From positions 3,224,001 through 3,288,000 of the forward strand of contig NZ_CP139368.1 in NCBI RefSeq assembly GCF_034120055.1: 64,000 nucleotides of DNA. The letters are read 5' to 3'. The position numbers were made by a program, and so were the translations under genes. The notes beneath the pieces are model-generated. The model ran no database searches, was not told the DNA's origin, and saw nothing but the letters and a program-made list of their open reading frames with translations. Source of the stretch: Microbacterium rhizosphaerae. Its GTDB lineage: Bacteria; Actinomycetota; Actinomycetes; Actinomycetales; Microbacteriaceae. Below are positions 1 through 64,000 of this stretch, piece by piece (within the stretch, counting starts at the first letter, position 1; each line of letters opens with the position of its first letter).

Positions 1-1281
1 CTCCGACGGCTTCTCGTAGATGCCCATCGTGCGGTCGCCCTGGACGTTCGAGTGCCCGCGCACCGGGCACACCCCCGCGCCCGGTCGGCCGATGTTGCCC
101 TGCAGCAGCAGGACGTTGACCACGTCGCGCAGGGTCGCCACAGCATGCTTGTGCTGCGTGAGGCCCATGGCCCAGCACACGATCGTGGCCGGCGACGTGC
201 GCACCGCCTCGCCGACCCGGCGCAGCGTCTGCAGCGGCAGTCCGGTCGCCGCGACGAACTCCGACCACGGCGCATCCGCCATCGCCTGCCTGTACTCCTC
301 GAAGCCGCTCGTGTGGGCGGCGATGAACTCGTGGTCGAGCACGTCGCCGCGGGTCTGCTCGGCCTCGAGCAGATGCTTGCCGATCGCCTGGAACAGCGCC
401 TGGTCGCCGCCCAGGCGGATCTGCAGGAACTGGTCGGCGATCTTCGTGCCGCCGAGGATCACACCCTTGACCGTCTGGGGGTTCTCGAACCTGACGAGAC
501 CGGCCTCGGGCAGCGGGTTCACGGCGATGACCGTCGCGCCACGGCTCTTGGCCTTCTCGAGCGCCGTCAGCATGCGCGGGTGGTTGGTACCCGGGTTCTG
601 TCCGGCGACGATCAGGAGGTCGGCGTTCCAGACGTCCTCGAGCGAGACCGTGCCCTTGCCGATTCCGAGGGTCTGGGTGAGCGCCGAGCCGGATGACTCG
701 TGGCACATGTTGGAGCAGTCGGGGAGGTTGTTCGTGCCGAGCCCGCGCACGAGCAGCTGGTAGAGGAAAGCGGCTTCGTTCGAGGTGCGCCCGGACGTGT
801 AGAAGACGGCCTCGTCGGGCTGGACGGCGCGCAGCGCGTCGGCGATCTCGTGGAGCGCGTCATCCCACGAGATGGGGCGATAGTGCGTCGCGCCCTCGTC
901 GAGGATCATCGGATGCGTCAGCCGACCCTGCTGGCCGAGCCACCAGTCGTCGTGGCCCGCCAGGTCGGCGAGCGAGTGCTCGGCGAAGAACTCCGGGCCG
1001 ACCCGTCGCACGGTCGCCTCCTCGGCGACAGCCTTCGCGCCGTTCTCGCAGAACTCGGCGATGTGCCGGTGATCGGCCTCGGGCCACGCGCATCCCGGGC
1101 AGTCGAAGCCGTCCTTCTGGTTGACCCGCAGGAGCGTCTGCGCGCTGCGCGCGACGCCCATCTGGTCGTAGGCGATCTCGAGCGCGTGCACGACCGCGGG
1201 GACGCCGACGGCGACCTTCTTGCGAGAGGAGACCCGGGTCTTCGCCTCGTCGATGTCGGTGGTCGGTGCCTTGCGAGCCAT
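1..1281 (-). CDS. FdhF/YdeP-family molybdopterin oxidoreductase alpha subunit (3' end outside window)
   Basis: The minus-strand frame from an ATG at 1281 stays open for 427 codons and runs off the left edge, so the C-terminal part (roughly the last 40%) is missing. The product resembles the formate-dehydrogenase-like, YdeP-type molybdopterin oxidoreductases. It has a short N-terminal Cys pair (FDCPGCAWPE), the stretch VFYTSGRTSNEAAFLYQL, then CHESSGSAL and AGQNPGTNHPRML, which are typical molybdopterin-binding segments of this family. The end reads GNIGRPGAGVCPVRGHSNVQG, also characteristic. The cofactor would be bis-MGD. The physiological substrate of YdeP-type enzymes is not established, so no formate dehydrogenase activity is claimed. 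It is divergent from the padR gene. Confidence 0.85.
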   Translation of the reverse strand, partial: MARKAPTTDIDEAKTRVSSRKKVAVGVPAVVHALEIAYDQMGVARSAQTLLRVNQKDGFDCPGCAWPEADHRHIAEFCENGAKAVAEEATVRRVGPEFFAEHSLADLAGHDDWWLGQQGRLTHPMILDEGATHYRPISWDDALHEIADALRAVQPDEAVFYTSGRTSNEAAFLYQLLVRGLGTNNLPDCSNMCHESSGSALTQTLGIGKGTVSLEDVWNADLLIVAGQNPGTNHPRMLTALEKAKSRGATVIAVNPLPEAGLVRFENPQTVKGVILGGTKIADQFLQIRLGGDQALFQAIGKHLLEAEQTRGDVLDHEFIAAHTSGFEEYRQAMADAPWSEFVAATGLPLQTLRRVGEAVRTSPATIVCWAMGLTQHKHAVATLRDVVNVLLLQGNIGRPGAGVCPVRGHSNVQGDRTMGIYEKPSE

Positions 1282-1339
1282 GGCAGAACCTCCTCGTTCA
1301 GCTTCCATCGTAGGCGCGCCCCGAGGTCAGCGTTCGTGA

Positions 1340-1358
1340 TACCTTGAGCTGCAAGGTA
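1340..1358. promoter_or_regulatory. Inverted repeat, probable PadR operator
   Basis: TACCTTG-AGCTG-CAAGGTA is a perfect 7-bp inverted repeat with a 5-bp spacer, in the 99-bp gap between the divergent oxidoreductase and padR genes. It lies 22 bp before the padR start chosen here. PadR regulators with a downstream membrane partner commonly autoregulate, so this is the likely operator; binding is inferred. Confidence 0.55.
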
Positions 1359-1380
1359 CGTAGAACTGCGAGGTATGCGG

Positions 1381-1734
1381 ATGCACATCGGCAAGGATCT
1401 CGTCGCGGCCGCCGCGACGCCCCTCGTGCTGGGGATCCTGACAGAGGGCGAGTCGTACGGCTACGCCATCCTGCAGCGCGTCAACACCCTGTCGAACGGG
1501 CAGCTCGAGTGGAGCGACGGGATGCTGTACCCCCTGCTGCACCGTCTCGAGAGGCTCGGCCAGATCGAGGCGGCCTGGGGCTCGTCTCCCACAGGACGCC
1601 CGCGCAAGCACTACCGCCTCAGTTCGGCCGGCGTCGCCGCCCTCGCCGAGCACCGTCGCCAGTGGACCGTCGTGAGCGAGGCCCTCTCGCGCGTCTGGGA
1701 CGACCGCTCGCCCTTCGTCCCGGTAGGAGCCTGA
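1381..1734 (+). CDS. PadR-family transcriptional regulator
   Basis: A 117-residue winged-helix protein of the short PadR class, which is mostly a single DNA-binding domain. It contains the family core LVLGILTEGESYGYAILQRV followed by DGMLYPLLHRLERLG and the wing RPRKHYRLSSAG. The in-frame ATG at 1375 is only 1 nt after GAGG, whereas the ATG at 1381 has a 7-nt spacer from the same GAGG, so 1381 is preferred. Its stop is followed after one base by the ATG of the membrane protein, so the two are co-transcribed. The TACCTTG/CAAGGTA palindrome upstream is its likely operator. PadR repressors of this layout usually control the adjacent membrane protein; the inducer is unknown. Confidence 0.9.
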   Translation: MHIGKDLVAAAATPLVLGILTEGESYGYAILQRVNTLSNGQLEWSDGMLYPLLHRLERLGQIEAAWGSSPTGRPRKHYRLSSAGVAALAEHRRQWTVVSEALSRVWDDRSPFVPVGA

Positions 1735-1735
1735 C

Positions 1736-3070
1736 ATGGGAGTGGAAGAACGCATCGTCGAGTGGCGCGGGTTCGTCGCGAGACGCGAGGCCATCGGCGC
1801 CGACGTCGACGAGCTCGAGGCGCATCTGCGCGACCAGATCGATGTGCTGGTCGCATCCGGTCTCTCCGAGGATGAGGCCTTCCTGATCGCCGTCTCACGC
1901 ATGGGCAAGCTCGATGAGCTGTCTCAGGAGTTCGCCCGCGAGCACAGCGACCGCCTCTGGAAGCAGCTCGTCGTCGGGAGCGCCGAGCCGATGCGGCGCA
2001 CGACGGGGCTGTGGCTCGCGCTGGCGTTCGCCGTCGGCGGCGCCGTGCTCGTCAAGGTGCCGTCTCTGCTCGGCATGCCGATGCCGGAGATCACGCGCAA
2101 TGCGGCGGTGCTGCTGCTGCCGGCGCTCGCCGCCTACTTCCTCGTATGCCGTCGTGCGTCGCCGGCGACGATCATCGCGGTCGCGGTGCCCTTCGCCGCC
2201 GCAGCCGTGCTGCTCAACGTCTATCCCTTCGCACCGGGCGGGGTCACGGCGGTGCTCGCGGCCGTCCATGCCGCTGTCGCCCTGTGGATCGTGACCGGCA
2301 TCGCGTATGCCCGCGGCGAATGGCGCAGCGAGCGCGCCCGGATGGACTTCATCCGCTTCACGGGCGAATGGGTGGTCTATTACGCGCTGATCGCGCTCGG
2401 CGGCGGCGTCCTCGTCGCCCTGACGATGGGCGTCTTCTCGGCCGTGGGGGTGGACGCGACCGCCTTCGTGGGGAACTGGCTGATCCCCTGCGGCGCAGCC
2501 GGGGCGATCGTGATCGCGGCGTGGCTCGTCGAGGCCAAGCAGGCTGTCATCGAGAACATCGCGCCCGTGCTGACGAAGGTCTTCACGCCGCTGTTCACCC
2601 TGCTGCTGCTCGCCCTCATCGTGGCTGCGGTCGTGCAGGCGGTTTCGACGGGCGGATTCGTGGATGCGCAGCGCGAGGTGCTCATCATCTTCGACCTCGT
2701 GCTCGTCGTGGTCGTCGGACTGCTCCTGTACGCGCTCTCCGCCCGCGGCGCGGACCTCCGGCCCGGCTGGTTCGACCGGCTGCAAGTGCTGCTGGTGGCG
2801 GCCGCGATCATCGTCGACCTGCTCGTGCTCATCGCCATGCTGGGGCGGATCGGAGCGTTCGGCGCGAGCGCGAACAAGATCGCGTCGCTCGGGCTCAACG
2901 TGATCCTGCTCGTGAATCTCGCCGGGTCGCTCTGGCTGCAGCTGGGCTTCGTCCGCGGACGCAGCGGGATCGGGCGCCTGGAGCGCTGGCAGACCGGGTT
3001 CCTGCCGGTCTACCTCGCGTGGGCGACGATCGTCGTGGTCGTCTTCCCGCCGGTGTTCGGCTTCGCGTAG
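1736..3070 (+). CDS. Permease-prefix/HAAS-domain multi-pass membrane protein
   Basis: A 444-residue protein. Residues about 1-75 form the soluble helical permease-prefix (HAAS/DUF1700-like) domain, with the segment EAHLRDQIDVLVASGLSEDEAFLIAVSRMG. This is followed by roughly ten hydrophobic helices from about residue 85 to the C terminus. The N-terminal domain is the one normally paired with PadR regulators, and this gene starts 1 nt after the padR stop, so translation is probably coupled. The transmembrane part shows no recognisable transporter motif. The function is unknown; a signalling or envelope-stress role is the usual guess for PadR-HAAS pairs and is not shown here. Confidence 0.8.
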   Translation: MGVEERIVEWRGFVARREAIGADVDELEAHLRDQIDVLVASGLSEDEAFLIAVSRMGKLDELSQEFAREHSDRLWKQLVVGSAEPMRRTTGLWLALAFAVGGAVLVKVPSLLGMPMPEITRNAAVLLLPALAAYFLVCRRASPATIIAVAVPFAAAAVLLNVYPFAPGGVTAVLAAVHAAVALWIVTGIAYARGEWRSERARMDFIRFTGEWVVYYALIALGGGVLVALTMGVFSAVGVDATAFVGNWLIPCGAAGAIVIAAWLVEAKQAVIENIAPVLTKVFTPLFTLLLLALIVAAVVQAVSTGGFVDAQREVLIIFDLVLVVVVGLLLYALSARGADLRPGWFDRLQVLLVAAAIIVDLLVLIAMLGRIGAFGASANKIASLGLNVILLVNLAGSLWLQLGFVRGRSGIGRLERWQTGFLPVYLAWATIVVVVFPPVFGFA

Positions 3071-3073
3071 GAG

Positions 3074-3673
3074 TCAGAGCCGCCGGACGAACACCAGGAC
3101 GCCGGGCTCCGACGGCACGAGCGTGAAGCCGACACGGGGATAGAACGCCGCTGCCCCGGTGTTGCGCGCCGAGGCGACGAGGTGGACGCCGGGGACGCCG
3201 GCATCCCGGAACCGGTCCATGAGCGTCTCGATGAGGGCGCGGCCGAAGCCCTGCCCCTGCGTCTCGGGCATCAGGTCGATGTGCAGGTGGGCCGGGTAGT
3301 CGCTCGCGGCGCTCTCGGAGGGACCGGAAGCGCGGCGGTAGGCGCCGTCGAGGATGTGGTCCTCCTCCGACTCCCGTCCCGTCTGCGGAGGGAACTGCTC
3401 CCGATACCGCGGCCACCATTCGTCGCGGAACCATGCATCGAAGGCCCGCGTGTCGGGAGCGCCCACGACATAGCCGATGACCCGACCGTCGTCGGACTCG
3501 ACGACCCACGCGTAGTCCGGGTGACGCGCGACGTAGGGCAACACGAAGATCGCGCCCAGGAGGTCATCGCTCGAGTAGAGGCCCGTCGCATCGCCGCCGG
3601 CATCCCCCGTCCGTACGCAGATGTCGGAGAGCGCGGGCTCGTCGCCGGGCCGGAAGGGACGGATGCGCGCCAC
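3074..3673 (-). CDS. GNAT-family N-acetyltransferase
   Basis: A 199-residue acetyltransferase starting MARIRPFRPGDEPALSDIC, a typical GNAT opening. The acetyl-CoA pyrophosphate loop is visible as LHIDLMPETQGQGFGRALIETL (Q/R-x-x-G-x-G/A), followed by HLVASARNTGAAAFYPRVGF, the motif B region. The length and the inserted region at 60-110 resemble the human-OGA-C-terminal-like GNATs of actinobacteria. The substrate is not predictable. It starts immediately after the stop of the HerA-like gene (adjacent bases 3673/3674), so the two probably share a transcript. Confidence 0.85.
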   Translation of the reverse strand: MARIRPFRPGDEPALSDICVRTGDAGGDATGLYSSDDLLGAIFVLPYVARHPDYAWVVESDDGRVIGYVVGAPDTRAFDAWFRDEWWPRYREQFPPQTGRESEEDHILDGAYRRASGPSESAASDYPAHLHIDLMPETQGQGFGRALIETLMDRFRDAGVPGVHLVASARNTGAAAFYPRVGFTLVPSEPGVLVFVRRL

Positions 3674-5701
3674 TCAGCGCCGCCCGGTGCCGAAGAGGCC
3701 GCGGATGACACCGGTGATGATCGTCTGCGTCGACTTCGAGTTGAGGATCTGCTCCATCGGCGACTTCTGCGTGCTGCGGGCTGTCCGCGTCGTGCGGCCG
3801 GTGCCGCCGGTCTGGCGCAGGATGCGGTCGTACTCGGCCTGACGCGCCTTCTCCTCGGCCGCGGCTTTCTTCATCGCGTCCTTCTCGGCCGCGGCCTGGG
3901 CCTTCGCCGCCGCCGCATCGGCCTTCGCCTTCTCGGCCGCGGCCTGCTCGGCGGCCGCCGCCTGCGTGGCGGCCTCTAGGCGGGCAGCGAGGATCTCGCG
4001 GGCGGACTCGGGGTCCACGGCGGTGCCGTACTTCGGCATGAGCGGGGATGCCGCCACCGCGGCGTCGATCTGGGCGTCGGGTGTCGGCGACATCAGCCCT
4101 TGCGGCGCGCGAAGGCGGGTCCAGGCGACCGGGGTGGGGGCGCCCTTCTCGCCCATGACGGTCACGATGGCCTCGCCGGTGCCGAGCTCCTGCAGGACCC
4201 GCTCGAGGTCGTAACCGCTCTTCGGGTACGTGCCGACCGTGGCGCGCAGCGCCTTCGCGTCGTCGGGGGTGAAGGCGCGGAGGGCGTGCTGCACGCGCGA
4301 GCCGAGCTGGCCGAGGATGTCGGAGGGGACGTCCTTGGGCGTCTGCGTCACGAAGAAGACACCGACGCCCTTGGAGCGGATGAGCCGGACCGTCTGGGTG
4401 ATGGCGGCGACGAAGTCCTTCGAGGCGTCCCGGAACAGCAGGTGCGCCTCGTCGAAGAAGAAGACCAGCTTCGGCTTGTCGGCATCGCCGACCTCGGGAA
4501 GCACCTCGAAGAGCTCGGCGAGCAGGTACATCAGGAACGTGGAGAACAGCGCCGGCTTGTCCGCCACCCCCGGCACCTCGAGGAGGCTGATGATGCCCCG
4601 GCCGTCCGGTGCGATGCGGAGGATGTCCTTCACGTCGAACTCGGGCTCTCCGAAGAACACATCCGCACCGCCGTCGGCGAAGGAGATGAGCTCGCGCAGG
4701 ATGACGCCGGCCGTCGCCGCCGAGAGGCCGCCGAGGTCCTTGAGCTCGCCCTTGCCCTCATCGCTCGTGAGATACGTGAGCACCGCGCGGAGGTCGGAAA
4801 GGTCGACCAGAGCGAGCCCGTGCTGGTCGGCGAAGTGGAACACGAGACCCAGGCTCGACTCCTGTGTGGCGTTGAGGCCGAGGACCTTGCTCAGCAGGAG
4901 CGGTCCGAAGCCGGTGACCGTCGCGCGCACGGGCACGCCCTTGCCGACGCCGCCGAGGGCGTAGTACTCGGTGACGGATGCCTCCGGCTGCCAGTCCTGC
5001 CCGATGGCCGACGTCCGGGCGAGCAGCTTCTCGTTCGGCTCCCCCGCCGTCGCGACGCCGGAGAGGTCGCCCTTGATGTCGGCGGCGAACACCGGGACGC
5101 CCTTCGACGCCAGCTGCTCGGCGAGCCCCTGGAGGGTGCGGGTCTTGCCGGTGCCTGTGGCGCCGGCGACGAGACCGTGGCGGTTCAGCATCGCGATCGG
5201 GATGCGGATCTGCGCAGACGGCACCGGCGCGGCGTTGACGAGGGCGCCGAGGTCGAGGGTCGTCCCCTCGAAGGCGTAGCCGGCCGCCACGGCGGCGACC
5301 TGGGACGGATCCAGCGGGCCGGCTCCCCCGGTCCCCGAGCCTGTCCCTCCGGTCCCCGAGCCCGTCCCCCCGGTGCCCGAGCCTGTCCCTCCGGTCCCCG
5401 AGCCCGTCGAGGGGTCGCCCGATGAAGCGCTGGTCTGCCGCGCCTCGACAGGCTCGGCGACCGGTGCAGGCTCGGCGACCGGTGACGGTGACGGGTCGGC
5501 GACCGGGGCGGGTGAGGGATCCGGGGCCGGCGCGGGCGCGGCAGGGGCCGCGGATTCAGCGCGGGCCTTGGCGGCCTCGGCCTCGGCGGCCGCGAGCGCG
5601 GCCTTCGCCTGCGCGGCCTTCAGCTGCGCCTCGGCGGCTTCGGCCTCGGCGCGGAGGCGGGCGAGCTCGGCTTCTGCGGCGGTGACATCGGCGTCCGTCA
5701 T
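3674..5701 (-). CDS. HerA/YjgR-like (DUF853) ATPase with REP-encoded linker
   Basis: A 675-residue protein. Residues 1-55 are an Ala/Glu-rich coiled coil, 56-130 are a Pro-rich then Gly/Thr/Ser-rich linker, and about 140-600 form the HerA-type ATPase core of the DUF853 (E. coli YjgR) family. Walker A is GATGTGKT at 180-187 and Walker B is KLVFFFDEAH at 411-420. A charged Ala/Lys-rich coiled coil lies near 560-640. HerA-like proteins are hexameric DNA-translocating ATPases; YjgR-type members lack an assigned role. The linker contains four GTGSGTG-type heptads and a palindromic repeat (5330-5462), making the protein about 150 residues longer than YjgR. No NurA-like nuclease gene is adjacent. 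Confidence 0.85.
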   Translation of the reverse strand: MTDADVTAAEAELARLRAEAEAAEAQLKAAQAKAALAAAEAEAAKARAESAAPAAPAPAPDPSPAPVADPSPSPVAEPAPVAEPVEARQTSASSGDPSTGSGTGGTGSGTGGTGSGTGGTGSGTGGAGPLDPSQVAAVAAGYAFEGTTLDLGALVNAAPVPSAQIRIPIAMLNRHGLVAGATGTGKTRTLQGLAEQLASKGVPVFAADIKGDLSGVATAGEPNEKLLARTSAIGQDWQPEASVTEYYALGGVGKGVPVRATVTGFGPLLLSKVLGLNATQESSLGLVFHFADQHGLALVDLSDLRAVLTYLTSDEGKGELKDLGGLSAATAGVILRELISFADGGADVFFGEPEFDVKDILRIAPDGRGIISLLEVPGVADKPALFSTFLMYLLAELFEVLPEVGDADKPKLVFFFDEAHLLFRDASKDFVAAITQTVRLIRSKGVGVFFVTQTPKDVPSDILGQLGSRVQHALRAFTPDDAKALRATVGTYPKSGYDLERVLQELGTGEAIVTVMGEKGAPTPVAWTRLRAPQGLMSPTPDAQIDAAVAASPLMPKYGTAVDPESAREILAARLEAATQAAAAEQAAAEKAKADAAAAKAQAAAEKDAMKKAAAEEKARQAEYDRILRQTGGTGRTTRTARSTQKSPMEQILNSKSTQTIITGVIRGLFGTGRR
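5330..5462. repeat. REP-type palindrome with tandemly amplified arm, inside a coding sequence
   Basis: Bases 5393-5414 (GGTCCCCGAGCCCGTCGAGG and on) and 5441-5462 are inverted copies separated by about 26 nt. The left arm is preceded by three more 21-nt versions of itself, at 5330, 5351 and 5372, so four units lie in tandem. All are in frame with the HerA-like protein: the palindrome reads EPVEAR...DPSTGSGTG and the tandem arm reads GTGSGTG heptads. A related single arm occurs in the aminotransferase gene at 52102-52123. Confidence 0.8.
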
Positions 5702-5751
5702 GGACGTCAGCCTACTGACGGAGGACCGCCAGACACGGGCAGAATGCAGCT

Positions 5752-6234
5752 ATGGCCGGTCTCGTCTCCGTCGTCCGCTCGATCGTCGCTCCGCTGACCC
5801 GGACGCGACTGTTCCGGGTGGCGGCACCCGTCCTGCTGCCGCCGATCGAGCGACTGCTCGCGGCCCTCACGGGTGGTCGCGTCCAGCTGAGCGCCCTGCT
5901 CGTCCCCTCACTGGTGCTCCACACGATCGGCGCACGCACGGGCGAGGTGCGCGACGTGCCCCTCATGTACACACCCGACGGCCGCGGCCGGGCGATCGTG
6001 GCGGGAACGAACTTCGCCGGGACGAAGCATCCCGCCTGGACGGCGAACCTGCTCGCACACCCCGATGCCACGATCACCGTGCGCGGGCGTGAGCTCCCGG
6101 TGCGCGCCTCGCTCATCCCCGATGCCGAGCGTGATGCGACGTGGGCGCGCATCGAGGCGCAGTGGCCGGGATACCGCGGCTACGAGCGCGATTCCGGCCG
6201 AACCGTGCGGCTCTTCCGGCTCCAGCCGGTCTGA
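5752..6234 (+). CDS. Ddn-like (DUF385) nitroreductase-family protein
   Basis: A 160-residue split-barrel protein of the nitroreductase/deazaflavin-dependent oxidoreductase (F420H2-dependent, Ddn-like) family. Diagnostic segments are LHTIGARTGEVRDVPLMYTPDGRG, IVAGTNFAGTKHPAWTANLLAHPDATI and the WPGYRGYERDSGRTVRLFRL end. The family transfers hydride from F420H2, or in some members binds heme or flavin, so the exact cofactor is not proven. A CAGAAT -10-like box at 5740-5745 lies 6 nt before the ATG, suggesting a leaderless transcript. It is divergent from the HerA-like gene. Confidence 0.85.
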   Translation: MAGLVSVVRSIVAPLTRTRLFRVAAPVLLPPIERLLAALTGGRVQLSALLVPSLVLHTIGARTGEVRDVPLMYTPDGRGRAIVAGTNFAGTKHPAWTANLLAHPDATITVRGRELPVRASLIPDAERDATWARIEAQWPGYRGYERDSGRTVRLFRLQPV

Positions 6235-6237
6235 TCG

Positions 6238-7629
6238 TCAGGGCGTCAGCATCGGCACGGAGCGCGGGCGCACCAGCAGCCAGAGCGACGCCACGCCGAT
6301 CAGGGCGCAGCCCACCATGACACTGGCCATGGTGGTCGCGGTGATGCCCGAGTCCTTCGCCAGCCAGCCGACGAGCGGCGACACGAGCCCGGCGATCCCG
6401 AAGTTCGCGGCGCCGATGAGGGATGCAGCGGTCCCCGCGGCCTTGCCGTGCCGGTCGAGCGCGAGCACCTGGACGCACGGGAAGGTGAACCCGCACGCGG
6501 TCATGAAGACGAAGAGCGGGATGATCGTGCCCCACAGTCCGAGGTGCAGCTGATCCGTCACGATGATGGATGCCGAGGCCAGCACGAGCACGGACGTCGA
6601 CCATGCCATCACCCACTGCGGTCCGAAGCGTGCCGCGAGGCGCGACGCGAACTGCACGCCGACGACGACACCGAGCGAGTTGGCCGCGAAGAGCAGGCCG
6701 AACTGCTGCGGCGTGAAGTCGTAGCCCTGCTGGAAGAGGAACGACGAGCTCGAGAGGTACGAGAACAGGCCGCTGAAGGTCATGGCGCCGATGATCAGTA
6801 CGCCGATGAACACGCGGTCGCTCAGCACGCCCCCGTATCGCTGCCAGACCGTGGTCGCACCGCGTTCGTGGCGCCGGGCTTTCGGCAGCGTCTCGGGAAG
6901 GATGAACAGCGAGCACGCGAGCATGACCGCGCCGTACACGGCGAGCACGACGAAGATGCCGCGCCACGGCATGACGAGCAGCAGCGTCGATCCGACGAGC
7001 GGTGCGAGCACCGGCGCCACGCCGGAGACGAGCGCCAGGCGGCTCAGCATGACGACGAGTCGGCGTCCGCCGAAGAGGTCGCGCACCATGGCCATCGCCA
7101 CGACACCGCCGGCCGCGGCGCCGATCCCCTGGAACACGCGTGCCGTGCCCAGCAGCAACAGCGTCGGCGCCAGTGCGGCCGCGAGGCTCGCCAGGATGTG
7201 CAAGGCCGTCACCGAGAGCAGGGGGATGCGCCGCCCCACCTTGTCGCTCAGCGGCCCGACGATCAGCTGCCCGAGCCCGAAGCCGATCATGGTGCCGGTG
7301 AGGGTCAGCTGCACCATCGCGGCGGTCGTGTGGAAGTCGCTCTCGACGATCGGGAACGCCGGCAGGTACAGGTCGACCGTGAACGGACCCAGGGCGGTGA
7401 GGGCGCCGAGCAGGATGACGTAGACGACGCGTCGGGCATGCGGGATCGCGTCGCCAGGGTGGAGCATGATCGGCGCGGTGGCCGGGTTGCTGCCCAGGGT
7501 GCGGATGGCGCCGGTGGAGTCGGAGACCCGGATCGAGCCCGTGGAGGTGCGCTCGGGTGCGGGAGGAGGAGTCCGCGGGGTGGTCTCTGCGGAGGTGGGG
7601 ACGACGGGGATGGTCGTGGTGTCGCGCAC
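6238..7629 (-). CDS. Bcr/CflA-family multidrug efflux MFS transporter
   Basis: A 12-helix major facilitator of the drug:H+ antiporter DHA1 (Bcr/CflA) type. After a hydrophilic Thr/Pro-rich N-terminal stretch come TALGPFTVDLYLPAFP (TM1, with the family Asp), GQLIVGPLSDKVGRRIPLL (loop 2-3 motif A) and GVAPVLAPLVGSTLL (motif C). The longest frame starts at a GTG at 7629 and yields 463 residues. The first 54 residues are low complexity and an ATG at 7467 (MLHPGDAIPHARR) is an equally plausible start giving a normal-length transporter. It exports amphiphilic compounds; the substrate is not inferable. It converges with the Ddn-like gene, with only 3 nt between stops. Confidence 0.88.
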   Translation of the reverse strand: MRDTTTIPVVPTSAETTPRTPPPAPERTSTGSIRVSDSTGAIRTLGSNPATAPIMLHPGDAIPHARRVVYVILLGALTALGPFTVDLYLPAFPIVESDFHTTAAMVQLTLTGTMIGFGLGQLIVGPLSDKVGRRIPLLSVTALHILASLAAALAPTLLLLGTARVFQGIGAAAGGVVAMAMVRDLFGGRRLVVMLSRLALVSGVAPVLAPLVGSTLLLVMPWRGIFVVLAVYGAVMLACSLFILPETLPKARRHERGATTVWQRYGGVLSDRVFIGVLIIGAMTFSGLFSYLSSSSFLFQQGYDFTPQQFGLLFAANSLGVVVGVQFASRLAARFGPQWVMAWSTSVLVLASASIIVTDQLHLGLWGTIIPLFVFMTACGFTFPCVQVLALDRHGKAAGTAASLIGAANFGIAGLVSPLVGWLAKDSGITATTMASVMVGCALIGVASLWLLVRPRSVPMLTP

Positions 7630-7707
7630 GGATGGTCAATCTGCCGAAAGGCGTCGAATCGATTCGATCAAACCGCCAGGATACCCGAATACGAGCGGTG
7701 CCGAAAG

Positions 7708-10101
7708 CTACGCTTCGGTGCGTCGCAGCCACATGAGCTGGATCGCGCGCGCGATGCCGATCAGCACGATGCCGACGGCCGAGATCCACCACATGAGCGA
7801 CAGCGCGTCGCCTGTCGGGGGCGTCATCTGGAAGAAGTCGGCGACGAACGGGATGGCCAGTGCCAGGCCCAACCCGATCACCATCGCCCCGACGATCGCG
7901 CCTTTGATCCAGGTGAAGGGCAGGGCGATGAGCACCAGCAGCCACAGCCCGAGGAAGGCGATGATCAGCGTGGAGCCCGTGCGCACCATCTCGAGCGGCA
8001 CGTTCCACTCCTCGCCCGCGATCCGCGAGTAGGCGGTGATCGCCAGGCCGATGATGACACCGGCCGGGATGGCGAAACTCAGCGACCGCCTGAGGAACCC
8101 GGGCACGTACCGCTGCGCGTTCGGCAGCAGCGCCAGGAAGAACGCGGGGATGCCGATCGTGAGCCCATCGGTCAGGGAGAGCTGCCGTGGGAGGAACGGG
8201 ATCGGCAGCAGCAGGACCCCGAACAGCAGCGCGATGGCGGTCGCGTACGTGGTCTTGGTGAGAAAGAGCATCGAGACGCGCTCGATGTTCGCCGTCACCC
8301 GCCGTCCCTCGGCGACGACCCCCGGGAGATGGGAGAACTTGCCGTCCAGCAGCACCAGCCGGGCCACGGCCTTGGTGGCGGCAGAGCCGGACTCCATCGC
8401 GATACCGATGTCGGCGTTCTTGATCGCGAGCGCGTCGTTCACACCGTCGCCCGTCATCGCGACGACATGCCCGCGGCTCTGCAGAGCCGCCACCATCGCC
8501 TTCTTCTGGTCGGGCGCCACGCGACCGAAGACGCTGTGCGTCTCGAGCACCTCCGCGAGCGCGTCGACGTCGCCAGGCAGGGTCTGGGCGTCGATGCCGG
8601 CATCCACCTCGAGTCCGAGCCGCCGCGCGATGGTCGCGACCGTGTCCGGACTGTCGCCCGAGATCACCTTCACCGTGACACCCTGCTCGGCGAAATAGGC
8701 GAGGGTCTGCGCCGCATCCGGACGCACCTGCTCGACGAGCGTCACGAGCGCGACCGGAGCGACCGGTGGCAGCCGCTCCCCCTCGACGTCGGCCTCGTCG
8801 AGCGGAGTCTCGCCGTACGCCAGGACCAGCGTGCGCTTGCCTTGCGACGAGAGCTCGCGCACGGCGTCGGCGAGTGAGCCGGCGCCGCTCACGGTGATCC
8901 GCGCCGCGGCCGGGAAGACGAGGCCCGGGGCGCCCAGCACCCACGTGCCCGGAAGCTCGGCGAGCGAGACCGCGCTCCACTTCCGTGCGGACGAGAAGGG
9001 GATGCTGTGCTCCTCCGTCAGCTCCCGGGTCACCGGATGCCCCACGCCGATGCTGCGGGCGGTGGCGTTCGCATCGGGCGCCGCGCCGAACCAGGCCAAG
9101 GCGTCGCGCCAGCCGGGGACCTCGTCGAGCGGGTGGTCGGCATCGAAGGTGATCTCGCCGAAGGTCAGAGTGCCGGTCTTGTCGAGGCAGATGACATCCA
9201 CGCGGGCGAGGCCCTCGACAGCCGGCAGCTCCTGCACGAGCACCTGCTGGCTCGCCAGGCGCGCGGCGCCGACCGCGAAGGCGATGCTCGTCATGAGCAC
9301 GAGCCCCAGGGGGATCATGGCGATGATGATCGCGATCGAGGAGACCGCGGCATCCCGCCATCCGCCCGTCTCGATCGCGACCCGCCACCCGCCCTCGACC
9401 TGCACCTGCGAGTTCGTGACGAGAAGGGCCACCGGGCCGATCGCCCAGCCGACCCATGTGAGGACGCGATCGATGCCGCGCTTGAGCTCCGACCGCATCA
9501 TCGAGAACGATCGCGCCTCTTGGGCGAAGGAGTTGGCGTAGGAATCGGCGCCGACCCGCGTCGCCTGTGCCGTGCCCGCTCCCCCGACGACGATCGATCC
9601 GGACAGCAGCTCGTCGCCGGTCCGCTTGTCGACAGGGTCCGATTCCCCGGTGAGCAGGGACTCGTCGACCTGCAGCCCGCGCTCGCTGCGGACCACGGCA
9701 TCCGCCGCGACCTGGTCGCCCGCCCGCAGCACGAGGAGGTCGTCGATCACGACCTCGCCCTGTGCGATCTCCGCGTCGGCGCCGTCCCGACGCACCAGGG
9801 TGCGCGGCGCGTGGAGCAGCGCGAGCCGGTCGAGGGCGATCTTGGCGCGGATCTCCTGGTAGCACCCGATCAGCGTGTTGAAGATCGCCGCGAAGCCGAA
9901 CAGTGCGTCCTGCCAGTGGCCGAGCAGCATCAGGACGGCGAAGCACGCGATCACGATGCCGTTGAACAGCGTGAAGACGTTGGCGCGGACGATGTTCCAC
10001 CACGTGCGGCTCGTCGACGCCTCGAAGGCGTTCGTCGCTCCCGCGGCGGTCCGCTCCGCGACCTCGGCCGAACTGAGTCCGTCGAGGGTCACGGCATCCA
10101 T
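7708..10101 (-). CDS. ctpE-like: CtpE-like cation-translocating P-type ATPase
   Basis: A 797-residue P-type ATPase, close in length and sequence pattern to mycobacterial CtpE, a Ca2+-linked pump. The actuator loop TGES is at 151-154, the phosphorylation motif DKTGTLT has D307, and the hinge MTGDGVNDALAIKNADIG is complete, so catalysis looks intact. About ten transmembrane helices are arranged as in P2-like pumps, with no N-terminal heavy-metal-binding domain. The notable oddity is the M4 unwinding motif: residues 263-266 read IPLG, whereas P2-type pumps and, as I recall, CtpE have PEGL with an ion-binding Glu. Codon 265 is CTG. Substrate specificity should therefore be treated with caution. 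Confidence 0.85.
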   Translation of the reverse strand: MDAVTLDGLSSAEVAERTAAGATNAFEASTSRTWWNIVRANVFTLFNGIVIACFAVLMLLGHWQDALFGFAAIFNTLIGCYQEIRAKIALDRLALLHAPRTLVRRDGADAEIAQGEVVIDDLLVLRAGDQVAADAVVRSERGLQVDESLLTGESDPVDKRTGDELLSGSIVVGGAGTAQATRVGADSYANSFAQEARSFSMMRSELKRGIDRVLTWVGWAIGPVALLVTNSQVQVEGGWRVAIETGGWRDAAVSSIAIIIAMIPLGLVLMTSIAFAVGAARLASQQVLVQELPAVEGLARVDVICLDKTGTLTFGEITFDADHPLDEVPGWRDALAWFGAAPDANATARSIGVGHPVTRELTEEHSIPFSSARKWSAVSLAELPGTWVLGAPGLVFPAAARITVSGAGSLADAVRELSSQGKRTLVLAYGETPLDEADVEGERLPPVAPVALVTLVEQVRPDAAQTLAYFAEQGVTVKVISGDSPDTVATIARRLGLEVDAGIDAQTLPGDVDALAEVLETHSVFGRVAPDQKKAMVAALQSRGHVVAMTGDGVNDALAIKNADIGIAMESGSAATKAVARLVLLDGKFSHLPGVVAEGRRVTANIERVSMLFLTKTTYATAIALLFGVLLLPIPFLPRQLSLTDGLTIGIPAFFLALLPNAQRYVPGFLRRSLSFAIPAGVIIGLAITAYSRIAGEEWNVPLEMVRTGSTLIIAFLGLWLLVLIALPFTWIKGAIVGAMVIGLGLALAIPFVADFFQMTPPTGDALSLMWWISAVGIVLIGIARAIQLMWLRRTEA

Positions 10102-10117
10102 GCGTCACACGATAGTG

Positions 10118-11092
10118 CTAGCCCTTCGTCGATCCCGCGAGCAGACCGCGCACGAAGTAGCGCTGCAGCGAGAAGAAGACGATGAGCGGAACAAGGATCG
10201 CGACGAACGCGCCGGCCGTCAGGAGGGCCCAGTCGTTGCCGCGGGATCCGGTGATCTCGGCGAGCAGCTTCGTGATCGGCGCGACCTCTCCATCCGCGAA
10301 GATGAGGGCGACCAGCAGGTCGTTCCACACCCACAGGAACTGGAAGATCGCGAACGAGGCGATGGCGGGCATCGTCAGCGGCAGCACGATCCGGAAGAAG
10401 ACCTGCCCGCGGGATGCGCCGTCCACACGCGCGGCCTCGATGATCTCGGACGGGATCTCGGCCATGAAGTTGTGCAGCAGGTAGATCGCGAGCGGCAAGG
10501 CGAACATCGAATGGGCGATCCACACCTGGGCATAGCCGCCCGCGATGCCGAGCGGTCCCGTGACCTGCAGTCCGAAGAGGTTGAGGCCGCGCGAGAACGA
10601 GCTCAGCAGCGGCACCAGCGCCATCTGGATGGGCACGATCTGCAGGGCGAACACGAAGACGAACAGGATGTTGCGTCCCTTGAAGTCCGTCCACGCGAAG
10701 GCGTAGGCCGCGAGCGCTGCGATCGTGAGCGGCACGATCGTCGCCGGCACGGTGATGGCGATCGAGTTGACGAAGGCATCCGCCATCGTCAGCTGGGTGT
10801 TGCCGGCATCCAGGACTTTGATGTAGTTCTCGAGCGTCAGCTGCGGGTTCTGGAAGAACGTCCACCAGCCGGTCGTCTGGATGAGCACCTGCGGCCGGAA
10901 GGACGACACGAACAGGCCGAACGTCGGGATGGTCCAGACGATCGCGATGACGATCGCCGCCGCCGACGCCCACGGCTTGGAGAGCGTCTTGCGCGTGCGT
11001 CGCGCCGTGCCCTGCATGCGGCGCTCGCCGCGCACCAGCTCCTTCTGCGTCTCTTCGTCGAGAGGCAGATCGATCGGCATGACCTCGCTCAT
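10118..11092 (-). CDS. Carbohydrate ABC transporter permease (MalG/AglG type)
   Basis: A 324-residue inner-membrane permease with about six transmembrane helices. The EAA loop that docks the ATPase is visible as EAARVDGASRGQVFFRIVLPL. The start at 11092 overlaps the TGA of the upstream permease as ATGA, so translation is coupled. A hydrophilic N terminus of about 40 residues precedes the first helix. It is the second permease of a binding-protein-dependent importer whose closest general pattern is the alpha-glucoside (AglEFG) group of CUT1 systems. No ATPase gene is in the cluster, as is common in actinobacteria where a shared MsiK-type ATPase serves several importers. Confidence 0.88.
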   Translation of the reverse strand: MSEVMPIDLPLDEETQKELVRGERRMQGTARRTRKTLSKPWASAAAIVIAIVWTIPTFGLFVSSFRPQVLIQTTGWWTFFQNPQLTLENYIKVLDAGNTQLTMADAFVNSIAITVPATIVPLTIAALAAYAFAWTDFKGRNILFVFVFALQIVPIQMALVPLLSSFSRGLNLFGLQVTGPLGIAGGYAQVWIAHSMFALPLAIYLLHNFMAEIPSEIIEAARVDGASRGQVFFRIVLPLTMPAIASFAIFQFLWVWNDLLVALIFADGEVAPITKLLAEITGSRGNDWALLTAGAFVAILVPLIVFFSLQRYFVRGLLAGSTKG

Positions 11093-12222
11093 CGGATCTC
11101 CCTCTGCTTCGCGATCTGGCGCGCGTTGTAGATGACGATCGGCAGGATCAGGAGGAACAGGATCACCGCGAACGCGGCGCTGCGCCCAGCCTCGAAGTTC
11201 GTGAACTGGGTGTACATCTCGTTCGCGAGCGTCGAGGTCTCGAAGTTGCCGCCCGTCATCGTGCGGACGATGTCGAAGACCTTCAGGGCGGCGATCGAGA
11301 TGGTCGTGAGGACGACGATGATCGCGGGCCGGATGGCGGGGACCGTCACCGATCGGAAGCGCTGCCACGCATTGGCCCCGTCCAGCTGGGCGGCCTCGAG
11401 AAGCTCGGTAGGCACGCCCTTGATGGATGCGGAGAGCACGACCATCGCGAAGCCGGTCTGCACCCAGATGAGCACGACGATGAGGAAGCCCGTGTTCCAG
11501 GGCGAATTCAGGAGGAACTGCTGCGGCGGCAGGCCGAGCGAGACGAGGATCTGATTCAGCACGCCGATCTGCGAGAACTGCTCGCCACGGTAGGCGTACA
11601 CGAACTTGAAGATGATGCTCGCGCCGACGAACGAGATCGCCATCGGCATGAAGACCAGGACCTTGTAGACCTTCTCACCACGGGTGCGGTCGATGAAGAC
11701 GGCGTACGCCAGTCCGACTGCGGTCGAGACGACGGGGACGACGAGGACCCACACGATCGTGTTCACGACGACGCGGAGGCCGTCGGGCTGGGTGAACACC
11801 CAGACGAAGTTGTCGAGACCGATGAACCTGTTGCCCGCCGAGTTCATGAACGAGGCGATGAACGTCTTGACCGAGGGGAGGATGAGGCCGACCAGCAGCA
11901 GCAGCGCCGCCGGCGTGAGGAATGCGATGAGCTGGATGAGGTAGCCCCTGCCGGCTCTCGACCGGATGTCGAGCAGGAACAGCCCGGCGCCGAGCACCGC
12001 CGCAACGACGACCGCCCACGGAAGGGAGTTGAAGGCGACGGCGACGATCACCGGGATGAGCACGCACATGCCGAGACGGATCCAGGTGTAGAGCGTGCCC
12101 GAGCGAGGCGCGATGTCGATGAGGAAGAGGATCAGTCCCACGACGACGAGGAAGGCCACGACCACCGCGATCGCCTGAAGGATGGGATGCAGCGTCCCGA
12201 TCCACGTGAACAGAGCAGTCAT
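11089..12222 (-). CDS. Carbohydrate ABC transporter permease (MalF/AglF type)
   Basis: A 377-residue permease with about eight transmembrane helices: three short ones in the first 110 residues, then a MalF-like block. The EAA motif is ELLEAAQLDGANAWQRFRSVTVPAI. It is the partner of the downstream permease (4-bp ATGA overlap) and lies 58 bp after the solute-binding protein gene. The three genes form one operon transcribed leftwards from the region shared with the LacI gene. It probably forms the heterodimeric membrane channel of a CUT1 sugar importer; the sugar is not proven. Confidence 0.88.
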   Translation of the reverse strand: MTALFTWIGTLHPILQAIAVVVAFLVVVGLILFLIDIAPRSGTLYTWIRLGMCVLIPVIVAVAFNSLPWAVVVAAVLGAGLFLLDIRSRAGRGYLIQLIAFLTPAALLLLVGLILPSVKTFIASFMNSAGNRFIGLDNFVWVFTQPDGLRVVVNTIVWVLVVPVVSTAVGLAYAVFIDRTRGEKVYKVLVFMPMAISFVGASIIFKFVYAYRGEQFSQIGVLNQILVSLGLPPQQFLLNSPWNTGFLIVVLIWVQTGFAMVVLSASIKGVPTELLEAAQLDGANAWQRFRSVTVPAIRPAIIVVLTTISIAALKVFDIVRTMTGGNFETSTLANEMYTQFTNFEAGRSAAFAVILFLLILPIVIYNARQIAKQREIR

Positions 12223-12242
12223 CTCGCCCCTTCGAGAGTGAG

Positions 12243-12274
12243 GACGGGCCGCCCCGTCACCGGGGCGGCCCGTC
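12243..12274 (-). promoter_or_regulatory. Intercistronic hairpin between binding-protein and permease genes
   Basis: A perfect 14-bp stem (GACGGGCCGCCCCG and its complement) with a 4-nt loop fills most of the 58-bp gap. No T-run follows, so it is more likely an mRNA-stability or partial-termination element. Such elements let the binding protein be made in excess over the permeases, a known feature of sugar ABC operons. Confidence 0.6.
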
Positions 12275-12280
12275 GCCGAT

Positions 12281-13585
12281 TCAGTTGGAGGGCCAGCCGG
12301 CCTGGATCTGCTGGACCACCTGGTCGACGGGGGTGCCGTTCACCCACGCGACAATGCCCTTCCAGAACGTGCCCGCGCCCACGGCGCCCGGCATGAGGTC
12401 GGAGCCGTCGAAGCGGAGCGTCGTCTTGTCGTCCTGGAGGATCTTGATCGACTCCTTCAGGATCGGGCTCGATGCGTTCTCCGGGTTCAGGCCCTTGTTC
12501 GCCGAGATGACGCCGCCGAGCTTGACGCGGGAGTTCGCCCACTCGGGGCTGGACAGGTACGTCAGGAACTTCTGCACCGCCGGCTTGTCGCTGAAGCCGC
12601 CGACGATCTCACCGCCACCGGTGATCGCCTGGCCGCCGGCCTCCTTCGGAGGCGTCATGAACGCCCAGATCGCCTTGTCGGGCCCGACCTGACCGCCCGC
12701 CTGGCTCAGGAAGCCGTCGAAGAACGACGCCTGGTGCGTGAGCGCGCAAGTGCCCTTCACGACCGGGTTCGCCACATCGCCGAACGCGGTGGAGTTGATC
12801 GACTTCACGTCACCGATGCCCGCGTTGACGTTCTTCGGGTCGAGCAGGATCTTGCCGACCGCGTCGAAGGCCTCTGTGATGCGCGAGTCGGTGAATTTGA
12901 TCTTGCCCTTCACCCAGTCGTCGTACACCTGCGTGCCGTCGTACCGGATGATGTAGTCCTCGATCCAGTCGGTGCCCGGCCAGCCGGTCGCGGCGTCCGA
13001 TCCGAATCCGGCGCACCAGGCGGGCTTGCCGGTCTTCGCCTCGATGGTCGAGGTGAGCGTCATCATCTCGTCCCAGGTCTTCGGAACCTGGACGCCCCAC
13101 TCCTGGAACTTGGCCGGCGAGTACCAGACCCACCCCTTGACGTTCGCCATGAGGGGCGCGCCATAGAAGGTGCCGTCGACGGTGCCGTAGTTCTGCCAGT
13201 CCTTCGACCAGTACTTCTCGGCGTTGGACTTGACCGAGGCCGGCGCCTCCTTCAGGTAGCCGCGCGTCGCGAAGTCGGCGAACAGGCCGGGCTGCGGGAA
13301 GATCGCGACGTCCGGGGGGTTGCCTCCCTGCGCACGGATGCCGATCTGCTTCTCGAACTCCTGGTTGCCCTCGTACTTGACCTTGATGTCGTTCTTCTCG
13401 GCCCAGTCGGCCCACGACTTCTGCAACAGCTTCGCCTCGTCGCCGACGACCGTGCCGTACACGGTGACCGTGTTGTCACCGGAGCTGCCTGCGCCGGTGG
13501 TGCCGGAGCATCCGGCGAGCACGATGCCCGCCGCAGCGGCGAGGGCCAGCGGAGCCAGGATGCGGCGGCGCTGCGGATTCCCCAT
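12281..13585 (-). CDS. Extracellular sugar-binding lipoprotein of an ABC importer
   Basis: A 434-residue family-1 solute-binding protein. The N terminus has a signal peptide with lipobox LAGC, so the mature protein is lipid-anchored outside the membrane. Recognisable segments include PQPGLFADFATRGYLKEAP, WYSPAKFQEWGVQVPKTWDEM and WPGTDWIEDYIIR, as in alpha-glucoside (AglE-like) binding proteins. The start at 13585 is preceded by a good AGGAGG ribosome site. It is the first gene of the importer operon and is divergent from the LacI-family gene, which probably represses it through the palindromes in the shared intergenic region. Confidence 0.87.
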   Translation of the reverse strand: MGNPQRRRILAPLALAAAAGIVLAGCSGTTGAGSSGDNTVTVYGTVVGDEAKLLQKSWADWAEKNDIKVKYEGNQEFEKQIGIRAQGGNPPDVAIFPQPGLFADFATRGYLKEAPASVKSNAEKYWSKDWQNYGTVDGTFYGAPLMANVKGWVWYSPAKFQEWGVQVPKTWDEMMTLTSTIEAKTGKPAWCAGFGSDAATGWPGTDWIEDYIIRYDGTQVYDDWVKGKIKFTDSRITEAFDAVGKILLDPKNVNAGIGDVKSINSTAFGDVANPVVKGTCALTHQASFFDGFLSQAGGQVGPDKAIWAFMTPPKEAGGQAITGGGEIVGGFSDKPAVQKFLTYLSSPEWANSRVKLGGVISANKGLNPENASSPILKESIKILQDDKTTLRFDGSDLMPGAVGAGTFWKGIVAWVNGTPVDQVVQQIQAGWPSN

Positions 13586-13637
13586 GTGATTCCTCCTCTT
13601 CGAGTGTCCGGTTCCGTGGATTCATCTCATGAACTCA

Positions 13638-13649
13638 GGAACCGATTCC
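13638..13649. promoter_or_regulatory. LacI-type operator (promoter side of the importer operon)
   Basis: GGAACCGATTCC is a near-perfect 12-bp palindrome centred on CG, the hallmark of LacI/GalR operators. It lies about 53 bp upstream of the binding-protein start. A further half-site (CCGGTTCC) is at 13609-13616. Confidence 0.6.
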
Positions 13650-13748
13650 ACGTAAAGCTATTCGACAAACGTCGGATATACAACGCAGACGGATCACAAG
13701 TCCATAACCGGCGGCCGAGAGCGCTCCCAGCTCCTCGGCATTCTTTCT

Positions 13749-13760
13749 GGAACCGGTTCC
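13749..13760. promoter_or_regulatory. LacI-type operator (promoter side of the repressor gene)
   Basis: GGAACCGGTTCC is a perfect 12-bp palindrome about 21 bp upstream of the TAGCAT -10 box (13781-13786) of the LacI-family gene. It matches the 13638 site in 11 of 12 positions and is 111 bp from it, so looping or autoregulation is possible. Confidence 0.65.
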
Positions 13761-13806
13761 CTTTTCGGTACACCGGGGCATAGCATTCATGCGGGAGGCG
13801 GCATTC

Positions 13807-14823
13807 GTGAACGGGATCGCTGAGGTCGCCCGCGTCGCGGGCGTGTCGAAGTCGACCGCGAGCCGTGCCCTGTCGGGCGCCGGCTACGTATCGGAGGAGA
13901 CGCGACGGAGAGTCGCATCCGCCGCATCCGAGGTGGGCTACGTGCCGTCCGCGCCCGCCGTGAGCCTCGCGAGCGGACGCACCAGGACCGTGGGCGTCGT
14001 CCTGCCCGGGGTGACCCGCTGGTTCTTCGCGCAGGTGCTCGAAGGCATCCAGGAGTCGCTCCTGTCCGCCGGGCTCGACCTCGTCCTCTACGACGCGCGC
14101 AGCGGCACCCCCGGCCGCCGCCGCATCTTCGACGACTTCCTCGCGCGTCGCCGTTTCGACGGACTGATCGCGGTCGGCGTGGAGCCGCACGACGCGGAGC
14201 TCGAGCGCATCGAGGCCGTCCGATGCCCCGTCGTGAGCGTCGCGAGCGCAGGCTTCCCGGACGACATCGCGATCGACGACATCGACGTCTCGCGCCGCGC
14301 GACCGAGCACCTGCTGGGGCTGGGGCATCGGCGCATCCTGTTCCTGGGCGGTGGGACGGGTCGGAGGACCAGTGTGGAGAGCCGCCGATTCGAGGGCTAC
14401 CGTGTCGCGATGGATGCCGCAGGCCTCGGCGAGCGCGCCACGCACGTGCACTGCGACGTGACGGTCCCCGGCGGCTACGCGGCCGCGGCCGACATCCTCG
14501 GCGACCTGCGCGCCCGGCCGACGGGCATCGTGGCCGTGGCGGATGAGGTCGCGATCGGCGCGATCATCGCGGCGCAGCGGCTCGGGATCGAGATCCCCCA
14601 CGGCCTCAGCGTGATCGGCGTCGACGACCACGAGTACGCCGGCATGTTCCTGCTGACGACACTGGCTCAGGATGCGCGGGCTCAGGGCTCCGCGGCCGTC
14701 GACCTGCTGCTGCGCCGCATGGCAGCGGAACCCGGCGGGTTGGTCGCCCCTGCCTCGCAGCCGCAGGTGCGACTCGTGGTGCGCAACTCGACGTCCGCTC
14801 CGTTCGAGACGCCCCAGGCATGA
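13807..14823 (+). CDS. LacI-family transcriptional repressor
   Basis: A 338-residue regulator. The N-terminal helix-turn-helix reads IAEVARVAGVSKSTASRALSG, followed by the hinge and a periplasmic-binding-type sugar domain (TVGVVLPGVTRWFFAQVLEGI ... VIGVDDHEYAGMFL). An ATG at 13789 is in frame. However, the best -10 box (TAGCAT, 13781-13786) would place the transcript start at or after it. The GTG at 13807 has GGGAGG 8 nt upstream and gives a normal LacI N terminus, so it is preferred. It is divergent from the sugar ABC operon and very likely represses it; the inducer would be the imported sugar or a derivative. Confidence 0.9.
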   Translation: MNGIAEVARVAGVSKSTASRALSGAGYVSEETRRRVASAASEVGYVPSAPAVSLASGRTRTVGVVLPGVTRWFFAQVLEGIQESLLSAGLDLVLYDARSGTPGRRRIFDDFLARRRFDGLIAVGVEPHDAELERIEAVRCPVVSVASAGFPDDIAIDDIDVSRRATEHLLGLGHRRILFLGGGTGRRTSVESRRFEGYRVAMDAAGLGERATHVHCDVTVPGGYAAAADILGDLRARPTGIVAVADEVAIGAIIAAQRLGIEIPHGLSVIGVDDHEYAGMFLLTTLAQDARAQGSAAVDLLLRRMAAEPGGLVAPASQPQVRLVVRNSTSAPFETPQA

Positions 14824-14858
14824 CGAGAGCCCCGGATGCGTGGCACCCGGGGCTCTCG
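14824..14858. terminator. Hairpin between convergent lacI-family and rplL genes
   Basis: A perfect 12-bp stem (CGAGAGCCCCGG with CCGGGGCTCTCG, loop 11 nt) sits in the 44-bp gap between two convergent stop codons, so it could terminate both strands. No T-tract is present. Confidence 0.65.
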
Positions 14859-14867
14859 AACGCGTCG

Positions 14868-15251
14868 TTACTTGAGGGTGACGGTCGCGCCGGCCTCTTC
14901 GAGAGCGGCCTTGGCCTTCTCGGCGGCCTCCTTGGTCGCGCCCTCGAGGACGGCCTTGGGGGCACCGTCGACGACGGCCTTGGCCTCGCCGAGGCCCAGC
15001 GAGGTGAGCTCGCGGACCGTCTTGATGACCTGGATCTTCTTGTCGCCGGCAGCCTCGAGGATGACGTCGAACGAGTCCTTCTCCTCCTCGGCCTCGGCCT
15101 CGGCACCCGCGCCACCGGCGCCGGCGACGGCGACGGGAGCAGCAGCGGTGACGTCGAACTTCTCCTCGAACGCCTTCACGAACTCGCTGAGCTCGACAAG
15201 GGTCAGACCAGCGAACTGGTCGAGCAGCTCCTCAGTGGTGAGCTTCGCCAT
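14868..15251 (-). CDS. rplL: 50S ribosomal protein L7/L12
   Basis: A 127-residue protein with the L12 dimerisation domain [21 protein letters not shown], an Ala/Gly/Glu-rich hinge at about 40-58, and the C-terminal factor-binding domain ([38 protein letters not shown]). It forms the multicopy stalk that recruits translational GTPases. It lies 49 bp downstream of rplJ and is transcribed with it. Confidence 0.98.
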
Positions 15252-15300
15252 GGTGTATCTCCTAGATAGATGGGGGTTTGTGGAAGAGATCGCCGGTCGC

Positions 15301-15789
15301 TCACGCGGCCTCGGCGGCCTCCAGCTTTTCGCGAAGCGCGTCGATGGTGGCGGCAGCCTTGCCCATCGTCGCCTTCATCATGCCCGCCGCCTTCGCAAGC
15401 AGAACCTCACGGCTCTCGAGCGAGGCGTACTTGTTGACCTCGTCGGCGCTGAGGGTGTTGCCCTCGAACACACCGCCCTTGATCACGAGAAGCGGGTTGG
15501 CCTTGGCGAAGTCACGCAGAGCCTTCGCGGTGGCGACGAAGTCGCCGTGCACGAACGCGATGGCCGACGGACCCTTCAGGTCGTCGTCCAGCGACGTGAT
15601 CCCCACATTGTTCGCGGCGATCTTGGTCAGCGTGTTCTTCACCACGGCGTATTCCGCGTCCTGACGGATGCTGTTGCGCAGCTGCTTGAGCTGGGCGACC
15701 GTCAGACCGCGGTACTCGGTCAGCAGTACGGCGTTCGAGTTCTCGAAGTTCTTCGTGAGCTCGGCGACCGATGCATCCTTCTGCGCCAT
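15301..15789 (-). CDS. rplJ: 50S ribosomal protein L10
   Basis: A 162-residue protein starting [15 protein letters not shown]. The RNA-binding segment [19 protein letters not shown] and [13 protein letters not shown] are typical, and the C-terminal helix that binds L12 dimers is present. The frame remains open far upstream, but only the ATG at 15789 gives the L10 N terminus, preceded by AAGGAGTGAC. It anchors the L12 stalk and in other bacteria represses its own leader RNA. It is followed by rplL. Confidence 0.97.
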
Positions 15790-15859
15790 GGTCACTCCTT
15801 GTGTGTACGTCACGCGCCGCAGTGGCGGCTCGTGAGCCTCGGTGCCGGCCAGCCCCGGA

Positions 15860-15900
15860 AAACAGAAGAGCTCCGGCGCAAGCGCACGGAGCTCGGAATC
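15860..15900 (-). promoter_or_regulatory. Hairpin in the rplJ-rplL leader (possible L10-leader/attenuator)
   Basis: Bases 15868-15875 and 15887-15894 pair (GAGCTCCG/CGGAGCTC), enclosing a GCGC-AA-GCGC inner stem with one bulged base. On the transcribed strand the hairpin is followed by TTCTGTTTTCC, a T-rich run. It sits about 80 nt before the rplJ start. L10 leaders in many bacteria bind L10 (with L12), so an attenuator here is plausible; the canonical L10 kink-turn was not demonstrated by eye. Confidence 0.5.
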
Positions 15901-16055
15901 CTCGCGGATCTCGTTCGTGTCACCTGCGCGGGCCCCTGCTGTGCAGAGCTTCGATCGTCTTGCGCTTTCGCGCGCCACGATGACCGGCGGTCTTCGGCTT
16001 CGATCAAGTGTACGGGATGCGCCGTGCCCGCCCAAATCGGGAGCACGGCACGCGC

Positions 16056-16379
16056 TCATCCCATGTCGTGCGCGTCGTCGGGGATCGCGTGGAGCCTCAT
16101 GTCCTTCGCCGCCAGCGAGATGCGGGCGGCGAGCGCAGCATCCGCGTCCGTCAGTCCCTTCGCGGAGTGGGTGAAGAGCCGCACCCGCAGCGTCCCGTAC
16201 CGGACATCGACGTCGGGATGATGATCGGCCGCGTCGGCGAGCACCGCGATCTGGGAGAAGAGTCGCGCCCCGGTCGCGAAGTCGCCGGTGTCGAAGGTGA
16301 CGAAGGCGCCCGATTCGGTCGGGTTCCACTGCTCGACGCCGTCGCGGTCGCGGAACTGCTGAGGGGTGATGGTGTCCAT
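16056..16379 (-). CDS. 4a-hydroxytetrahydrobiopterin dehydratase-like protein (PCD/DCoH)
   Basis: A 107-residue protein with the pterin-4a-carbinolamine dehydratase signature DHHPDVDVRYGTLRVRLFTH followed by GLTDADAALAARI. The active-site His pair, the aromatic residue, the second His and the trailing Asp are all in place. It dehydrates 4a-hydroxy-tetrahydropterin; family members lacking a hydroxylase partner are thought to act on molybdopterin or related pterins. No aromatic amino-acid hydroxylase is nearby. The start (ATG at 16379) faces the YqaJ gene. Confidence 0.85.
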   Translation of the reverse strand: MDTITPQQFRDRDGVEQWNPTESGAFVTFDTGDFATGARLFSQIAVLADAADHHPDVDVRYGTLRVRLFTHSAKGLTDADAALAARISLAAKDMRLHAIPDDAHDMG

Positions 16380-16504
16380 GCCTCCGACGATGCCACCGAG
16401 CGCGCGGATCGCAAGCCCCCCTGGACAGGGCCGCCTCGCGTGTGAATGCTTCGGGTGCCGCGTCGCAGCCGGTGCGCGTCCGGCCTCCGGCGTACGCTCG
16501 AAGC

Positions 16505-17161
16505 GTGACCCCGGAACTGGCCGCTCGCATCGTCGCGGACTCGCGCGACCGGGTGGCCTGGGTGCGGGCGCGCTCGCGAGGCATCACGGCGACGGATGTC
16601 GCGACCCTCACCAGCACTCGCGCCATCTCGCGCGCGGCGGACGCGAAGCTCCACGGCTCCGGGTTCTCCGGCAACGCCTTCACCGACCACGGCAGACGAC
16701 GCGAACCCGAGATCGCGGGATGGGTCGCGGCGACGCACGGCATCCAGCCGTCCACCGCACTGTTCCACGCGGTCGTCGAGAAACGACACCTCGCCACGCC
16801 GGACGGCATCGCGCTGGACGTCAACGGGCACGTGATCCTCGCCGAGATCAAGACCACGAACAAGGCCTGGCGGTCGATCCCCCGGTCGTACCTTCGGCAG
16901 GTGTGGTGGCAGCAGCACGTCCTCGGCGCGGAGCGCACTCTCGTCGCGTGGGAGCAGCACACCGAATTCGTGCCCGTCGACGACGAGCCGCGCTGCGCGT
17001 GGGTGGATCGCGACGAAGCCGAGATCGCCAAGCTCGTCGGCCTCGCGACCGCGCTGATCGACGAGCTGTACCTGCGCACGCAGCACGGGCGCCGCAACGA
17101 CGGAATGCCGCGCGTGGATGCATCCCGCGACATGTACCGATCGCTCGCTCTGACCGACTGA
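16505..17161 (+). CDS. YqaJ-family (lambda-exonuclease-like) recombinase/nuclease
   Basis: A 218-residue PD-(D/E)XK nuclease of the YqaJ viral-recombinase family. Visible elements are GITATDVATL near the N terminus, the acidic helix GRRREPEIAGWV, the catalytic strand ATPDGIALD...ILAEIKTT (Asp and Glu-x-Lys), and the later LRQVWWQQHVLG helix with conserved Gln residues. An ATG at 16442 is in frame. The GTG at 16505 is 6 nt after a TACGCT -10 box (16493-16498) and removes a poorly conserved leader, so it is preferred. The family includes phage single-strand annealing partners, but related genes are also common single chromosomal genes in actinobacteria. No phage genes surround it. Confidence 0.78.
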   Translation: MTPELAARIVADSRDRVAWVRARSRGITATDVATLTSTRAISRAADAKLHGSGFSGNAFTDHGRRREPEIAGWVAATHGIQPSTALFHAVVEKRHLATPDGIALDVNGHVILAEIKTTNKAWRSIPRSYLRQVWWQQHVLGAERTLVAWEQHTEFVPVDDEPRCAWVDRDEAEIAKLVGLATALIDELYLRTQHGRRNDGMPRVDASRDMYRSLALTD

Positions 17162-17211
17162 GCCCGCCTCGATCCCCCGTCGGCGAGCTCGGCTGCGGTG
17201 ACCGGGGAATA

Positions 17212-17273
17212 GTTGACGTTCGTCAACGGTTGTGGATATGGTTGACCAAGCTCAACTGTTGACAGAAATCAAC
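17212..17273 (+). promoter_or_regulatory. Promoter with three GTTGA-N6-TCAAC operators
   Basis: Three inverted repeats of the form GTTGA-N6-TCAAC occur at 17212-17227, 17241-17256 and 17258-17273. The first overlaps a TTGACG -35 element (17213-17218) and the second overlaps a TATGGT -10 element (17237-17242, 18-bp spacer). They lie directly upstream of the MFS-marR genes, the classic position for a MarR-type repressor. Confidence 0.75.
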
Positions 17274-17305
17274 CATGCGGGGCGTCTCCCGCATTCGCGA
17301 AGGAA

Positions 17306-19030
17306 ATGATGTCCTCCTCATCCGCTCTCGAAGCGCCCAAGATGTCGCACCGTCAGGTGCTCGAGGCGCTATCCGGCCTCCTGCTCGGCATGTTCGTGTC
17401 GATGCTCGCGTCGACCGTCGTGTCGTCGTCGCTGCCGGTCATCGTGCACGACCTCGACGGCAACCAGGCCGCCTTCACCTGGGTCGTCACGGCAACGCTG
17501 CTCACGACGGCCATCTCGACGCCCATCTGGGGCAAACTGGCCGACCTCTTCAACCGCAAGCTGCTGTTCCAGTTCGCGATCGTGATCTTCGTCCTGGCGA
17601 CCGCGACCGCGGGCTTCGCGCAGAATCCCGAGATGCTCATCGCGTCCCGCGCCTTGCAGGGCGTCGGCGCCGGCGGCCTCGCCGCCCTCAGCCAGGTGCT
17701 GATGGCCGACATCATCAGCCCCCGCGAGCGCGGTCGCTACATGGGCCTGTTCGGCGCGGTCATGGCGCTCGCCACCATCGGCGGCCCGCTTCTCGGCGGT
17801 GTGATCACCGACGCGTGGGGGTGGCGCTGGAACTTCTTCGTGGCCCTGCCGGTCGCGATCGTCGCCCTGATCATCGTCCAGAGGACCCTGCACATCCCCG
17901 TCCGCGCGAAGCGCGCGGTGTCGATCGACTACCTCGGCATCGTCCTGCTGTCGGCGGCCGTATCGCTCCTTCTCATCTGGGTCACCAACGCCGGCACGGC
18001 GACCAAGGGCGAATGGTCGGACCTCGCGAACAACTCCTGGTGGAGCCTCACGACCGTCCTCATGATCGGCGGTGCGGTGCTCGCCGGCATCCTGTTCATC
18101 GTGGTCGAGCTGCGCTCGAAGGAGCCGCTCATCCCGCTGACCCTGTTCCGCGACCGCACGTTCACGCTGGCCGTCATCGCGTCGATCGCGACCGGCATCG
18201 CGATGTTCGGCGCATCCGTCTTCCTCAGCCAGTACATGCAGCTGGCCCGGGGCGCCACGCCCACGCAGGCCGGCCTCATGACCATCCCGATGATCGCGGG
18301 CCTGCTCGTGGCATCCGTGGGCATCGGCGGCCTCGTCACGAAGTTCGGGCGGTGGAAGCCGTACCTCATCGCCGGCGCCGTCCTCCTGATCGCCGGGTCG
18401 TACCTGCTGTCGACCATCCACTACAACACGAACTTCGCCCTGGTCTCGGTCTACATGTTCATCCTCGGCGCGGGCGTCGGCATGACGATGCAGAACCTCG
18501 TCCTGGTCGTGCAGAACTCGTCGAAGCCGAACGAGATCGGCGTCGCGAGCTCGGGCGTGACGTTCTTCCGGAGCCTGGGCGGCACGATCGGCGTCTCGCT
18601 GATGGGCGCGGCTCTCGCCTCGCGCGTGACCGAGCTGCTCGGCGACGCGAAGGACGACCTCGTCACGGCGATCATGAGCCTCGGGGCGGATGCCCCGCAC
18701 TGGGCCGCCGTGCTGAAGTCGTCGTCGCTGCCCAAGGTGTCGGCGATGCCGCACGCGCTCCAGGTGATCTTCGAGGACATCTACGCACAGGGCATCTCGC
18801 ACTCGTTCCTCATCGCGGTGCCGTTCGCTGTGGTGAGCCTCATCGCGATCGTCTTCCTGCCCAACAAGCCGCTCACCCGCATGACCACCAGCGAGCGCCT
18901 GCACGCCGGCGAGGCCGATCTGGCGACCGTGTCGGTCGACGAGGGCATGGCCGTGCTCACCGCCACCGGCTCGCTCGCCACGGTGGGCGCACAGGATGCT
19001 CGCACCTCGGGCATCGATTCGGCGAAGTAG
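17306..19030 (+). CDS. DHA2-type (14-helix) multidrug MFS transporter
   Basis: A 574-residue major facilitator of the EmrB/QacA-type family. Typical elements are LLGMFVSMLASTVVSSSLPVI (TM1), WVVTATLLTTAISTPIWGKLADLFNRK (TM2 and motif A), LQGVGAGGLAALSQVLMADIISPRERGRYMG (motif B region) and IGGPLLGGVITDAWGWRWNFF (motif C). A GAAGGAA ribosome site precedes tandem ATGs at 17306/17309. It exports drugs or toxic metabolites by proton antiport. Its promoter carries three matching palindromes, and the MarR-family gene follows 10 nt after the stop, so it is probably repressed by that MarR and induced by its ligand. Confidence 0.92.
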   Translation: MMSSSSALEAPKMSHRQVLEALSGLLLGMFVSMLASTVVSSSLPVIVHDLDGNQAAFTWVVTATLLTTAISTPIWGKLADLFNRKLLFQFAIVIFVLATATAGFAQNPEMLIASRALQGVGAGGLAALSQVLMADIISPRERGRYMGLFGAVMALATIGGPLLGGVITDAWGWRWNFFVALPVAIVALIIVQRTLHIPVRAKRAVSIDYLGIVLLSAAVSLLLIWVTNAGTATKGEWSDLANNSWWSLTTVLMIGGAVLAGILFIVVELRSKEPLIPLTLFRDRTFTLAVIASIATGIAMFGASVFLSQYMQLARGATPTQAGLMTIPMIAGLLVASVGIGGLVTKFGRWKPYLIAGAVLLIAGSYLLSTIHYNTNFALVSVYMFILGAGVGMTMQNLVLVVQNSSKPNEIGVASSGVTFFRSLGGTIGVSLMGAALASRVTELLGDAKDDLVTAIMSLGADAPHWAAVLKSSSLPKVSAMPHALQVIFEDIYAQGISHSFLIAVPFAVVSLIAIVFLPNKPLTRMTTSERLHAGEADLATVSVDEGMAVLTATGSLATVGAQDARTSGIDSAK

Positions 19031-19040
19031 CCTCATTCCC

Positions 19041-19541
19041 ATGGTCACGACCCACACTCCGGAGGCCCGCACGCCCGCGGCGCGGGCCTCTGCGGGCGAT
19101 GAGCACGCCCTCGCCGTCCAGGCTCTCGAGGCGGAGTTCGGCGAGCTGATCGCACGCTTCCGGCGCCTCATCACCGAGGCCGCGCACCGCGTGAGTCCCG
19201 GCATGCTTCCCGGTGCCTACAAGGTGTTCACGACCATCGTCCGCCGCGAGCACACCACGATGTCGGCGCTCGCCGAGATGCTCATCATGGACAAGGGGCA
19301 GCTCAGCCGCACGGTCCGCGAGCTCGAGCAGCTCGGGCTCGTCACCCGGGTCCCCGATCCCAAGGACGGGCGCTCCAGCATCCTCTCGCCGACCGCCGAG
19401 GGGCTCGCTCGCCTCGAGGCCGCCCGGGTCCCGCAGGAGGACGGACTCGGACACGCCCTGGCGGGGTGGGACGTCGACGACATCCGCGAGCTCACGCGTC
19501 TCCTGCACGCGCTGCTGAGCGAGGAGCCGCCCGCGCGCTGA
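19041..19541 (+). CDS. MarR-family transcriptional regulator
   Basis: A 166-residue winged-helix regulator: TTMSALAEMLIMDKGQLSRTVRELEQLGLV is the recognition helix region and RVPDPKDGRSSILSPTAEG the wing. A longer frame is open from 18996. However, the ATG at 19041 lies 7 nt after a TAGCCT box (19028-19033) whose TAG is also the stop codon of the transporter gene, suggesting an extra leaderless promoter. It is the natural candidate for binding the GTTGA-N6-TCAAC sites upstream of the transporter. Confidence 0.9.
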   Translation: MVTTHTPEARTPAARASAGDEHALAVQALEAEFGELIARFRRLITEAAHRVSPGMLPGAYKVFTTIVRREHTTMSALAEMLIMDKGQLSRTVRELEQLGLVTRVPDPKDGRSSILSPTAEGLARLEAARVPQEDGLGHALAGWDVDDIRELTRLLHALLSEEPPAR

Positions 19542-19550
19542 TCGGCCCGG

Positions 19551-20732
19551 TCAGCCGGACGACGTCGCGCCGACGATGACGAGCGTGAGGATGAAGCCCA
19601 CCAGCGGTCCGACGATCGAGACGATCAGAGCCGCCACTCCCCGACGCTCCTTGCGGACGACGGCCACGATGCCGAAGGCCAGTGCGGCGAACCCGACGAG
19701 GAAGAAATCGACGTACGGGATGACGGACAGCCCGCCGAGCACGAACGCGAGCGTCGACCAGAGCTGAGACGGACGGCCGGGGCTCGACGCATCCGTCGTC
19801 TTCTGCTCGGCCGCCGCACGCGGGTGCGTGTGCTCCGTCCACCTCGCGCCGTCCCAGTACCGATCGATGCCCGGATCCTTGCCGTCCTGGTACCAGCCGG
19901 CCGGCGCCTTCGACCGGGGCGTCGACATCGGCGTCGGCGTCGACATCGGCGTGGACGGGGGCGGCGGCTGCGGCGTGACGATCGGCGTCGACTCCGGAGC
20001 GGGCACAGGAATCGGCTCCGGCTTCGGGATCGTCTCGGGCACCCCCTCCGCCTGCCGGGGCTCCGCCGGCACGGGCCTCCCTGCCAGAACCTCGTCGATC
20101 TCGGTGACGACGGCATGCGTCGCATCCGGTCGCTCGCGCAGCGCGCGCAGGAGGCTGCGCACACTCGTCCGCACCTGCTCGCTGCGCTCCTCCCGGAGTG
20201 CGGCGCGCAGCTGGGCGAGGATCAGCTGCTGGTCGGTGCGCGAGATGTCGGCCCGGCCGCGCACGACCGAGCCCAGACGCAGCAGGTACAGGTACGGGAT
20301 GGGCGGCTCCGGCGGGAGGGGATCGGGGAGCGGCTGCTTGTCGCGCTCCCGCTCGGTGAGGGCGCGGACGAGGGCGATGGCATGGTCGGCGGTCGGCGCC
20401 CGGTAGTCGACGAGCTGCTCGCTGTAGACCTCGTAGTTCCGGCGCTCCTCGGGCGGAACGTCCCCGACTTCGACCGGCAGGATGGGCCGCCCCAGCGCTT
20501 TCGCATACTCGAACTCCGCCATGCAGGGATCGGAGTCGAGGGAGTTCATCGAGAGGGCGAACACGAACACGTCGCACTCGCGGATCTGCGTGAGGATGGC
20601 GCTCCACCATGCCTCACCCCCGACGAGGCTCTCGTTGTCGAGCCAGACCGTGCGGCCCGCCGTCTGCAGGCTGCGGACGAGCACCTGCACGGCGTCCGTG
20701 TCGGTGCTGGAGTGAGAGACGAATACGGTCAT
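19551..20732 (-). CDS. TIR-domain protein with DUF2510 and C-terminal membrane anchor
   Basis: A 393-residue protein. Residues 1-135 are a TIR domain: VFVSHSSTD (box 1) at 3-11, ECDVFVFALS at 52-61, then DSDPCMAEFEYAKALGRPILPVEV, in which E73 in the CxxE helix is the candidate NADase Glu. Residues 145-215 form a helical region rich in Leu/Arg (LRLGSVVRGRADISRTDQQ onward). Residues 215-275 are a Pro/Ser/Thr linker, and about 275-300 are a DUF2510 module (PAGWYQDGKDPGIDRYWDGA). The last 75 residues hold three to four transmembrane helices. Bacterial TIR domains cleave NAD+ or make cyclic-ADP-ribose signals. It follows the SLOG gene by 112 bp on the same strand, so a two-gene operon is likely. 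Confidence 0.85.
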   Translation of the reverse strand: MTVFVSHSSTDTDAVQVLVRSLQTAGRTVWLDNESLVGGEAWWSAILTQIRECDVFVFALSMNSLDSDPCMAEFEYAKALGRPILPVEVGDVPPEERRNYEVYSEQLVDYRAPTADHAIALVRALTERERDKQPLPDPLPPEPPIPYLYLLRLGSVVRGRADISRTDQQLILAQLRAALREERSEQVRTSVRSLLRALRERPDATHAVVTEIDEVLAGRPVPAEPRQAEGVPETIPKPEPIPVPAPESTPIVTPQPPPPSTPMSTPTPMSTPRSKAPAGWYQDGKDPGIDRYWDGARWTEHTHPRAAAEQKTTDASSPGRPSQLWSTLAFVLGGLSVIPYVDFFLVGFAALAFGIVAVVRKERRGVAALIVSIVGPLVGFILTLVIVGATSSG

Positions 20733-20844
20733 TGGATGCGATCCTGCCTCGCGACGGCGCTCGGACTGTGATCGCGATCGTAGCCCTTCCTCAGCGCTGT
20801 CTCACTGAGGAGAGGGCGCGGGGCCGCCCCCGGATACGCGCACA

Positions 20845-22431
20845 TCACGGCACCTCGAGGTCGTGCATCGTGGTCGTCGTCGACCAGTCCTGGGATTCCG
20901 CCGCGAGCACCGGCTGCATCGCCGCGAGGACGGCGTGGAGCTGCGCCGGATTCGCGGCGCGGTCCACGCTCGATCGGGCCGCGCGCAGCGTGTCCGCCGC
21001 CTGCCGCGAGCGCCGGGCCCGCCGCACGTATTCGCGCTGGCCGACGTAGCCGCTGACGGCGGCCGCAGCGGTCGGGGCGATGATCGACACGTACGACCAA
21101 TAGGCCGGCATCCCCTCGAACACGAACAGATCGAGGCTGTGCATGATCGCGGCGGCGAGGCTCAGCACGAAGAGCCCGACGGTGATCGGGACGACCACGC
21201 GGAGCCGACTCTGCGCGCGCGCCTCGGCGCTGTCGTGGTACGCGATCTGCGGATCGAGCCAGCCGGTGACGAGGGCGTTCTGGAGCTGTGCGAACGACCG
21301 GTCGACGGGGCCGTCGGGAGCCCGCATCCACAGTTCTTCGACAGCACGCTCGACCCAGTCGCCGTCGTCGAGGACCGGGCCCCAGCGCGGCGGGTCGGGC
21401 ATGCCCGCAGAACGCAGCACCGTCGCCACCCTGATCCGCTCGGCGAGCTGCCGTGCCGACAGCCACCGGCGCAGCAGCTGCAGGCGCCGGCCGAGGAACA
21501 GCACGATCGTGATGATCGCGAGCGCCGCCACCTCGATCCAGGCCGGCCACCGTTCCTGCGGAAAGAAGACGAGCTGGCCCGCGACGGATGCGACCGCCAC
21601 CACCGCGAGCGCATAGATCAGCTGGCTCGATCGGAGCAGCCACCGCTGATACCGGCCGGCGAGGCGGTCGGCGCGCGCGAAGTACGGCTGGAAGAAGCGG
21701 GCGTCCTCGGGTCCGGCTGCCGCGTCGGCGGGCCGGACGGACTGCGAGTTGTAGGCATCGAGCGCACGGAAGGCGCGCGGCGACAGGGGTCCGAGGTCGT
21801 CCGGAACGGGGTGCTCTCGACGCTCGCGGATCCCGATGATCCCGGCGGCGGGTTCGACCCGCAGCCAGCGCACCGGCCTGCCGATGGCGTCGGCGTACGC
21901 CACGATCTCGGCCGTGCCTCCGGTGCCCCGCGCCGGCTCGCCGTCCCAGATCGCGATCACGGCGTCGCAGCGTTCGACGACCCGCATCCCGCCCTCGAGA
22001 TAGGCCGCGTCACGGTCGTCGCGGATCGGCAGTGCGGTGACGGATGCCGCGTCGGCGAGGAGCTCCCGGTACCGCGCGAGCGACTCCGGCGTCTGGAAGT
22101 CCTTCTCGTAGTCGGCCGACGGCAGGGGCAGCACGACCTCCAGTCGTGCGCCGCGGTCCACGGCAGCCGCCGCCGCGATGCGGTCAGCACCCTCCGCGAG
22201 CGCAGACACCACGGTCAGACCGACGGAGGTGTTCGCCGTCGCGCTGTTCGAACGGCGCTGCCAGAGGTCGTCGACGGCCGCGGCCACGGCACCGCGCGTG
22301 ACGTCGTCGTCCTCGAGCCACCGGTGCCCGACGATGCCGATCCTCAGCTCCACAGGCACCCGCCCGTGCGTATCCGGCCGGTGCGCGACAGACGTCGCGG
22401 CAGAGGCCCCCGTCCCCCGAACGTCAGCCAT
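20845..22431 (-). CDS. SLOG-like nucleotide-sensor domain fused to SLATT-like transmembrane hairpins
   Basis: A 528-residue protein. Residues 28-200 look like a SLOG (SMF/LOG-type Rossmann) domain: LRIGIVGHRWL at 29-39, VVSALAEGADRIAA at 74-87, VVLPLPSADYEKDF at 99-112, RCDAVIAIWDG at 154-164 and RGTGGTAEIVAYA at 168-180. The last is a variant of the LOG GGxGTxxE loop. Two transmembrane hairpins follow (about 268-290/298-316 and 413-431/441-464). They are separated by an Arg-rich helical linker (RRWLSARQLAERIRVATVLR) reminiscent of SLATT domains. The frame is open further upstream, but ATG 22431 has a CACAGT box 6 nt before it. SLOG-SLATT proteins are predicted nucleotide-gated membrane effectors; the partner TIR gene supports that idea. 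Family assignment is by eye only. Confidence 0.7.
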   Translation of the reverse strand: MADVRGTGASAATSVAHRPDTHGRVPVELRIGIVGHRWLEDDDVTRGAVAAAVDDLWQRRSNSATANTSVGLTVVSALAEGADRIAAAAAVDRGARLEVVLPLPSADYEKDFQTPESLARYRELLADAASVTALPIRDDRDAAYLEGGMRVVERCDAVIAIWDGEPARGTGGTAEIVAYADAIGRPVRWLRVEPAAGIIGIRERREHPVPDDLGPLSPRAFRALDAYNSQSVRPADAAAGPEDARFFQPYFARADRLAGRYQRWLLRSSQLIYALAVVAVASVAGQLVFFPQERWPAWIEVAALAIITIVLFLGRRLQLLRRWLSARQLAERIRVATVLRSAGMPDPPRWGPVLDDGDWVERAVEELWMRAPDGPVDRSFAQLQNALVTGWLDPQIAYHDSAEARAQSRLRVVVPITVGLFVLSLAAAIMHSLDLFVFEGMPAYWSYVSIIAPTAAAAVSGYVGQREYVRRARRSRQAADTLRAARSSVDRAANPAQLHAVLAAMQPVLAAESQDWSTTTTMHDLEVP

Positions 22432-22472
22432 GTGCACACTGTGCCACGGCGGCTTCTCGAGAGGTAGGGCCG

Positions 22473-23363
22473 TCAGCGCAGGGCGCGGCGGCCCTCCTCG
22501 ACGATCGCTGCGCCCACCGCGTCGAGCAGACCGGAACGCAGATTCCACTGCTGCCAGTACAGGCGCACCTCGATCGGCGGCCCGCCGAGCTCGATGAGGC
22601 GTCCGCCCGCCAGCTCGTCGTCGCACTGGAAGGGCGGCAGCATCCCCCACCCCATCCCGAGCCGGACGGCGGTGGCGAAGTCCGCGGACGACGGAACGTG
22701 GTGCCGGGGCGGGGCACCCGAGTCGACGCCACAGGCGACGAGCCACTCCGTCTGGAGCTCATCCTTGCGGTTGAAGTCGACGACCGGTGCGACCGCGAGC
22801 GCGTCGACGGTCGCGCCGTGCGGGAACCAGGTGGCGGCGAACTCCGGCTGGGCCACGGCACGGTAGGCCATCGTGCCGATCGGCACGACGCTGCATCCCG
22901 CGACCGCCTCCGCCTGCGAGGTGACCGCACCCATCACGAGCCCCTCCTCGAGCTGGCCCGTCGTGTACTCCTGGTCGTCGCGATGGAGTTCGAAGGTGAC
23001 GGGATGCTCGTGCGCCAGCCGTGCGAGCGGCGGCAGGAACCACGTCGCGAGCGAGTCGGCGTTCACGGCGAGGGGCACGGTGACCCGATGCGCGGCGCCC
23101 TCGCCCTCGCCGCCGAGCGCCGTGCGCGCATCGTGCTCGAGCAGGGCGAGCTGCCGCGCGAGCCGGATGACGACCGTGCCCGCCTCGGTGGCACGCGCGG
23201 GCTTCGACCGCACGAGCAGAACGCGGCCGACCTCGCGCTCGAGCGCCTTGATGCGCTGGCTGACGGCCGACGGAGTGATGTGCAGCCTCCGGGCGGCCGC
23301 ATCCAGCGTGCCCTCGTCGACGACGGCGGCGACGGTCTCGGCCAACTCGAACGGAATCCTCAT
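22473..23363 (-). CDS. lysG: LysR-family regulator of lysine/arginine export (ArgP/LysG type)
   Basis: A 296-residue LysR-type regulator. The N-terminal helix-turn-helix is VAAVVDEGTLDAAARRLHITPSAVSQRIKALEREVGR, the exact style of ArgP/LysG. A C-terminal effector domain follows. A TTG directly upstream is in frame, but the ATG at 23363 is used here. A TAGCGT box (23372-23377) lies 8 nt before it, so the transcript is probably leaderless. It is divergent from lysE, the standard arrangement. LysG activates lysE when intracellular lysine, arginine or similar basic amino acids rise. Confidence 0.92.
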   Translation of the reverse strand: MRIPFELAETVAAVVDEGTLDAAARRLHITPSAVSQRIKALEREVGRVLLVRSKPARATEAGTVVIRLARQLALLEHDARTALGGEGEGAAHRVTVPLAVNADSLATWFLPPLARLAHEHPVTFELHRDDQEYTTGQLEEGLVMGAVTSQAEAVAGCSVVPIGTMAYRAVAQPEFAATWFPHGATVDALAVAPVVDFNRKDELQTEWLVACGVDSGAPPRHHVPSSADFATAVRLGMGWGMLPPFQCDDELAGGRLIELGGPPIEVRLYWQQWNLRSGLLDAVGAAIVEEGRRALR

Positions 23364-23434
23364 CAACAGCCACGCTAATGCATCTGAAGAATCATGAGCT
23401 GGACTGAATGGATGCCGGCCCCTACCGTCGAAGG

Positions 23435-24091
23435 GTGCTCACCTCCGTCGTCGCCGGCCTCGGCCTCGGGTTCTCGCTCATCGTCGCCATCGGCGCGCAG
23501 AACCTCTACGTCCTGCGGCAGGGACTGCGCCGCGAGCACGTGCCGGCGGTGGCGCTCATCTGCGCCGTGTCGGACATCGTGCTGATCTCACTCGGCGTCT
23601 CGGGGATCGGCCTCGCGCTGCAGGCCGTCCCGTGGCTGGTCGGCGTCGTGCGCTGGGTCGGCGCCGCATTCCTGCTCGTGTACGCCGGCATGGCCGGCTG
23701 GCGCGCCCTCCGGCCCTCGGGTGAGGCGCTCGTCGCCGACGCAGCGAGTCCGACGCCCTCCGTGCACACCCGCCCCGGTGGCACGACGACGGTCGCCGCT
23801 CAGCGCCTGGGAACCGTCATCCTCACGTGCCTCGCCCTCACCTGGCTGAACCCGCACGTGTATCTCGACACCGTGTTCCTGCTGGGCTCGATCGCGAACT
23901 CGCACGGCGACCAGCGGTGGGCCTTCGCGGTCGGGGCGATGATGGCGAGCGCCGTGTGGTTCTTCGGCCTCGCCTACGGCGCACGCTATCTCGGGCGGTG
24001 GCTGGCGACGACCCGAGCATGGCGCATCCTGGACGGGATCATCGCCGTCGTCATGGTCGTGATCGCCCTCAACCTCGCGCTCGGCGCGTGA
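23435..24091 (+). CDS. lysE: LysE-family basic amino-acid exporter
   Basis: A 218-residue inner-membrane exporter with about five to six helices. The family core GLGLGFSLIVAIGAQNLYVLRQGLRREHV is at the N terminus and CLALTWLNPHVYLDTVFLLG marks the second conserved block. The frame opens at 23408, but the GTG at 23435 lies 6 nt after a TACCGT box (23423-23428) and gives the usual LysE N terminus. It exports lysine and arginine to prevent accumulation from peptides. It is divergent from the LysG-type gene. Its last 23 bp overlap the end of the convergent DUF1801 gene. Confidence 0.93.
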   Translation: MLTSVVAGLGLGFSLIVAIGAQNLYVLRQGLRREHVPAVALICAVSDIVLISLGVSGIGLALQAVPWLVGVVRWVGAAFLLVYAGMAGWRALRPSGEALVADAASPTPSVHTRPGGTTTVAAQRLGTVILTCLALTWLNPHVYLDTVFLLGSIANSHGDQRWAFAVGAMMASAVWFFGLAYGARYLGRWLATTRAWRILDGIIAVVMVVIALNLALGA

Positions 24092-24437
24092 GCCCCGGGT
24101 CTTCGATCTCCGCGATCCGCGCCGCCACGATCGCACGGATCGTGTCGTCGGGCAGGGGATGCTCCGGCTGGAAGCGGATCGTGCCCTTGTCGTACTCGAA
24201 GCCGCCGAGCGCGTCCGCGACCACCTGAGGCACGCGCCCGCTGAACGGGTACACGCCGATGTGCTTCTTCGTCCGCATCACGGCGAGGAGCGCCTTGCCG
24301 TGATACAACAGCGACGGCATCGCGTAGCTCGTGCCCTGCACCGTCTCGATGCCTTCGCCCGCCACCGCGTACACGTGCGCGATGACCTCGCGATCGCGCG
24401 GCTCGAGGCCTGCGAGGTAGTCGTCGATCGTCCCCAT
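24069..24437 (-). CDS. DUF1801 (YdhG-like) protein
   Basis: A 122-residue protein of the DUF1801/YdhG fold: MGTIDDYLAGLEPRDREVIAHVYAVA, then SYAMPSLLYHGKALLAVMRTKKHIGVYPFSG, and KGTIRFQPEHPLPDDTIRAIVAARIAEI. These are all standard family segments. A longer frame opens at 24464, but the ATG at 24437 gives the family start. The function of the family is not established. The 3' end overlaps lysE by 23 bp in convergent orientation. It is divergent from the acylphosphatase gene, with 25 bp between the starts. Confidence 0.85.
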   Translation of the reverse strand: MGTIDDYLAGLEPRDREVIAHVYAVAGEGIETVQGTSYAMPSLLYHGKALLAVMRTKKHIGVYPFSGRVPQVVADALGGFEYDKGTIRFQPEHPLPDDTIRAIVAARIAEIEDPGLTRRARG

Positions 24438-24462
24438 GACGGCATCCTGGCATGATCGAGGC

Positions 24463-24738
24463 ATGCGGCGGGTGCACGTGTTCGTGACCGGCGACGTCCA
24501 GGGCGTCGGCTACCGCTACACGATGCGCATGGTCGCCCACGAGGCCGGCGTCTCCGGATGGGTGCGCAACCGCCGCGACGGCTCCGTCGAGGCCGAGGTC
24601 GAGGGCACCGACGAGCAGGTCGACGATGTGCTCGCGTGGATGGCCGAGGGCCCGCCCGGCTCGCGACCGTCCACCGCGAAGGTCGAGGAGATCCCCGCGA
24701 CCGGCGCACGCGGGTTCGAGGTGAGGGCGACAGCCTGA
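24463..24738 (+). CDS. acyP: Acylphosphatase
   Basis: A 91-residue acylphosphatase. The catalytic signature VFVTGDVQGVGYRYTMRM contains the phosphate-binding loop and Arg, and GVSGWVRNRRDGSVEAEVEG carries the catalytic Asn. It hydrolyses acyl-phosphate bonds such as those of 1,3-bisphosphoglycerate. The ATG at 24463 is preceded 6 nt upstream by CATGAT, consistent with a leaderless transcript; an in-frame ATG at 24436 is less likely. It converges on rplA. Confidence 0.95.
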   Translation: MRRVHVFVTGDVQGVGYRYTMRMVAHEAGVSGWVRNRRDGSVEAEVEGTDEQVDDVLAWMAEGPPGSRPSTAKVEEIPATGARGFEVRATA

Positions 24739-24790
24739 CTCGAGGTCCGCACGACCATGGTCGTCGGCCGGCGAGCCCCGGAGGACCGAA

Positions 24791-24820
24791 GAAGGGCCCC
24801 GCCGTGAGGCGGGACCCTTC
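24791..24820. terminator. Hairpin between convergent acyP and rplA
   Basis: GAAGGGCCCCGCC pairs with GGCGGGACCCTTC with one mismatch and a 4-nt loop, in the 97-bp gap between two convergent stops. It probably terminates the rplK-rplA transcript and acyP. Confidence 0.65.
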
Positions 24821-24835
24821 TCGAGTGCTGCAGCG

Positions 24836-25525
24836 TCAGAGCGCGGCGACGTCCAGCGGGATGCCGGGGCCGAACGTGGTCGACACGGCGCCCTTCTGGA
24901 TGTAGCGGCCCTTCGAGCTCGACGGCTTCAGACGCACGATCTCGTCGATCGCGGCCTTCAGGTTCTCGTCCAGCTGCTCGGCCGTGAACGAGGCCTTGCC
25001 GACGACGAAGTGCACGTTGGCGTGCTTGTCGACGCGGAACTCGATCTTGCCGCCCTTGATCTCCTCGACCGCCTTGGCGGCGTTCGGGGTGACGGTGCCG
25101 GTCTTGGGGTTCGGCATCAGGCCGCGCGGGCCCAGCACCTTGCCCAGACGACCGACCTGGCCCATGAGCTCGGGCGTGGCGACGGCCGCGTCGAACGCGG
25201 TCCAGCCGCCGGCGACCTTCTCGATGAGCTCGGCGCCGCCGACCTCGTCAGCGCCGGCCGCGATGGCGGCCTCGGCGGCCGCGCCCGTCGCGAAGACGAT
25301 GACGCGGGCGGTCTTGCCCGTGCCGTGCGGGAGGATGACGGTGCCGCGCACCATCTGGTCGGCCTTGCGGGGGTCGACCGAGAGCTTCAGCGCGACCTCG
25401 ACGGTCGAGTCGAACTTCTTCGAGCCGGTCTCCTTCGCGAGGGCGACAGCCTCGGTGCCGGTGTAGAACTTGCCCGCCTCGATCTTGCCGGCGGCTGCTT
25501 CGTAAGCCTTGGACTTGGTAGCCAT
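24836..25525 (-). CDS. rplA: 50S ribosomal protein L1
   Basis: A 229-residue L1 protein: [21 protein letters not shown], then [41 protein letters not shown] and the closing [15 protein letters not shown]. It binds 23S rRNA at the E-site stalk and represses its own operon in other bacteria. It lies 14 bp after rplK. The frame remains open upstream across rplK and nusG, but only the ATG at 25525 fits. Confidence 0.98.
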
Positions 25526-25539
25526 TGTCGTTATCCCCC

Positions 25540-25971
25540 TCAGTCCTCGACCGTGATGCCCATGGAGCGGGCGGTGCCGGCGATGATCAGCGAGGCGGCC
25601 TCGATGTCGTTCGCGTTCAGGTCGGGCATCTTCTGCTCGGCGATCTGGCGGACCTGCTCCTTGGTGAGCTTCGCGACCTTGACCGTGTGCGGCGTCTTCG
25701 AGCCCTTCTGCACACCGGCGGCCTTCTTGATCAGCTCGGCGGCCGGCGGGGTCTTCAGGACGAACGTGAAGCTGCGGTCCTCGTAGACGGTGATCTCGAC
25801 GGGGATGACGTTGCCGCGCTGCGACTCGGTCGCCGCGTTGTACGCCTTGCAGAACTCCATGATGTTGACGCCATGCTGACCGAGCGCGGGGCCGATCGGC
25901 GGCGCCGGGTTGGCTGCACCGGCGTTGATCTGAAGCTTGATCAGGCCGGTCACCTTCTTCTTCGGTGCCAT
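25540..25971 (-). CDS. rplK: 50S ribosomal protein L11
   Basis: A 143-residue L11: [44 protein letters not shown] and [15 protein letters not shown] are all canonical. It forms part of the GTPase-associated centre. A ribosome site GAAAGGAAAAGAGA precedes the ATG. It is the first of the rplK-rplA pair, separated from nusG by a 99-bp gap with three hairpins. Confidence 0.98.
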
Positions 25972-25991
25972 TCTCTTTTCCTTTCATCGAG

Positions 25992-26066
25992 CGGATGCGT
26001 GCGCATCCGTTCTCCCGCGCGTCCGGCCTCTCCGGACCGCGGTTCTCCCGGCGACGTGCGCCGGGA
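25992..26066 (-). promoter_or_regulatory. Three consecutive hairpins between nusG and rplK
   Basis: Stems at 25992-26009 (CGGATGCG/CGCATCCG), 26021-26037 (GTCCGG/CCGGAC) and 26046-26066 (TCCCGGCG/CGCCGGGA) fill the gap between the nusG stop and the rplK ribosome site. They could partly terminate nusG, or form the rplK leader target for L1; neither is shown. Confidence 0.5.
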
Positions 26067-26070
26067 AGTC

Positions 26071-27090
26071 TCAGAGCTGCTTGGTGACCTGGTCGAACGA
26101 GAGCTCGACCGGGGTCTCGCGCTCGAAGAGCGAGACGAGGACCGTGAGCTTGCCGCTCTCGGGCTTGATCTCGCTGATCGAGCCGGGCAGGCCCGCGAAC
26201 GAGCCCTCCTTGATGGTGATCGTCTCGCCGACCTCGAAGTCGACCTCGGTGATCACGCTGCGCGCAGCGGCCGGAGCGCCCTTGCCGCCCGCGGCCTTGG
26301 TCGCCGGGGTCTCCTTGACCTCGACGTTGGACTTCAGCATGTTGTACGCCTCTTCGAAGCGCAGCGGCGTCGGGTTGTGCGCGTTGCCCACGAACCCGGT
26401 GACACCCGGCGTGTGACGCACGACCGACCACGTGTCCTCGTTGAGCTCCATGCGGACGAGCACGTAGCCGGGGATCCGGACGCGGTTGACCATCTTCCGC
26501 TGACCGTTCTTGATCTCGACGACGTCCTCCATCGGGACCTCGACCTGGTAGATGTCGTCCTCGACCTCGAGCGTCGACTTGCGCTGCTCGATGTTGGCCT
26601 TCACCTTGCGCTCGAAGCCGGCGTAGGAGTGCAGGACGTACCACTTGCCCGGCAGCGAGCGCAGCTCGGCGCGGAACGCCTCGAACGGGTCGAGCTCGGC
26701 GTCGTCCGTCTCGGACTCCTCCTCGCCCTCCGGCTCGGGGCCGTCGTACGGCGGGACCTCGTCGGCCTGCTCGGCGAGACGCTCCGCGACCTCCTCGGCG
26801 ATGGAGTCGTTGAGGACCTCGGCGGCGGCCTCGGCCTCTGCCGCCTCGTCGATGTTCAGCGCGTCGTTCACGATGGCGTCCGCCTCCGGGTCGTCGATGT
26901 CGATGTCGTCCAGGTCGGAGTCGTCCTCGTCCTGGTCTTCGTCGTCCACGACATGGATGGCGGCCGTCTCCGCGGACAGCACCGAGCGCTCCTCGGCGGA
27001 CAGGATGTTGCCCTCCTGCGCCTCGTCGTCCTCACTGGACTGCTCTGCCGCGGTCGCCCAATCGGCGTCGTCGAGATACTTTTCAGCCAC
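26071..27090 (-). CDS. nusG: Transcription termination/antitermination protein NusG with long acidic N-terminal extension
   Basis: A 339-residue protein. Residues about 160-280 are the NGN domain ([54 protein letters not shown]). Residues 285-339 are the KOW domain ([24 protein letters not shown]). The first 155 residues are Asp/Glu/Ala-rich and far longer than in E. coli (181 residues in total). Actinobacterial NusG commonly has an acidic extension. It binds RNA polymerase and links it to Rho or the ribosome. It sits between secE and rplK, the standard order. Confidence 0.97.
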
Positions 27091-27144
27091 TTGCTTCTCT
27101 TCCGTTCGCGGAACCGGATGCGTCGACCCGATCCGTGTCGGGGG

Positions 27145-27417
27145 TCAGGATGCCGCGCCGCCCGGCGTGCCGAACACCACGGTCGTCAGCCAGACGAAGA
27201 GCACGTCCAGCCCGTAGACGAGCGCCATCATGACGATGACGAATCCGAGCACGACGCCCGTGTACTTCACGAGCTCCTGGCGCGTCGGCGTGACGACCTT
27301 GCGGAGCTCAGCGAAGACCTGACGCATGAAGGTGCTCACGCGTGCGAAGAAGCCCGGCTTCTTCGTGCGGGGCGCGTCGCTTGCCGCGACGACCTCGCCC
27401 CTCTCGTCCTGCACCAT
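27145..27417 (-). CDS. secE: Preprotein translocase subunit SecE
   Basis: A 90-residue single-span SecE: FARVSTFMRQVFAELRKVVTPTRQELVKYTGVVLGFVIVMMALVYGLDVLFVWLT contains the conserved amphipathic helix and the transmembrane helix. A GTG at 27426 is in frame, but the ATG at 27417 (MVQDERG) is the likelier start. It is part of the SecYEG channel. It is followed by nusG (54-bp gap) and preceded by tRNA-Trp, the conserved actinobacterial order. Confidence 0.96.
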   Translation of the reverse strand: MVQDERGEVVAASDAPRTKKPGFFARVSTFMRQVFAELRKVVTPTRQELVKYTGVVLGFVIVMMALVYGLDVLFVWLTTVVFGTPGGAAS

Positions 27418-27463
27418 CGAACCCACCCGTATTGCTTTCCATGTGCCAGCGTTCGCTGACGCG

Positions 27464-27536
<73 letters not shown>

Positions 27537-27734
27537 AGAGACCTCGAGGCCTCAGGAGCCCGCATCCCTCCCCGTCACCTGAGTTTCGGGGGCCGCTCCG
27601 CGGACGGGCACGGCGAAAGAATGCAGACTTTCACTGCGTCGTCCAGTCTACGGCATGGCTCGGCAGGGCGCGAACCGAGCGAGCCGTGCCGGATGCGGAT
27701 CCGCAGTCCCGCGCCGCGCGTTAGCATGCCCCAC

Positions 27735-28355
27735 ATGCCTCTCACCCAGACACGCCTCGACGAGCTGTGGGACTTCTCGGACGCGCCGGCCTCCGAGCAG
27801 CGGCTGCGTGCGGCCGCCGAGGCCGCGAGCGGCTCGGAGCGCGCCGAACTGCTGACCCAGGTCGCGCGGGCCCTCGGCCTGCAGGAGCGCTTCGCGGAGG
27901 CGGACGCGGTGCTCGACGAGGTCGCGGCGGGACCGGACGCGGATGATGTCGTGCGCACGCGCACAGCCCTGGAGCGCGGGCGACTGCGCAACTCCGCGGG
28001 CGACGCGCCCGCTGCCGTTCCGCTCTTCGCCGCGGCCGAGCGGACTGCCGCCGCGGCGGGACTCACGTTCCTGCAGGTCGACGCGCTGCACATGATCGCG
28101 ATCGCGTCCCCCGACGGCGCCGCGGCGACGGATGCCGCCCTCGCCGTCCTCGAGGGCGTGACCGACGAGCGGACCCTCCGCTGGCTCGTCGGGCTCCACA
28201 ACAACCGCGGCTGGGCGCACTTCGACGCGGGGCGCTACGACGAGGCCCTCGCATCCTTCGTCGCGTCTCGCGAAGCCGCCGAGCGCTGGGGCACGTCTCA
28301 GCAGGTGCAGTGGGCCGACGAGGCGATCGCCGAGACCGTCCGGCACCTCGCGTAG
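27735..28355 (+). CDS. Tetratricopeptide-like helical protein
   Basis: A 206-residue, Ala-rich all-helical protein with TPR-like repeats: RAELLTQVARALGLQERFAEADAVLDEVAAG, RGRLRNSAGDAPAAVPLFAAAERTAAAAG and NNRGWAHFDAGRYDEALASFVASREAAERWG (a clear TPR). No enzymatic domain is visible. It probably scaffolds protein interactions; no partner is evident. The ATG at 27735 has a TAGCAT box (27722-27727) 7 nt upstream, suggesting a leaderless transcript. It converges with the GABA operon. Confidence 0.8.
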   Translation: MPLTQTRLDELWDFSDAPASEQRLRAAAEAASGSERAELLTQVARALGLQERFAEADAVLDEVAAGPDADDVVRTRTALERGRLRNSAGDAPAAVPLFAAAERTAAAAGLTFLQVDALHMIAIASPDGAAATDAALAVLEGVTDERTLRWLVGLHNNRGWAHFDAGRYDEALASFVASREAAERWGTSQQVQWADEAIAETVRHLA

Positions 28356-28414
28356 CCCGAACGCCAGCACCCCCGCGCAGCCGGAGCCGTCACGGGGGTG
28401 CCGCGTGCGTCAGG

Positions 28415-29779
28415 TCAGGCGCCGACGCGCACGAGCTTCTTGTTGACGAACTCGTCGGCGGCCAGCAGGCCCATCTCACGCGAGGTGCCGCTGCGCTTCA
28501 CGCCGCCGAAGGGCAGCTCGGGGCTGTCCGCGAGGGTGACGTTGACGTAGACCATGCCCGCGTCGATCTTGTTCGCGACGCGGTCGGCCTGCTCGGGGTC
28601 GGTCGTGAAGACGTACGACCCGAGGCCGTAGCTCGTGTCGTTGGCGAGCCGGACGGCCTCGTCCTCGTCGGCCACCCGGTAGACGACGGATGCCGGCCCG
28701 AACAGCTCTTCGCGATAGACGCTCATCTCCGGGGTGACGTCGGTGAGGACCGTCGGCGCGTAGTACGCGCCGTCGCGCGTGCCGCCGGTCACGAGCGTCG
28801 CCCCCTGCTCGACCGCCTTGTCGACCTGTGCGGCCAGGCGCTCGGCCGCCAGAAGCGACGAGAGCGGGCCCACCGTGGTGTCGTCGGCGAACGGGTCGCC
28901 CACGACCTGCGACTGCATCGCCGCGGTGAACTTCTCGAGGAAGGCGTCGTACAGCGCGTCGACCACGATGAAGCGCTTGGGCGCGTTGCACGACTGACCG
29001 TTGTTGTCCAGGCGGGCATCGACCGCGGCGGTGATCGCCGCATCCAGGTCGTCCGTCGACAGGAGGATGAACGGGTCGGACCCGCCGAGCTCGAGCGCCA
29101 CCTTCTTCAGGTTGCGTCCGGCCAGCTCGGCCACGGCCGCGCCGGCGCGCTCCGAGCCGGTCACCGAGACGCCCTGCACGCGCGGGTCGGCGATGATCGT
29201 CGCCGCCTGCTCGTTGGTCGCGTACACGTTGACGTACGCGCCCTTCGGGAGACCGGCATCCAGGTACATCCTCTCGATGGCGGCGGCCGACTCCGGGCAC
29301 TGCGGCGCGTGCTTGAGGAGGATCGTGTTGCCGATCACGAGGTTCGGTGCGGCGAAGCGCGCGACCTGGTAGTACGGGAAGTTCCACGGCATGATGCCCA
29401 GGAGCACCCCGATCGGCGCCTTGCGGATGACCGCGGTGCCCTCGCCGAGGATCTGCAGCGGCTGATCCGCCGTGATGGTCTCGGCGTTGTCGGCATAGAA
29501 CTCCGTGATGTCGGCGGCGAAGTCGACCTCGGCGTAGGCCGCGGCGAGCGGCTTGCCCATCTCGCGCACGATGATCGCGGCGAGATCGTCGCGGCGCTCG
29601 CGGTGCAGCTGTGCGACCCGGCGGATCAGCTCGGCGCGCTCGGCGACGGGACGCTGCGACCAGTCGCGGTACTCGTCCGCGGCGGTGGCCAGCGCCTCCT
29701 CGACCTGGGCGTCGGTGAAGGTGTCATACGTCGCCAGGGTCTCGCCCGTGGCGGGGTTCACGACTGCGTAGTCGCTCAT
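28415..29779 (-). CDS. gabD: NAD(P)-dependent succinate-semialdehyde dehydrogenase (GabD1-like)
   Basis: A 454-residue aldehyde dehydrogenase lacking the N-terminal extension, the size of mycobacterial GabD1. The nucleophile Cys is in [16 protein letters not shown] and the general-base Glu in [15 protein letters not shown]. The cofactor loop is [17 protein letters not shown]. It oxidises succinate semialdehyde, the product of GABA transamination, to succinate. It is the last gene of a four-gene leftward operon after gabT, the flavin amine oxidase and a second dehydrogenase. A different short-chain aldehyde substrate cannot be excluded. Confidence 0.88.
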
Positions 29780-29812
29780 TGCTTATCTCTCCAGATCATT
29801 CGGCGGGACTGC

Positions 29813-31279
29813 TCACTCGGCAGGGATGAGCGTGTACTTCGTCGACAGGTACTCGTGGATGCCTTCGAAGCCGCCTTCGCGGCCCACTCCGGACTGCTTC
29901 ACGCCGCCGAACGGCGCGGCCGCGTTGGAGACGACACCCGCGTTCAGACCCATCATTCCGGTCTCGAGACGGTCGATCATCCGGTGGCCGCGGGCGAGGT
30001 CCTGCGTGTACACGTACGAGACCAGGCCGTACTCGGTGTCGTTGGCGAGGCGCACGGCCTCGTCCTCGTCGCGGAAGGTCGCGATCGCGAGCACCGGACC
30101 GAAGATCTCCTCGCGGAGGATGTCGCTGCCGGCCTGCACATCGCTCACGACCGTGGGCTCGAAGAACGTGCCCTCGCCCTCGATGGCCGATCCGCCGGTG
30201 CGGACCACAGCTCCCCGGTCGACGGCATCCGTCACGAGCTCGACGGCCTTCGCCACCGCGTCGCCGTCGATGAGCGGGCCGATCGCCACGCCGTCCTCGG
30301 TGCCACGGCCGATCTTCATCGCCGTGACGCGCTCGGTGACCCGGTCGGCGAACTCCTCGGCGATCGACTCGTGGACGATGAAGCGGTTCGCCGCCGTGCA
30401 CGCCTGGCCGATGTTGCGGAACTTCGCGGCCATGGCGCCCTCGACCGCCTTGTCGAGGTCGGCATCCTCGAACACGACGAACGGCGCGTTGCCGCCCAGC
30501 TCCATCGACACGCGCAGCACGCCCTGGGCGGCCTGAGCGATGAGCGCGCGGCCCACCTCGGTCGATCCCGTGAACGACAGCTTGCGCAGCCGCGGGTCGG
30601 CGATGATCGGGCCGGACACCTTGCTGGAGGTCGTCGTCGCGACGACGTTCACGACACCCTTCGGCAGGCCCGCCTCTTCGAGGAGCTTCACGAAGAAGAT
30701 CGTCGACAGCGGGGTCAGCGCCGGGGGCTTGATGACCACGGTGCAGCCCGCGGCCAGCGCCGGGGCGATCTTGCGGGTCGCCATCGCCAGCGGGAAGTTC
30801 CACGGCGTGATGAAGAACGACGGGCCGACCGGGCGCTGCGACACGACCATGCGACCGGTGCCCTCGGGGTTGATGCCGTAGCGGCCAGTGATGCGCACGG
30901 CCTCCTCGCTGAACCAGCGGAGGAACTCGCCGCCGTACGCCACCTCGCCACGGGCCTCGGCGAGCGGCTTGCCCATCTCGAGGGTCATGAGCAGCGCCGC
31001 ATCCTCCTTGCGCTCCTGCAGCAGCTCCCACGCGCGGCGCAGGATCTCGCTGCGCGTGCGCGGCGGCGTGGCCGCCCACGACTCCTGCGCGGCGACCGCC
31101 GCGTCGAGGGCGCGGATGCCGTCGGCCGGGCTCGCGTCGGCGATCGTGAGGATGACCTTGTTGGTCGAAGGGTCGCGCACGTCGAACGTGCGGCCGCCCT
31201 CGGCGTCGACCCAGTCGCCGCCGATGAAGAGTCCCGTCGGGACCTGCGACAGCAGGGCCGCCTCGTTCTCTGCGGTCAT
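29813..31279 (-). CDS. Succinate-semialdehyde dehydrogenase family protein (GabD2-like)
   Basis: A 488-residue aldehyde dehydrogenase. The catalytic Cys is in [18 protein letters not shown] and the Glu in [15 protein letters not shown], with cofactor loop [18 protein letters not shown]. The ATG at 31279 gives the expected N terminus ([21 protein letters not shown]). It is co-transcribed with the flavin amine oxidase upstream and the shorter GabD-like enzyme downstream (33-bp gap). One of the two dehydrogenases may take 4-aminobutanal from putrescine oxidation and the other succinate semialdehyde; the sequence does not say which. Confidence 0.87.
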
Positions 31280-31310
31280 TGCCGTTCCTTTCCTTGTGCT
31301 GGGGACGAGC

Positions 31311-32690
31311 TCAGGCCTGTGCGACCTCGAGCAGGGTGCGATCCGCCGCGACGATGCGCTCGGCGGCCAGTCGGCCCATCCGGATCGCGCCGTCGACGTG
31401 CTGGTAGCCGGCTCCCGCCAGGTCGCTGCAGGCGAACTGGATCGGGCCGACGGCGGCCCGGAGGTCCGGGCCGTAGCGGTGCAGGCCGCCGAGGTCGAAG
31501 CTCGCCGCATAGGCTCCGCGGGTCCACTCCTCGCTGCCCCAGTCGCTCTCGTAGTAGACGACCGGGTCCTTGGCCTCGGGGCCGTAGTAGTGCGAGAGCG
31601 ACTCGAGGATGCGCTCCTTGCGCTCCTGCGGCGACAGGTCGAAGACGCCGTCGGCGTTCTTGTCGGAGACGAACCCGACGAGCGTGCCCCGCTCGTCGCC
31701 GTGGTTGGAGTTGTCGTACGCCTCGTGCGTGAGCTCGAACGGGCTGAACGCGGTGCCGGAGAGCCCCTGCTCGCGCCAGAACGGCCGCTCGTAGACAGCG
31801 TGCACCTTGATGACGAATCCCATCGACAGGTGCTGATGCATCTGGTGCTGACGGCGCGGGAGGGCGGGCACGAACGAGATGCGGTTGTACAGGACGGGCG
31901 CGAGGGCGAGGACCGCCTGGCGCGCGTGGACGGTGATGCCGTCGGCCTCGGCCGTCACGCCGTCGTCGCCCCAGTGCAGCGTGCGGACGGGGGCGTTCAG
32001 GTGGACGTCGTCGCCGAGGCGCTCGGCCAGCAGCAGCGGAACCTGCTGGAGTCCGCCGACCACGCGCTTGTCGAGGATGAAGTCCGCGTCGACGAGGTGC
32101 GAGAAGCTGCCGGCGCTCGCCGCCATCAGCAGCGCCTGCAGCGTGGAGAACGCGTGGGCGGGCTTCGTGAGCATCGCCCCCGCGATGAAGAGCGCGATGT
32201 TCTCGCGCGCCTCCGTGTCGTCGGTCTGCTGCCTCAGCCACTCCTCGAACGAGATCGCGTCGAGGGCCTCCGCATCCGGCGACTCCCACGGCCGGTCGGG
32301 GTCGACCAGCGCGACCATCGCGTCGAGCTTCTCGATGAGCTCGACGATGACCTTCTCGGTCTCCGGCTTCACGGGGAAGATCTCGCCCGTGAAGCGGGTC
32401 AGCGTGCCGTCCTCGCCGATGTAGACGCTGTCGCCCTCGCGGTAGCGCTCGTACGTCTCGAGTCCGAGCTCGTCGAGCGTCTCGATGAGAGCGTCCTGGT
32501 CGGGCGACACCCACTGGCCGCCGATCTCGAGCATCGCGCCGTCGATGACATCCGTCCACAGCCGTCCGCCGACGCGGTCACGCGCCTCCAGGACCGCGAC
32601 CGACAGGCCCGCCTTCTTCAGCTCGTTCGCCGCGGTCAGTCCCGCCGCTCCGGCGCCGATGATGACGACGTCCCTGGTGATCTCGGTCAA
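31311..32690 (-). CDS. puo: Flavin monoamine oxidase (probable putrescine/polyamine oxidase)
   Basis: A 459-residue FAD enzyme of the monoamine oxidase family. The dinucleotide fold is VVIIGAGAAGLTAANELKKAGLSVAVLEARDRVGGRLWT, followed by GAMLEIGGQWVSPDQ. The C-terminal flavin segment is AGAGYQHVDGAIRMGRLAAERI. It would oxidise putrescine to 4-aminobutanal with H2O2 release. No ATG fits. A TTG at 32696 is 1 nt after GAAGGAG, while the TTG at 32690 has the ideal 7-nt spacer, so 32690 is chosen. It lies between gabT and two semialdehyde dehydrogenases, consistent with a putrescine-to-succinate pathway. Confidence 0.85.
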   Translation of the reverse strand: MTEITRDVVIIGAGAAGLTAANELKKAGLSVAVLEARDRVGGRLWTDVIDGAMLEIGGQWVSPDQDALIETLDELGLETYERYREGDSVYIGEDGTLTRFTGEIFPVKPETEKVIVELIEKLDAMVALVDPDRPWESPDAEALDAISFEEWLRQQTDDTEARENIALFIAGAMLTKPAHAFSTLQALLMAASAGSFSHLVDADFILDKRVVGGLQQVPLLLAERLGDDVHLNAPVRTLHWGDDGVTAEADGITVHARQAVLALAPVLYNRISFVPALPRRQHQMHQHLSMGFVIKVHAVYERPFWREQGLSGTAFSPFELTHEAYDNSNHGDERGTLVGFVSDKNADGVFDLSPQERKERILESLSHYYGPEAKDPVVYYESDWGSEEWTRGAYAASFDLGGLHRYGPDLRAAVGPIQFACSDLAGAGYQHVDGAIRMGRLAAERIVAADRTLLEVAQA

Positions 32691-32759
32691 TTTCAAACTC
32701 CTTCGGTTGCCTGACAGGTCTTGTTCGGTTGTGTGGATGTGGAGGGATGAGACGGCAGC

Positions 32760-32792
32760 GCCCCGGCCGAACCCCTCACGGCCGGCCGGGGC
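32760..32792 (-). promoter_or_regulatory. Hairpin between gabT and the amine oxidase gene
   Basis: GCCCCGGCC (32760-32768) pairs with GGCCGGGGC (32784-32792) across a 15-nt loop, in the 111-bp gap after the gabT stop. It may attenuate the downstream part of the operon. Confidence 0.45.
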
Positions 32793-32801
32793 GGGCGCGT
32801 G

Positions 32802-34154
32802 TCAGTGGGCCGCGAGCGCGGCGGCGACGATGTCCAGGCCCTCGCCCAGCAGGTCGTCGCCGATCGACAGCGGCGGCAGGAAGCGGATGACGTTGCCGTA
32901 GGTGCCGCACGTGAGAACGACGACGCCCTCGGCGATGCACGCCTTGGCGACGGCCGCGGTGAGGGCCGCGTCGGGCTCCTTCGTGATCGGGTCGACGAAC
33001 TCGGCTGCGACCATCGCGCCGAGGCCGCGCACGTCGCCGACACGCGGGTCGGCGGCCTGCAGCGCGCTCAGGCGGGCCGTGAGGATGGCGCCGATCTCCT
33101 GCGCGCGACCGGCGAGGCCGTCGTTCTCGAAGGCGTCGATCGCGGCGACGGCCGCAGCGCACGCGACCGGGTTGCCGCCGTAGGTGCCGCCGAGGCCGCC
33201 GGAGTGCGAGGCATCCATGATCTCCGCGCGACCGGTGACCGCCGCGAGCGGCATGCCGCCCGCGATGCCCTTGGCCGTCGTGATGAGGTCGGGGACGATG
33301 CCGAACTGCTCGCTCGCGAACATCGTGCCGGTGCGGGCGAAGCCCGTCTGGACCTCGTCGGCGATGAAGACGACGCCGTTGGCCGTGCACCAGTCGACGA
33401 GGGCCGGCAGGAAGCCGTCGGCCGGGACGATGAAGCCGCCCTCGCCCTGGATGGGCTCGATGATGATCGCGGCGAGGTTGTCGGCGCCGATCTGCTTCTC
33501 GATCATCGAGATGGCGCGCTGGGCGGCCTCAGGGCCGGTGAGGCCGTCACGGAACGGGTAGGACAGCGGCGCGCGGTAGATCTCCGGCGCGAACGGGCCG
33601 AAGCCGCTCTTGTAGGGCATCGACTTGGCGGTCAGGGCCATCGTGAGGTTGGTGCGGCCGTGGTAGCCGTGGTCGAACGCGACGACGGCCTGCTTGCCGG
33701 TGTACTTGCGCGCGATCTTGACCGCGTTCTCGACGGCCTCGGCGCCCGAGTTGAACAGCGCGCTCTTCTTGGCGTGGTCGCCGGGGGTCACGCGGTTCAG
33801 CGCCTCGGCCACCTCGACGTAGGACTCGTACGGCGAGACCATGAAGCACGTGTGGGTGAACTGGGCAGCCTGCGCCTGGATGGCCGCGACGACCTTCGGG
33901 TGCGCGTTGCCGACCGTCGTGACGGCGATGCCCGAGCCGAGGTCGATCAGCGAGTTGCCGTCGGCGTCGACGATGACTCCGCCGCCGGCGGCGACCGCGT
34001 GGACGGGGACGGTGTGGCCGACGCCGGCGGCGACGGCTGCGGCCTTGCGGTCGAGCAGCTCCTGGGAGCGCGGGCCGGGGATGGCGGTGACGAGGCGGCG
34101 CTCCTGGGTCAGGGTGGGGCCGCCGACGGGAACGGTGGTGTCGACGATGCTCAT
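32802..34154 (-). CDS. gabT: 4-aminobutyrate transaminase
   Basis: A 450-residue class-III PLP aminotransferase. Markers are [81 protein letters not shown] and the PLP-lysine segment [19 protein letters not shown]. It transfers the amino group of GABA to 2-oxoglutarate, giving succinate semialdehyde for the dehydrogenases of the same operon. The ATG at 34154 is 6 nt after a TACGCT box (34161-34166, minus strand). It is the first gene of the operon and is divergent from the PucR gene. Confidence 0.95.
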
Positions 34155-34199
34155 GCCCCGAGCGTAGGCCGCGGTTCTCACGGGCTGCACTCGCCCACG

Positions 34200-34236
34200 T
34201 GTACATTCGAGGCATCCATTCTGTCCCCTCTGTACA
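34200..34236. promoter_or_regulatory. Pair of TGTACA palindromes in the gabT/pucR intergenic region
   Basis: TGTACA occurs at 34200-34205 and 34231-34236, 31 bp apart (about three helical turns), in the 90-bp region between the divergent gabT and PucR-family genes. They are candidate regulator sites. Confidence 0.4.
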
Positions 34237-34244
34237 GGAGCGCC

Positions 34245-35780
34245 ATGGCCGTCGACCCTGCACCCGTTCCGACCCTCGAGAGCCTTCTCGCACGCCGCGA
34301 GCTGCACCTCCGGCCCATCGGCGGCATCTCCCCCGACGTCGCGTCGCGTCCCGTGCGCTGGGTGCACAACAGCGACCTCGTCGACCCCACGCCGTTCCTC
34401 GCGGACGACCTCGTGCTCCTGACCACCGGCACGCAGTTCGCCGGCGAGGCCGACGACTCCGTCGCCTACGCGGACTACGTGCGCCGCGTGGTGAGTCGCG
34501 GCATCATCGCCCTCGGCTTCGGCACCGAGGTCGTGCGCGAGGGGGTGCCGGCGGGCCTCGTGGCCGCGTGCGGCGAGCTCGGCATGCCGCTGTTCGAGGT
34601 GCCGTATCGCACGCCGTTCATCGCCGTGGCCCGCGCCAACGCCGAGGCGGTCGCGGCGCAGGCGTACGCCCGGCGGTCGTGGGCCCTCGACGCGCAGCGC
34701 GCGATCGCGCTGGCGGCTCTGCGCCCCGACGGGCTCGGCGCGACCCTCGCCGAGCTCGCGAAGCAGCTGCACACGTGGGTCGGGCTGTTCGACGCATCCG
34801 GACAGCTCACGCGCGAGCATCCGGCACACGGACTGGATGCGGCGAGCCTCGCCATCGCCACGGACGAGGCGTCCGCGCTCCTGCGGCGCGGATCGCGTGC
34901 GGGCGCGGCGCTGCACGATTCTCTCGAGGCCGGCCGCACTCCCCTCACCCTGCAGACTCTCGGCCGCACCGGCCACCTGCGCGGGGTGATCGCCATCGCG
35001 GTGGGAGAGCTCGACCCCGAGGGCCGCGGGGTGGTCACCGCCGTCGTCGCGATGGCGGGCCTGGCCCTCGAGCAGTCCCGCGGGCTGGCGCGCGCGATGG
35101 CGGCGCTGCGATCCGCCCTGGTCGAGTCGCTCCTCACGGACGAGCCCGCGCTCGCGCGCCGCATCGCCCGCGACCTCGTCGGCGGACTGCCCGCCGCGCC
35201 GATCGCCGTGGCCGTCGCGGATGTCAGCCGCTCGGACACCCTCGACGAATGGCTCGACCTGCAGTCCGCGGAGCACCGCAGCGGCCTCGCCTTCGGGTGG
35301 CACGAACACGAGCTCGTGCTCGTCACGTCGGCGACAGACACGCGGCTGGTCGCCGCGCTCGCCGACCGGTTCAGCGCGCGGGTCGGCGTCTCGTCGGCGG
35401 TCGGCTACGCCGGGTTCTCCGGCGCCCACTCCGAGGCGCGCACCGCGCTGCACCGCGGCGGCGACGGCGTCTCGACCTTCGCGCAGGTGCAGGCGGCCGG
35501 CATGCTCGCCGCCCTCGACAACGACGACGCCCGGGCCCTCGCCGCGGGGATGCTGGAGCCCCTCGTGCGCAGCGACGCCGAGGACGGCACGGCCCTCGTC
35601 GACACCGTGCGCGCGTGGCTCGAGAACGACACGCGCATCGAGGCCGCCGCATCCGCGCTCGGCGTCCACCGGCACACGGTCCGGGCGCGCATCGCGCTGG
35701 CGCAGCGTCTGCTCGGGCTCGACCTCTCGTCGTTCGCGGCGCGCGCCGAGCTCTGGACCGCCGTGCAGGTCGCCGGCTGA
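34245..35780 (+). CDS. PucR-family transcriptional regulator
   Basis: A 511-residue regulator. The N-terminal PucR ligand domain (HLRPIGGISPDVASRPVRWVHNSDLVDPTPFLADDLVLLTTG) is followed by a central GGDEF-like/CdaR region. The C-terminal helix-turn-helix reads NDTRIEAAASALGVHRHTVRARIALAQRLLGLDL. The frame opens far upstream, but the ATG at 34245 has CAGGAG 6 nt before it and a matching N terminus. PucR-type proteins commonly activate amine, purine or GABA catabolic genes. Being divergent from gabT, this one most likely controls the gabT operon in response to GABA or an intermediate. Confidence 0.9.
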   Translation: MAVDPAPVPTLESLLARRELHLRPIGGISPDVASRPVRWVHNSDLVDPTPFLADDLVLLTTGTQFAGEADDSVAYADYVRRVVSRGIIALGFGTEVVREGVPAGLVAACGELGMPLFEVPYRTPFIAVARANAEAVAAQAYARRSWALDAQRAIALAALRPDGLGATLAELAKQLHTWVGLFDASGQLTREHPAHGLDAASLAIATDEASALLRRGSRAGAALHDSLEAGRTPLTLQTLGRTGHLRGVIAIAVGELDPEGRGVVTAVVAMAGLALEQSRGLARAMAALRSALVESLLTDEPALARRIARDLVGGLPAAPIAVAVADVSRSDTLDEWLDLQSAEHRSGLAFGWHEHELVLVTSATDTRLVAALADRFSARVGVSSAVGYAGFSGAHSEARTALHRGGDGVSTFAQVQAAGMLAALDNDDARALAAGMLEPLVRSDAEDGTALVDTVRAWLENDTRIEAAASALGVHRHTVRARIALAQRLLGLDLSSFAARAELWTAVQVAG

Positions 35781-35833
35781 TACGCCGACGGCGGCGCCCC
35801 GGGACGTCCCCGGACCGCCGCCGCCCGCCGCCT

Positions 35834-38047
35834 CTACCTCGCCGTGAGCGTCGCCGTTCCCGACGAGGGGTTCAGCGTCGCCGTGCCGAGGAACCTCGCA
35901 GACACGGTGTACGAGCCATCCTCCCTGAGTGCACTGCGCGGGATCGTGACGGTGCCGCCGGCCTGCACGAGAGCGCTGTACACCTCGGCGCCGCCGAAGG
36001 TCACGCGCACCAGGACGTACCCGGTCGTGATCGCACGAGCGCCGTCCGTCACGGCGACTGTGGCGGACGCATCCGCCTTGCCCGCCTTGAGGCTCGTCGC
36101 CGCGAGCTTCACCGCCGTCTTCGTGTCGCTCATCACCACGACCGTGGGCACGGCCTGCGTGCGCGTGGCCTCGACGTTGCCCGCGTCGTCGACCGCGCGA
36201 TACGAGACGGATGCCACCGACCCCGGCACCGTGATCGGGCCGGTGTAGGTGCCCCATGCGCCCCCGTCGAGGCTGAACTCGATGCGGGCGACACCGGACG
36301 TGGCATCCACCGCCGTCAGTGTGAGGCGCCGCGTCGCGTCGTCGTACGCGGACTTCGACAGGGGCGCGGTGCCGTCGATGCGGACCGTCGCCGTCGCGGA
36401 GGGTCCGTCGGTGCGGTAGATGTCCGTCGCCGAGGCCGTGACGGCGTGCGTGCCGTCTCCTGCGACGTGCACCGTCGCCTGGGCGCCCGCGGTGTCGGCC
36501 GCGACGCCGTCGACGTTCGTGTGCACGGTCGCGACGCCCGAGTCGTCGGTCGCGGTGGCGGTCACGTCGACCGGCGTCTGCGACCAGCCGTCCGGCGCGG
36601 TGAGCGTCGTGAGGGGCGCGGTGCCGTCGCCGACGACCACGGTCAGCGTGTCGGTCTCGGTGGACCCTGCGATCGGCGCCGCCGCGAACGTGCGGATCCC
36701 CGGCGTCTGCCACACCGACGGGTCGACCGCCGGCCAGGCGGCCGGCGCATCCTTCGTCGAGCCGTCGGCGTAGTGCGCCGTGACGGTCTTCGGCAGGTCG
36801 ACCTGCGTTCCGGCGACCGTGGTCACCGTCGCGTCGTCGATCGAGGTGACGAGCTGATCGGGCTGGTAGGCCGCGAGCAGCCGGTCATACTCGGCCTGCG
36901 TGATCGGGAGCACGGTGCCGTGGCGCGGGGAGGTCGGCAGCTGCGACTGGTCCGCCACCGAGTACCAGCCGTTCGGGTCGGACAGGTCGTGCGTCGCGAA
37001 CGGCACATAGCCCTTGCCGCCGTGGTAGCTCGGCTGGTCCATGAACAGGTACCAGGTCGGCAGGCCGCCGGTCGTGGCATCCCCGTCGTTCGCCTCGAAC
37101 ACCGTGGGGCCCTCACCGCCGGTGAACGTGCCGCCCCACTGGTTGTCGAGGCCGAGGCCGACCTTCTCTTTCACGAGCTGCCATCCGGTCGCCGGGTCGT
37201 TCGCCGTGGTCGCGAGCGAGCCGGCCTCGGTCGCGGTGAGCACCTTCGAGCGCTCCAGGCGGGGGATCATGTACGCCTCGTCCTTCGTGAAGCGGTAGAA
37301 GTAGTCGCCCTCCTTGATGACGTCGGAGTCGATCATGCCGAGCCCGGTGCCGCGCTTGACGTCGGTCCAGGCCTGCGGCGCGCTGAAGGTCTGGAAGTCG
37401 GTCGTCGTGGCGTACATCATCCGCTGGTAGCTCGTGGAGATGCTCCGGCCGCTGGTCGAGGTCGTCGGGTACAGCGCCGACGCCCAGAACACGATGTACT
37501 GCTGCGACGCGTCGTCCCAATACGCCTCAGGCGCCCACGTGTTGCCTGCATAGTCGCTCGACACCTTGACCTGGCGCTGCGCGCCCCAGTGCACGAGGTC
37601 GGTCGACTCCCAGATCTCCAGGTTGAGCGAACCCGTCTGCTGCGCGACCGTGAAGTTCCCGTTCGGGTAGATCTTCAGGTCGGTCGCGAGCATGTAGAAC
37701 TTCGAGCCGTCGTGCGAGCGCATGATGAACGGGTCGCGCAGCCCCGTCGTGCCCATCGTCGATGTGAGCACCGGGTCGCCGCCGTTGAGGTCGATCCAGT
37801 GCAGCGCGTCGTTGCCCTCGGACAGCCCGAACCGGATCTGCTCGCCGCCGTACTGCTCGCCCTCGAAGTAGGCGAACAGGTAGGCGGTCTTCGGATCCGA
37901 TGCGGAGGTGGTGGATGGCTGGTCCGCCGCGGCGGCCCGCACCTGCCCCGCGGCCTGTGCGGCGGGAGAGCTGAGCGGGAGCACGGCGGCCGCGACGGCC
38001 GTCGCCGCGACGACCGCGGCACCCAGTGCCCTGGTCATGATTCGCAT
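35834..38047 (-). CDS. Secreted GH43-type glycosidase with Ig-like domains
   Basis: A 737-residue secreted protein. Residues 1-33 are a Sec signal peptide (AVVAATAVAAAVLPLSSPAAQA). Residues 45-400 form a five-bladed GH43-type catalytic domain: TAYLFAYFEGEQYGGEQIRFGLSEG, LRDPFIMRSHDGSKFYMLATDL, NTWAPEAYWDD and EGPTVFEANDGD, which carry the family acids. Residues 400-470 are a bacterial Ig-like domain, 480-650 hold OmpL47-like modules (DGTAPLSKSAYDD), and an Ig-like end closes the protein. The closest activities are arabinofuranosidase or arabinanase. It lies 38 bp after the GH51-type gene and acts with it on arabinose-containing plant polymers. Confidence 0.83.
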   Translation of the reverse strand: MRIMTRALGAAVVAATAVAAAVLPLSSPAAQAAGQVRAAAADQPSTTSASDPKTAYLFAYFEGEQYGGEQIRFGLSEGNDALHWIDLNGGDPVLTSTMGTTGLRDPFIMRSHDGSKFYMLATDLKIYPNGNFTVAQQTGSLNLEIWESTDLVHWGAQRQVKVSSDYAGNTWAPEAYWDDASQQYIVFWASALYPTTSTSGRSISTSYQRMMYATTTDFQTFSAPQAWTDVKRGTGLGMIDSDVIKEGDYFYRFTKDEAYMIPRLERSKVLTATEAGSLATTANDPATGWQLVKEKVGLGLDNQWGGTFTGGEGPTVFEANDGDATTGGLPTWYLFMDQPSYHGGKGYVPFATHDLSDPNGWYSVADQSQLPTSPRHGTVLPITQAEYDRLLAAYQPDQLVTSIDDATVTTVAGTQVDLPKTVTAHYADGSTKDAPAAWPAVDPSVWQTPGIRTFAAAPIAGSTETDTLTVVVGDGTAPLTTLTAPDGWSQTPVDVTATATDDSGVATVHTNVDGVAADTAGAQATVHVAGDGTHAVTASATDIYRTDGPSATATVRIDGTAPLSKSAYDDATRRLTLTAVDATSGVARIEFSLDGGAWGTYTGPITVPGSVASVSYRAVDDAGNVEATRTQAVPTVVVMSDTKTAVKLAATSLKAGKADASATVAVTDGARAITTGYVLVRVTFGGAEVYSALVQAGGTVTIPRSALREDGSYTVSARFLGTATLNPSSGTATLTAR

Positions 38048-38085
38048 GGTCTTCGCCTTCGTTGTGTGGGTTGTGTTCCGGTCGC

Positions 38086-41000
38086 TCACGAGGCCTTCAC
38101 CACCGTGAAGTCGGCACGGAGTCGGGCGGGGGCGTACACGTCGTCGCCGTCGTAGGCGACCGCGACGCTGTACCCGCCCTTGGACATGAGCGCCTCCGCC
38201 GGGATGACGATGCGCGCCGTGCCGTGGTCGAAGGCCGCCGTGACGACGGCCACGACCGTGCTGCCGCGCGTGACGGTCGCCCGCACATCGCCGGTCGCGT
38301 CGTCCGGGCCGGTGATCGTCACGACCTGGCTGGTCGCGATCGGCACCTTGCGGTCGGCCACGTCGACCGAGAGCGATGCCGTGCGGGGCTTCGCCGTGAT
38401 CGTCACCGTGGCGGTGGATGCGCCGACCTCCCCGTTGCCCGAGTAGGCCACGGTGAAGGTGTGCGTGCCCTTCGCGATGCGCGGGACGGTCAGCAGCGCC
38501 ACGCCGTCGTCGAGGATTGCCGTGTCGTTCACGCGGTCTCCTTCGCTGACGGCGACCGTGCCGGTGACCCGGTGCGCCGCGGTCACACGGATCGCGATCG
38601 GGACGTTCGACCCGGCGTCCACGGTGGTGGACGCGACCGTGGCCTCGCTCGTGGACGCCGCGAGCGGCGCGCCCTTCGCGGCGACCTCGAGCGTGCTGAA
38701 CGCCTCGACGTTGCCCGCCTCGTCCACCGAGCGGTAGGCGATGGATGCCGCCTGGTCGCCGATCGCGAACGGACCCGAGTACGTCTGCCACGCGGCATCC
38801 CCGATCCGGTACTCGCTGCGATCGACCCCCGACTCGCCGTCGACCGCGGTCAGCGCGACGGTGCGCGCGGCGGCATCGAGGTCCGCTCGCGTGAGCGGCC
38901 CCTGCCCGTCGATCTGCAGCGTCGTCGGCCGCGTGGTCGCCGCATTGCCGTCGGCATCCGTCGCCCGGAACTCCACCGTGTGCGCACCGTGACCCGTGAG
39001 GGCCGCCGCGGCCGCGGAGGCGCTCTGGGCGGCCGTCCAGTCGCCGCCGTCGATGCGATATTCGAAGGAGGCGAGCGCGTTGCGGTTGTCGGCGGCGGAT
39101 GCCGTCACCGTCGTGCCGGGCGCCCACCAGCCGTTGCCCGCCTGCGCCGGCAGCGCTCCGAGGGTGATCACCGGCGGGACGGAGTCCACGGTGTGCATCC
39201 GCAGGAACGTGACCGACCACGGGGCCAGGTCGTGCACCGAGGAGTCGGACAGACCCGTGACCGTCTGGGTCACCGGTGCCACCGCGCTCGGGGCCGCCTT
39301 GCTGTTGGTCGCCGACTTGGCGGCCGCGAGCACCGTCTGGGTGCCCGTGTCGCGCACCTTGACGCCGTTGAGGTTCACGGTCGTCGACTGCGTGCGGTCG
39401 GACGCGTTGACCATCTTGACGACGATGTCGCCGGTGGCCGAGTCGCGCGAGACGACGTTGAACAGCTCCTGCTGGGTGCTGGCGTCGTCGTAGGAGATCA
39501 TCAGCACGCCGTCCTGGAACAGCTGGATCTTCCGGCCCGTGATCTGCACCTTCAGGTGGTAGGTCTTGCCGGTCGTGACCGACACGCCCTCCTTCGCCGC
39601 GACCTCGTTCGCGCTGCCGCCGGTGGCCTTCTGCAGCGCCATGCGGGTGTTCCCCCAGCCGCCGAGGTTCCACCAGTAGAAGCTGTTCGAGCCGGTGGCG
39701 CCGAAGCCGAGGAGGAAGCCCTCCGAGCCCGCCGTCTTGGTCGCGTCGACCTCGAACGAGTAGTCCGTCCAGTCCTTGCCGTAGGCGCCGGTCACGATAC
39801 TGCGTGCGTCGGTGACGTTGGTCGCCGTCTGCGCGTAGACACCTCCCGTGGCGCTCCACGTGCCGCTCTGCCGCTGCCATTTGCTCGCGTCCGCGAAGCC
39901 GTCGCTGAAGAACGTCGATCCGTCGGCCCCCGTGACCTTGACGTTGTCGAACCTCGCCGCCGTGTTCCAGGTCGACAGGAACACGCCGCCCGAGATCGGC
40001 GGGTTCGACAGGAGCCCCCCGGTCTGCGTCGAGGGCACGATCTCATCGCCCTTGTTCGTCGAGAACATCTGCTGCACCCAGTAGTCCGGACTCACCCACG
40101 ACGTCGTGTTGTCGTACCAGATGGCGTCGGGGGCCCACTGCACGTTGTCGACGTTGGCGAACAGCGGCGCGTACGACGCGAGGTCGACGACATCCGAGTT
40201 GCGCTCCAGACCCGTCATGTACGCGGCCTCGCTGACGGCGTTGTACTGCGTGTTGCCCTTCGACGCGTACTCGCCGAGGAACACGTGCGGACCGGTCCGG
40301 TCGTACGAGTCGTAACGGGAGTTGTGCGTCAGGAACCACGTCGGGTCGTTGTAGTAGTGCTCGTCGACGAGGTCGACCTTCTGCGACTTGTCGTACGCCC
40401 ACAGCGTGTCGAAGCGCGTGCCGGAGTCGGCGGGACCCGAGTTCGAGATGATCTTGACGTCCGGGTACTTCGCCCGGATGGCCGCCTCGAACTTGGGGAA
40501 GTTCGCCTCGAACGTCGTCGTGTTCTCCTCGTTGCCGAGACCGATGTAGGGCATCGCGAACGGCTTCGGGTGTCCGAGGCTCGCCCGCACCGCACCCCAC
40601 GTCGTGGTCGCGTCACCCGTGGCGAACTCGATGAGATCGAGGGTGTCCTGCACCCAGCGCTGGATCTGGACCGGGTCCGTCATCTCGGGGATCGTCGAGC
40701 CGCAGCCGTTCGCGCCGACCGAGAGGACCGGCAGCGGGACGGCGCCGATGTCCTCGGCGAACTCCATGTACTCCAGGTAGCCGATGCCGTACGACTGGTT
40801 GTAGCCCCAGAAGTTCCAGTTGGTCGGACGCGACTCCACCGGGCCGATGGTCTCCTTCCACTGGTACGTGCGCGTGCGGTCGGTGTAGCCCGACTCCGCG
40901 TAGCTCTTGAAGGTGCCCACGTTCGTCACGCAGCCGCCGGGGAAGCGGAGGAACTTCGGGTGCAGGTCGGCGACCTTCTGCGCGAGGTCGGCGCGCAAGA

Positions 41001-42717
41001 CGCTCTTGCCGTTCACCGGACCCACCCACGTGTCCTCCGGGAAGAGCGACACCATGTCCAGGGAGAGGGTGGATGCTGCGCCCGTGAGCACCGCCAGGCG
41101 GCCGGCGTCGGTGGTTCCCGTCGCGGTGAGCGTCGCCGCGTACTTCTTCCACGTGCCGGAGCCGTCGACGTCGACGGTGGCCGTCGCGAACGTCCTCGAG
41201 TTCGCGGCATCCTCCACCTGCACGGTGAGGGTCTGCGCGACCGTGGACTTCGCCCACACCGAGAAGTCGTACGACCTGCCCGACGCGACGGCGACGCCGC
41301 TGTTGTAGCCGCTGTTGCGGATGCCCGCGCCGGCGCCGGCGGCCTGCAGCCGAAGGTAGTTGCGGTTCATGTCGTTGAGCCGCCCGTCGTCGTCGACGAC
41401 GGCCGACGTGGAGCCTGCGCCCGCGCCGCGGGCGAGCTTCTCCCATGCGGTGAGCGACGTGTAGGACTTGTTGTCCGCCGTCGAGAACTCGAACGACCGG
41501 TTGCGAACGAGTTCCGCGTAGAGACCGCCGTCCGCCGCGTCGTTGATGTCCTCGTAGAACACGCCGTAGAGGTTCGGCGAGCTCTTGACGAGCGTCCGGT
41601 CGGCGGCGACGTCGATCTGCGACGCATCGGCCTTCACCACCTTCGTGAGGGCGAACCGCAGCGCCTGGTCGTCGGGGACGACGGCCAGCTGACCGGATGC
41701 GTTGCCGAGGCCGCCGGCATCCGTCCGCAGCGACACGAGGCCGCCCGCGGCGTCGGTCACCTGGAAGGTCGTCGGGGTCGCGGCGAGGTCGCCGAGCGTG
41801 ACGGCGCCGCCGTCGATCACGACGGGGCGCCCCGCCACCTGCAGCGTCACCGCGGTCGGCGTCGTTCCGGAGCCGGGGGTCTGCGAGGCGACGTGGAAGA
41901 CCGGGGTCGTCGCGGAGGCGGTGGTGGCGACCACGACGTGGTTGCCGTCGAGCGCGAGCGACGACCCGCCGGTCGCGAGCGTGAAGTCGCTCGGCACGGT
42001 GATCGGCGCCGGCGTGCCCGTCTGCAGGGCGAAGTAGTCGAAGGCCGCCGGAGTGACCGTGCCGTCGAGTGCGCCCAGCGCGTACAGGCCGACCTTCGTG
42101 ACGGCGACGTCGAGGGTGCGGGTGGCGAGGGCCTTCCAGGCGCCATTCACCCAGTAGCTCGTCGTCAGCGTGCTGCCGACGCGCTGCATGCGGAGCGTCT
42201 CGCCGGTGGATGCGGGGCGGTCCTCGAACCCGAGCGCGCTGAAGGCGGCGTTCGACTCGGCGTCCGTCTCGATCGCCGTGCCGCTCGGAGAGAGGCCGCC
42301 CACGTACGTGAGGCCCTCCCGGACGTAGTTGTCGAGGTCGGAGCCCGCGATGAGGCCCGCGCCCTGGTAGACCTTCGACACGGTCGCGTCGACATGCGTG
42401 ACGGCGGTGAAGTCGCCGTTGGGGACGTCCCAGAAGAAGACGTTCTTCGCCGAGTTGTTGGTCTGGTAGGTGTCGCCCAGCTGCCCGGTGATCGACAGCT
42501 TGCCGCCGCCGACGCTGTAGTTCGCCGCGTCCGGGTTGGTGATGCTCCAGCGAGGATCGAGCGTCGTCGCGTCGAACGAGTCCGCGATGGGCGTGCTCGC
42601 ATCGGGCGTGCTGTCAGCGGGCGGACTGTCGGCGGCGGATGCCGCGGGTCCGGTCAGCGGCACCGACAGGGCGACCATGCCCCAGACGGCGACGCTCGCG
42701 AGCGCAGTTCTCTTCAC
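38086..42717 (-). CDS. Giant secreted GH51-type alpha-L-arabinofuranosidase
   Basis: A 1543-residue secreted enzyme. Domain order: signal peptide (1-29), concanavalin-like sandwich (about 40-230), an Ig-like segment, a GH51 N-terminal strand (NLYGVFYEDINDAADGGLY, about 380-400), and an inserted carbohydrate-binding module (about 450-555). The GH51 barrel follows (about 560-880), with acid/base E730 in YIGLGNEEN and nucleophile E816 in VFLGEYAS. Next come a second concanavalin-like module (about 900-1070), the arabinofuranosidase C-terminal beta domain, then OmpL47-like and Ig-like repeats to the end. It releases arabinose from arabinan or arabinoxylan. The start is a GTG (42717) with GAGGAGG upstream. 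GH43 follows in the same operon. Confidence 0.88.
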   Translation of the reverse strand: MKRTALASVAVWGMVALSVPLTGPAASAADSPPADSTPDASTPIADSFDATTLDPRWSITNPDAANYSVGGGKLSITGQLGDTYQTNNSAKNVFFWDVPNGDFTAVTHVDATVSKVYQGAGLIAGSDLDNYVREGLTYVGGLSPSGTAIETDAESNAAFSALGFEDRPASTGETLRMQRVGSTLTTSYWVNGAWKALATRTLDVAVTKVGLYALGALDGTVTPAAFDYFALQTGTPAPITVPSDFTLATGGSSLALDGNHVVVATTASATTPVFHVASQTPGSGTTPTAVTLQVAGRPVVIDGGAVTLGDLAATPTTFQVTDAAGGLVSLRTDAGGLGNASGQLAVVPDDQALRFALTKVVKADASQIDVAADRTLVKSSPNLYGVFYEDINDAADGGLYAELVRNRSFEFSTADNKSYTSLTAWEKLARGAGAGSTSAVVDDDGRLNDMNRNYLRLQAAGAGAGIRNSGYNSGVAVASGRSYDFSVWAKSTVAQTLTVQVEDAANSRTFATATVDVDGSGTWKKYAATLTATGTTDAGRLAVLTGAASTLSLDMVSLFPEDTWVGPVNGKSVLRADLAQKVADLHPKFLRFPGGCVTNVGTFKSYAESGYTDRTRTYQWKETIGPVESRPTNWNFWGYNQSYGIGYLEYMEFAEDIGAVPLPVLSVGANGCGSTIPEMTDPVQIQRWVQDTLDLIEFATGDATTTWGAVRASLGHPKPFAMPYIGLGNEENTTTFEANFPKFEAAIRAKYPDVKIISNSGPADSGTRFDTLWAYDKSQKVDLVDEHYYNDPTWFLTHNSRYDSYDRTGPHVFLGEYASKGNTQYNAVSEAAYMTGLERNSDVVDLASYAPLFANVDNVQWAPDAIWYDNTTSWVSPDYWVQQMFSTNKGDEIVPSTQTGGLLSNPPISGGVFLSTWNTAARFDNVKVTGADGSTFFSDGFADASKWQRQSGTWSATGGVYAQTATNVTDARSIVTGAYGKDWTDYSFEVDATKTAGSEGFLLGFGATGSNSFYWWNLGGWGNTRMALQKATGGSANEVAAKEGVSVTTGKTYHLKVQITGRKIQLFQDGVLMISYDDASTQQELFNVVSRDSATGDIVVKMVNASDRTQSTTVNLNGVKVRDTGTQTVLAAAKSATNSKAAPSAVAPVTQTVTGLSDSSVHDLAPWSVTFLRMHTVDSVPPVITLGALPAQAGNGWWAPGTTVTASAADNRNALASFEYRIDGGDWTAAQSASAAAAALTGHGAHTVEFRATDADGNAATTRPTTLQIDGQGPLTRADLDAAARTVALTAVDGESGVDRSEYRIGDAAWQTYSGPFAIGDQAASIAYRSVDEAGNVEAFSTLEVAAKGAPLAASTSEATVASTTVDAGSNVPIAIRVTAAHRVTGTVAVSEGDRVNDTAILDDGVALLTVPRIAKGTHTFTVAYSGNGEVGASTATVTITAKPRTASLSVDVADRKVPIATSQVVTITGPDDATGDVRATVTRGSTVVAVVTAAFDHGTARIVIPAEALMSKGGYSVAVAYDGDDVYAPARLRADFTVVKAS

Positions 42718-42896
42718 CTTCGGATGACCTCCTCGTCGGGGCCCGGCATCCATGCGGGGCGCGTTCGTGATGTTAGCGCTCACAGCGCTCGTCACCGCAA
42801 GATGTTACCGGTCACATTTTGGTAACGACGCGTCGGTCCGCCGGGTTCCGTCGTGTGACACGGCGTTCTGCGCGGTCCCGCACACAGCACATTCCG

Positions 42897-42923
42897 TCCG
42901 CCGGGGGCGAGGCGTCCGGCGGA
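42897..42923. promoter_or_regulatory. Inverted repeat before the FAD oxidoreductase promoter
   Basis: TCCGCCGG (42897-42904) and CCGGCGGA (42916-42923) form an inverted repeat ending exactly where the TAGCCT -10 box (42924-42929) begins. It is a candidate operator. A related GTCCGCCGGG lies at 42836-42845. Confidence 0.4.
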
Positions 42924-42935
42924 TAGCCTGGGCGG

Positions 42936-44309
42936 ATGACGGCGACGGTCAACGGTGGTGTCTCGTTCTGGTGGCGGCAGCAGGGGCTGCCCGTGCGCAC
43001 GCGGCCGCCCCTCCCCGGCGACACGGCCGCGGACGTCTGCATCGTGGGCGCCGGCTACACCGGCCTGTGGACCGCGTACTACCTGAAGACCCTCCAGCCG
43101 GATCTGCGGGTCGTCGTGCTCGAGCAGCGCTTCGCCGGGTTCGGCGCGTCCGGCCGCAACGGCGGCTGGCTCACGAACTCGGTGACCGGCGGGCGGTCGC
43201 GCTACGGACGGGATGCGGGCTCCGCTCAGCAGCGCGCCCTCAACGAGAGCGTCGACGAGGTGATCGCGGTCGCCGCGCGCGAGGGCATCGACGCCGACAT
43301 CGTCAAGGGCGGCGAGCTCAACGTCGCCCGCACACCCGCACAGCTGGCCCGACTGCGCGCGACAGCCGCCGACGAGGCGCGCTGGCCGCACACGGACACG
43401 CAGCTGCTGGATGCGGCCGCCACCGCCGAGCGCGTCCGGGTGGCGGGAGCACTCGGGGGCCTGTGGCACCCGCACTGCGCCCGCATCCATCCGGCGAAGC
43501 TCGTCGCCGGACTCGCGGCTGCGGCCGAGCGCGCCGGCGTCGTGATCCACGAGAACACGCGGGTGCGCAGCATCCGTCCGGGCGCCGCCGTGAGCGATCG
43601 CGGAACCGTCCGCGCCGACTACGTGATCCGCGCGACGGAGGGATTCACCCCCGACCTCGAGGGCGTCCACCGCACGTGGCTGCCGATGAACTCGTCGATG
43701 ATCGCGACCGAGCCGCTGCCCGCAGCCTTCTGGGACGAGGTCGGCTGGAGCGGGCGCGAGACCCTCGGAGACTTCGCCCACGTGTACATGTACGCGCAGC
43801 GCACCGCGGATGACCGCATCGCCTTCGGCGGCCGCGGCGTGCCGTACCGCTACGGCTCGCGCGTCGACACCGACGGCACGACGCAGGAACGCACAGTGGG
43901 AGCGCTCACATCACTGCTTCACAACTTCTTCCCGGCCGCCGCCGGCGCGCCGGTCGCCCACGCATGGGCCGGGGTGCTCGGCGTGCCGCGCGACTGGTCG
44001 GCGAGCGTCGGCCTCAACCGCGCGGCCGGAGTCGGCTGGGCCGGCGGCTACGTCGGCACCGGCGTCACGGCGACGAACCTCGCGGGCCGCACGCTCGCCG
44101 ACCTCGTCCTCGGCCGCGACACGGACCTCGTGCGCCTCCCCTGGGTCGGCCAGCGCGCGAAGAGGTGGGAGGTCGAGCCGCTGCGGTGGACCGCCGTCAA
44201 CGCGATCTACACCGCCTACCGCATGGCCGACCGCATGGAGTCCTCCCGCTCCTCCGACCGGGATGCGTGGCCTGCGAGCATCGCGGACCTCATCGCCGGC
44301 CAGCACTGA
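42936..44309 (+). CDS. DAO-family FAD-dependent amine/amino-acid oxidoreductase
   Basis: A 457-residue protein. The FAD fold is ADVCIVGAGYTGLWTAYYLKTLQPDLRVVVLEQRFAGFGASGRNGGWLTN, characteristic of the gamma-glutamylputrescine-oxidase/glycine-oxidase branch. The C-terminal flavin loop is GWAGGYVGTGVTATNLAGRTLADL. It oxidises a secondary or primary amine; PuuB-like activity is suggested by the family but not proven. The ATG lies 6 nt after a TAGCCT -10 box, so the mRNA is probably leaderless. It stands alone, divergent from the arabinofuranosidase gene. Confidence 0.85.
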   Translation: MTATVNGGVSFWWRQQGLPVRTRPPLPGDTAADVCIVGAGYTGLWTAYYLKTLQPDLRVVVLEQRFAGFGASGRNGGWLTNSVTGGRSRYGRDAGSAQQRALNESVDEVIAVAAREGIDADIVKGGELNVARTPAQLARLRATAADEARWPHTDTQLLDAAATAERVRVAGALGGLWHPHCARIHPAKLVAGLAAAAERAGVVIHENTRVRSIRPGAAVSDRGTVRADYVIRATEGFTPDLEGVHRTWLPMNSSMIATEPLPAAFWDEVGWSGRETLGDFAHVYMYAQRTADDRIAFGGRGVPYRYGSRVDTDGTTQERTVGALTSLLHNFFPAAAGAPVAHAWAGVLGVPRDWSASVGLNRAAGVGWAGGYVGTGVTATNLAGRTLADLVLGRDTDLVRLPWVGQRAKRWEVEPLRWTAVNAIYTAYRMADRMESSRSSDRDAWPASIADLIAGQH

Positions 44310-44382
44310 GCCCGTCCTCCGCCGTCCGCCTGCCGGCGCCGGCCGCCTGCCAGCGCCGGGCCGCCTGCCGGTGGCGTGCCGC

Positions 44383-44469
44383 GTGCGCAACCGCGGGGCT
44401 GACGCACGACACGCCGGGGGCGCGGCATCCATCCTCGGCGTGTCACTCGTACGACCCGCAGTTGTGCAC
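44383..44469. repeat. Palindromic repeat element, copy 1 (87 bp)
   Basis: The outer arms GTGCGCAACCGCGGG and CCCGCAGTTGTGCAC, and the inner arms GACACGCCGGGG and CCTCGGCGTGTC, form a long cruciform-capable element. It lies upstream of the DUF559 gene and is nearly identical to the copy at 45410. It is preceded by degenerate 18-bp tandem units at 44326-44375. Confidence 0.85.
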
Positions 44470-44565
44470 GCGCCGGGGCTTCTCCCCGTCACCCGGCCGC
44501 GGGCGTCGGTCCACAGATCACGGCACCCCAGGCACCGCAGCGGCTCGACCGGGAAGGGTCGGGGC

Positions 44566-45393
44566 ATGTGCGAGGCGACGGATGCCGTGACCACCCACGC
44601 TCGCCTGCTCGCGGCCGGCATCACGCGGCGCGGCATCGCCGCACAGGTCGCGAGCGGCTCGCTCGCCCGGGTGCGCCGCGGCGTCTACGTCCGACCGGGA
44701 GCGTGCGCCGCCGCGCGGGCGGCCGCGGCGCACGGAGGCACGCCGGCATGCGTGACCGCCGCGAGGCACGCAGCGCTGTGGGTGCTCTCGGACGACACGG
44801 CGGTGCACGTGTGGCTCGGCGGACACGGCCACGCCTATGCGCACGAGGACTGCGGATGCGTCGAGCATTGGGATGACGGACCCGCGGCCGACGCGGGCGA
44901 TGCCGTCTCCGTGCCGCGGATCCTCGAGCAGATCCGCCGCTGTCGCGGCATCGAGGAGTTCTTCGTGGCGTTCGAGTCGGCGCTGCGACAGGGACTGATC
45001 ACCGCCGCCGGCGTCGCCTGGCTGCGCACTCGAGGTGATCGCGAGGTCCGCGATGCGATCGCGTTCGCGCGCCCCGATGCCGACAGCGGCCTGGAATCGC
45101 TCCTGCGCTGGAGGCTGCGCCACCTCGGCCTGCGCATCCGCTCTCAGGTGACGATCGCGGGTGTGGGCATCGTCGACCTCCTCATCGGCGATCGCCTCAT
45201 CGTCGAGGCCGACGGCCGCGAGAACCACGACGGCGCGACCCGCCGGCACAAGGATCTGGTGCGTGACACCTCCGCCGCGATGTGGGGCTACATCACCCTC
45301 CGCTTCGACTACGCCCTGATCGTGCACGACTGGGATGCCGTCGAGCGGGCGATCCTCGCCCACATCCGTCGCGGCGACCATCTCGCGAGATGA
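44566..45393 (+). CDS. DUF559 nuclease-like protein with AbiEi-like N terminus
   Basis: A 275-residue protein. The N-terminal 60 residues resemble the winged-helix of AbiEi-type proteins (LLAAGITRRGIAAQVASGSLARVRRGVYV). The C-terminal 100 residues are a DUF559, Vsr-like PD-(D/E)XK fold: SGLESLLRWRLRHLGLRIRSQV, then VDLLIGDRLIVEADGRENH with the Asp...Glu pair, and ending WDAVERAILAHI. Such two-domain proteins are abundant, multi-copy genes in actinobacteria with unknown roles. The ATG at 44566 has AAGGG upstream; the frame is open further 5' only through repeats. It is flanked on both sides by near-identical palindromic elements. Confidence 0.8.
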   Translation: MCEATDAVTTHARLLAAGITRRGIAAQVASGSLARVRRGVYVRPGACAAARAAAAHGGTPACVTAARHAALWVLSDDTAVHVWLGGHGHAYAHEDCGCVEHWDDGPAADAGDAVSVPRILEQIRRCRGIEEFFVAFESALRQGLITAAGVAWLRTRGDREVRDAIAFARPDADSGLESLLRWRLRHLGLRIRSQVTIAGVGIVDLLIGDRLIVEADGRENHDGATRRHKDLVRDTSAAMWGYITLRFDYALIVHDWDAVERAILAHIRRGDHLAR

Positions 45394-45409
45394 CCCGCCC
45401 GACGCCGGC

Positions 45410-45519
45410 GTGCACAACCGCGGGGCTGACGCACGACACGCCGGGGCATGGCATCCACCCCCGGCGTGTCCCCCGCACGACCCGCGGTTGTGCACACCGG
45501 GCGACCCGCGGTTGTGCAC
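45410..45519. repeat. Palindromic repeat element, copy 2, with a duplicated arm
   Basis: Bases 45410-45495 repeat the element at 44383. The outer arms here are perfect (GTGCACAACCGCGGG with CCCGCGGTTGTGCAC) and the inner arms GACACGCCGGGG/CCCCGGCGTGTC are also perfect. The right arm CGACCCGCGGTTGTGCAC (45478-45495) is duplicated at 45502-45519. Confidence 0.85.
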
Positions 45520-45524
45520 GCGGG

Positions 45525-45560
45525 CCGGCCGCCGCCGGGGCGCCGGCCGCCGCCGGGGCG
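45525..45560. repeat. 18-bp tandem repeat, two copies
   Basis: CCGGCCGCCGCCGGGGCG occurs twice in direct tandem (45525-45542 and 45543-45560), just after the palindromic element and before the ramB stop. Confidence 0.8.
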
Positions 45561-45597
45561 CCAGACCGACGCGGGGCGTCACGGCGGGCCCGGGGCG

Positions 45598-47055
45598 TCA
45601 GGCCGGGGCGTGGGCCTGCAGGAATTCGTACACGTCGGTCGTGTCCACACCCGGGAAGGCGCCGGTCGGGAGCGTCGCGAGCAGAGTCCGCGGCGTGCGG
45701 ACGTTCGGCCACGAGCTTCCCCGCCAGGCGGCCTCGAGGTCGGCGGGCGCCCGGCGGCAGCACACCTCGGTCGCGTGCGGCGAGACCCCGCGGTTCTGCG
45801 TGTCGCGGCCGAGGAACCACTTCGTGTCGTCGAACCGCACCCCCACCGACACCGAGTGCGCGCCCTCGCTGGAGTTCTCGACGCGGGCCGTGCACCAGTA
45901 CGTCCCGTTGCCGGTGTCGGTGTACTGGTAGTACGGGTTGAAGTGGTCGTCGACGTCGAAGACGACGCGCGACGTCCACTTGCGGCAGCACATCTGCCCC
46001 TCGATCGATCCCAGCCGGTCGGTCGGGAAGTTCACGTCGTCGTTCTCGTAGGCCTTCGTGATCGTGCCCGACTCGTGGACCTTCAGGAAGTGCACGCGGA
46101 TGCCGAGGTGCCGCGTCGCGAGGTTCGTGAAGCGGTGCGCGGCCGTCTCGTACGACACGGAGTAGGCGTCGCGGAGGTCCTCGATCGAGATCGCCCGGTC
46201 GCGCTTGGCATCCTCCAGGAACGGCACCACGTGCGCCTCGGGGATCAGCAGCGCCCCCGTCAGGTAGTTCGTCTCCACGCGCTGGCGCAGGAACTCCGCG
46301 TAGCTCGCCGGCTCGGTGTGACCGAGCATCCGGCTCGACAGCGCCTGCAGCACGGCCGTGCGCGGGTCGCCCTTCGACGTCAGCCTGCTCGACAGGTACA
46401 GGCGGCCGTTCTTGAGGTCTGCGACGCTGCGCGTGGTCTGCGGAAGATCGGGCACGTAGTGGATGGAGAAGCCCAGGTGAGCGGCGATGTCCGAGGCGGT
46501 GCGCTGCGTGAGCGGTCCGCCCGGATGGTCGACGGCATCCAGGATGCGGCGCGCCTGCGCCTCGAGCTCCGGAAAATAGTTGTCCTGCGTGCGCATGAGC
46601 CGGCGCAGTTCGACATTGGCCCGACGGGCTTCCTCCGGCGTCGCCGCCCGCTCGTCACGCAGCCGGTCGATCTCGGCGTGCAGCGCCAGCATCGCGGTGA
46701 GCGCCTCGGTGGGCATCGACTTGCCGATCCGGAACGCGGGGATGCCGAGGGCCTGGAACGTCTGGCCCTTCATGGCGCGCTCGAGCGCCAGCTCCGCCTC
46801 TCCCCTGGGGTCGAGCGGGACCGCCTCCAGCAGCCCGTCGAGGCTGGTGCCGAGTGCCCGCGCGATCGCCTGGAGCAGCGTGAGCTTCGGCTCCCGCTTG
46901 CCGTTCTCGATCATCGAGAGCTGGCTGGGCGCACGCTCGACGGCGTGTGCCAGGTCCTCCAGCGTCATGCCGCGCTCGGTGCGCAGACGACGGATGCGGC
47001 GCCCCAGCGCGAGCGCGTCGATGTCTTCGGCTTCGTCGGCGAGCAGGTCGGTCAT
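45598..47055 (-). CDS. ramB: XRE-type regulator of acetate metabolism (RamB)
   Basis: A 485-residue regulator. Residues 15-70 are the XRE helix-turn-helix (LGRRIRRLRTERGMTLEDLAHAVERAPSQLSMIENGKREP). Residues 160-300 form an ImmA/IrrE-type peptidase-like fold, and 300-485 are the short-chain fatty-acyl regulator domain (DVNFPTDRLGSIEGQMCCRKWTSRVVFDVDDHFNPYYQY). The architecture is that of Corynebacterium RamB, which represses aceA/aceB and other acetate genes. It is divergent from aceB-aceA. The ATG at 47055 is 7 nt after AAGAAT. The frame extends upstream to 47172 without sensible homology. Confidence 0.92.
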   Translation of the reverse strand: MTDLLADEAEDIDALALGRRIRRLRTERGMTLEDLAHAVERAPSQLSMIENGKREPKLTLLQAIARALGTSLDGLLEAVPLDPRGEAELALERAMKGQTFQALGIPAFRIGKSMPTEALTAMLALHAEIDRLRDERAATPEEARRANVELRRLMRTQDNYFPELEAQARRILDAVDHPGGPLTQRTASDIAAHLGFSIHYVPDLPQTTRSVADLKNGRLYLSSRLTSKGDPRTAVLQALSSRMLGHTEPASYAEFLRQRVETNYLTGALLIPEAHVVPFLEDAKRDRAISIEDLRDAYSVSYETAAHRFTNLATRHLGIRVHFLKVHESGTITKAYENDDVNFPTDRLGSIEGQMCCRKWTSRVVFDVDDHFNPYYQYTDTGNGTYWCTARVENSSEGAHSVSVGVRFDDTKWFLGRDTQNRGVSPHATEVCCRRAPADLEAAWRGSSWPNVRTPRTLLATLPTGAFPGVDTTDVYEFLQAHAPA

Positions 47056-47061
47056 GGGCGA

Positions 47062-47097
47062 GATTCTTGCACAGAAACAGAAGATCGCTGAATCTTC
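47062..47097. promoter_or_regulatory. Candidate RamB control sites in the ramB/aceB intergenic region
   Basis: GAAGAT-CGCTGA-ATCTTC is a perfect 6-bp inverted repeat at 47080-47097. Next to it, 47062-47077 on the minus strand reads GTTTCTGTGCAAGAAT, which resembles the TTTGCAAA-type RamB box known in Corynebacterium. Both sit at the ramB promoter, between the divergent ramB and aceB genes. Confidence 0.45.
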
Positions 47098-47262
47098 ACA
47101 CTGATTTTGGTCGTGATGGTCCCCGAAGTTCACCCGATAGTGGACATACGACCCCGACCGATCGATCCACAACGCGGATCACGGGATGCCTGCTCCGGCT
47201 CACACGCCGGGGCGCGGCATCCCCACCCCCTCGAGACTCATCGCCCACAGGAAGACAGGGAC

Positions 47263-48927
47263 ATGACACCTGCAACCGCCACCCCGATGCGCACGCGCAC
47301 CGGATCGATCCCCACCCAGACCCAGCAGCCGACGCTCGAGATCGGCGGCCGCATCGGCCCCCGCTACGACGAGATCCTGACACCCGGTGCCCTCCGGTTC
47401 CTCATCGAGCTGCACGACCGCTTCGGCGCCCGCCGGCACGACCGGCTCGCCGACCGCATGCGCCGCCGCTTCGAGATCGGCAACGGGCACGACCCGCAGT
47501 TCCGCGACGACACCCGCCACATCCGCGAGGACGCCGAGTGGCGGGTCGCGGGTGCGGGCCCCGGCCTGGAGGACCGCCGCGTCGAGATCACCGGACCGAC
47601 CGACCCGAAGATGACGATCAACGCCCTGAACTCCGGCGCCAAGGTGTGGCTCGCCGACCAGGAGGACGCGACGAGTCCCACATGGGCGAACGTCATCGAG
47701 GGCCAGCTGTCGCTGCGCGACGCGATCCGCGGCGAGCTCGCGTACACGAGCCCCGACGGCAAGCGCTACGAGGTCACCGCGACGCAGACGCCGACGATCG
47801 TCATGCGTCCGCGCGGCTGGCACCTGCCCGAGCAGCACCTGCGCTACACCGACCGGTTCGGGCGCACCCTCCCCGCGTCGGGTTCGCTGGTGGACTTCGG
47901 GCTCTACTTCTTCCACAACGCCCTGCAGTTGATCGCGAACGGGCGCGGGCCGTACTTCTACATCGCCAAGCTCGAGAGCTCGGAGGAGGCGCGACTGTGG
48001 AACGACGTCTTCTCGTTCAGCGAGGAGTACGTCGGCATCCCCCACGGCACGATCCGCGCCACCGTGCTGATCGAGACACTGCCGGCCGCGTTCGAGATGG
48101 AGGAGATCCTGTTCGAGCTGCGCGACCACTGCGCGGGCCTGAACGCCGGCCGCTGGGACTACATCTTCTCGATCATCAAGAACTACCGCGGCCGCGGCGC
48201 CCGGTTCGTGCTGCCCGACCGCAGCGAGGTGACCATGACGGTGCCGTTCATGCGGGCCTACACCGAGCTGCTCGTGCAGACGTGCCACAAGCGCGGCGCC
48301 TTCGCGATCGGCGGCATGAGCGCCTTCATCCCGAACCGGCGCGACCCCGACGTGACCGCCCGGGCGTTCGAGAAGGTCGCCGCCGACAAGAAGCGCGAAG
48401 CCGGCGACGGCTTCGACGGCACGTGGGTGGCTCACCCCGACCTGATCCCCACCGCGCGCGCGGAGTTCGACGCGGTGCTGGGCGACCGGCCCAACCAGCT
48501 CGATCGGCAGCGTCCCGACGTGCGAGTGACCGCGGCCGACCTCATCGATGTGCACATCGGCCGCCCGATCACCGCGAAGGGCGTGCACGACAACGTGTCG
48601 GTCGCCATCCGGTACCTCGAGGCCTGGCTGCGGGGCATCGGCGCCGTCGCCATCGACAACCTCATGGAGGACGCGGCGACCGCGGAGATCTCGCGCTCGC
48701 AGGTGTGGCAGTGGATCCACCAGGACCGCACGACGGATGACGGCACGCCGATCACGCGCGACTACGTGGAGGAGCTGATCGCCCGCGTGCTCCGCGAGGT
48801 CACGCATCACGCGGGCGACCGCTTCGACGACGCGGCGGAGATCTTCCGCGAGGTCGCCCTCGGCCAGGAGTTCCCGGCGTTCCTGACGCTGCCCGCCTAC
48901 AACCGCTACCTCATCGAGTCCGAGTGA
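47263..48927 (+). CDS. aceB: Malate synthase A
   Basis: A 554-residue malate synthase of the A type (no long insert, unlike GlcB). Segments include RRVEITGPTDPKMTINALNSGAKVWLADQEDATSPTWANVIEGQ, IVMRPRGWHLPEQHLRYTDR, IRATVLIETLPAAFEMEEILFELRDHCAGLNAGRWDYIFS (catalytic Glu/Asp region) and GGMSAFIPNRRD. It condenses glyoxylate with acetyl-CoA. The ATG at 47263 has AGGG just upstream; the frame continues upstream without homology. It is followed 28 bp later by aceA, forming the glyoxylate-shunt operon. Confidence 0.97.
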   Translation: MTPATATPMRTRTGSIPTQTQQPTLEIGGRIGPRYDEILTPGALRFLIELHDRFGARRHDRLADRMRRRFEIGNGHDPQFRDDTRHIREDAEWRVAGAGPGLEDRRVEITGPTDPKMTINALNSGAKVWLADQEDATSPTWANVIEGQLSLRDAIRGELAYTSPDGKRYEVTATQTPTIVMRPRGWHLPEQHLRYTDRFGRTLPASGSLVDFGLYFFHNALQLIANGRGPYFYIAKLESSEEARLWNDVFSFSEEYVGIPHGTIRATVLIETLPAAFEMEEILFELRDHCAGLNAGRWDYIFSIIKNYRGRGARFVLPDRSEVTMTVPFMRAYTELLVQTCHKRGAFAIGGMSAFIPNRRDPDVTARAFEKVAADKKREAGDGFDGTWVAHPDLIPTARAEFDAVLGDRPNQLDRQRPDVRVTAADLIDVHIGRPITAKGVHDNVSVAIRYLEAWLRGIGAVAIDNLMEDAATAEISRSQVWQWIHQDRTTDDGTPITRDYVEELIARVLREVTHHAGDRFDDAAEIFREVALGQEFPAFLTLPAYNRYLIESE

Positions 48928-48955
48928 TCGGCACCCCGGAAGAAGGAACAGGACA

Positions 48956-50551
48956 ATGACTGCCTACCAGGACGACATCGAAGCCATCCGGGCGCTCAAG
49001 GAGCAGCACGGCTCGAGCTGGAACGCCATCGACCCCGAGTCGGTCGCCCGGATGCGGGCGCAGAACCGCTTCCGCACGGGACTCGAGATCGCGCAGTACA
49101 CCGCCGACATCATGCGGCGCGACATGGCCGAGTACGACGCCGACTCGTCGGTGTACACGCAGTCGCTCGGCGTGTGGCACGGCTTCATCGGGCAGCAGAA
49201 GCTGATCTCGATCAAGAAGCACCTGAAGAGCACGAACAAGCGCTACCTCTACCTGTCGGGCTGGATGGTCGCGGCCCTCCGGTCGGAGTTCGGCCCGCTG
49301 CCCGACCAGTCGATGCACGAGAAGACCGCTGTACCGGCGCTGATCGAGGAGCTCTACACGTTCCTGCGGCAGGCGGACGCCCGCGAGCTCGACCTACTCT
49401 TCACGCAGCTCGACGGCGCCCGCGCGGCCGGGGACGAGACGGCGGTCGAGTTCATCCAGTCGCAGATCGACAACTACGAGACCCACGTCGTGCCGATCAT
49501 CGCCGACATCGACGCGGGCTTCGGCAACCCCGAAGCGACGTACCTGCTGGCCAAGAAGATGATCGAGGCCGGCGCGTGCGCCATCCAGATCGAGAACCAG
49601 GTCTCGGATGAGAAGCAGTGCGGCCACCAGGACGGCAAGGTCACCGTTCCGCACGAGGACTTCATCGCGAAGCTCAACGCGGTCCGCTATGCCTTCCTCG
49701 AGCTCGGCATCCACAACGGCATCATCGTCGCCCGCACCGATTCGCTCGGGGCCGGTCTCACGCAGAAGCTCGCCGTCACCCACGAGCCCGGCGACCTCGG
49801 CGACCGGTACAACTCTTTCCTGGACGTCGAGGAGGTCTCGGCCGCCGACCTCGGCAACGGCGATGTCGTCATCACGCGCGACGGCAAGCTGATGCGCCCG
49901 AGGCGTCTCGCGAGCAACCTCTACCAGTTCCGGCCCGGGACCGGCGAGGAGCGCGTCGTGCTCGACTGCATCACGTCGCTGCGCAACGGCGCGGACCTGC
50001 TGTGGATCGAGACCGAGAAGCCGCACGTGGAGCAGATCGCCGGCATGGTCGACGCGATCCGCGCCGAGATCCCGAACGCGAAGCTCGTCTACAACAACAG
50101 CCCGTCGTTCAACTGGACGCTCAACTTCCGGCAGCAGGCGTACGACGAGCTCGCCGAGCGGGGCGAGGACGTCACCGGCTTCGACCGGAGCGACCTGATG
50201 AACGTCGTGTACGACGACACGGAGCTCGCCCGGCTGGCCGACGAGAAGATCCGCACGTTCCAGCACGACGGCTCCGCGCGCGCGGGGATCTTCCACCACC
50301 TCATCACGCTGCCGACCTACCACACGGCGGCCCTGTCGACCGACGACCTCGCCAAGGGCTACTTCGGCGACGAGGGCATGCTCGCCTACGTGAAGGGCGT
50401 GCAGCGCCGCGAGATCCGGGAGGGCATCGCCACGGTCAAGCACCAGAACATGGCCGGAAGCGACCTCGGCGACAACCACAAGGAGTACTTCGCCGGTGCC
50501 GCGGCCCTCAAGGCGGGCGGCCAGCACAACACGATGAACCAGTTCAACTGA
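48956..50551 (+). CDS. aceA: Isocitrate lyase (long form)
   Basis: A 531-residue isocitrate lyase of the long subfamily also seen in Pseudomonas. The catalytic motif is KQCGH with C222 (the E. coli form has KKCGH). Other segments are IADIDAGFGNPEATYLLAKKMIEAGACAIQIENQVSDEKQ, VARTDSLGAG and LVYNNSPSFNWTLNFRQQA. It splits isocitrate to glyoxylate and succinate. A GAAGAAGGA ribosome site precedes the ATG. It is co-transcribed with aceB and likely repressed by the divergent RamB. Confidence 0.97.
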   Translation: MTAYQDDIEAIRALKEQHGSSWNAIDPESVARMRAQNRFRTGLEIAQYTADIMRRDMAEYDADSSVYTQSLGVWHGFIGQQKLISIKKHLKSTNKRYLYLSGWMVAALRSEFGPLPDQSMHEKTAVPALIEELYTFLRQADARELDLLFTQLDGARAAGDETAVEFIQSQIDNYETHVVPIIADIDAGFGNPEATYLLAKKMIEAGACAIQIENQVSDEKQCGHQDGKVTVPHEDFIAKLNAVRYAFLELGIHNGIIVARTDSLGAGLTQKLAVTHEPGDLGDRYNSFLDVEEVSAADLGNGDVVITRDGKLMRPRRLASNLYQFRPGTGEERVVLDCITSLRNGADLLWIETEKPHVEQIAGMVDAIRAEIPNAKLVYNNSPSFNWTLNFRQQAYDELAERGEDVTGFDRSDLMNVVYDDTELARLADEKIRTFQHDGSARAGIFHHLITLPTYHTAALSTDDLAKGYFGDEGMLAYVKGVQRREIREGIATVKHQNMAGSDLGDNHKEYFAGAAALKAGGQHNTMNQFN

Positions 50552-50554
50552 GCA

Positions 50555-50593
50555 GATGGATGCCGCCACCCGACGCGGGTGGCGGCATCCATC
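50555..50593 (+). terminator. Strong hairpin after aceA
   Basis: A perfect 17-bp stem (50555-50571 with 50577-50593) and a 5-nt loop begin 4 nt after the aceA stop. No T-run follows, but the position and strength suggest termination or 3'-end protection of the ace mRNA. Confidence 0.75.
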
Positions 50594-50600
50594 CACCCCC

Positions 50601-50906
50601 GCTCACCTGTCACAGACCCAGGCCCCACCCCGCGAACGCGACAGGCGAGCCGCATCCACCCCCGCTCACCTGTCACAAACCCGGGCCCCAGCCCACGAAC
50701 GCGACAGGCGAGCCGCATCCACCCCCGCTCACCTGTCACAAACCCAGCCCCCAGCCCACGAACGCGACAGGCGAGCCGCATCCACACCCGCTCACCTGTC
50801 ACGAACCCCAGGCCCCAGCCCACGAACGCGACAGGCGAGCCGCATCCACACCCGCTCACCTGTCACGAACCCCAGGCCCCAGCCCACGAACGCGACAGGC
50901 GAGCCG
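50601..50906. repeat. Tandem array of five 63-bp palindromic units
   Basis: Units begin with GCTCACCTGTC at 50601, 50664, 50727, 50790 and 50854 and each closes with GACAGGCGAGC, its near-perfect inverted copy, with about 30-35 nt between the arms. The spacing is 63, 63, 63 and 64 bp. The array occupies most of the 449-bp gap between aceA and the next gene. The period is divisible by three, so open frames run through it, but no frame is credible as a gene. Confidence 0.9.
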
Positions 50907-51000
50907 CTGCATCGGCAGAAAGTTCCGCCGTCGTGTCGATCCCGGCCTTCCCCGTTCGACGTACCGGGTGAGAGCATCCGTTTCGACGAAAGGATCCCTG

Positions 51001-51345
51001 ATGCGATTCCTCATGCTGGTGGTCGCCGACCCCGACCTGCAGAACCCCGACCCCGAACCGATGCCCATCGAGAGCTGGGTCAACGAGATGGTCGAGCGCG
51101 GTGTGGACATCACCGGCGAGCGTCTGCGTCCACCTGCCGACGCCACGACGGTTCGGCGCCGCGGCGGCGAGCTCGTCGTCACCGACGGCCCGTTCGCCGA
51201 GACCCGCGAGTACATCGCGGGATTCGACATCCTCGAGGTCGCCGACCTCGACGAGGCGGTCGAGGTGGCGTCGAAGCATCCGATGTCCGCCCTCGGCACG
51301 ATCGAGCTCCGTCCGTACTGGCCACTGGAGCTCGACCTCGGCTGA
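51001..51345 (+). CDS. YciI-family protein
   Basis: A 114-residue YciI-like (YCII-related) protein: [85 protein letters not shown]. The last part contains the standard DGPF motif and the trailing helix. The family is a ferredoxin-like dimer of uncertain catalytic role, often paired with sigma factors. A GAAAGGA site precedes the ATG. The upstream region is the tandem repeat array. A second, sigma-linked YciI gene is at 61930. Confidence 0.88.
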
Positions 51346-51379
51346 TGCCCGGCTGAACCACTCCGGGAGCACGGGGCGC

Positions 51380-51421
51380 GCCCCGGCGTACAGCGGTCAC
51401 CGCCGCACCGTACGCCGGGGC
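51380..51421. terminator. Terminator-like hairpin after the YciI gene
   Basis: GCCCCGGCGTAC (51380-51391) pairs perfectly with GTACGCCGGGGC (51410-51421), and the loop contains a second small palindrome (GCGGTCACCGC). It is followed by GATTTCGG and lies just before the promoter of the aminotransferase gene. Confidence 0.65.
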
Positions 51422-51457
51422 GATTTCGGTCCGGATGCCCGCGGCTACGCTGGTTGC

Positions 51458-52687
51458 GTGACCGAACGTGCACCGCTCTCCCGCAAGATCTCCGCCATCG
51501 CCGAGTCGGCGACCCTCAAGGTCGACGCCAAGGCGAAGGCCCTGCAGGCCGCCGGCCGGCCCATCGTCTCCTACGCGGCGGGCGAGCCCGATTTCGCGAC
51601 ACCGCAGTTCGTGGTGGATGCCGCGGCCGAGGCGCTCGCCGACCCGAAGAACTACCGCTACACGCCCGCGGCGGGCCTTCCCGCGCTGCGCGAGGCGATC
51701 GCCGCGAAGACTCTGCGCGACTCGGGCCTCGAGATCTCGCCGAGCCAGGTCATCGTGACCAACGGCGGCAAGCAGTCCGTGTACCAGGCCTTCCAGACCG
51801 TGGTGAACCCGGGCGACGAGGTGCTGCTTCCCGCGCCGTACTGGACGACGTATCCCGAGGCGATCCGCCTGGCCGACGGCATCCCCGTCGAGGTCTTCGC
51901 CGGAGCCGACCAGGAGTACAAGGTCACCGTCGAGCAGCTCGAGGCCGCGCGCACCGAGCGCACGACCGTCCTCGTGTTCGTGTCGCCCTCGAACCCGACG
52001 GGAGCGGTCTACACCCCCGAGGAGACCAGGGCGATCGGCGAGTGGGCCGTCGAGCACGGCATCTGGATCATCTCCGACGAGATCTACCAGAACCTCGTCT
52101 ACCCTTCGACCGGCTCAGGGACCCCGACGGCCCCGATGAGGGCCGTGTCGATCGTCGAGGCGGTCCCGGATGCCGCGTCCCAGACGATCCTCGTCAACGG
52201 GGTCGCGAAGACCTACGCGATGACCGGCTGGCGCGTGGGCTGGATGGTCGGCCCCGCCGATGCCATCAAGATCGCCGGCAACCTGCAGTCGCACCTCTGC
52301 TCCAACGTCAACAACGTCGCGCAGCTCGCTGCCGCTGCGGCGCTGAACGGCCCGCAGGACGAGGTCGAACAGTTCCGTCAGGCGTTCGATCGCCGCCGCA
52401 AGCTCATGGTCGCCGAGCTGTCGAAGATCGACGGGATGACGGTCCCCACGCCGCAGGGCGCGTTCTACGTGTACCCCAACGTCACCGGGCTGCTCGGCCG
52501 CACGTGGGCCGGCAAGACGCCGACGACGTCGCTCGAGCTCGCCGACCTCATCCTCGACGAGGCCGAGGTGGCTGTGGTGCCGGGCGAGGCGTTCGGCCCG
52601 AGCGGCTACATCCGCCTGTCGTACGCGCTGGGCGACGAGCAGCTGCTCGAGGGCGTGCGCCGCATGCAGCGGCTCTTCGCCTCCTGA
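51458..52687 (+). CDS. aspC: Aspartate-type PLP aminotransferase (class I/II) with a REP-derived insert
   Basis: A 409-residue fold-type I aminotransferase. Markers are [65 protein letters not shown] and the PLP-lysine segment [23 protein letters not shown]; the C-terminal substrate Arg is in [13 protein letters not shown]. It most likely interconverts aspartate and oxaloacetate. The GTG at 51458 is 6 nt after a TACGCT box (51446-51451). Between DEIYQNLVY and SIVEAVP there are extra residues ([15 protein letters not shown]) encoded by a REP arm at 52102-52123. Confidence 0.92.
52102..52123. repeat. Single REP arm inside the aminotransferase gene
   Basis: CCCTTCGACCGGCTCAGGGA and two following bases match the arm of the palindrome at 5393-5462 (both encode PSTGSGT). 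No inverted partner arm is present, so it looks like a partial or decayed copy. Confidence 0.65.
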
Positions 52688-52786
52688 GGCGCCCGCGAGC
52701 CCTCGCTCATTTCCCGAGCCCTCACCCGATTCCCGTGAATCGAATGAGGGCTCGGCGATCGGATGAGGGATCGAAAACGGTCGCGA

Positions 52787-53983
52787 CTACAGCTCGACGC
52801 CGACGAGCACCGGCTCGGGCTGCAGCAGCAGTCCGAACTCGGACTGCACGCGGCCGCGGATGTAGCGGGCGAGCTCGGCGAGCTCGCCCGCCGTCGCTCC
52901 CCCGCGGTTCGTCAGTGCGAGCGCATGCTTGGTCGACAGGCCGGCGCGCGAGCGCGGCAGCTTGAACCCCTTGCGGAACCCCGACTGCTCGATGAGCCAC
53001 GCCGAGCTGACCTTCACGTCGCGCTCGATCGTCGCCGTGGGCGGGATGTAGCCGTCGAACCTCTCGAGCGGGATGACGAGCATCCCCTCGCCCTCTCCAC
53101 GCGCCGCTGACGCGTCGCGCAGAGCCTCGGGGCGAGTGGGCCCGGGGTCGAGGTCGGGCGTCACAGGCCAGCGCGGGCACTCCGGGGGCAGCGTGCGCGC
53201 GAACTTCTCGCTCACGATCGCATTCTGGAAGAACGACCCCGCGCTGGAGGTGTCGGGATCGTCCGCGTCGAGCACCATGCCTTTGCTCGCACGGATCTCG
53301 AGGATCCGCTGCCGGATCCACGCGAGCGTGACCGCTTCCTGCGGCTCGAGTCGCAACGCCGTCCGCAGCTGCGTCCCCGCGACCGGACGGGCGACCTGTC
53401 CGACCTCGGGCAGCTCGAGCGTCACCGACAGGATCACACCCGAACGCCGGGCGACCGAGCCGTAGTGCGCCTTGAGCACCGACGTGCGGAATCCGAGCCC
53501 GAGCTCGGCGGCGGGCACGACCGACACGGCGCCGGTCCGCTCGTCGATCAGCTCGACCTCGACGAGGGTCTGCACGATCTCCTGGCCGTAGGCGCCGATG
53601 TTCTGCACGGGCGCGGCCCCGACGGTGCCGGGGATGCCCGACGTCCCCTCGATGCCGGCGAGGCCCTGCTCGACGGCGTACGCGACGAGGTGGTCCCAGT
53701 CGTGGCCCGCCTGCACCTTGAGCCGGGCGAAGCCGGGCCGGGAGGCCGGCATCCGTTCGATTCCCTCGGTGAGCACGCGCACGACGGTGCCCTCGAACGG
53801 GTCGTCGCCGACGAAGAGGTTCGAGCCCCCGCCCAGGACGAGCCAGTCGGCGTCCTCTGCCCAGACCTCCCGCATCGCGTCGACGAGCTCGTCGTACGTG
53901 TGGGCATCGATCATGCGCGCGGGGGTTCCGCCGGTGCGCAGCGTGGTCAGCTGCGACAGCGGGATGGGGTCGACCTCAGGCAT
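52787..53983 (-). CDS. murB: UDP-N-acetylenolpyruvoylglucosamine reductase
   Basis: A 398-residue MurB. The FAD domain shows LTTLRTGGTPARMIDAHTYDEL, WLVLGGGSNLFVGDD and GLAGIEGTSGIPGTVGAAPVQNIGAYGQE. The proton-donor Ser is in DTSSAGSFFQNAIVS, and the C-terminal segment has AWLIEQSGFRKGFK. It reduces UDP-GlcNAc-enolpyruvate to UDP-MurNAc for peptidoglycan. The ATG at 53983 overlaps the 3' end of the MaoC gene by 8 bp. A longer in-frame start at 54043 would lie inside that gene and is unlikely. Confidence 0.96.
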   Translation of the reverse strand: MPEVDPIPLSQLTTLRTGGTPARMIDAHTYDELVDAMREVWAEDADWLVLGGGSNLFVGDDPFEGTVVRVLTEGIERMPASRPGFARLKVQAGHDWDHLVAYAVEQGLAGIEGTSGIPGTVGAAPVQNIGAYGQEIVQTLVEVELIDERTGAVSVVPAAELGLGFRTSVLKAHYGSVARRSGVILSVTLELPEVGQVARPVAGTQLRTALRLEPQEAVTLAWIRQRILEIRASKGMVLDADDPDTSSAGSFFQNAIVSEKFARTLPPECPRWPVTPDLDPGPTRPEALRDASAARGEGEGMLVIPLERFDGYIPPTATIERDVKVSSAWLIEQSGFRKGFKLPRSRAGLSTKHALALTNRGGATAGELAELARYIRGRVQSEFGLLLQPEPVLVGVEL

Positions 53984-54395
53984 GCGCGACGGGTTGCAGC
54001 GCCACCCGCACCTGGGCCTTGCCGAGCACCGTCTGCTCGCCACTGCTCACGGTCAGGTCGATGCGCGCCTCGTCCTCCGACACCGCGCCGACCTTCGCGA
54101 CGACGTGGACATCGGCGCCGGCCTCCTGGTCGACGAGCACCGGACGGGTGAACCGCACGCCGTACTCGAGGACCCGTCCCGGGTCGCCGAGCCACGCGTC
54201 GAGAGTGGCCACGGCGAGACCCATCGTCAGCATGCCGTGGGCGAGCACACCGGGCAGGCCGACGCGCTCGGCGACGGCGTCGCTCCAGTGGATCGGATTG
54301 AAGTCGCCCGATGCCCCCGCGTAACGCACCAGGGAGTCGCGGGTCAGGTGGACGGTGCGCTCGGCGACGACGTCTCCGACGGTGAGCCCGGTCAT
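53976..54395 (-). CDS. MaoC-like dehydratase (HadB-type)
   Basis: A 139-residue hot-dog dehydratase. The hydratase motif is RYAGASGDFNPIHWSDAVAERVGLPGVLAHGMLTMGL, with the Asp...His pair (DFNPIH). It is the catalytic partner of the HadA-type subunit encoded upstream (4-bp overlap). The pair acts on 3-hydroxyacyl chains. The overlap hadA-hadB-murB indicates one transcript. Confidence 0.9.
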   Translation of the reverse strand: MTGLTVGDVVAERTVHLTRDSLVRYAGASGDFNPIHWSDAVAERVGLPGVLAHGMLTMGLAVATLDAWLGDPGRVLEYGVRFTRPVLVDQEAGADVHVVAKVGAVSEDEARIDLTVSSGEQTVLGKAQVRVALQPVAHA

Positions 54396-54838
54396 TCTGC
54401 GCCTCCGATCACGAGTACGGAGGTCGCGGTGACGACATGGGCGCCGTCGGCATCCGTGATCGCGGTCTCGCTGGTGACCATCGCGTTCGCTCCCAGCGCG
54501 CGCACCGACGCCACGGACAGGCGGGCGGTCAGCTCGTCGCCGGCGACGATGGGGCGGGTCCAGCGGAAGCGCTGCTCGCCGTGCACCGTGCGCTCGAGGA
54601 CGATGCCGCTGTCGGGCTCGGACATGAGCTGGCGCAGGGTGAGCTCCTGCACGACGATGGCGAAGGTCGGCGGGGCGACGAGGTCGGCGTAGCCGAGCGC
54701 CCGCGCGGCCTCGAGGTCGGTGTGCTCGGGGGCGTCCGCGAAGACGGCGCGCGCGAACTCGCGGACCTTCTCGCGCCCGACGAGGTACGGGGCGGTCGGC
54801 GCGAACTCGCGCCCGACCAGATCAGGATTCACTGCCAC
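54392..54838 (-). CDS. FAS1-type dehydratase, MaoC N-terminal-like (HadA-type)
   Basis: A 148-residue protein with MAVNPDLVGREFAPTAPYLVGREKVREFARAV at the N terminus, APPTFAIVVQELTLRQLM in the middle and EQRFRWTRPIVAGDELTARLSVASVRA, matching the non-catalytic UPF0336/HadA subunit. The GTG start at 54838 is 6 nt after a TAGGAT box (54845-54850), so the mRNA is probably leaderless. The downstream HadB-type gene overlaps by 4 bp. Confidence 0.9.
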   Translation of the reverse strand: MAVNPDLVGREFAPTAPYLVGREKVREFARAVFADAPEHTDLEAARALGYADLVAPPTFAIVVQELTLRQLMSEPDSGIVLERTVHGEQRFRWTRPIVAGDELTARLSVASVRALGANAMVTSETAITDADGAHVVTATSVLVIGGAE

Positions 54839-54847
54839 CCTGGAATC

Positions 54848-55669
54848 CTACCGAGCGGCCTCTCGCGCCTTCTTCTCGCGCAGCAGTCGCATGGCCATCT
54901 GGACCGCGATGAACACGAGGAAGAGCGCGAACAGGACGTTGGCGACGAACGGGTTCAGCAGCGACGCGATCCAGGCGCCCACGGCCGTTGTCGTGCAGGC
55001 GGCGACGCCGACGATCACGGCGGTCACGAGGTCGACGTTGTTCCGCCGCATGTTGCCGACGGTCCCCGAGATCGCCGTCGGGATCATCATGAGGAGCGAA
55101 GTGCCCTTGGCGACGAGGTCGCTCGTGCCGAAGCCGAGCATGAGCGCAGGCACGACGATGATGCCGCCACCGACGCCCAGGAGGCCCGACAGGATGCCGG
55201 TCACCACGCCGGTCGCGCCGAGGGCGAGGCCGATGCCCCATGTGATGTCCAGCTGCGCGTCGCGCGAGGGGATGACGACGAAGAGACTGATGACCACGAC
55301 GCCGAGGAAGGCGATGAACGCCCAGCGCAACACGACCACCGACATCCGGTGCAGGAGCCAGGTGCCGATCTGAGCGCCGATGACGGCGCCGACCGCGAGG
55401 ATGATTCCTGCGATCCAGGCGACCGACCCGTGGACGGCGTACGAGACGACACCCACCGCGGCGGTGGGCACGATGGCGGCGAGCGAGGTTCCGGAGGCCA
55501 GCCGCTGATCGAAGCCCAGGAGCAGGACCAGCATCGGCACGATGACCGTGCCGCCGCCGACGCCGAACAGGCCGGAGAGGAGTCCGGCCGCGAGTCCGAT
55601 CCCGATGCACGCGAACACGAACTTCGGCGTCCGCCTCACGACCGCGGCACCCGCATCCGTCTCGCCCAT
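54848..55669 (-). CDS. TauE/SafE-family sulfite/organosulfonate exporter
   Basis: A 273-residue membrane protein with about eight helices. Both TauE/SafE halves are visible: GLAAGLLSGLFGVGGGTVIVPMLVLLLGFDQRLASGTSLAAIVPTAAVG and, in the second half, GILSGLLGVGGGIIVVPALMLGFG followed by AKGTSLLMMIPTAISG. It moves anions such as sulfite or sulfoacetate. The ATG at 55669 has GAGGAA upstream; the frame is open further but without homology. It ends 9 bp before the HadA-type start, so a separate promoter (TAGGAT) drives hadA. Confidence 0.9.
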   Translation of the reverse strand: MGETDAGAAVVRRTPKFVFACIGIGLAAGLLSGLFGVGGGTVIVPMLVLLLGFDQRLASGTSLAAIVPTAAVGVVSYAVHGSVAWIAGIILAVGAVIGAQIGTWLLHRMSVVVLRWAFIAFLGVVVISLFVVIPSRDAQLDITWGIGLALGATGVVTGILSGLLGVGGGIIVVPALMLGFGTSDLVAKGTSLLMMIPTAISGTVGNMRRNNVDLVTAVIVGVAACTTTAVGAWIASLLNPFVANVLFALFLVFIAVQMAMRLLREKKAREAAR

Positions 55670-56046
55670 GCCGTTCCTCGCCTCCCAACGCACCGTCGTC
55701 GACGCGGGGCGCGTGAGAGATGCCTCTGTCAGCCTATGCGGACCGCTCCGCGGCAGAGGACCAGCCGGGGGCGGCATCCACTCCGAGCTGCAATTCCGAC
55801 ACCCGTTCCGAATGCCGCACAGCCGATCGAGGGCGCCATTCCACTCGACATCCGCGTCCTTCTCGATCGGCTCTCTCTTCGCCGCGGAAGTGCTTCGCGG
55901 GCGCTCGTATCGCGTGCGTCATGGCTCGGGATGGAGAAGCCCCCTTATCAGGCCTCGGTTCTTCTGGCACCATCCACGTCACGCTGATCGAAAAGGACAT
56001 CGGCTCCTTCTATGCTGTGGTGCACGACCACAACGAAAGGCTGGGA

Positions 56047-56439
56047 ATGAATTTCTGGAACAACTTCGGGAACCTCATCTGGTGGTTCCTGTGGGTCTTC
56101 GTCTTCGTCGCTTACCTGTTCGCGCTTTTCGCGATCATCGGCGACCTCTTCCGCGACCGCAAGCTCAGCGGCTGGTGGAAGGCCGTGTGGATCGTCTTCC
56201 TGATCTTCGTGCCGTTCCTGACGGCGCTGATCTACCTCATCGCACGCGGCAACGGCATGGCCGAGCGCGGCGCGAAGGAGGCTGCCGCTGTGCAGCGCGA
56301 CACGGATGCGTACATCCGCACGGTCGCCGGCACGAAGAGCCCGACCGACGAGATCGCACACGCGAGCGAACTGCTGAAGGCCGGCACGATCACGCAGGCC
56401 GAGTTCGACCAGATCAAGGCCAAGGCTCTCGCCTCCTGA
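56047..56439 (+). CDS. PLDc_N/SHOCT-domain small membrane protein
   Basis: A 130-residue protein. Residues 1-65 contain two transmembrane helices (WWFLWVFVFVAYLFALFAIIGDLF and VWIVFLIFVPFLTALIYLIA) joined by a short DRKLSGWWKA loop, the PLDc_N pattern. The C terminus is a SHOCT helix pair (DEIAHASELLKAGTITQAEF). Both domains are common in actinobacterial membrane proteins of unknown role. The ATG at 56047 is preceded by AAAGG. The open frame upstream (55720) has no homology; the 377-bp upstream gap shows only a TATGCT -10-like box at 56011-56016. Confidence 0.8.
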   Translation: MNFWNNFGNLIWWFLWVFVFVAYLFALFAIIGDLFRDRKLSGWWKAVWIVFLIFVPFLTALIYLIARGNGMAERGAKEAAAVQRDTDAYIRTVAGTKSPTDEIAHASELLKAGTITQAEFDQIKAKALAS

Positions 56440-56451
56440 TCCGCGTCTCGA

Positions 56452-56486
56452 CGAGCGCCCCGGGTTCCGCGAACCCGGGGCGCTCG
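56452..56486. terminator. Terminator hairpin after the SHOCT-domain gene
   Basis: A perfect 16-bp stem (56452-56467 with 56471-56486) with a 3-nt loop, followed by TGTTC, starts 12 nt after the stop codon. It is the strongest rho-independent-like structure in the window. Confidence 0.85.
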
Positions 56487-56535
56487 TGTTCGCGCCGATG
56501 GCGGGCGGTCCGCCGTTCAGCCGATTCTTGGCCGC

Positions 56536-57459
56536 ATGAGCGAGACTTCACGGGTGGATGCGCTGTTCAGCCCCTGGGCGCCGAGCCTCGTCGGCCTCGG
56601 CATCCCGGCTCTCGCCGCGATCGGGTACGCCGCCGGTGCGATGGTCGCGCGCGGGCGCGGCATCCACTGGCCCGCGTGGCGCATCGTGATCTGGATGGCG
56701 ACGTGCGTGCTCGCCGCATGGACCTTCGCCGGGCCCCCGCAGGCCCTCCGCGCCGTGAACCCGTGGATGGACGGCGTCTCGATCGGCATTTCGGCCGCCC
56801 TGCTGCCGCTCGGCGTGGCCCTCGGCGATCCGGTGAAGCTCATCGAGCTGTTGCGCGGCCGGCGGATCGGGTGGGCACGCGGGCGCATCGCGCGGTTCTT
56901 CATGTTCCCCGGCGTCGCGTCGCTGCTGAGCGCGGTCGTGCTCACCTACGCGATCACGTCCGAGTGGTATCAGGCCGCGCTCACCCAGTCGCTTTCGTGG
57001 GCACTGCTGCTGCTCACGGCCTTCGTCACCGGCCTGGCCGTGAACCTGCCGCTGCTGAGCGACGACCTGATGCCGGAGTGGGCCACGCCCGCCGTGAAGA
57101 CCCTCGTGGCCTTCGCCGACGGCCTGTTCGACGCGATCCCCGGCCTCGTCATGATGCTCCTCGTCAACAAGTACTCCGGCGGCGCGCTCCTGGCGATCGC
57201 GGAGGTCGTCGGCATCCCGATGATCGCCGCGACCGTCGTCATGTGGGTGCGCGCGGACGCCGAGGAGCAGAAGCAGATCGACGCGGAGCTGGATGCCCGG
57301 GAGGCGGCCGCGAGCCGTCCTGCGGGCCCCCCGGCGGACGCCGTCGGGGCGCCGACGCGCCCCGAGAGCCCGCGCCCGGACGGCGATCCGGCGGACGCCG
57401 AGGGCGAGGGGCTCTGGTGGCTCGACGACCCTCGCTTCGCCGATCGCTTCCGGAAGTGA
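56536..57459 (+). CDS. Multi-pass membrane protein, possibly cytochrome c oxidase assembly (CtaG-like)
   Basis: A 307-residue protein with about seven transmembrane helices between residues 15 and 240, then a hydrophilic Pro/Asp-rich tail ending GLWWLDDPRFADRFRK. The arrangement of helices and the segment GIPMIAATVVMWVRADAEEQKQIDAELDAREA resemble caa3-type CtaG proteins, which help insert copper into cytochrome c oxidase. The N-terminal half is divergent and no copper-binding motif is obvious. The ATG lies 7 nt after GATTCT, consistent with a leaderless transcript. Unrelated membrane families are possible. Confidence 0.55.
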   Translation: MSETSRVDALFSPWAPSLVGLGIPALAAIGYAAGAMVARGRGIHWPAWRIVIWMATCVLAAWTFAGPPQALRAVNPWMDGVSIGISAALLPLGVALGDPVKLIELLRGRRIGWARGRIARFFMFPGVASLLSAVVLTYAITSEWYQAALTQSLSWALLLLTAFVTGLAVNLPLLSDDLMPEWATPAVKTLVAFADGLFDAIPGLVMMLLVNKYSGGALLAIAEVVGIPMIAATVVMWVRADAEEQKQIDAELDAREAAASRPAGPPADAVGAPTRPESPRPDGDPADAEGEGLWWLDDPRFADRFRK

Positions 57460-57471
57460 CCCGCCTCAGGG

Positions 57472-59157
57472 TCAGTCGAACAGGATCGTGTCGCGCCACT
57501 CGACGGCCGTGATGCGGCCGTCGTGGATCTCGATCTCCCGTTCGCGCAGCTCGACCCGGCGGATCTTGCCCGAGATCGTCTTCGGCAGCTCGAAGAACTC
57601 CACCCGCCGCACGCGCTGGAACGGCGCGAGGTGGTCGCGCGCGTACTGCAGGATCGCTCGGGCGGTCTCCTCGCTCGGCTCGTGTCCCAGCGCGAGCGCG
57701 ATGTACGCCTTGGGCACGGCCAGCCGTGTCGGATCCGGCGCGGGCACCACGGCGGCCTCGGCGACGGCCGGGTGCTCGATGAGCACGCTCTCGAGCTCGA
57801 ACGGGCTGATCTTGTAGTCGGACGCCTTGAACACGTCGTCGGCGCGGCCGACGTAGGTGAGGTTGCCGTCCTCCTCGCGACGCGCGATGTCGCCCGTGTG
57901 ATACCGCCCGCCCGCCATGGCGTGGGCATTCCGCTCGGGGTCGCCGACATAGCCGGTCATGATGTTGACGGGATGCTGCGAAAGGTCGATGCAGATCTCG
58001 CCCTCATCCGCGACCTCGCCGGTGACCGGGTCGACGAGCACGACGGGGCAGCCGGGGAGCGGGCGGCCCATCGAGCCCTCGCGCACCGGTGCCCCGGGCG
58101 GATTGGCGATGACGGCGGTCATCTCGGTCTGCCCGTAGCCGTCGCGGATCGTCATGCCCCAGTGCGCCTGCACCTGGCTGATGACCTCGGGATTGAGCGG
58201 CTCGCCGGCCGAGACGACCTCGCGCAGCGCGCCCGGGCCCGCCGAGAGGTCGGCCTGGATCAGCATGCGCCAGACCGTCGGCGGCGCGCAGAACGTGGTC
58301 ACCCGGTTCTCGCGCAGCCGGCCCAGGAGCGCAGCCGCGTCGAACCGCGCGTAGTTGTAGACGAAGATCGTCGCCTCGGCGATCCACGGCGCGAAGAAGC
58401 AGCTCCAGGCGTGCTTCGCCCACCCCGGCGAGCTGATCGCGAGGTGCACGTCGCCCGGCTGCAGCCCGATCCAGTACATGGTCGACAAGTGGCCGACGGG
58501 GTACGAGACCTGCGTGTGCTCGACGAGCTTCGGCGATGTCGTCGTGCCGGACGTGAAGTAGAGCAGCAGGCGGTCGTCCGGCCGGGTCCCCGGATGGGAT
58601 GCCGGGGGCACCTGTGCCGCGAACGCGTTGTCGTAGTCGGCCCAGTGGTCGGGCCCGTCACCGACGCGGATGCGCGTGTAGGTGCCCGGCACGTCATCGA
58701 ACTTCGCGGTGTCGGCTCCGGTCGCGATGACGTGCTGCACCTCGCCGCGCTCCACGCGGTCGACGAGGTCCCGCGTGCCGACGGCGGTCGTCGTCGGCAG
58801 GACGACGGCGCCGAGCTTGAAGATGCCGAGCATCGCCTCCCACAGCTCGACCTGGTTGCCGAGCATGAGCATGACGGAGTGCCCCTTGGCGACCCCGTGC
58901 TGGGCGAGCCAGGCCGCAACCTGGTCGGAGCGGCGCGCCATCTCGTCGAACGAGCGCTCGATGCGACTGCCGTCCTCCTCGACGATCACGAGCGCCGGAG
59001 CGTCATTGCCCCGCGCGATGGCGTCGAACCAGTCGACGGCCCAGTTGAACGTGTCGCCGACTTCCGGCCACGCGAAGCCGACGACCGCATCATGGCGGTC
59101 CTCGCGCAGCTCGATCAGACGGTCCCGGGCGGCGCGGTACGCCTCGATGTCAGCCAT
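57472..59157 (-). CDS. Medium-chain acyl-CoA synthetase-like AMP-binding enzyme
   Basis: A 561-residue ANL-family ligase. Core motifs: YFTSGTTTSPK (P-loop), GYGQTEMT (A5), YHTGDIAR (A7), GRADDVFKASDYKISPFELE (A8) and the catalytic lysine segment ISGKIRRVELR near the C terminus. The closest type is ACSM/benzoate- or acyl-CoA synthetase. The frame is open to 59193, but ATG 59157 gives the family start. It converges with the CtaG-like gene and is followed upstream on the same strand by the Dyp peroxidase (4-bp gap). The substrate is unknown. Confidence 0.9.
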   Translation of the reverse strand: MADIEAYRAARDRLIELREDRHDAVVGFAWPEVGDTFNWAVDWFDAIARGNDAPALVIVEEDGSRIERSFDEMARRSDQVAAWLAQHGVAKGHSVMLMLGNQVELWEAMLGIFKLGAVVLPTTTAVGTRDLVDRVERGEVQHVIATGADTAKFDDVPGTYTRIRVGDGPDHWADYDNAFAAQVPPASHPGTRPDDRLLLYFTSGTTTSPKLVEHTQVSYPVGHLSTMYWIGLQPGDVHLAISSPGWAKHAWSCFFAPWIAEATIFVYNYARFDAAALLGRLRENRVTTFCAPPTVWRMLIQADLSAGPGALREVVSAGEPLNPEVISQVQAHWGMTIRDGYGQTEMTAVIANPPGAPVREGSMGRPLPGCPVVLVDPVTGEVADEGEICIDLSQHPVNIMTGYVGDPERNAHAMAGGRYHTGDIARREEDGNLTYVGRADDVFKASDYKISPFELESVLIEHPAVAEAAVVPAPDPTRLAVPKAYIALALGHEPSEETARAILQYARDHLAPFQRVRRVEFFELPKTISGKIRRVELREREIEIHDGRITAVEWRDTILFD

Positions 59158-59161
59158 GCGA

Positions 59162-60148
59162 TCAGTCTCCCAAAGAGGCCAGCGTCTCGGCACTGGGCGC
59201 GAAGAAGACGTTGCCGGTCTTCGGTGTCGACACGTCGAGGAGGCGATCGTGCAGGCCCGGGGGGTCGCCGATGAACATGCGCTGCAGCATCCGCTCGATC
59301 ACCCAGAGGCGCCGGGTGTAGCCGAGGAAGTACGTCCCGAACTCCCCCGCCGCCGCGCTCCCGAAGGGCATGTTGTCGCGCAGGATGCCGTGCTCGCCCT
59401 GCTCGTCCTGGATGGTGTTGAGGGTCTTGTGCGACTTCTGCCCGCTCTCGGCGTCGGCGAGCTCGACGTTGTCCACCTTGGTCCTGCCCATCACCGCCTG
59501 CTGCTGCTCGGTCGTGAGCGCCTGCCAGGCAGTCATGTCGTGCACGTACTTCTGCGCGACGACGTACGAGCCACCGGCGTGGAGAGGATCCTCGTCGCCG
59601 ACCATCGTCGCCGCCGGCAGTGCCCGTCCGACGGGGTTCGCGGTGCCGTCGACGAAGCCGAGGAGGTCTCGCGCGTCGAAGTAGCGGAAGCCGATCGTCT
59701 CGTCGACGACCTCCACGGCCTCGCCGAGTCCGGCGAGCAGCAGCCTCTCGAACTCGAAGCAGAGGTCGGCGCTGTCCGCGCGGACGTGGAAGAGCAGATC
59801 GCCCGCGGTGGCGGGAGCCGTGTGCACTGCGCCGACGACGGGCTGGAACTCGTGCAGCTCGGCGGGCCGGGGCAGACCGGTGACGGCATCCCAGACGCGC
59901 ACGCCGATGGATGCGACGCACACCAGAGACGCCCGCATGTCGCGGAAGTTCACGGTCTTGACGAGATCGTCGATGCCGCCGAGCACGTCGCGCACGATGG
60001 CGATCGAACCATCGGCGTCGCTGATCGTGAGGACGAGGAACACGGCTGCGCGGGTCAGCGGCGTGTCGACGGCCTGTGGCGAGTCGCCGGGCGACTCGGC
60101 GGGGACGGAGGATTCCGGAAGGTCGCGCGGGGAGGCCTCGAGAGTCAT
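59162..60148 (-). CDS. Dyp-type peroxidase
   Basis: A 328-residue heme peroxidase of the dye-decolourising family, subtype resembling YfeX. The signature is FRYFDARDLLGFVDGTANPVG with the catalytic Asp (GxxDG). Further segments are GGSYVVAQKYVHDMTAWQAL and FGTYFLGYTRRLWVIERMLQRMFIGD. No twin-arginine signal is visible, so it is probably cytoplasmic. The ATG at 60148 yields the family N terminus; the frame is open further upstream without homology. It ends 4 bp before the acyl-CoA synthetase start, hinting at co-transcription. Confidence 0.93.
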   Translation of the reverse strand: MTLEASPRDLPESSVPAESPGDSPQAVDTPLTRAAVFLVLTISDADGSIAIVRDVLGGIDDLVKTVNFRDMRASLVCVASIGVRVWDAVTGLPRPAELHEFQPVVGAVHTAPATAGDLLFHVRADSADLCFEFERLLLAGLGEAVEVVDETIGFRYFDARDLLGFVDGTANPVGRALPAATMVGDEDPLHAGGSYVVAQKYVHDMTAWQALTTEQQQAVMGRTKVDNVELADAESGQKSHKTLNTIQDEQGEHGILRDNMPFGSAAAGEFGTYFLGYTRRLWVIERMLQRMFIGDPPGLHDRLLDVSTPKTGNVFFAPSAETLASLGD

Positions 60149-60238
60149 GCGGTCATCGTGGCACGCCACTCCACCCCCGCGAAAGTCACGGCTCACGGTC
60201 AGGTGGCGCTGTCCGGGGCAGGGCGTAGCGTGGCGATC

Positions 60239-60649
60239 ATGAGCGCATTCGTGGTCTCCCGTCTGGTCCGCGCCGACCCGCACACCGCGTTCGACGCGTG
60301 GACGAAGGTCGAGCAGCTGCAGCAGTGGTGGTGGCCGCAGTGGCCCGACACGACCTTCGAGCTGGACGTCCAGGAGGGCGGCGCCTACACGATCCGCTCT
60401 GCGCAGGGCGATGCCGCCGTCAGCGGCGGCTACAGCGAGGTGCGGCCGGGACACGTCCTGACATTCGGCTGGCAGTGGCAGGCGGACATGTCGGATGCCG
60501 ACACCGTCACGGTGCTCTTCACACCCGACGCGCAGGGGCTCACCGAGGTGACCGTCGTGCACGTCTCGCCCGGCCGGCCCGTCGACCCGGACAACCAGCA
60601 GGGCTGGAACGACGTCCTCCAGCGCCTGCCGGATTCGTCGCCCGCCTGA
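60239..60649 (+). CDS. SRPBCC (AHSA1-type) ligand-binding protein
   Basis: A 136-residue START-like protein of the AHSA1/SRPBCC family: VSRLVRADPHTAFDAWTKVEQLQQWWWPQW, ELDVQEGGAYTIRSAQGDAAVSGGYSEVRPGHVLTFGWQW, and a TEVTVVHV strand before the C-terminal helix (GWNDVLQRL). It binds a hydrophobic ligand in a helix-grip cavity; the ligand is unknown. The ATG at 60239 is 7 nt after a TAGCGT box (60226-60231), so the mRNA is probably leaderless. It converges with the sigma-factor gene. Confidence 0.87.
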   Translation: MSAFVVSRLVRADPHTAFDAWTKVEQLQQWWWPQWPDTTFELDVQEGGAYTIRSAQGDAAVSGGYSEVRPGHVLTFGWQWQADMSDADTVTVLFTPDAQGLTEVTVVHVSPGRPVDPDNQQGWNDVLQRLPDSSPA

Positions 60650-60655
60650 GCCGGA

Positions 60656-61933
60656 TCAGTCCTCGGCGCGCGCGAGCATGAGCGACCGCTCGGCCGCGTT
60701 CGCCGTGAGCTCCGCGGCGCGCAGGAACTCGTCGCGCGCCTCGGCCCGACGACCGAGCCGCGCGAGAAGGTCGCCGCGGACGGCGTGCAGCAGGTGGTAC
60801 TCGTCGAGGGACCCGGCATCCACCACCGCGTCGACGAGGTCGAGACCCGCCGCAGGTCCGTGCACCTCGGCCACCGCGACCGCCCTGTTCAGCTCGACGA
60901 TCGGCGACGGGAACCGCGCGGCGAGGATGGCGTAGAGTCCGGCGATCCGCCGCCAGTCGGTGTCGTCGGCGGTCGCCGCCATCGCATGCACCGCGGCGAT
61001 CGCGGCCTGCAGCGCGTAGCGGCCCGGTGCACGGCCGCGCTCGTGCGCGAGGGCGTGCGCCCGCCCCAGGGCGGCGTAGCCGCGCCGGATGAGCAGCCGG
61101 TCCCAGCGCGTGCGGTCCTGGTCGCGCAGCAGGACGAGCCGGCCGGTCGCGTCATGCCGCGAGCGCAGGCGCGAGGCCTGCAGCTCGAGGAGCGCGGCGA
61201 GTCCGAAGACCTCCGGCTCCGCCGGCATGAGTCCGCAGAGGATCCGCACGAGGCGGAGAGCCTCGGCGCACAGCTCCGCCCGCATCCAGTCGTCGCCCGC
61301 CGTCGCCGCATAGCCCTCGTTGAAGACGAGGTAGACGACCTCGAGCACGGCATCCAGCCGCTCGGCGAGCTCCGCACCGGAGGGCACCTCGTAGGGCACG
61401 CCCGCATCCCTGATCGTGCGCTTGGCCCGCGAGATGCGCCGGACGATCGTGGGCGTCGCCGTGACGTACGCCCGCGCGATCTCCTCGGTCGTGAGGCCGC
61501 CGACGAGGCGCAGCGTCAGCGCCACCTGCGACGCGCGCGGCAGCACGGGATGGCACGTGGTGAACAGCATCCGGAGCAGATCGTCCGAGATCTCGCCCTC
61601 GACGATGGATGCGGGGTCCCCCGGCGCCGAATCCAGGTCTGCGCGGAGCTCGCCCTCCAGGAGCGGCAGCTTGCGTGCGAGAGTCGCATCCCGCCGGATG
61701 CGATCCACCGCCCGCCGCTTGGCCGTCACCATGAGCCACGCCCCCGTGTTGGCGGGCACGCCGTCGCGCGGCCACTGCTCGAGCGCGGCGAGGTGTGCGT
61801 CCTGCGCGATGTCCTCGGCGGTCGTGATGTCGCCGACCAGGCGCGTGAGCACCGCGACGAGCTGCGGCCATTCGATCCGCCACGCCGCATCGACCGCACG
61901 GGACACCGTGCGGTCGATGCGCGCGTCGGTCAC
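60656..61933 (-). CDS. RNA polymerase sigma factor, ECF-like with C-terminal TPR/DUF6596 region
   Basis: A 425-residue sigma factor of the large ECF type. Region 2 is VAVLTRLVGDITTAEDIAQDAHLAALEQWP with the following AWLMVTAKRRAVDRIRRD; region 4 is LTLRLVGGLTTEEIARAYVTATPTIVRRISRAKRTIRDAG. The C-terminal 220 residues (DUF6596, helical) are typical of the YCII-linked SigI/SigJ-like group. The GTG start at 61933 overlaps the TGA of the YciI gene as GTGA, so translation is coupled. The YciI gene probably senses or modulates the cue. The regulon is unknown. Confidence 0.92.
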   Translation of the reverse strand: MTDARIDRTVSRAVDAAWRIEWPQLVAVLTRLVGDITTAEDIAQDAHLAALEQWPRDGVPANTGAWLMVTAKRRAVDRIRRDATLARKLPLLEGELRADLDSAPGDPASIVEGEISDDLLRMLFTTCHPVLPRASQVALTLRLVGGLTTEEIARAYVTATPTIVRRISRAKRTIRDAGVPYEVPSGAELAERLDAVLEVVYLVFNEGYAATAGDDWMRAELCAEALRLVRILCGLMPAEPEVFGLAALLELQASRLRSRHDATGRLVLLRDQDRTRWDRLLIRRGYAALGRAHALAHERGRAPGRYALQAAIAAVHAMAATADDTDWRRIAGLYAILAARFPSPIVELNRAVAVAEVHGPAAGLDLVDAVVDAGSLDEYHLLHAVRGDLLARLGRRAEARDEFLRAAELTANAAERSLMLARAED

Positions 61934-62283
61934 GCCTCGTCCAGCTCCCGCAGCTCGAGCTCCATGGTCCACTCCGGACCGTGGATGCGCAGGAACCGGG
62001 TCCCCCACTCGACGGCCTCGTCGCGCGAGCGCGTCTGCAGCAGGCAGTAGCCGCCCACGACCTCCTTCGACTCCGTGAACGGACCGTCGAGCACGGTCGT
62101 CTCGCCGTTCGAGAGCCGGATTCGGGCCGCCTCGTCGAAGGGACGGAGACCTGCCGTATCGAGGAGCACGCCGGCCTTCGTCATCTCCTCGATGAGCCGG
62201 CCCATGTCCTCCTCCAGCTTCTCGTCCGGCCCCTGCGGGGGAAGGTTGTCCATGTCGGGCCGGATCAGCATCAGGTAGCGCAT
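61930..62283 (-). CDS. YciI-family protein paired with a sigma factor
   Basis: A 117-residue YciI-like protein: MRYLMLIRPDMDNLPPQGPDEKLEEDMGRLIEEMTKAGVLLDTAGLRPFDEAARIRLSNGETTVLDGPFTESKEVVGGYCLLQTRSRDEAVEWGTRFL. The DGPF motif and a trailing helix are in place. It is the first gene of a two-gene operon with the sigma factor (GTGA overlap). This YciI-plus-sigma pairing is widespread in actinobacteria. The other YciI gene in this window (51001) is not linked to a sigma factor. Confidence 0.92.
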   Translation of the reverse strand: MRYLMLIRPDMDNLPPQGPDEKLEEDMGRLIEEMTKAGVLLDTAGLRPFDEAARIRLSNGETTVLDGPFTESKEVVGGYCLLQTRSRDEAVEWGTRFLRIHGPEWTMELELRELDEA

Positions 62284-62298
62284 GTGTCCGATCCTCCC

Positions 62299-62868
62299 CT
62301 ACGCCACGCTGTAGCGCAGGTACACGGCGCCGCTGTCGAAGGAGCGCGATTCGACGAGGTCGAGCGCGAAGTCGGACCCGGCGGGGAACAGCGGGGTCCC
62401 TCCCCCGATCACGACCGGATGCACCACGACCCGGAACTCGTCGATCAGCCCGAGGTCGAGGAACGAGTGCACGAGCTTCGGGCTCGCGTAGATCGCGATC
62501 GTGCCGCCGGGCTGCTCCTTGAGCCGCCCGAACTGCTCCGCGAGGTCTCCGCGCACGAGCGTCGTGTTGTTCCAGTCGGCGGACTCGAGGGTGGTGGAGC
62601 ACACGATCTTGTCGACGGCGTTGACCCATTCCGCGTGCGCACGCTCGGTCTGCGAGCTCTCCTCGTTCGGCTGAGTGCTCCAGTAGCCGTACATCCCGAG
62701 GTAGGTCTCGCGACCGTACACGGGCAGGTCGAAGTCCTCCTGGATGTGCCGCGCGTACGCGGCGAGCTCCTCGCTGTAGGCGCGGTGGGTCCACTCGAAG
62801 CCCGTCCCCTTGCCCGACGACACGTATCCGTCGAGCGTCATGTGCTCGAACGCGACGATCTTCCGCAT
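62299..62868 (-). CDS. RibD C-terminal/dihydrofolate-reductase-family protein
   Basis: A 189-residue protein of the RibD_C (bifunctional-reductase-like) family: MRKIVAFEHMTLDGYVSSGKGTGFEW at the N terminus, LPVYGRETYLGMYGYWS, and LGLIDEFRVVVHPVVIGGGTPLFPAGSDFAL as the C-terminal signature. It probably reduces a small cyclic substrate with NADPH; the substrate is unknown. It lies 15 bp upstream of the YciI gene on the same strand, so the three genes may be co-transcribed. Confidence 0.9.
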   Translation of the reverse strand: MRKIVAFEHMTLDGYVSSGKGTGFEWTHRAYSEELAAYARHIQEDFDLPVYGRETYLGMYGYWSTQPNEESSQTERAHAEWVNAVDKIVCSTTLESADWNNTTLVRGDLAEQFGRLKEQPGGTIAIYASPKLVHSFLDLGLIDEFRVVVHPVVIGGGTPLFPAGSDFALDLVESRSFDSGAVYLRYSVA

Positions 62869-62962
62869 GAGCGGTCCTTCTTCCGGTGTGCGGAGCCGCC
62901 TCTCGGCCCCTTCACCTGTTCCGTCGAACGAGCATCGCGGATTCGGACACCGCCGGGAGCAA

Positions 62963-64000
62963 TCACCCGTGCTGGAACCAGGTGGTCTTCCAATCCGTGT
63001 AGTTGTCGAGGGCGTGACGGGACAGGTCGCGGCCGAAGCCGGACTGGCGGAAGCCTCCGAACGGCGTCGTCAGGCCGAGTGCGTCGACGGTGTTCACGGA
63101 CACCGTGCCGGCCACGAGCCACTCGGCTACGCGGTGCGCGCGGCGGAGGTCGTTCGTCCACAGCGATGCCGCGAGGCCGTAGTCCGTCGCATTCGCGAGG
63201 CGGATCGCATCCTCTTCCGTCTCGAACGGCAGCACGGCCACGAGCGGCCCGAAAACCTCGACGCGGTGGAGGTCGTGGTCGGCGCCGAGTCCCGTGACGA
63301 TCGCCGGCCGCAGATAGGCGTCCGAGCCCGTGATCGTGACGCGTTCACCGCCCCTCACGAGCTCGCCGTCGGCAGCGGCACGCGCGATCGCGGCGCCCAC
63401 GTCGTCGGCGTGGGCGCGGCTGATGAGGCTGCCGTTGCCGGGAAGGCCGGCGAGGGGATCGCCCGGCTCGTACTCGACGGATGCGGCGGCCAGCAGCCGC
63501 ACGAACTCGTCATGCGCCGCGCGCTCGACGAGGATGCGCGAGTTCGCCGAGCAGACCTGCCCCTGGTTGTAGAACGCGCCGAAGGCGGCCTTCGCGGCGG
63601 CGCTCTCCAGGTCGGCGTCGGCGAAGACGACGTTGGAGCTCTTGCCGCCGGCCTCCAGGGCGACGCGCTTCATGTTGGAGGTGCCGGCATCCACCATCAG
63701 CTGCTGGGCGACCGCCGTCGATCCGGTGAACGCGAGCGCGTCGATGCCGGGGTGCCGCGCGATGCGGGTGCCGACGGTCGAGCCGCGGCCCGGCACGACG
63801 TTCAGCACCCCGGCCGGGATGCCGGCCTCGAGCGCGAGGTCGCCGAGCCGCAGGGCGGTCAGCGACGTCTCCGTCGCCGGCTTGTGCACGACGCTGTTCC
63901 CGGCGGCGAGCGCCGGGGCGAGCTTCCAGGCCGCGATCTCGAGCGGATAGTTCCACGGCGTGATGACGCCGACGACCCCGAGCGGCACGCGCCGGACGAG
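62963..64000 (-). CDS. Aldehyde dehydrogenase (N-terminal part outside window)
   Basis: The C-terminal 345 residues of an aldehyde dehydrogenase are present; the frame stays open to the right edge, where it reads LVRRVPLGVVGVITPWNYPLEIAAWKLAPAL. The catalytic Glu is in VALEAGGKSSNVVF and the nucleophile Cys in YNQGQVCSANSRI. The cofactor loop is LAFTGSTAVAQQLM. It is of the betaine-aldehyde/aminobutyraldehyde dehydrogenase type, which is interesting given the putrescine pathway at 28-34 kb, but the substrate cannot be assigned. The N-terminal 120-150 residues are missing. Confidence 0.85.
   Translation of the reverse strand, partial: LVRRVPLGVVGVITPWNYPLEIAAWKLAPALAAGNSVVHKPATETSLTALRLGDLALEAGIPAGVLNVVPGRGSTVGTRIARHPGIDALAFTGSTAVAQQLMVDAGTSNMKRVALEAGGKSSNVVFADADLESAAAKAAFGAFYNQGQVCSANSRILVERAAHDEFVRLLAAASVEYEPGDPLAGLPGNGSLISRAHADDVGAAIARAAADGELVRGGERVTITGSDAYLRPAIVTGLGADHDLHRVEVFGPLVAVLPFETEEDAIRLANATDYGLAASLWTNDLRRAHRVAEWLVAGTVSVNTVDALGLTTPFGGFRQSGFGRDLSRHALDNYTDWKTTWFQHG

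Follow-up and report, generated by a model that had tools for sequence, protein, structure and literature searches.

The described systems closest to the present locus are Thoeris and the SLATT conflict systems. For Thoeris, PMC12847820 describes types I, II and the caspase-like type IV, and type VI is reported to signal through 2'cADPR (PMC13232231). In type I, a TIR protein (ThsB) is accompanied by a SIR2-SLOG protein (ThsA), whereas ThsA of type II is reported to be a TM-macro membrane protein (PMC11204291) and, as a membrane effector, reportedly perturbs the membrane (PMC12847820, PMC12948488). SLATT domains were predicted by Burroughs, Aravind and colleagues to form nucleotide-responsive pores, and TIR-SLATT neighbourhoods have been reported in firmicute phages (PMC7159879, PMC9503650). 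SLATT proteins have also been reported beside reverse transcriptase and in RADAR (PMC9122126, PMC7699616), and no SLOG occurs in PMC13142454. Our literature search found no study testing a TIR + SLOG-SLATT pair.

Here, we describe such a pair in a window of Microbacterium rhizosphaerae DNA, the window being the whole stretch of 64,000 nucleotides that was analysed. As in type I Thoeris, a TIR gene adjoins the gene of a SLOG-bearing effector, a likeness that for the SLOG holds at fold level only; unlike type I, the effector module consists of two SLATT modules, SIR2 has no Pfam match up to E 10 in either window protein, and TM helices are predicted in the TIR protein. With type II the pair shares a TIR plus a membrane effector, but it has SLOG instead of macro (no Pfam match to a macro domain up to E 10 in either protein) and SLATT instead of that TM domain. 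The initial annotation took membrane location to be the difference from Thoeris, which is only partly right, because ThsA of type II is itself reported to be membrane-bound. The SLATT conflict systems share with the pair SLATT as a predicted nucleotide-responsive pore and the TIR-SLATT neighbourhood; the window chain differs in being SLOG + SLATT_3 + SLATT_1, and the window TIR in carrying DUF2510 and two TM helices. The pair further differs from TRPM channels and LSDAT-SLATT proteins, in that none of our tests identified SLATT as a TRP-type channel, and from CBASS and SMODS-SLATT, in that the two window proteins have no SMODS match in Pfam. PADLOC 2023 contained no clear model for the window SLOG-SLATT protein (best E 0.0093 and 0.012) and gave nothing up to E 0.01 for the SLOG-SLATT protein of related locus L036 or the LSDAT-SLATT protein of L044, and the type III Thoeris ThcB4 model scored 20.2 bits on the TIR protein against a cut-off of 220. 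The pair would appear to be a new form of a predicted kind of TIR-to-membrane-effector signalling.

Architecture of the two proteins

The features of both genes are collected in Table 1.

Table 1. Positions of the features of the gene pair in the window
Feature	Residues	Position	Strand	Basis
SLOG-SLATT-SLATT protein, 528 aa		20845..22431	(-)	ORF and translation, Pfam, NCBIfam, AF2 model
SLOG domain	27-216	21784..22353	(-)	
SLATT module 1 (SLATT_3)	250-334	21430..21684	(-)	PF18184 7.6e-6, above cut-off
SLATT module 2 (SLATT_1)	394-516	20884..21252	(-)	NCBIfam SLATT_1 1.9e-9 and PF18181 0.0035, both below cut-off
Spacer of 112 bp between the two genes		20733..20844	(.)	scored for promoter/terminator consensus
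TIR protein (TIR, helical domain, Pro-rich linker, DUF2510, 2 TM), 393 aa		19551..20732	(-)	ORF, Pfam, AF2
TIR domain; E73 codon 20514-20516	3-111	20400..20726	(-)	
Conserved helical region	135-217	20082..20330	(-)	homologue alignment; four AF2 helices in 148-216
DUF2510	278-309	19806..19901	(-)	Pfam 4.9e-12
Two predicted TM helices	341-387	19572..19712	(-)	hydropathy 2.48 and 2.79

The TIR protein bears out what had been read from it. Pfam TIR_2 matches its TIR domain at 2.9e-19 (70.2 bits against a cut-off of 28), box 1 (VFVSHSS) and the C70xxE73 motif are present as claimed, and C70 and E73 are invariant among 44 aligned sequences. S6, H7, D32, S67 and E73 align with the identical residues S7, H8, D33, S68 and E74 of Cat1, which are reported to line its NADase site and of which D33A, S68A and E74A are reported to be defective in growth arrest (PMC12162218); E73 thus stands at the position of the NADase glutamate, as the initial annotation had supposed. 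S8 and S9 are unlike the aligned N9 and N10 of Cat1, and Cat1 K121 and Y122 fall beyond the alignment. Judged by these residues, the active site is apparently intact. The claimed DUF2510 link and membrane anchor were likewise recovered, the latter as two C-terminal hydrophobic segments in a hydropathy scan (residues 341-359 and 369-387). The AF2 model has a pLDDT of 82.1 and a pTM of 0.58. The helical region, which has no Pfam match, resembles a common domain for adaptor or oligomerisation functions.

In the second protein, the SLOG assignment rests on predicted structure and motifs, since no Pfam SLOG model scored above its cut-off (the top one, YAcAr, reached E 0.055 and 13.7 bits against 28.2). 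The AF2 model (pLDDT 89.1, pTM 0.86) comprises an alpha/beta N-domain, in which a Rossmann-like SLOG fold with a G-rich loop is present at fold level, and two all-helical modules. The expected motifs GIVGHR, ALAEGAD and GTGGTAE were all found, and G81, G171, G172 and T173 are invariant among 43 aligned sequences. The N-terminal fold proposed earlier is thus SLOG by predicted structure, and the SLATT part is identified by profile. A structure search placed the SLOG domain closer to YpsA and DprA than to LOG enzymes, which argues against its being a LOG-like glycosidase that makes or clears a signal rather than senses it. Single homologues carry S, H or Q at position 175, which may point the same way, and we give the enzyme reading very little credence.

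For the SLATT part, the Pfam SLATT_3 score of 26.7 bits lies just over its cut-off of 26.3, and the SLATT_1 score on the second module is 17.8 bits against the same value; NCBIfam matched both SLATT_1 and SLATT_3 (5.3e-7 for the latter), each under the NCBI cut-off. The two TM hairpins claimed for this part stand in the predicted structure and only partly in the hydropathy scan. The two all-helical modules are consistent with two hairpins, and the modelled helices at 242-316 and 380-466 fit two TM helices per module; of the four segments expected, the scan picked up both in module 1 and one of two in module 2, residues 444-466 being the segment that did not score. Compared with solved structures, the SLATT regions gave no trustworthy structural match. 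Sequence and profile searches of solved structures returned Plexin-B1 (E 0.82) for the SLOG-SLATT protein and BZLF1/Zta (E 0.47-0.48) for its profile, both of which were set aside as chance.

Arrangement, site and rarity of the pair

The two genes lie on the same strand, adjacent as claimed, and no consensus promoter- or terminator-like site was scored in the spacer, so that co-transcription of the pair is possible. The pair is rare. In its own genome (4.06 Mb, one contig), the window's TIR is the sole TIR_2 match at E <=0.001. The SLOG-SLATT protein was matched in two of 366 genus genomes, its own and one with a weak partial match, so the gene is complete in one; among 249 family genomes there were three matches, the two besides its own being partial and confined to the SLOG region. 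The TIR protein search matched 141 of the 249 family genomes, where, among the matches listed, those outside the own genome cover DUF2510 and the C-terminal part and not the TIR.

A search of 119 genus genomes for the LysR-type (ArgP-like) gene that adjoins the pair supplied 29 loci of other species. MFS-MarR genes directly adjoin it in three of the 29 (L141, L158, L161), the closest empty site being L141 with about 55 bp from the MarR match to the LysR-type match; in five others that were inspected the adjoining ORF is one that we take to be zinc-type oxidoreductase-like. The two genes therefore occupy a variable spot as a single block, and relatives lack them there; the pair was probably gained horizontally.

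As to a vehicle, plasmids gave 13 partial matches, none over >=80% of the query, and no DNA-level match for 19400-23500. A phage origin was rejected: tblastn found no match in 50,697 phage records, and the 24 relatives on viral contigs are all SLOG-only, none with a TIR within 4 kb by a profile built from TIR homologues.

Seven neighbouring window proteins were scanned and none belongs to a known defence family, although one has a YqaJ-like viral recombinase domain (5.5e-7; 16442-17158(+)), its gene being the third away from the pair. These neighbours, together with a literature search that yielded no experiment tying the pair to phage, would suit a membrane NAD/ADPR-sensing unit with a non-defence role in stress or dormancy. 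The patchy distribution and insertion-like site are typical of defence genes and stand against such a role, which we regard as the least probable of the readings considered.

Linkage to TIR genes and variation of the partners

From GTDB contigs, the best 80 of at least 443 confirmed relatives were taken, comprising 54 SLOG-SLATT and 26 SLOG-only loci; the 54 are therefore the best-scoring and not a random sample. Within this best-scoring set, a TIR_2 match (PF13676, frame length checked) lies within 4 kb at 29 of the 54 SLOG-SLATT loci. The same 54 genomes contain 198 TIR_2 matches at E <=1e-5 in 244.8 Mb (rounded sizes), and uniform placement, a model that leaves defence-island clustering aside, would give 0.42 loci. 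In 23 of the 29 TIR-linked loci, <=600 bp separate the SLOG/SLATT domains from the open frame of the TIR, counted from stop to stop. The 29 loci span Actinobacteria, Chloroflexi/SAR202, Deltaproteobacteria/Geobacter, other Proteobacteria, Acidobacteria and Verrucomicrobia; they are not independent, as nine are from Verrucomicrobia or Opitutae. The linkage of SLOG-SLATT with TIR across phyla is strong. An earlier count of 25 of 54 came from the homologue-built profile, which missed divergent TIRs, and five apparent neighbours (L041, L048, L050, L059, L061) were discarded as coordinate coincidences with TIRs on other contigs. That homologue-built profile, again among the best 80 of at least 443, puts a TIR within 4 kb of eight of the 26 SLOG-only loci, against its 25 of 54 for SLOG-SLATT, so TIR accompanies this kind of SLOG whether or not SLATT is present.

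The closest homologues of the two proteins were found on contigs of equal size (3579, 4914, 14556 and 7852), with identities of 98/96, 91/87, 57/50 and 55/49%, which strongly suggests co-location of the pair. The conserved co-occurrence on which the initial annotation depended is thus borne out by both comparisons. These data also bear on whether two separate defence or stress genes merely came to lie side by side. Clustering is usual for defence genes, orientation varies among the 29 loci (14 codirectional, 14 divergent, 1 convergent), as does gene order, and the complete gene is confined to a single genus genome; but TIR linkage recurs over several phyla, the genome's only TIR_2 match sits 112 bp from the SLOG-SLATT gene, and the equal-sized contigs are common to close homologues of both proteins. 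We consider chance adjacency quite improbable.

The TIR partners vary. At L036, the TIR protein has a CD225-type TM part and its gene precedes that of SLOG-SLATT, the reverse of the window order, with an overlap of 4 bp (ATGA). At L044 and L047, a divergent TIR-DUF2510 gene is followed by a gene for an LSDAT_prok-SLATT-SLATT protein and then by SLOG-SLATT-SLATT; here, an LSDAT_prok (TRPM-type SLOG) gene adjoins a YpsA-type SLOG gene (L044:5968-7965, L047:6139-7956), and a channel of mixed make-up may arise from these paralogous effectors. The partner is TIR-WD40 at L039 and L055 and TIR-NB-ARC-TPR at L042. The reverse order of events is the main rival to a TIR signal acting on SLOG-SLATT: SLOG-SLATT would be the sensor, of a nucleotide or of membrane damage, and TIR the NAD+-depleting effector. 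It draws on SPARTA, the top structural match of the TIR, and on reports that the TIR proteins of SPARTA and Cat1 work through NAD+ depletion (PMC12847820, PMC12162218). WD40 and NB-ARC-TPR, in contrast, are sensor-like modules borne by the TIR partners, and a constant SLOG-SLATT with varying TIR modules is what would be expected of an effector that stays the same and a sensor that changes, so that we hold the reverse order to be unlikely.

Some further arrangements were observed. The helical region of the window TIR is common to TIR homologues with differing C-termini (DUF2510, FHA, NHL or WD40 propeller, SH3-like). At L064:4391-6392, a solo SLOG protein of 203 aa, to which no Pfam family matched, precedes a TIR protein; the latter fits the helical-region profile and carries an RDD domain at its C-terminus. 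TIR clusters adjoin the SLOG-SLATT genes of L078, L065 and L053 (G650:C50, G640:C37, G629:C12), with nine TIR_2 matches in about 23 kb of G650:C50.

Other families recur where TIR is missing. DUF4062, reported to be a TIR-like NADase family (PMC13174449), lies within 4 kb at three of the 25 TIR-less loci (L048, L110, L113; L110 by Pfam too). RyR lies within 4 kb at seven of 50 loci searched (L049, L053, L056, L057, L059, L060, L062), of which L053, L056, L057 and L059 were also seen by Pfam and four are TIR-less (L049, L056, L057, L059); matches at L045 (4.9 kb) and L048 (5.4 kb) are beyond this distance and were left out. Phage RyR-domain proteins are reported to degrade or bind cADPR isomers (PMC13232231). 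At least one of TIR, DUF4062 and RyR is thus within 4 kb at 36 of the 54 loci (from the best 80 of at least 443) and none was found at 18, of which the RyR search covered 15. Remaining TIR-less neighbours that were scanned are MFS, glycoside hydrolases, rhodanese or proteins of no Pfam family. The RyR search gave matches in 11 of its 50 genomes; the RyR proteins near SLOG-SLATT have an AAA ATPase in L056 and L059 and TrkA_N in L053:10005-11813, and the contig of the L048 SLOG-SLATT gene (G624:C133) holds six DUF4062 and several RyR matches. As SMODS was found in two of the 25 TIR-less genomes and at none of the 25 loci, oligonucleotide signalling by SMODS to SLOG-SLATT was dropped as the main reading.

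Proposed mechanism and implications

Taken as a whole, the pair is probably a horizontally gained, nucleotide-signalling two-gene unit, with anti-phage abortive infection as its likeliest role, in which a TIR signal acts on SLOG-SLATT. The membrane-tethered TIR protein, once triggered, would convert NAD+ to a signal of the ADP-ribose type, perhaps one of the cyclic ADPR isomers; this signal would be bound by the SLOG domain; the SLATT modules, two per chain, would then assemble and permeabilise the inner membrane, and the infected cell would stop or die. We infer this order of events, in which the TIR signal gates SLOG-SLATT, and the combination of variable TIR partners with a constant SLOG-SLATT favours the latter as the effector. 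In a bolder and more tentative form, which we hold to be less likely than not, the ADPR-type messenger of the membrane-anchored TIR would open a TRPM-like 'SLOG-on-a-channel' pore of tandem SLATT, DUF4062 and RyR would substitute for or regulate TIR elsewhere, and the whole would be a distinct class of immune signalling.

If the proposed mechanism is true, a SLOG domain, of a kind that also occurs on animal TRPM channels, would link TIR-made, NAD-derived signals straight to permeabilisation of the membrane, and two compact genes would make the old prediction of SLATT as a nucleotide-gated pore testable. Given the recurrent TIR, DUF4062 and RyR neighbours, ADPR-type nucleotides are the candidate ligands to consider first. 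The pair, relatives of which occur in several bacterial phyla, looks like a small membrane-bound alarm system, most likely against virus infection.
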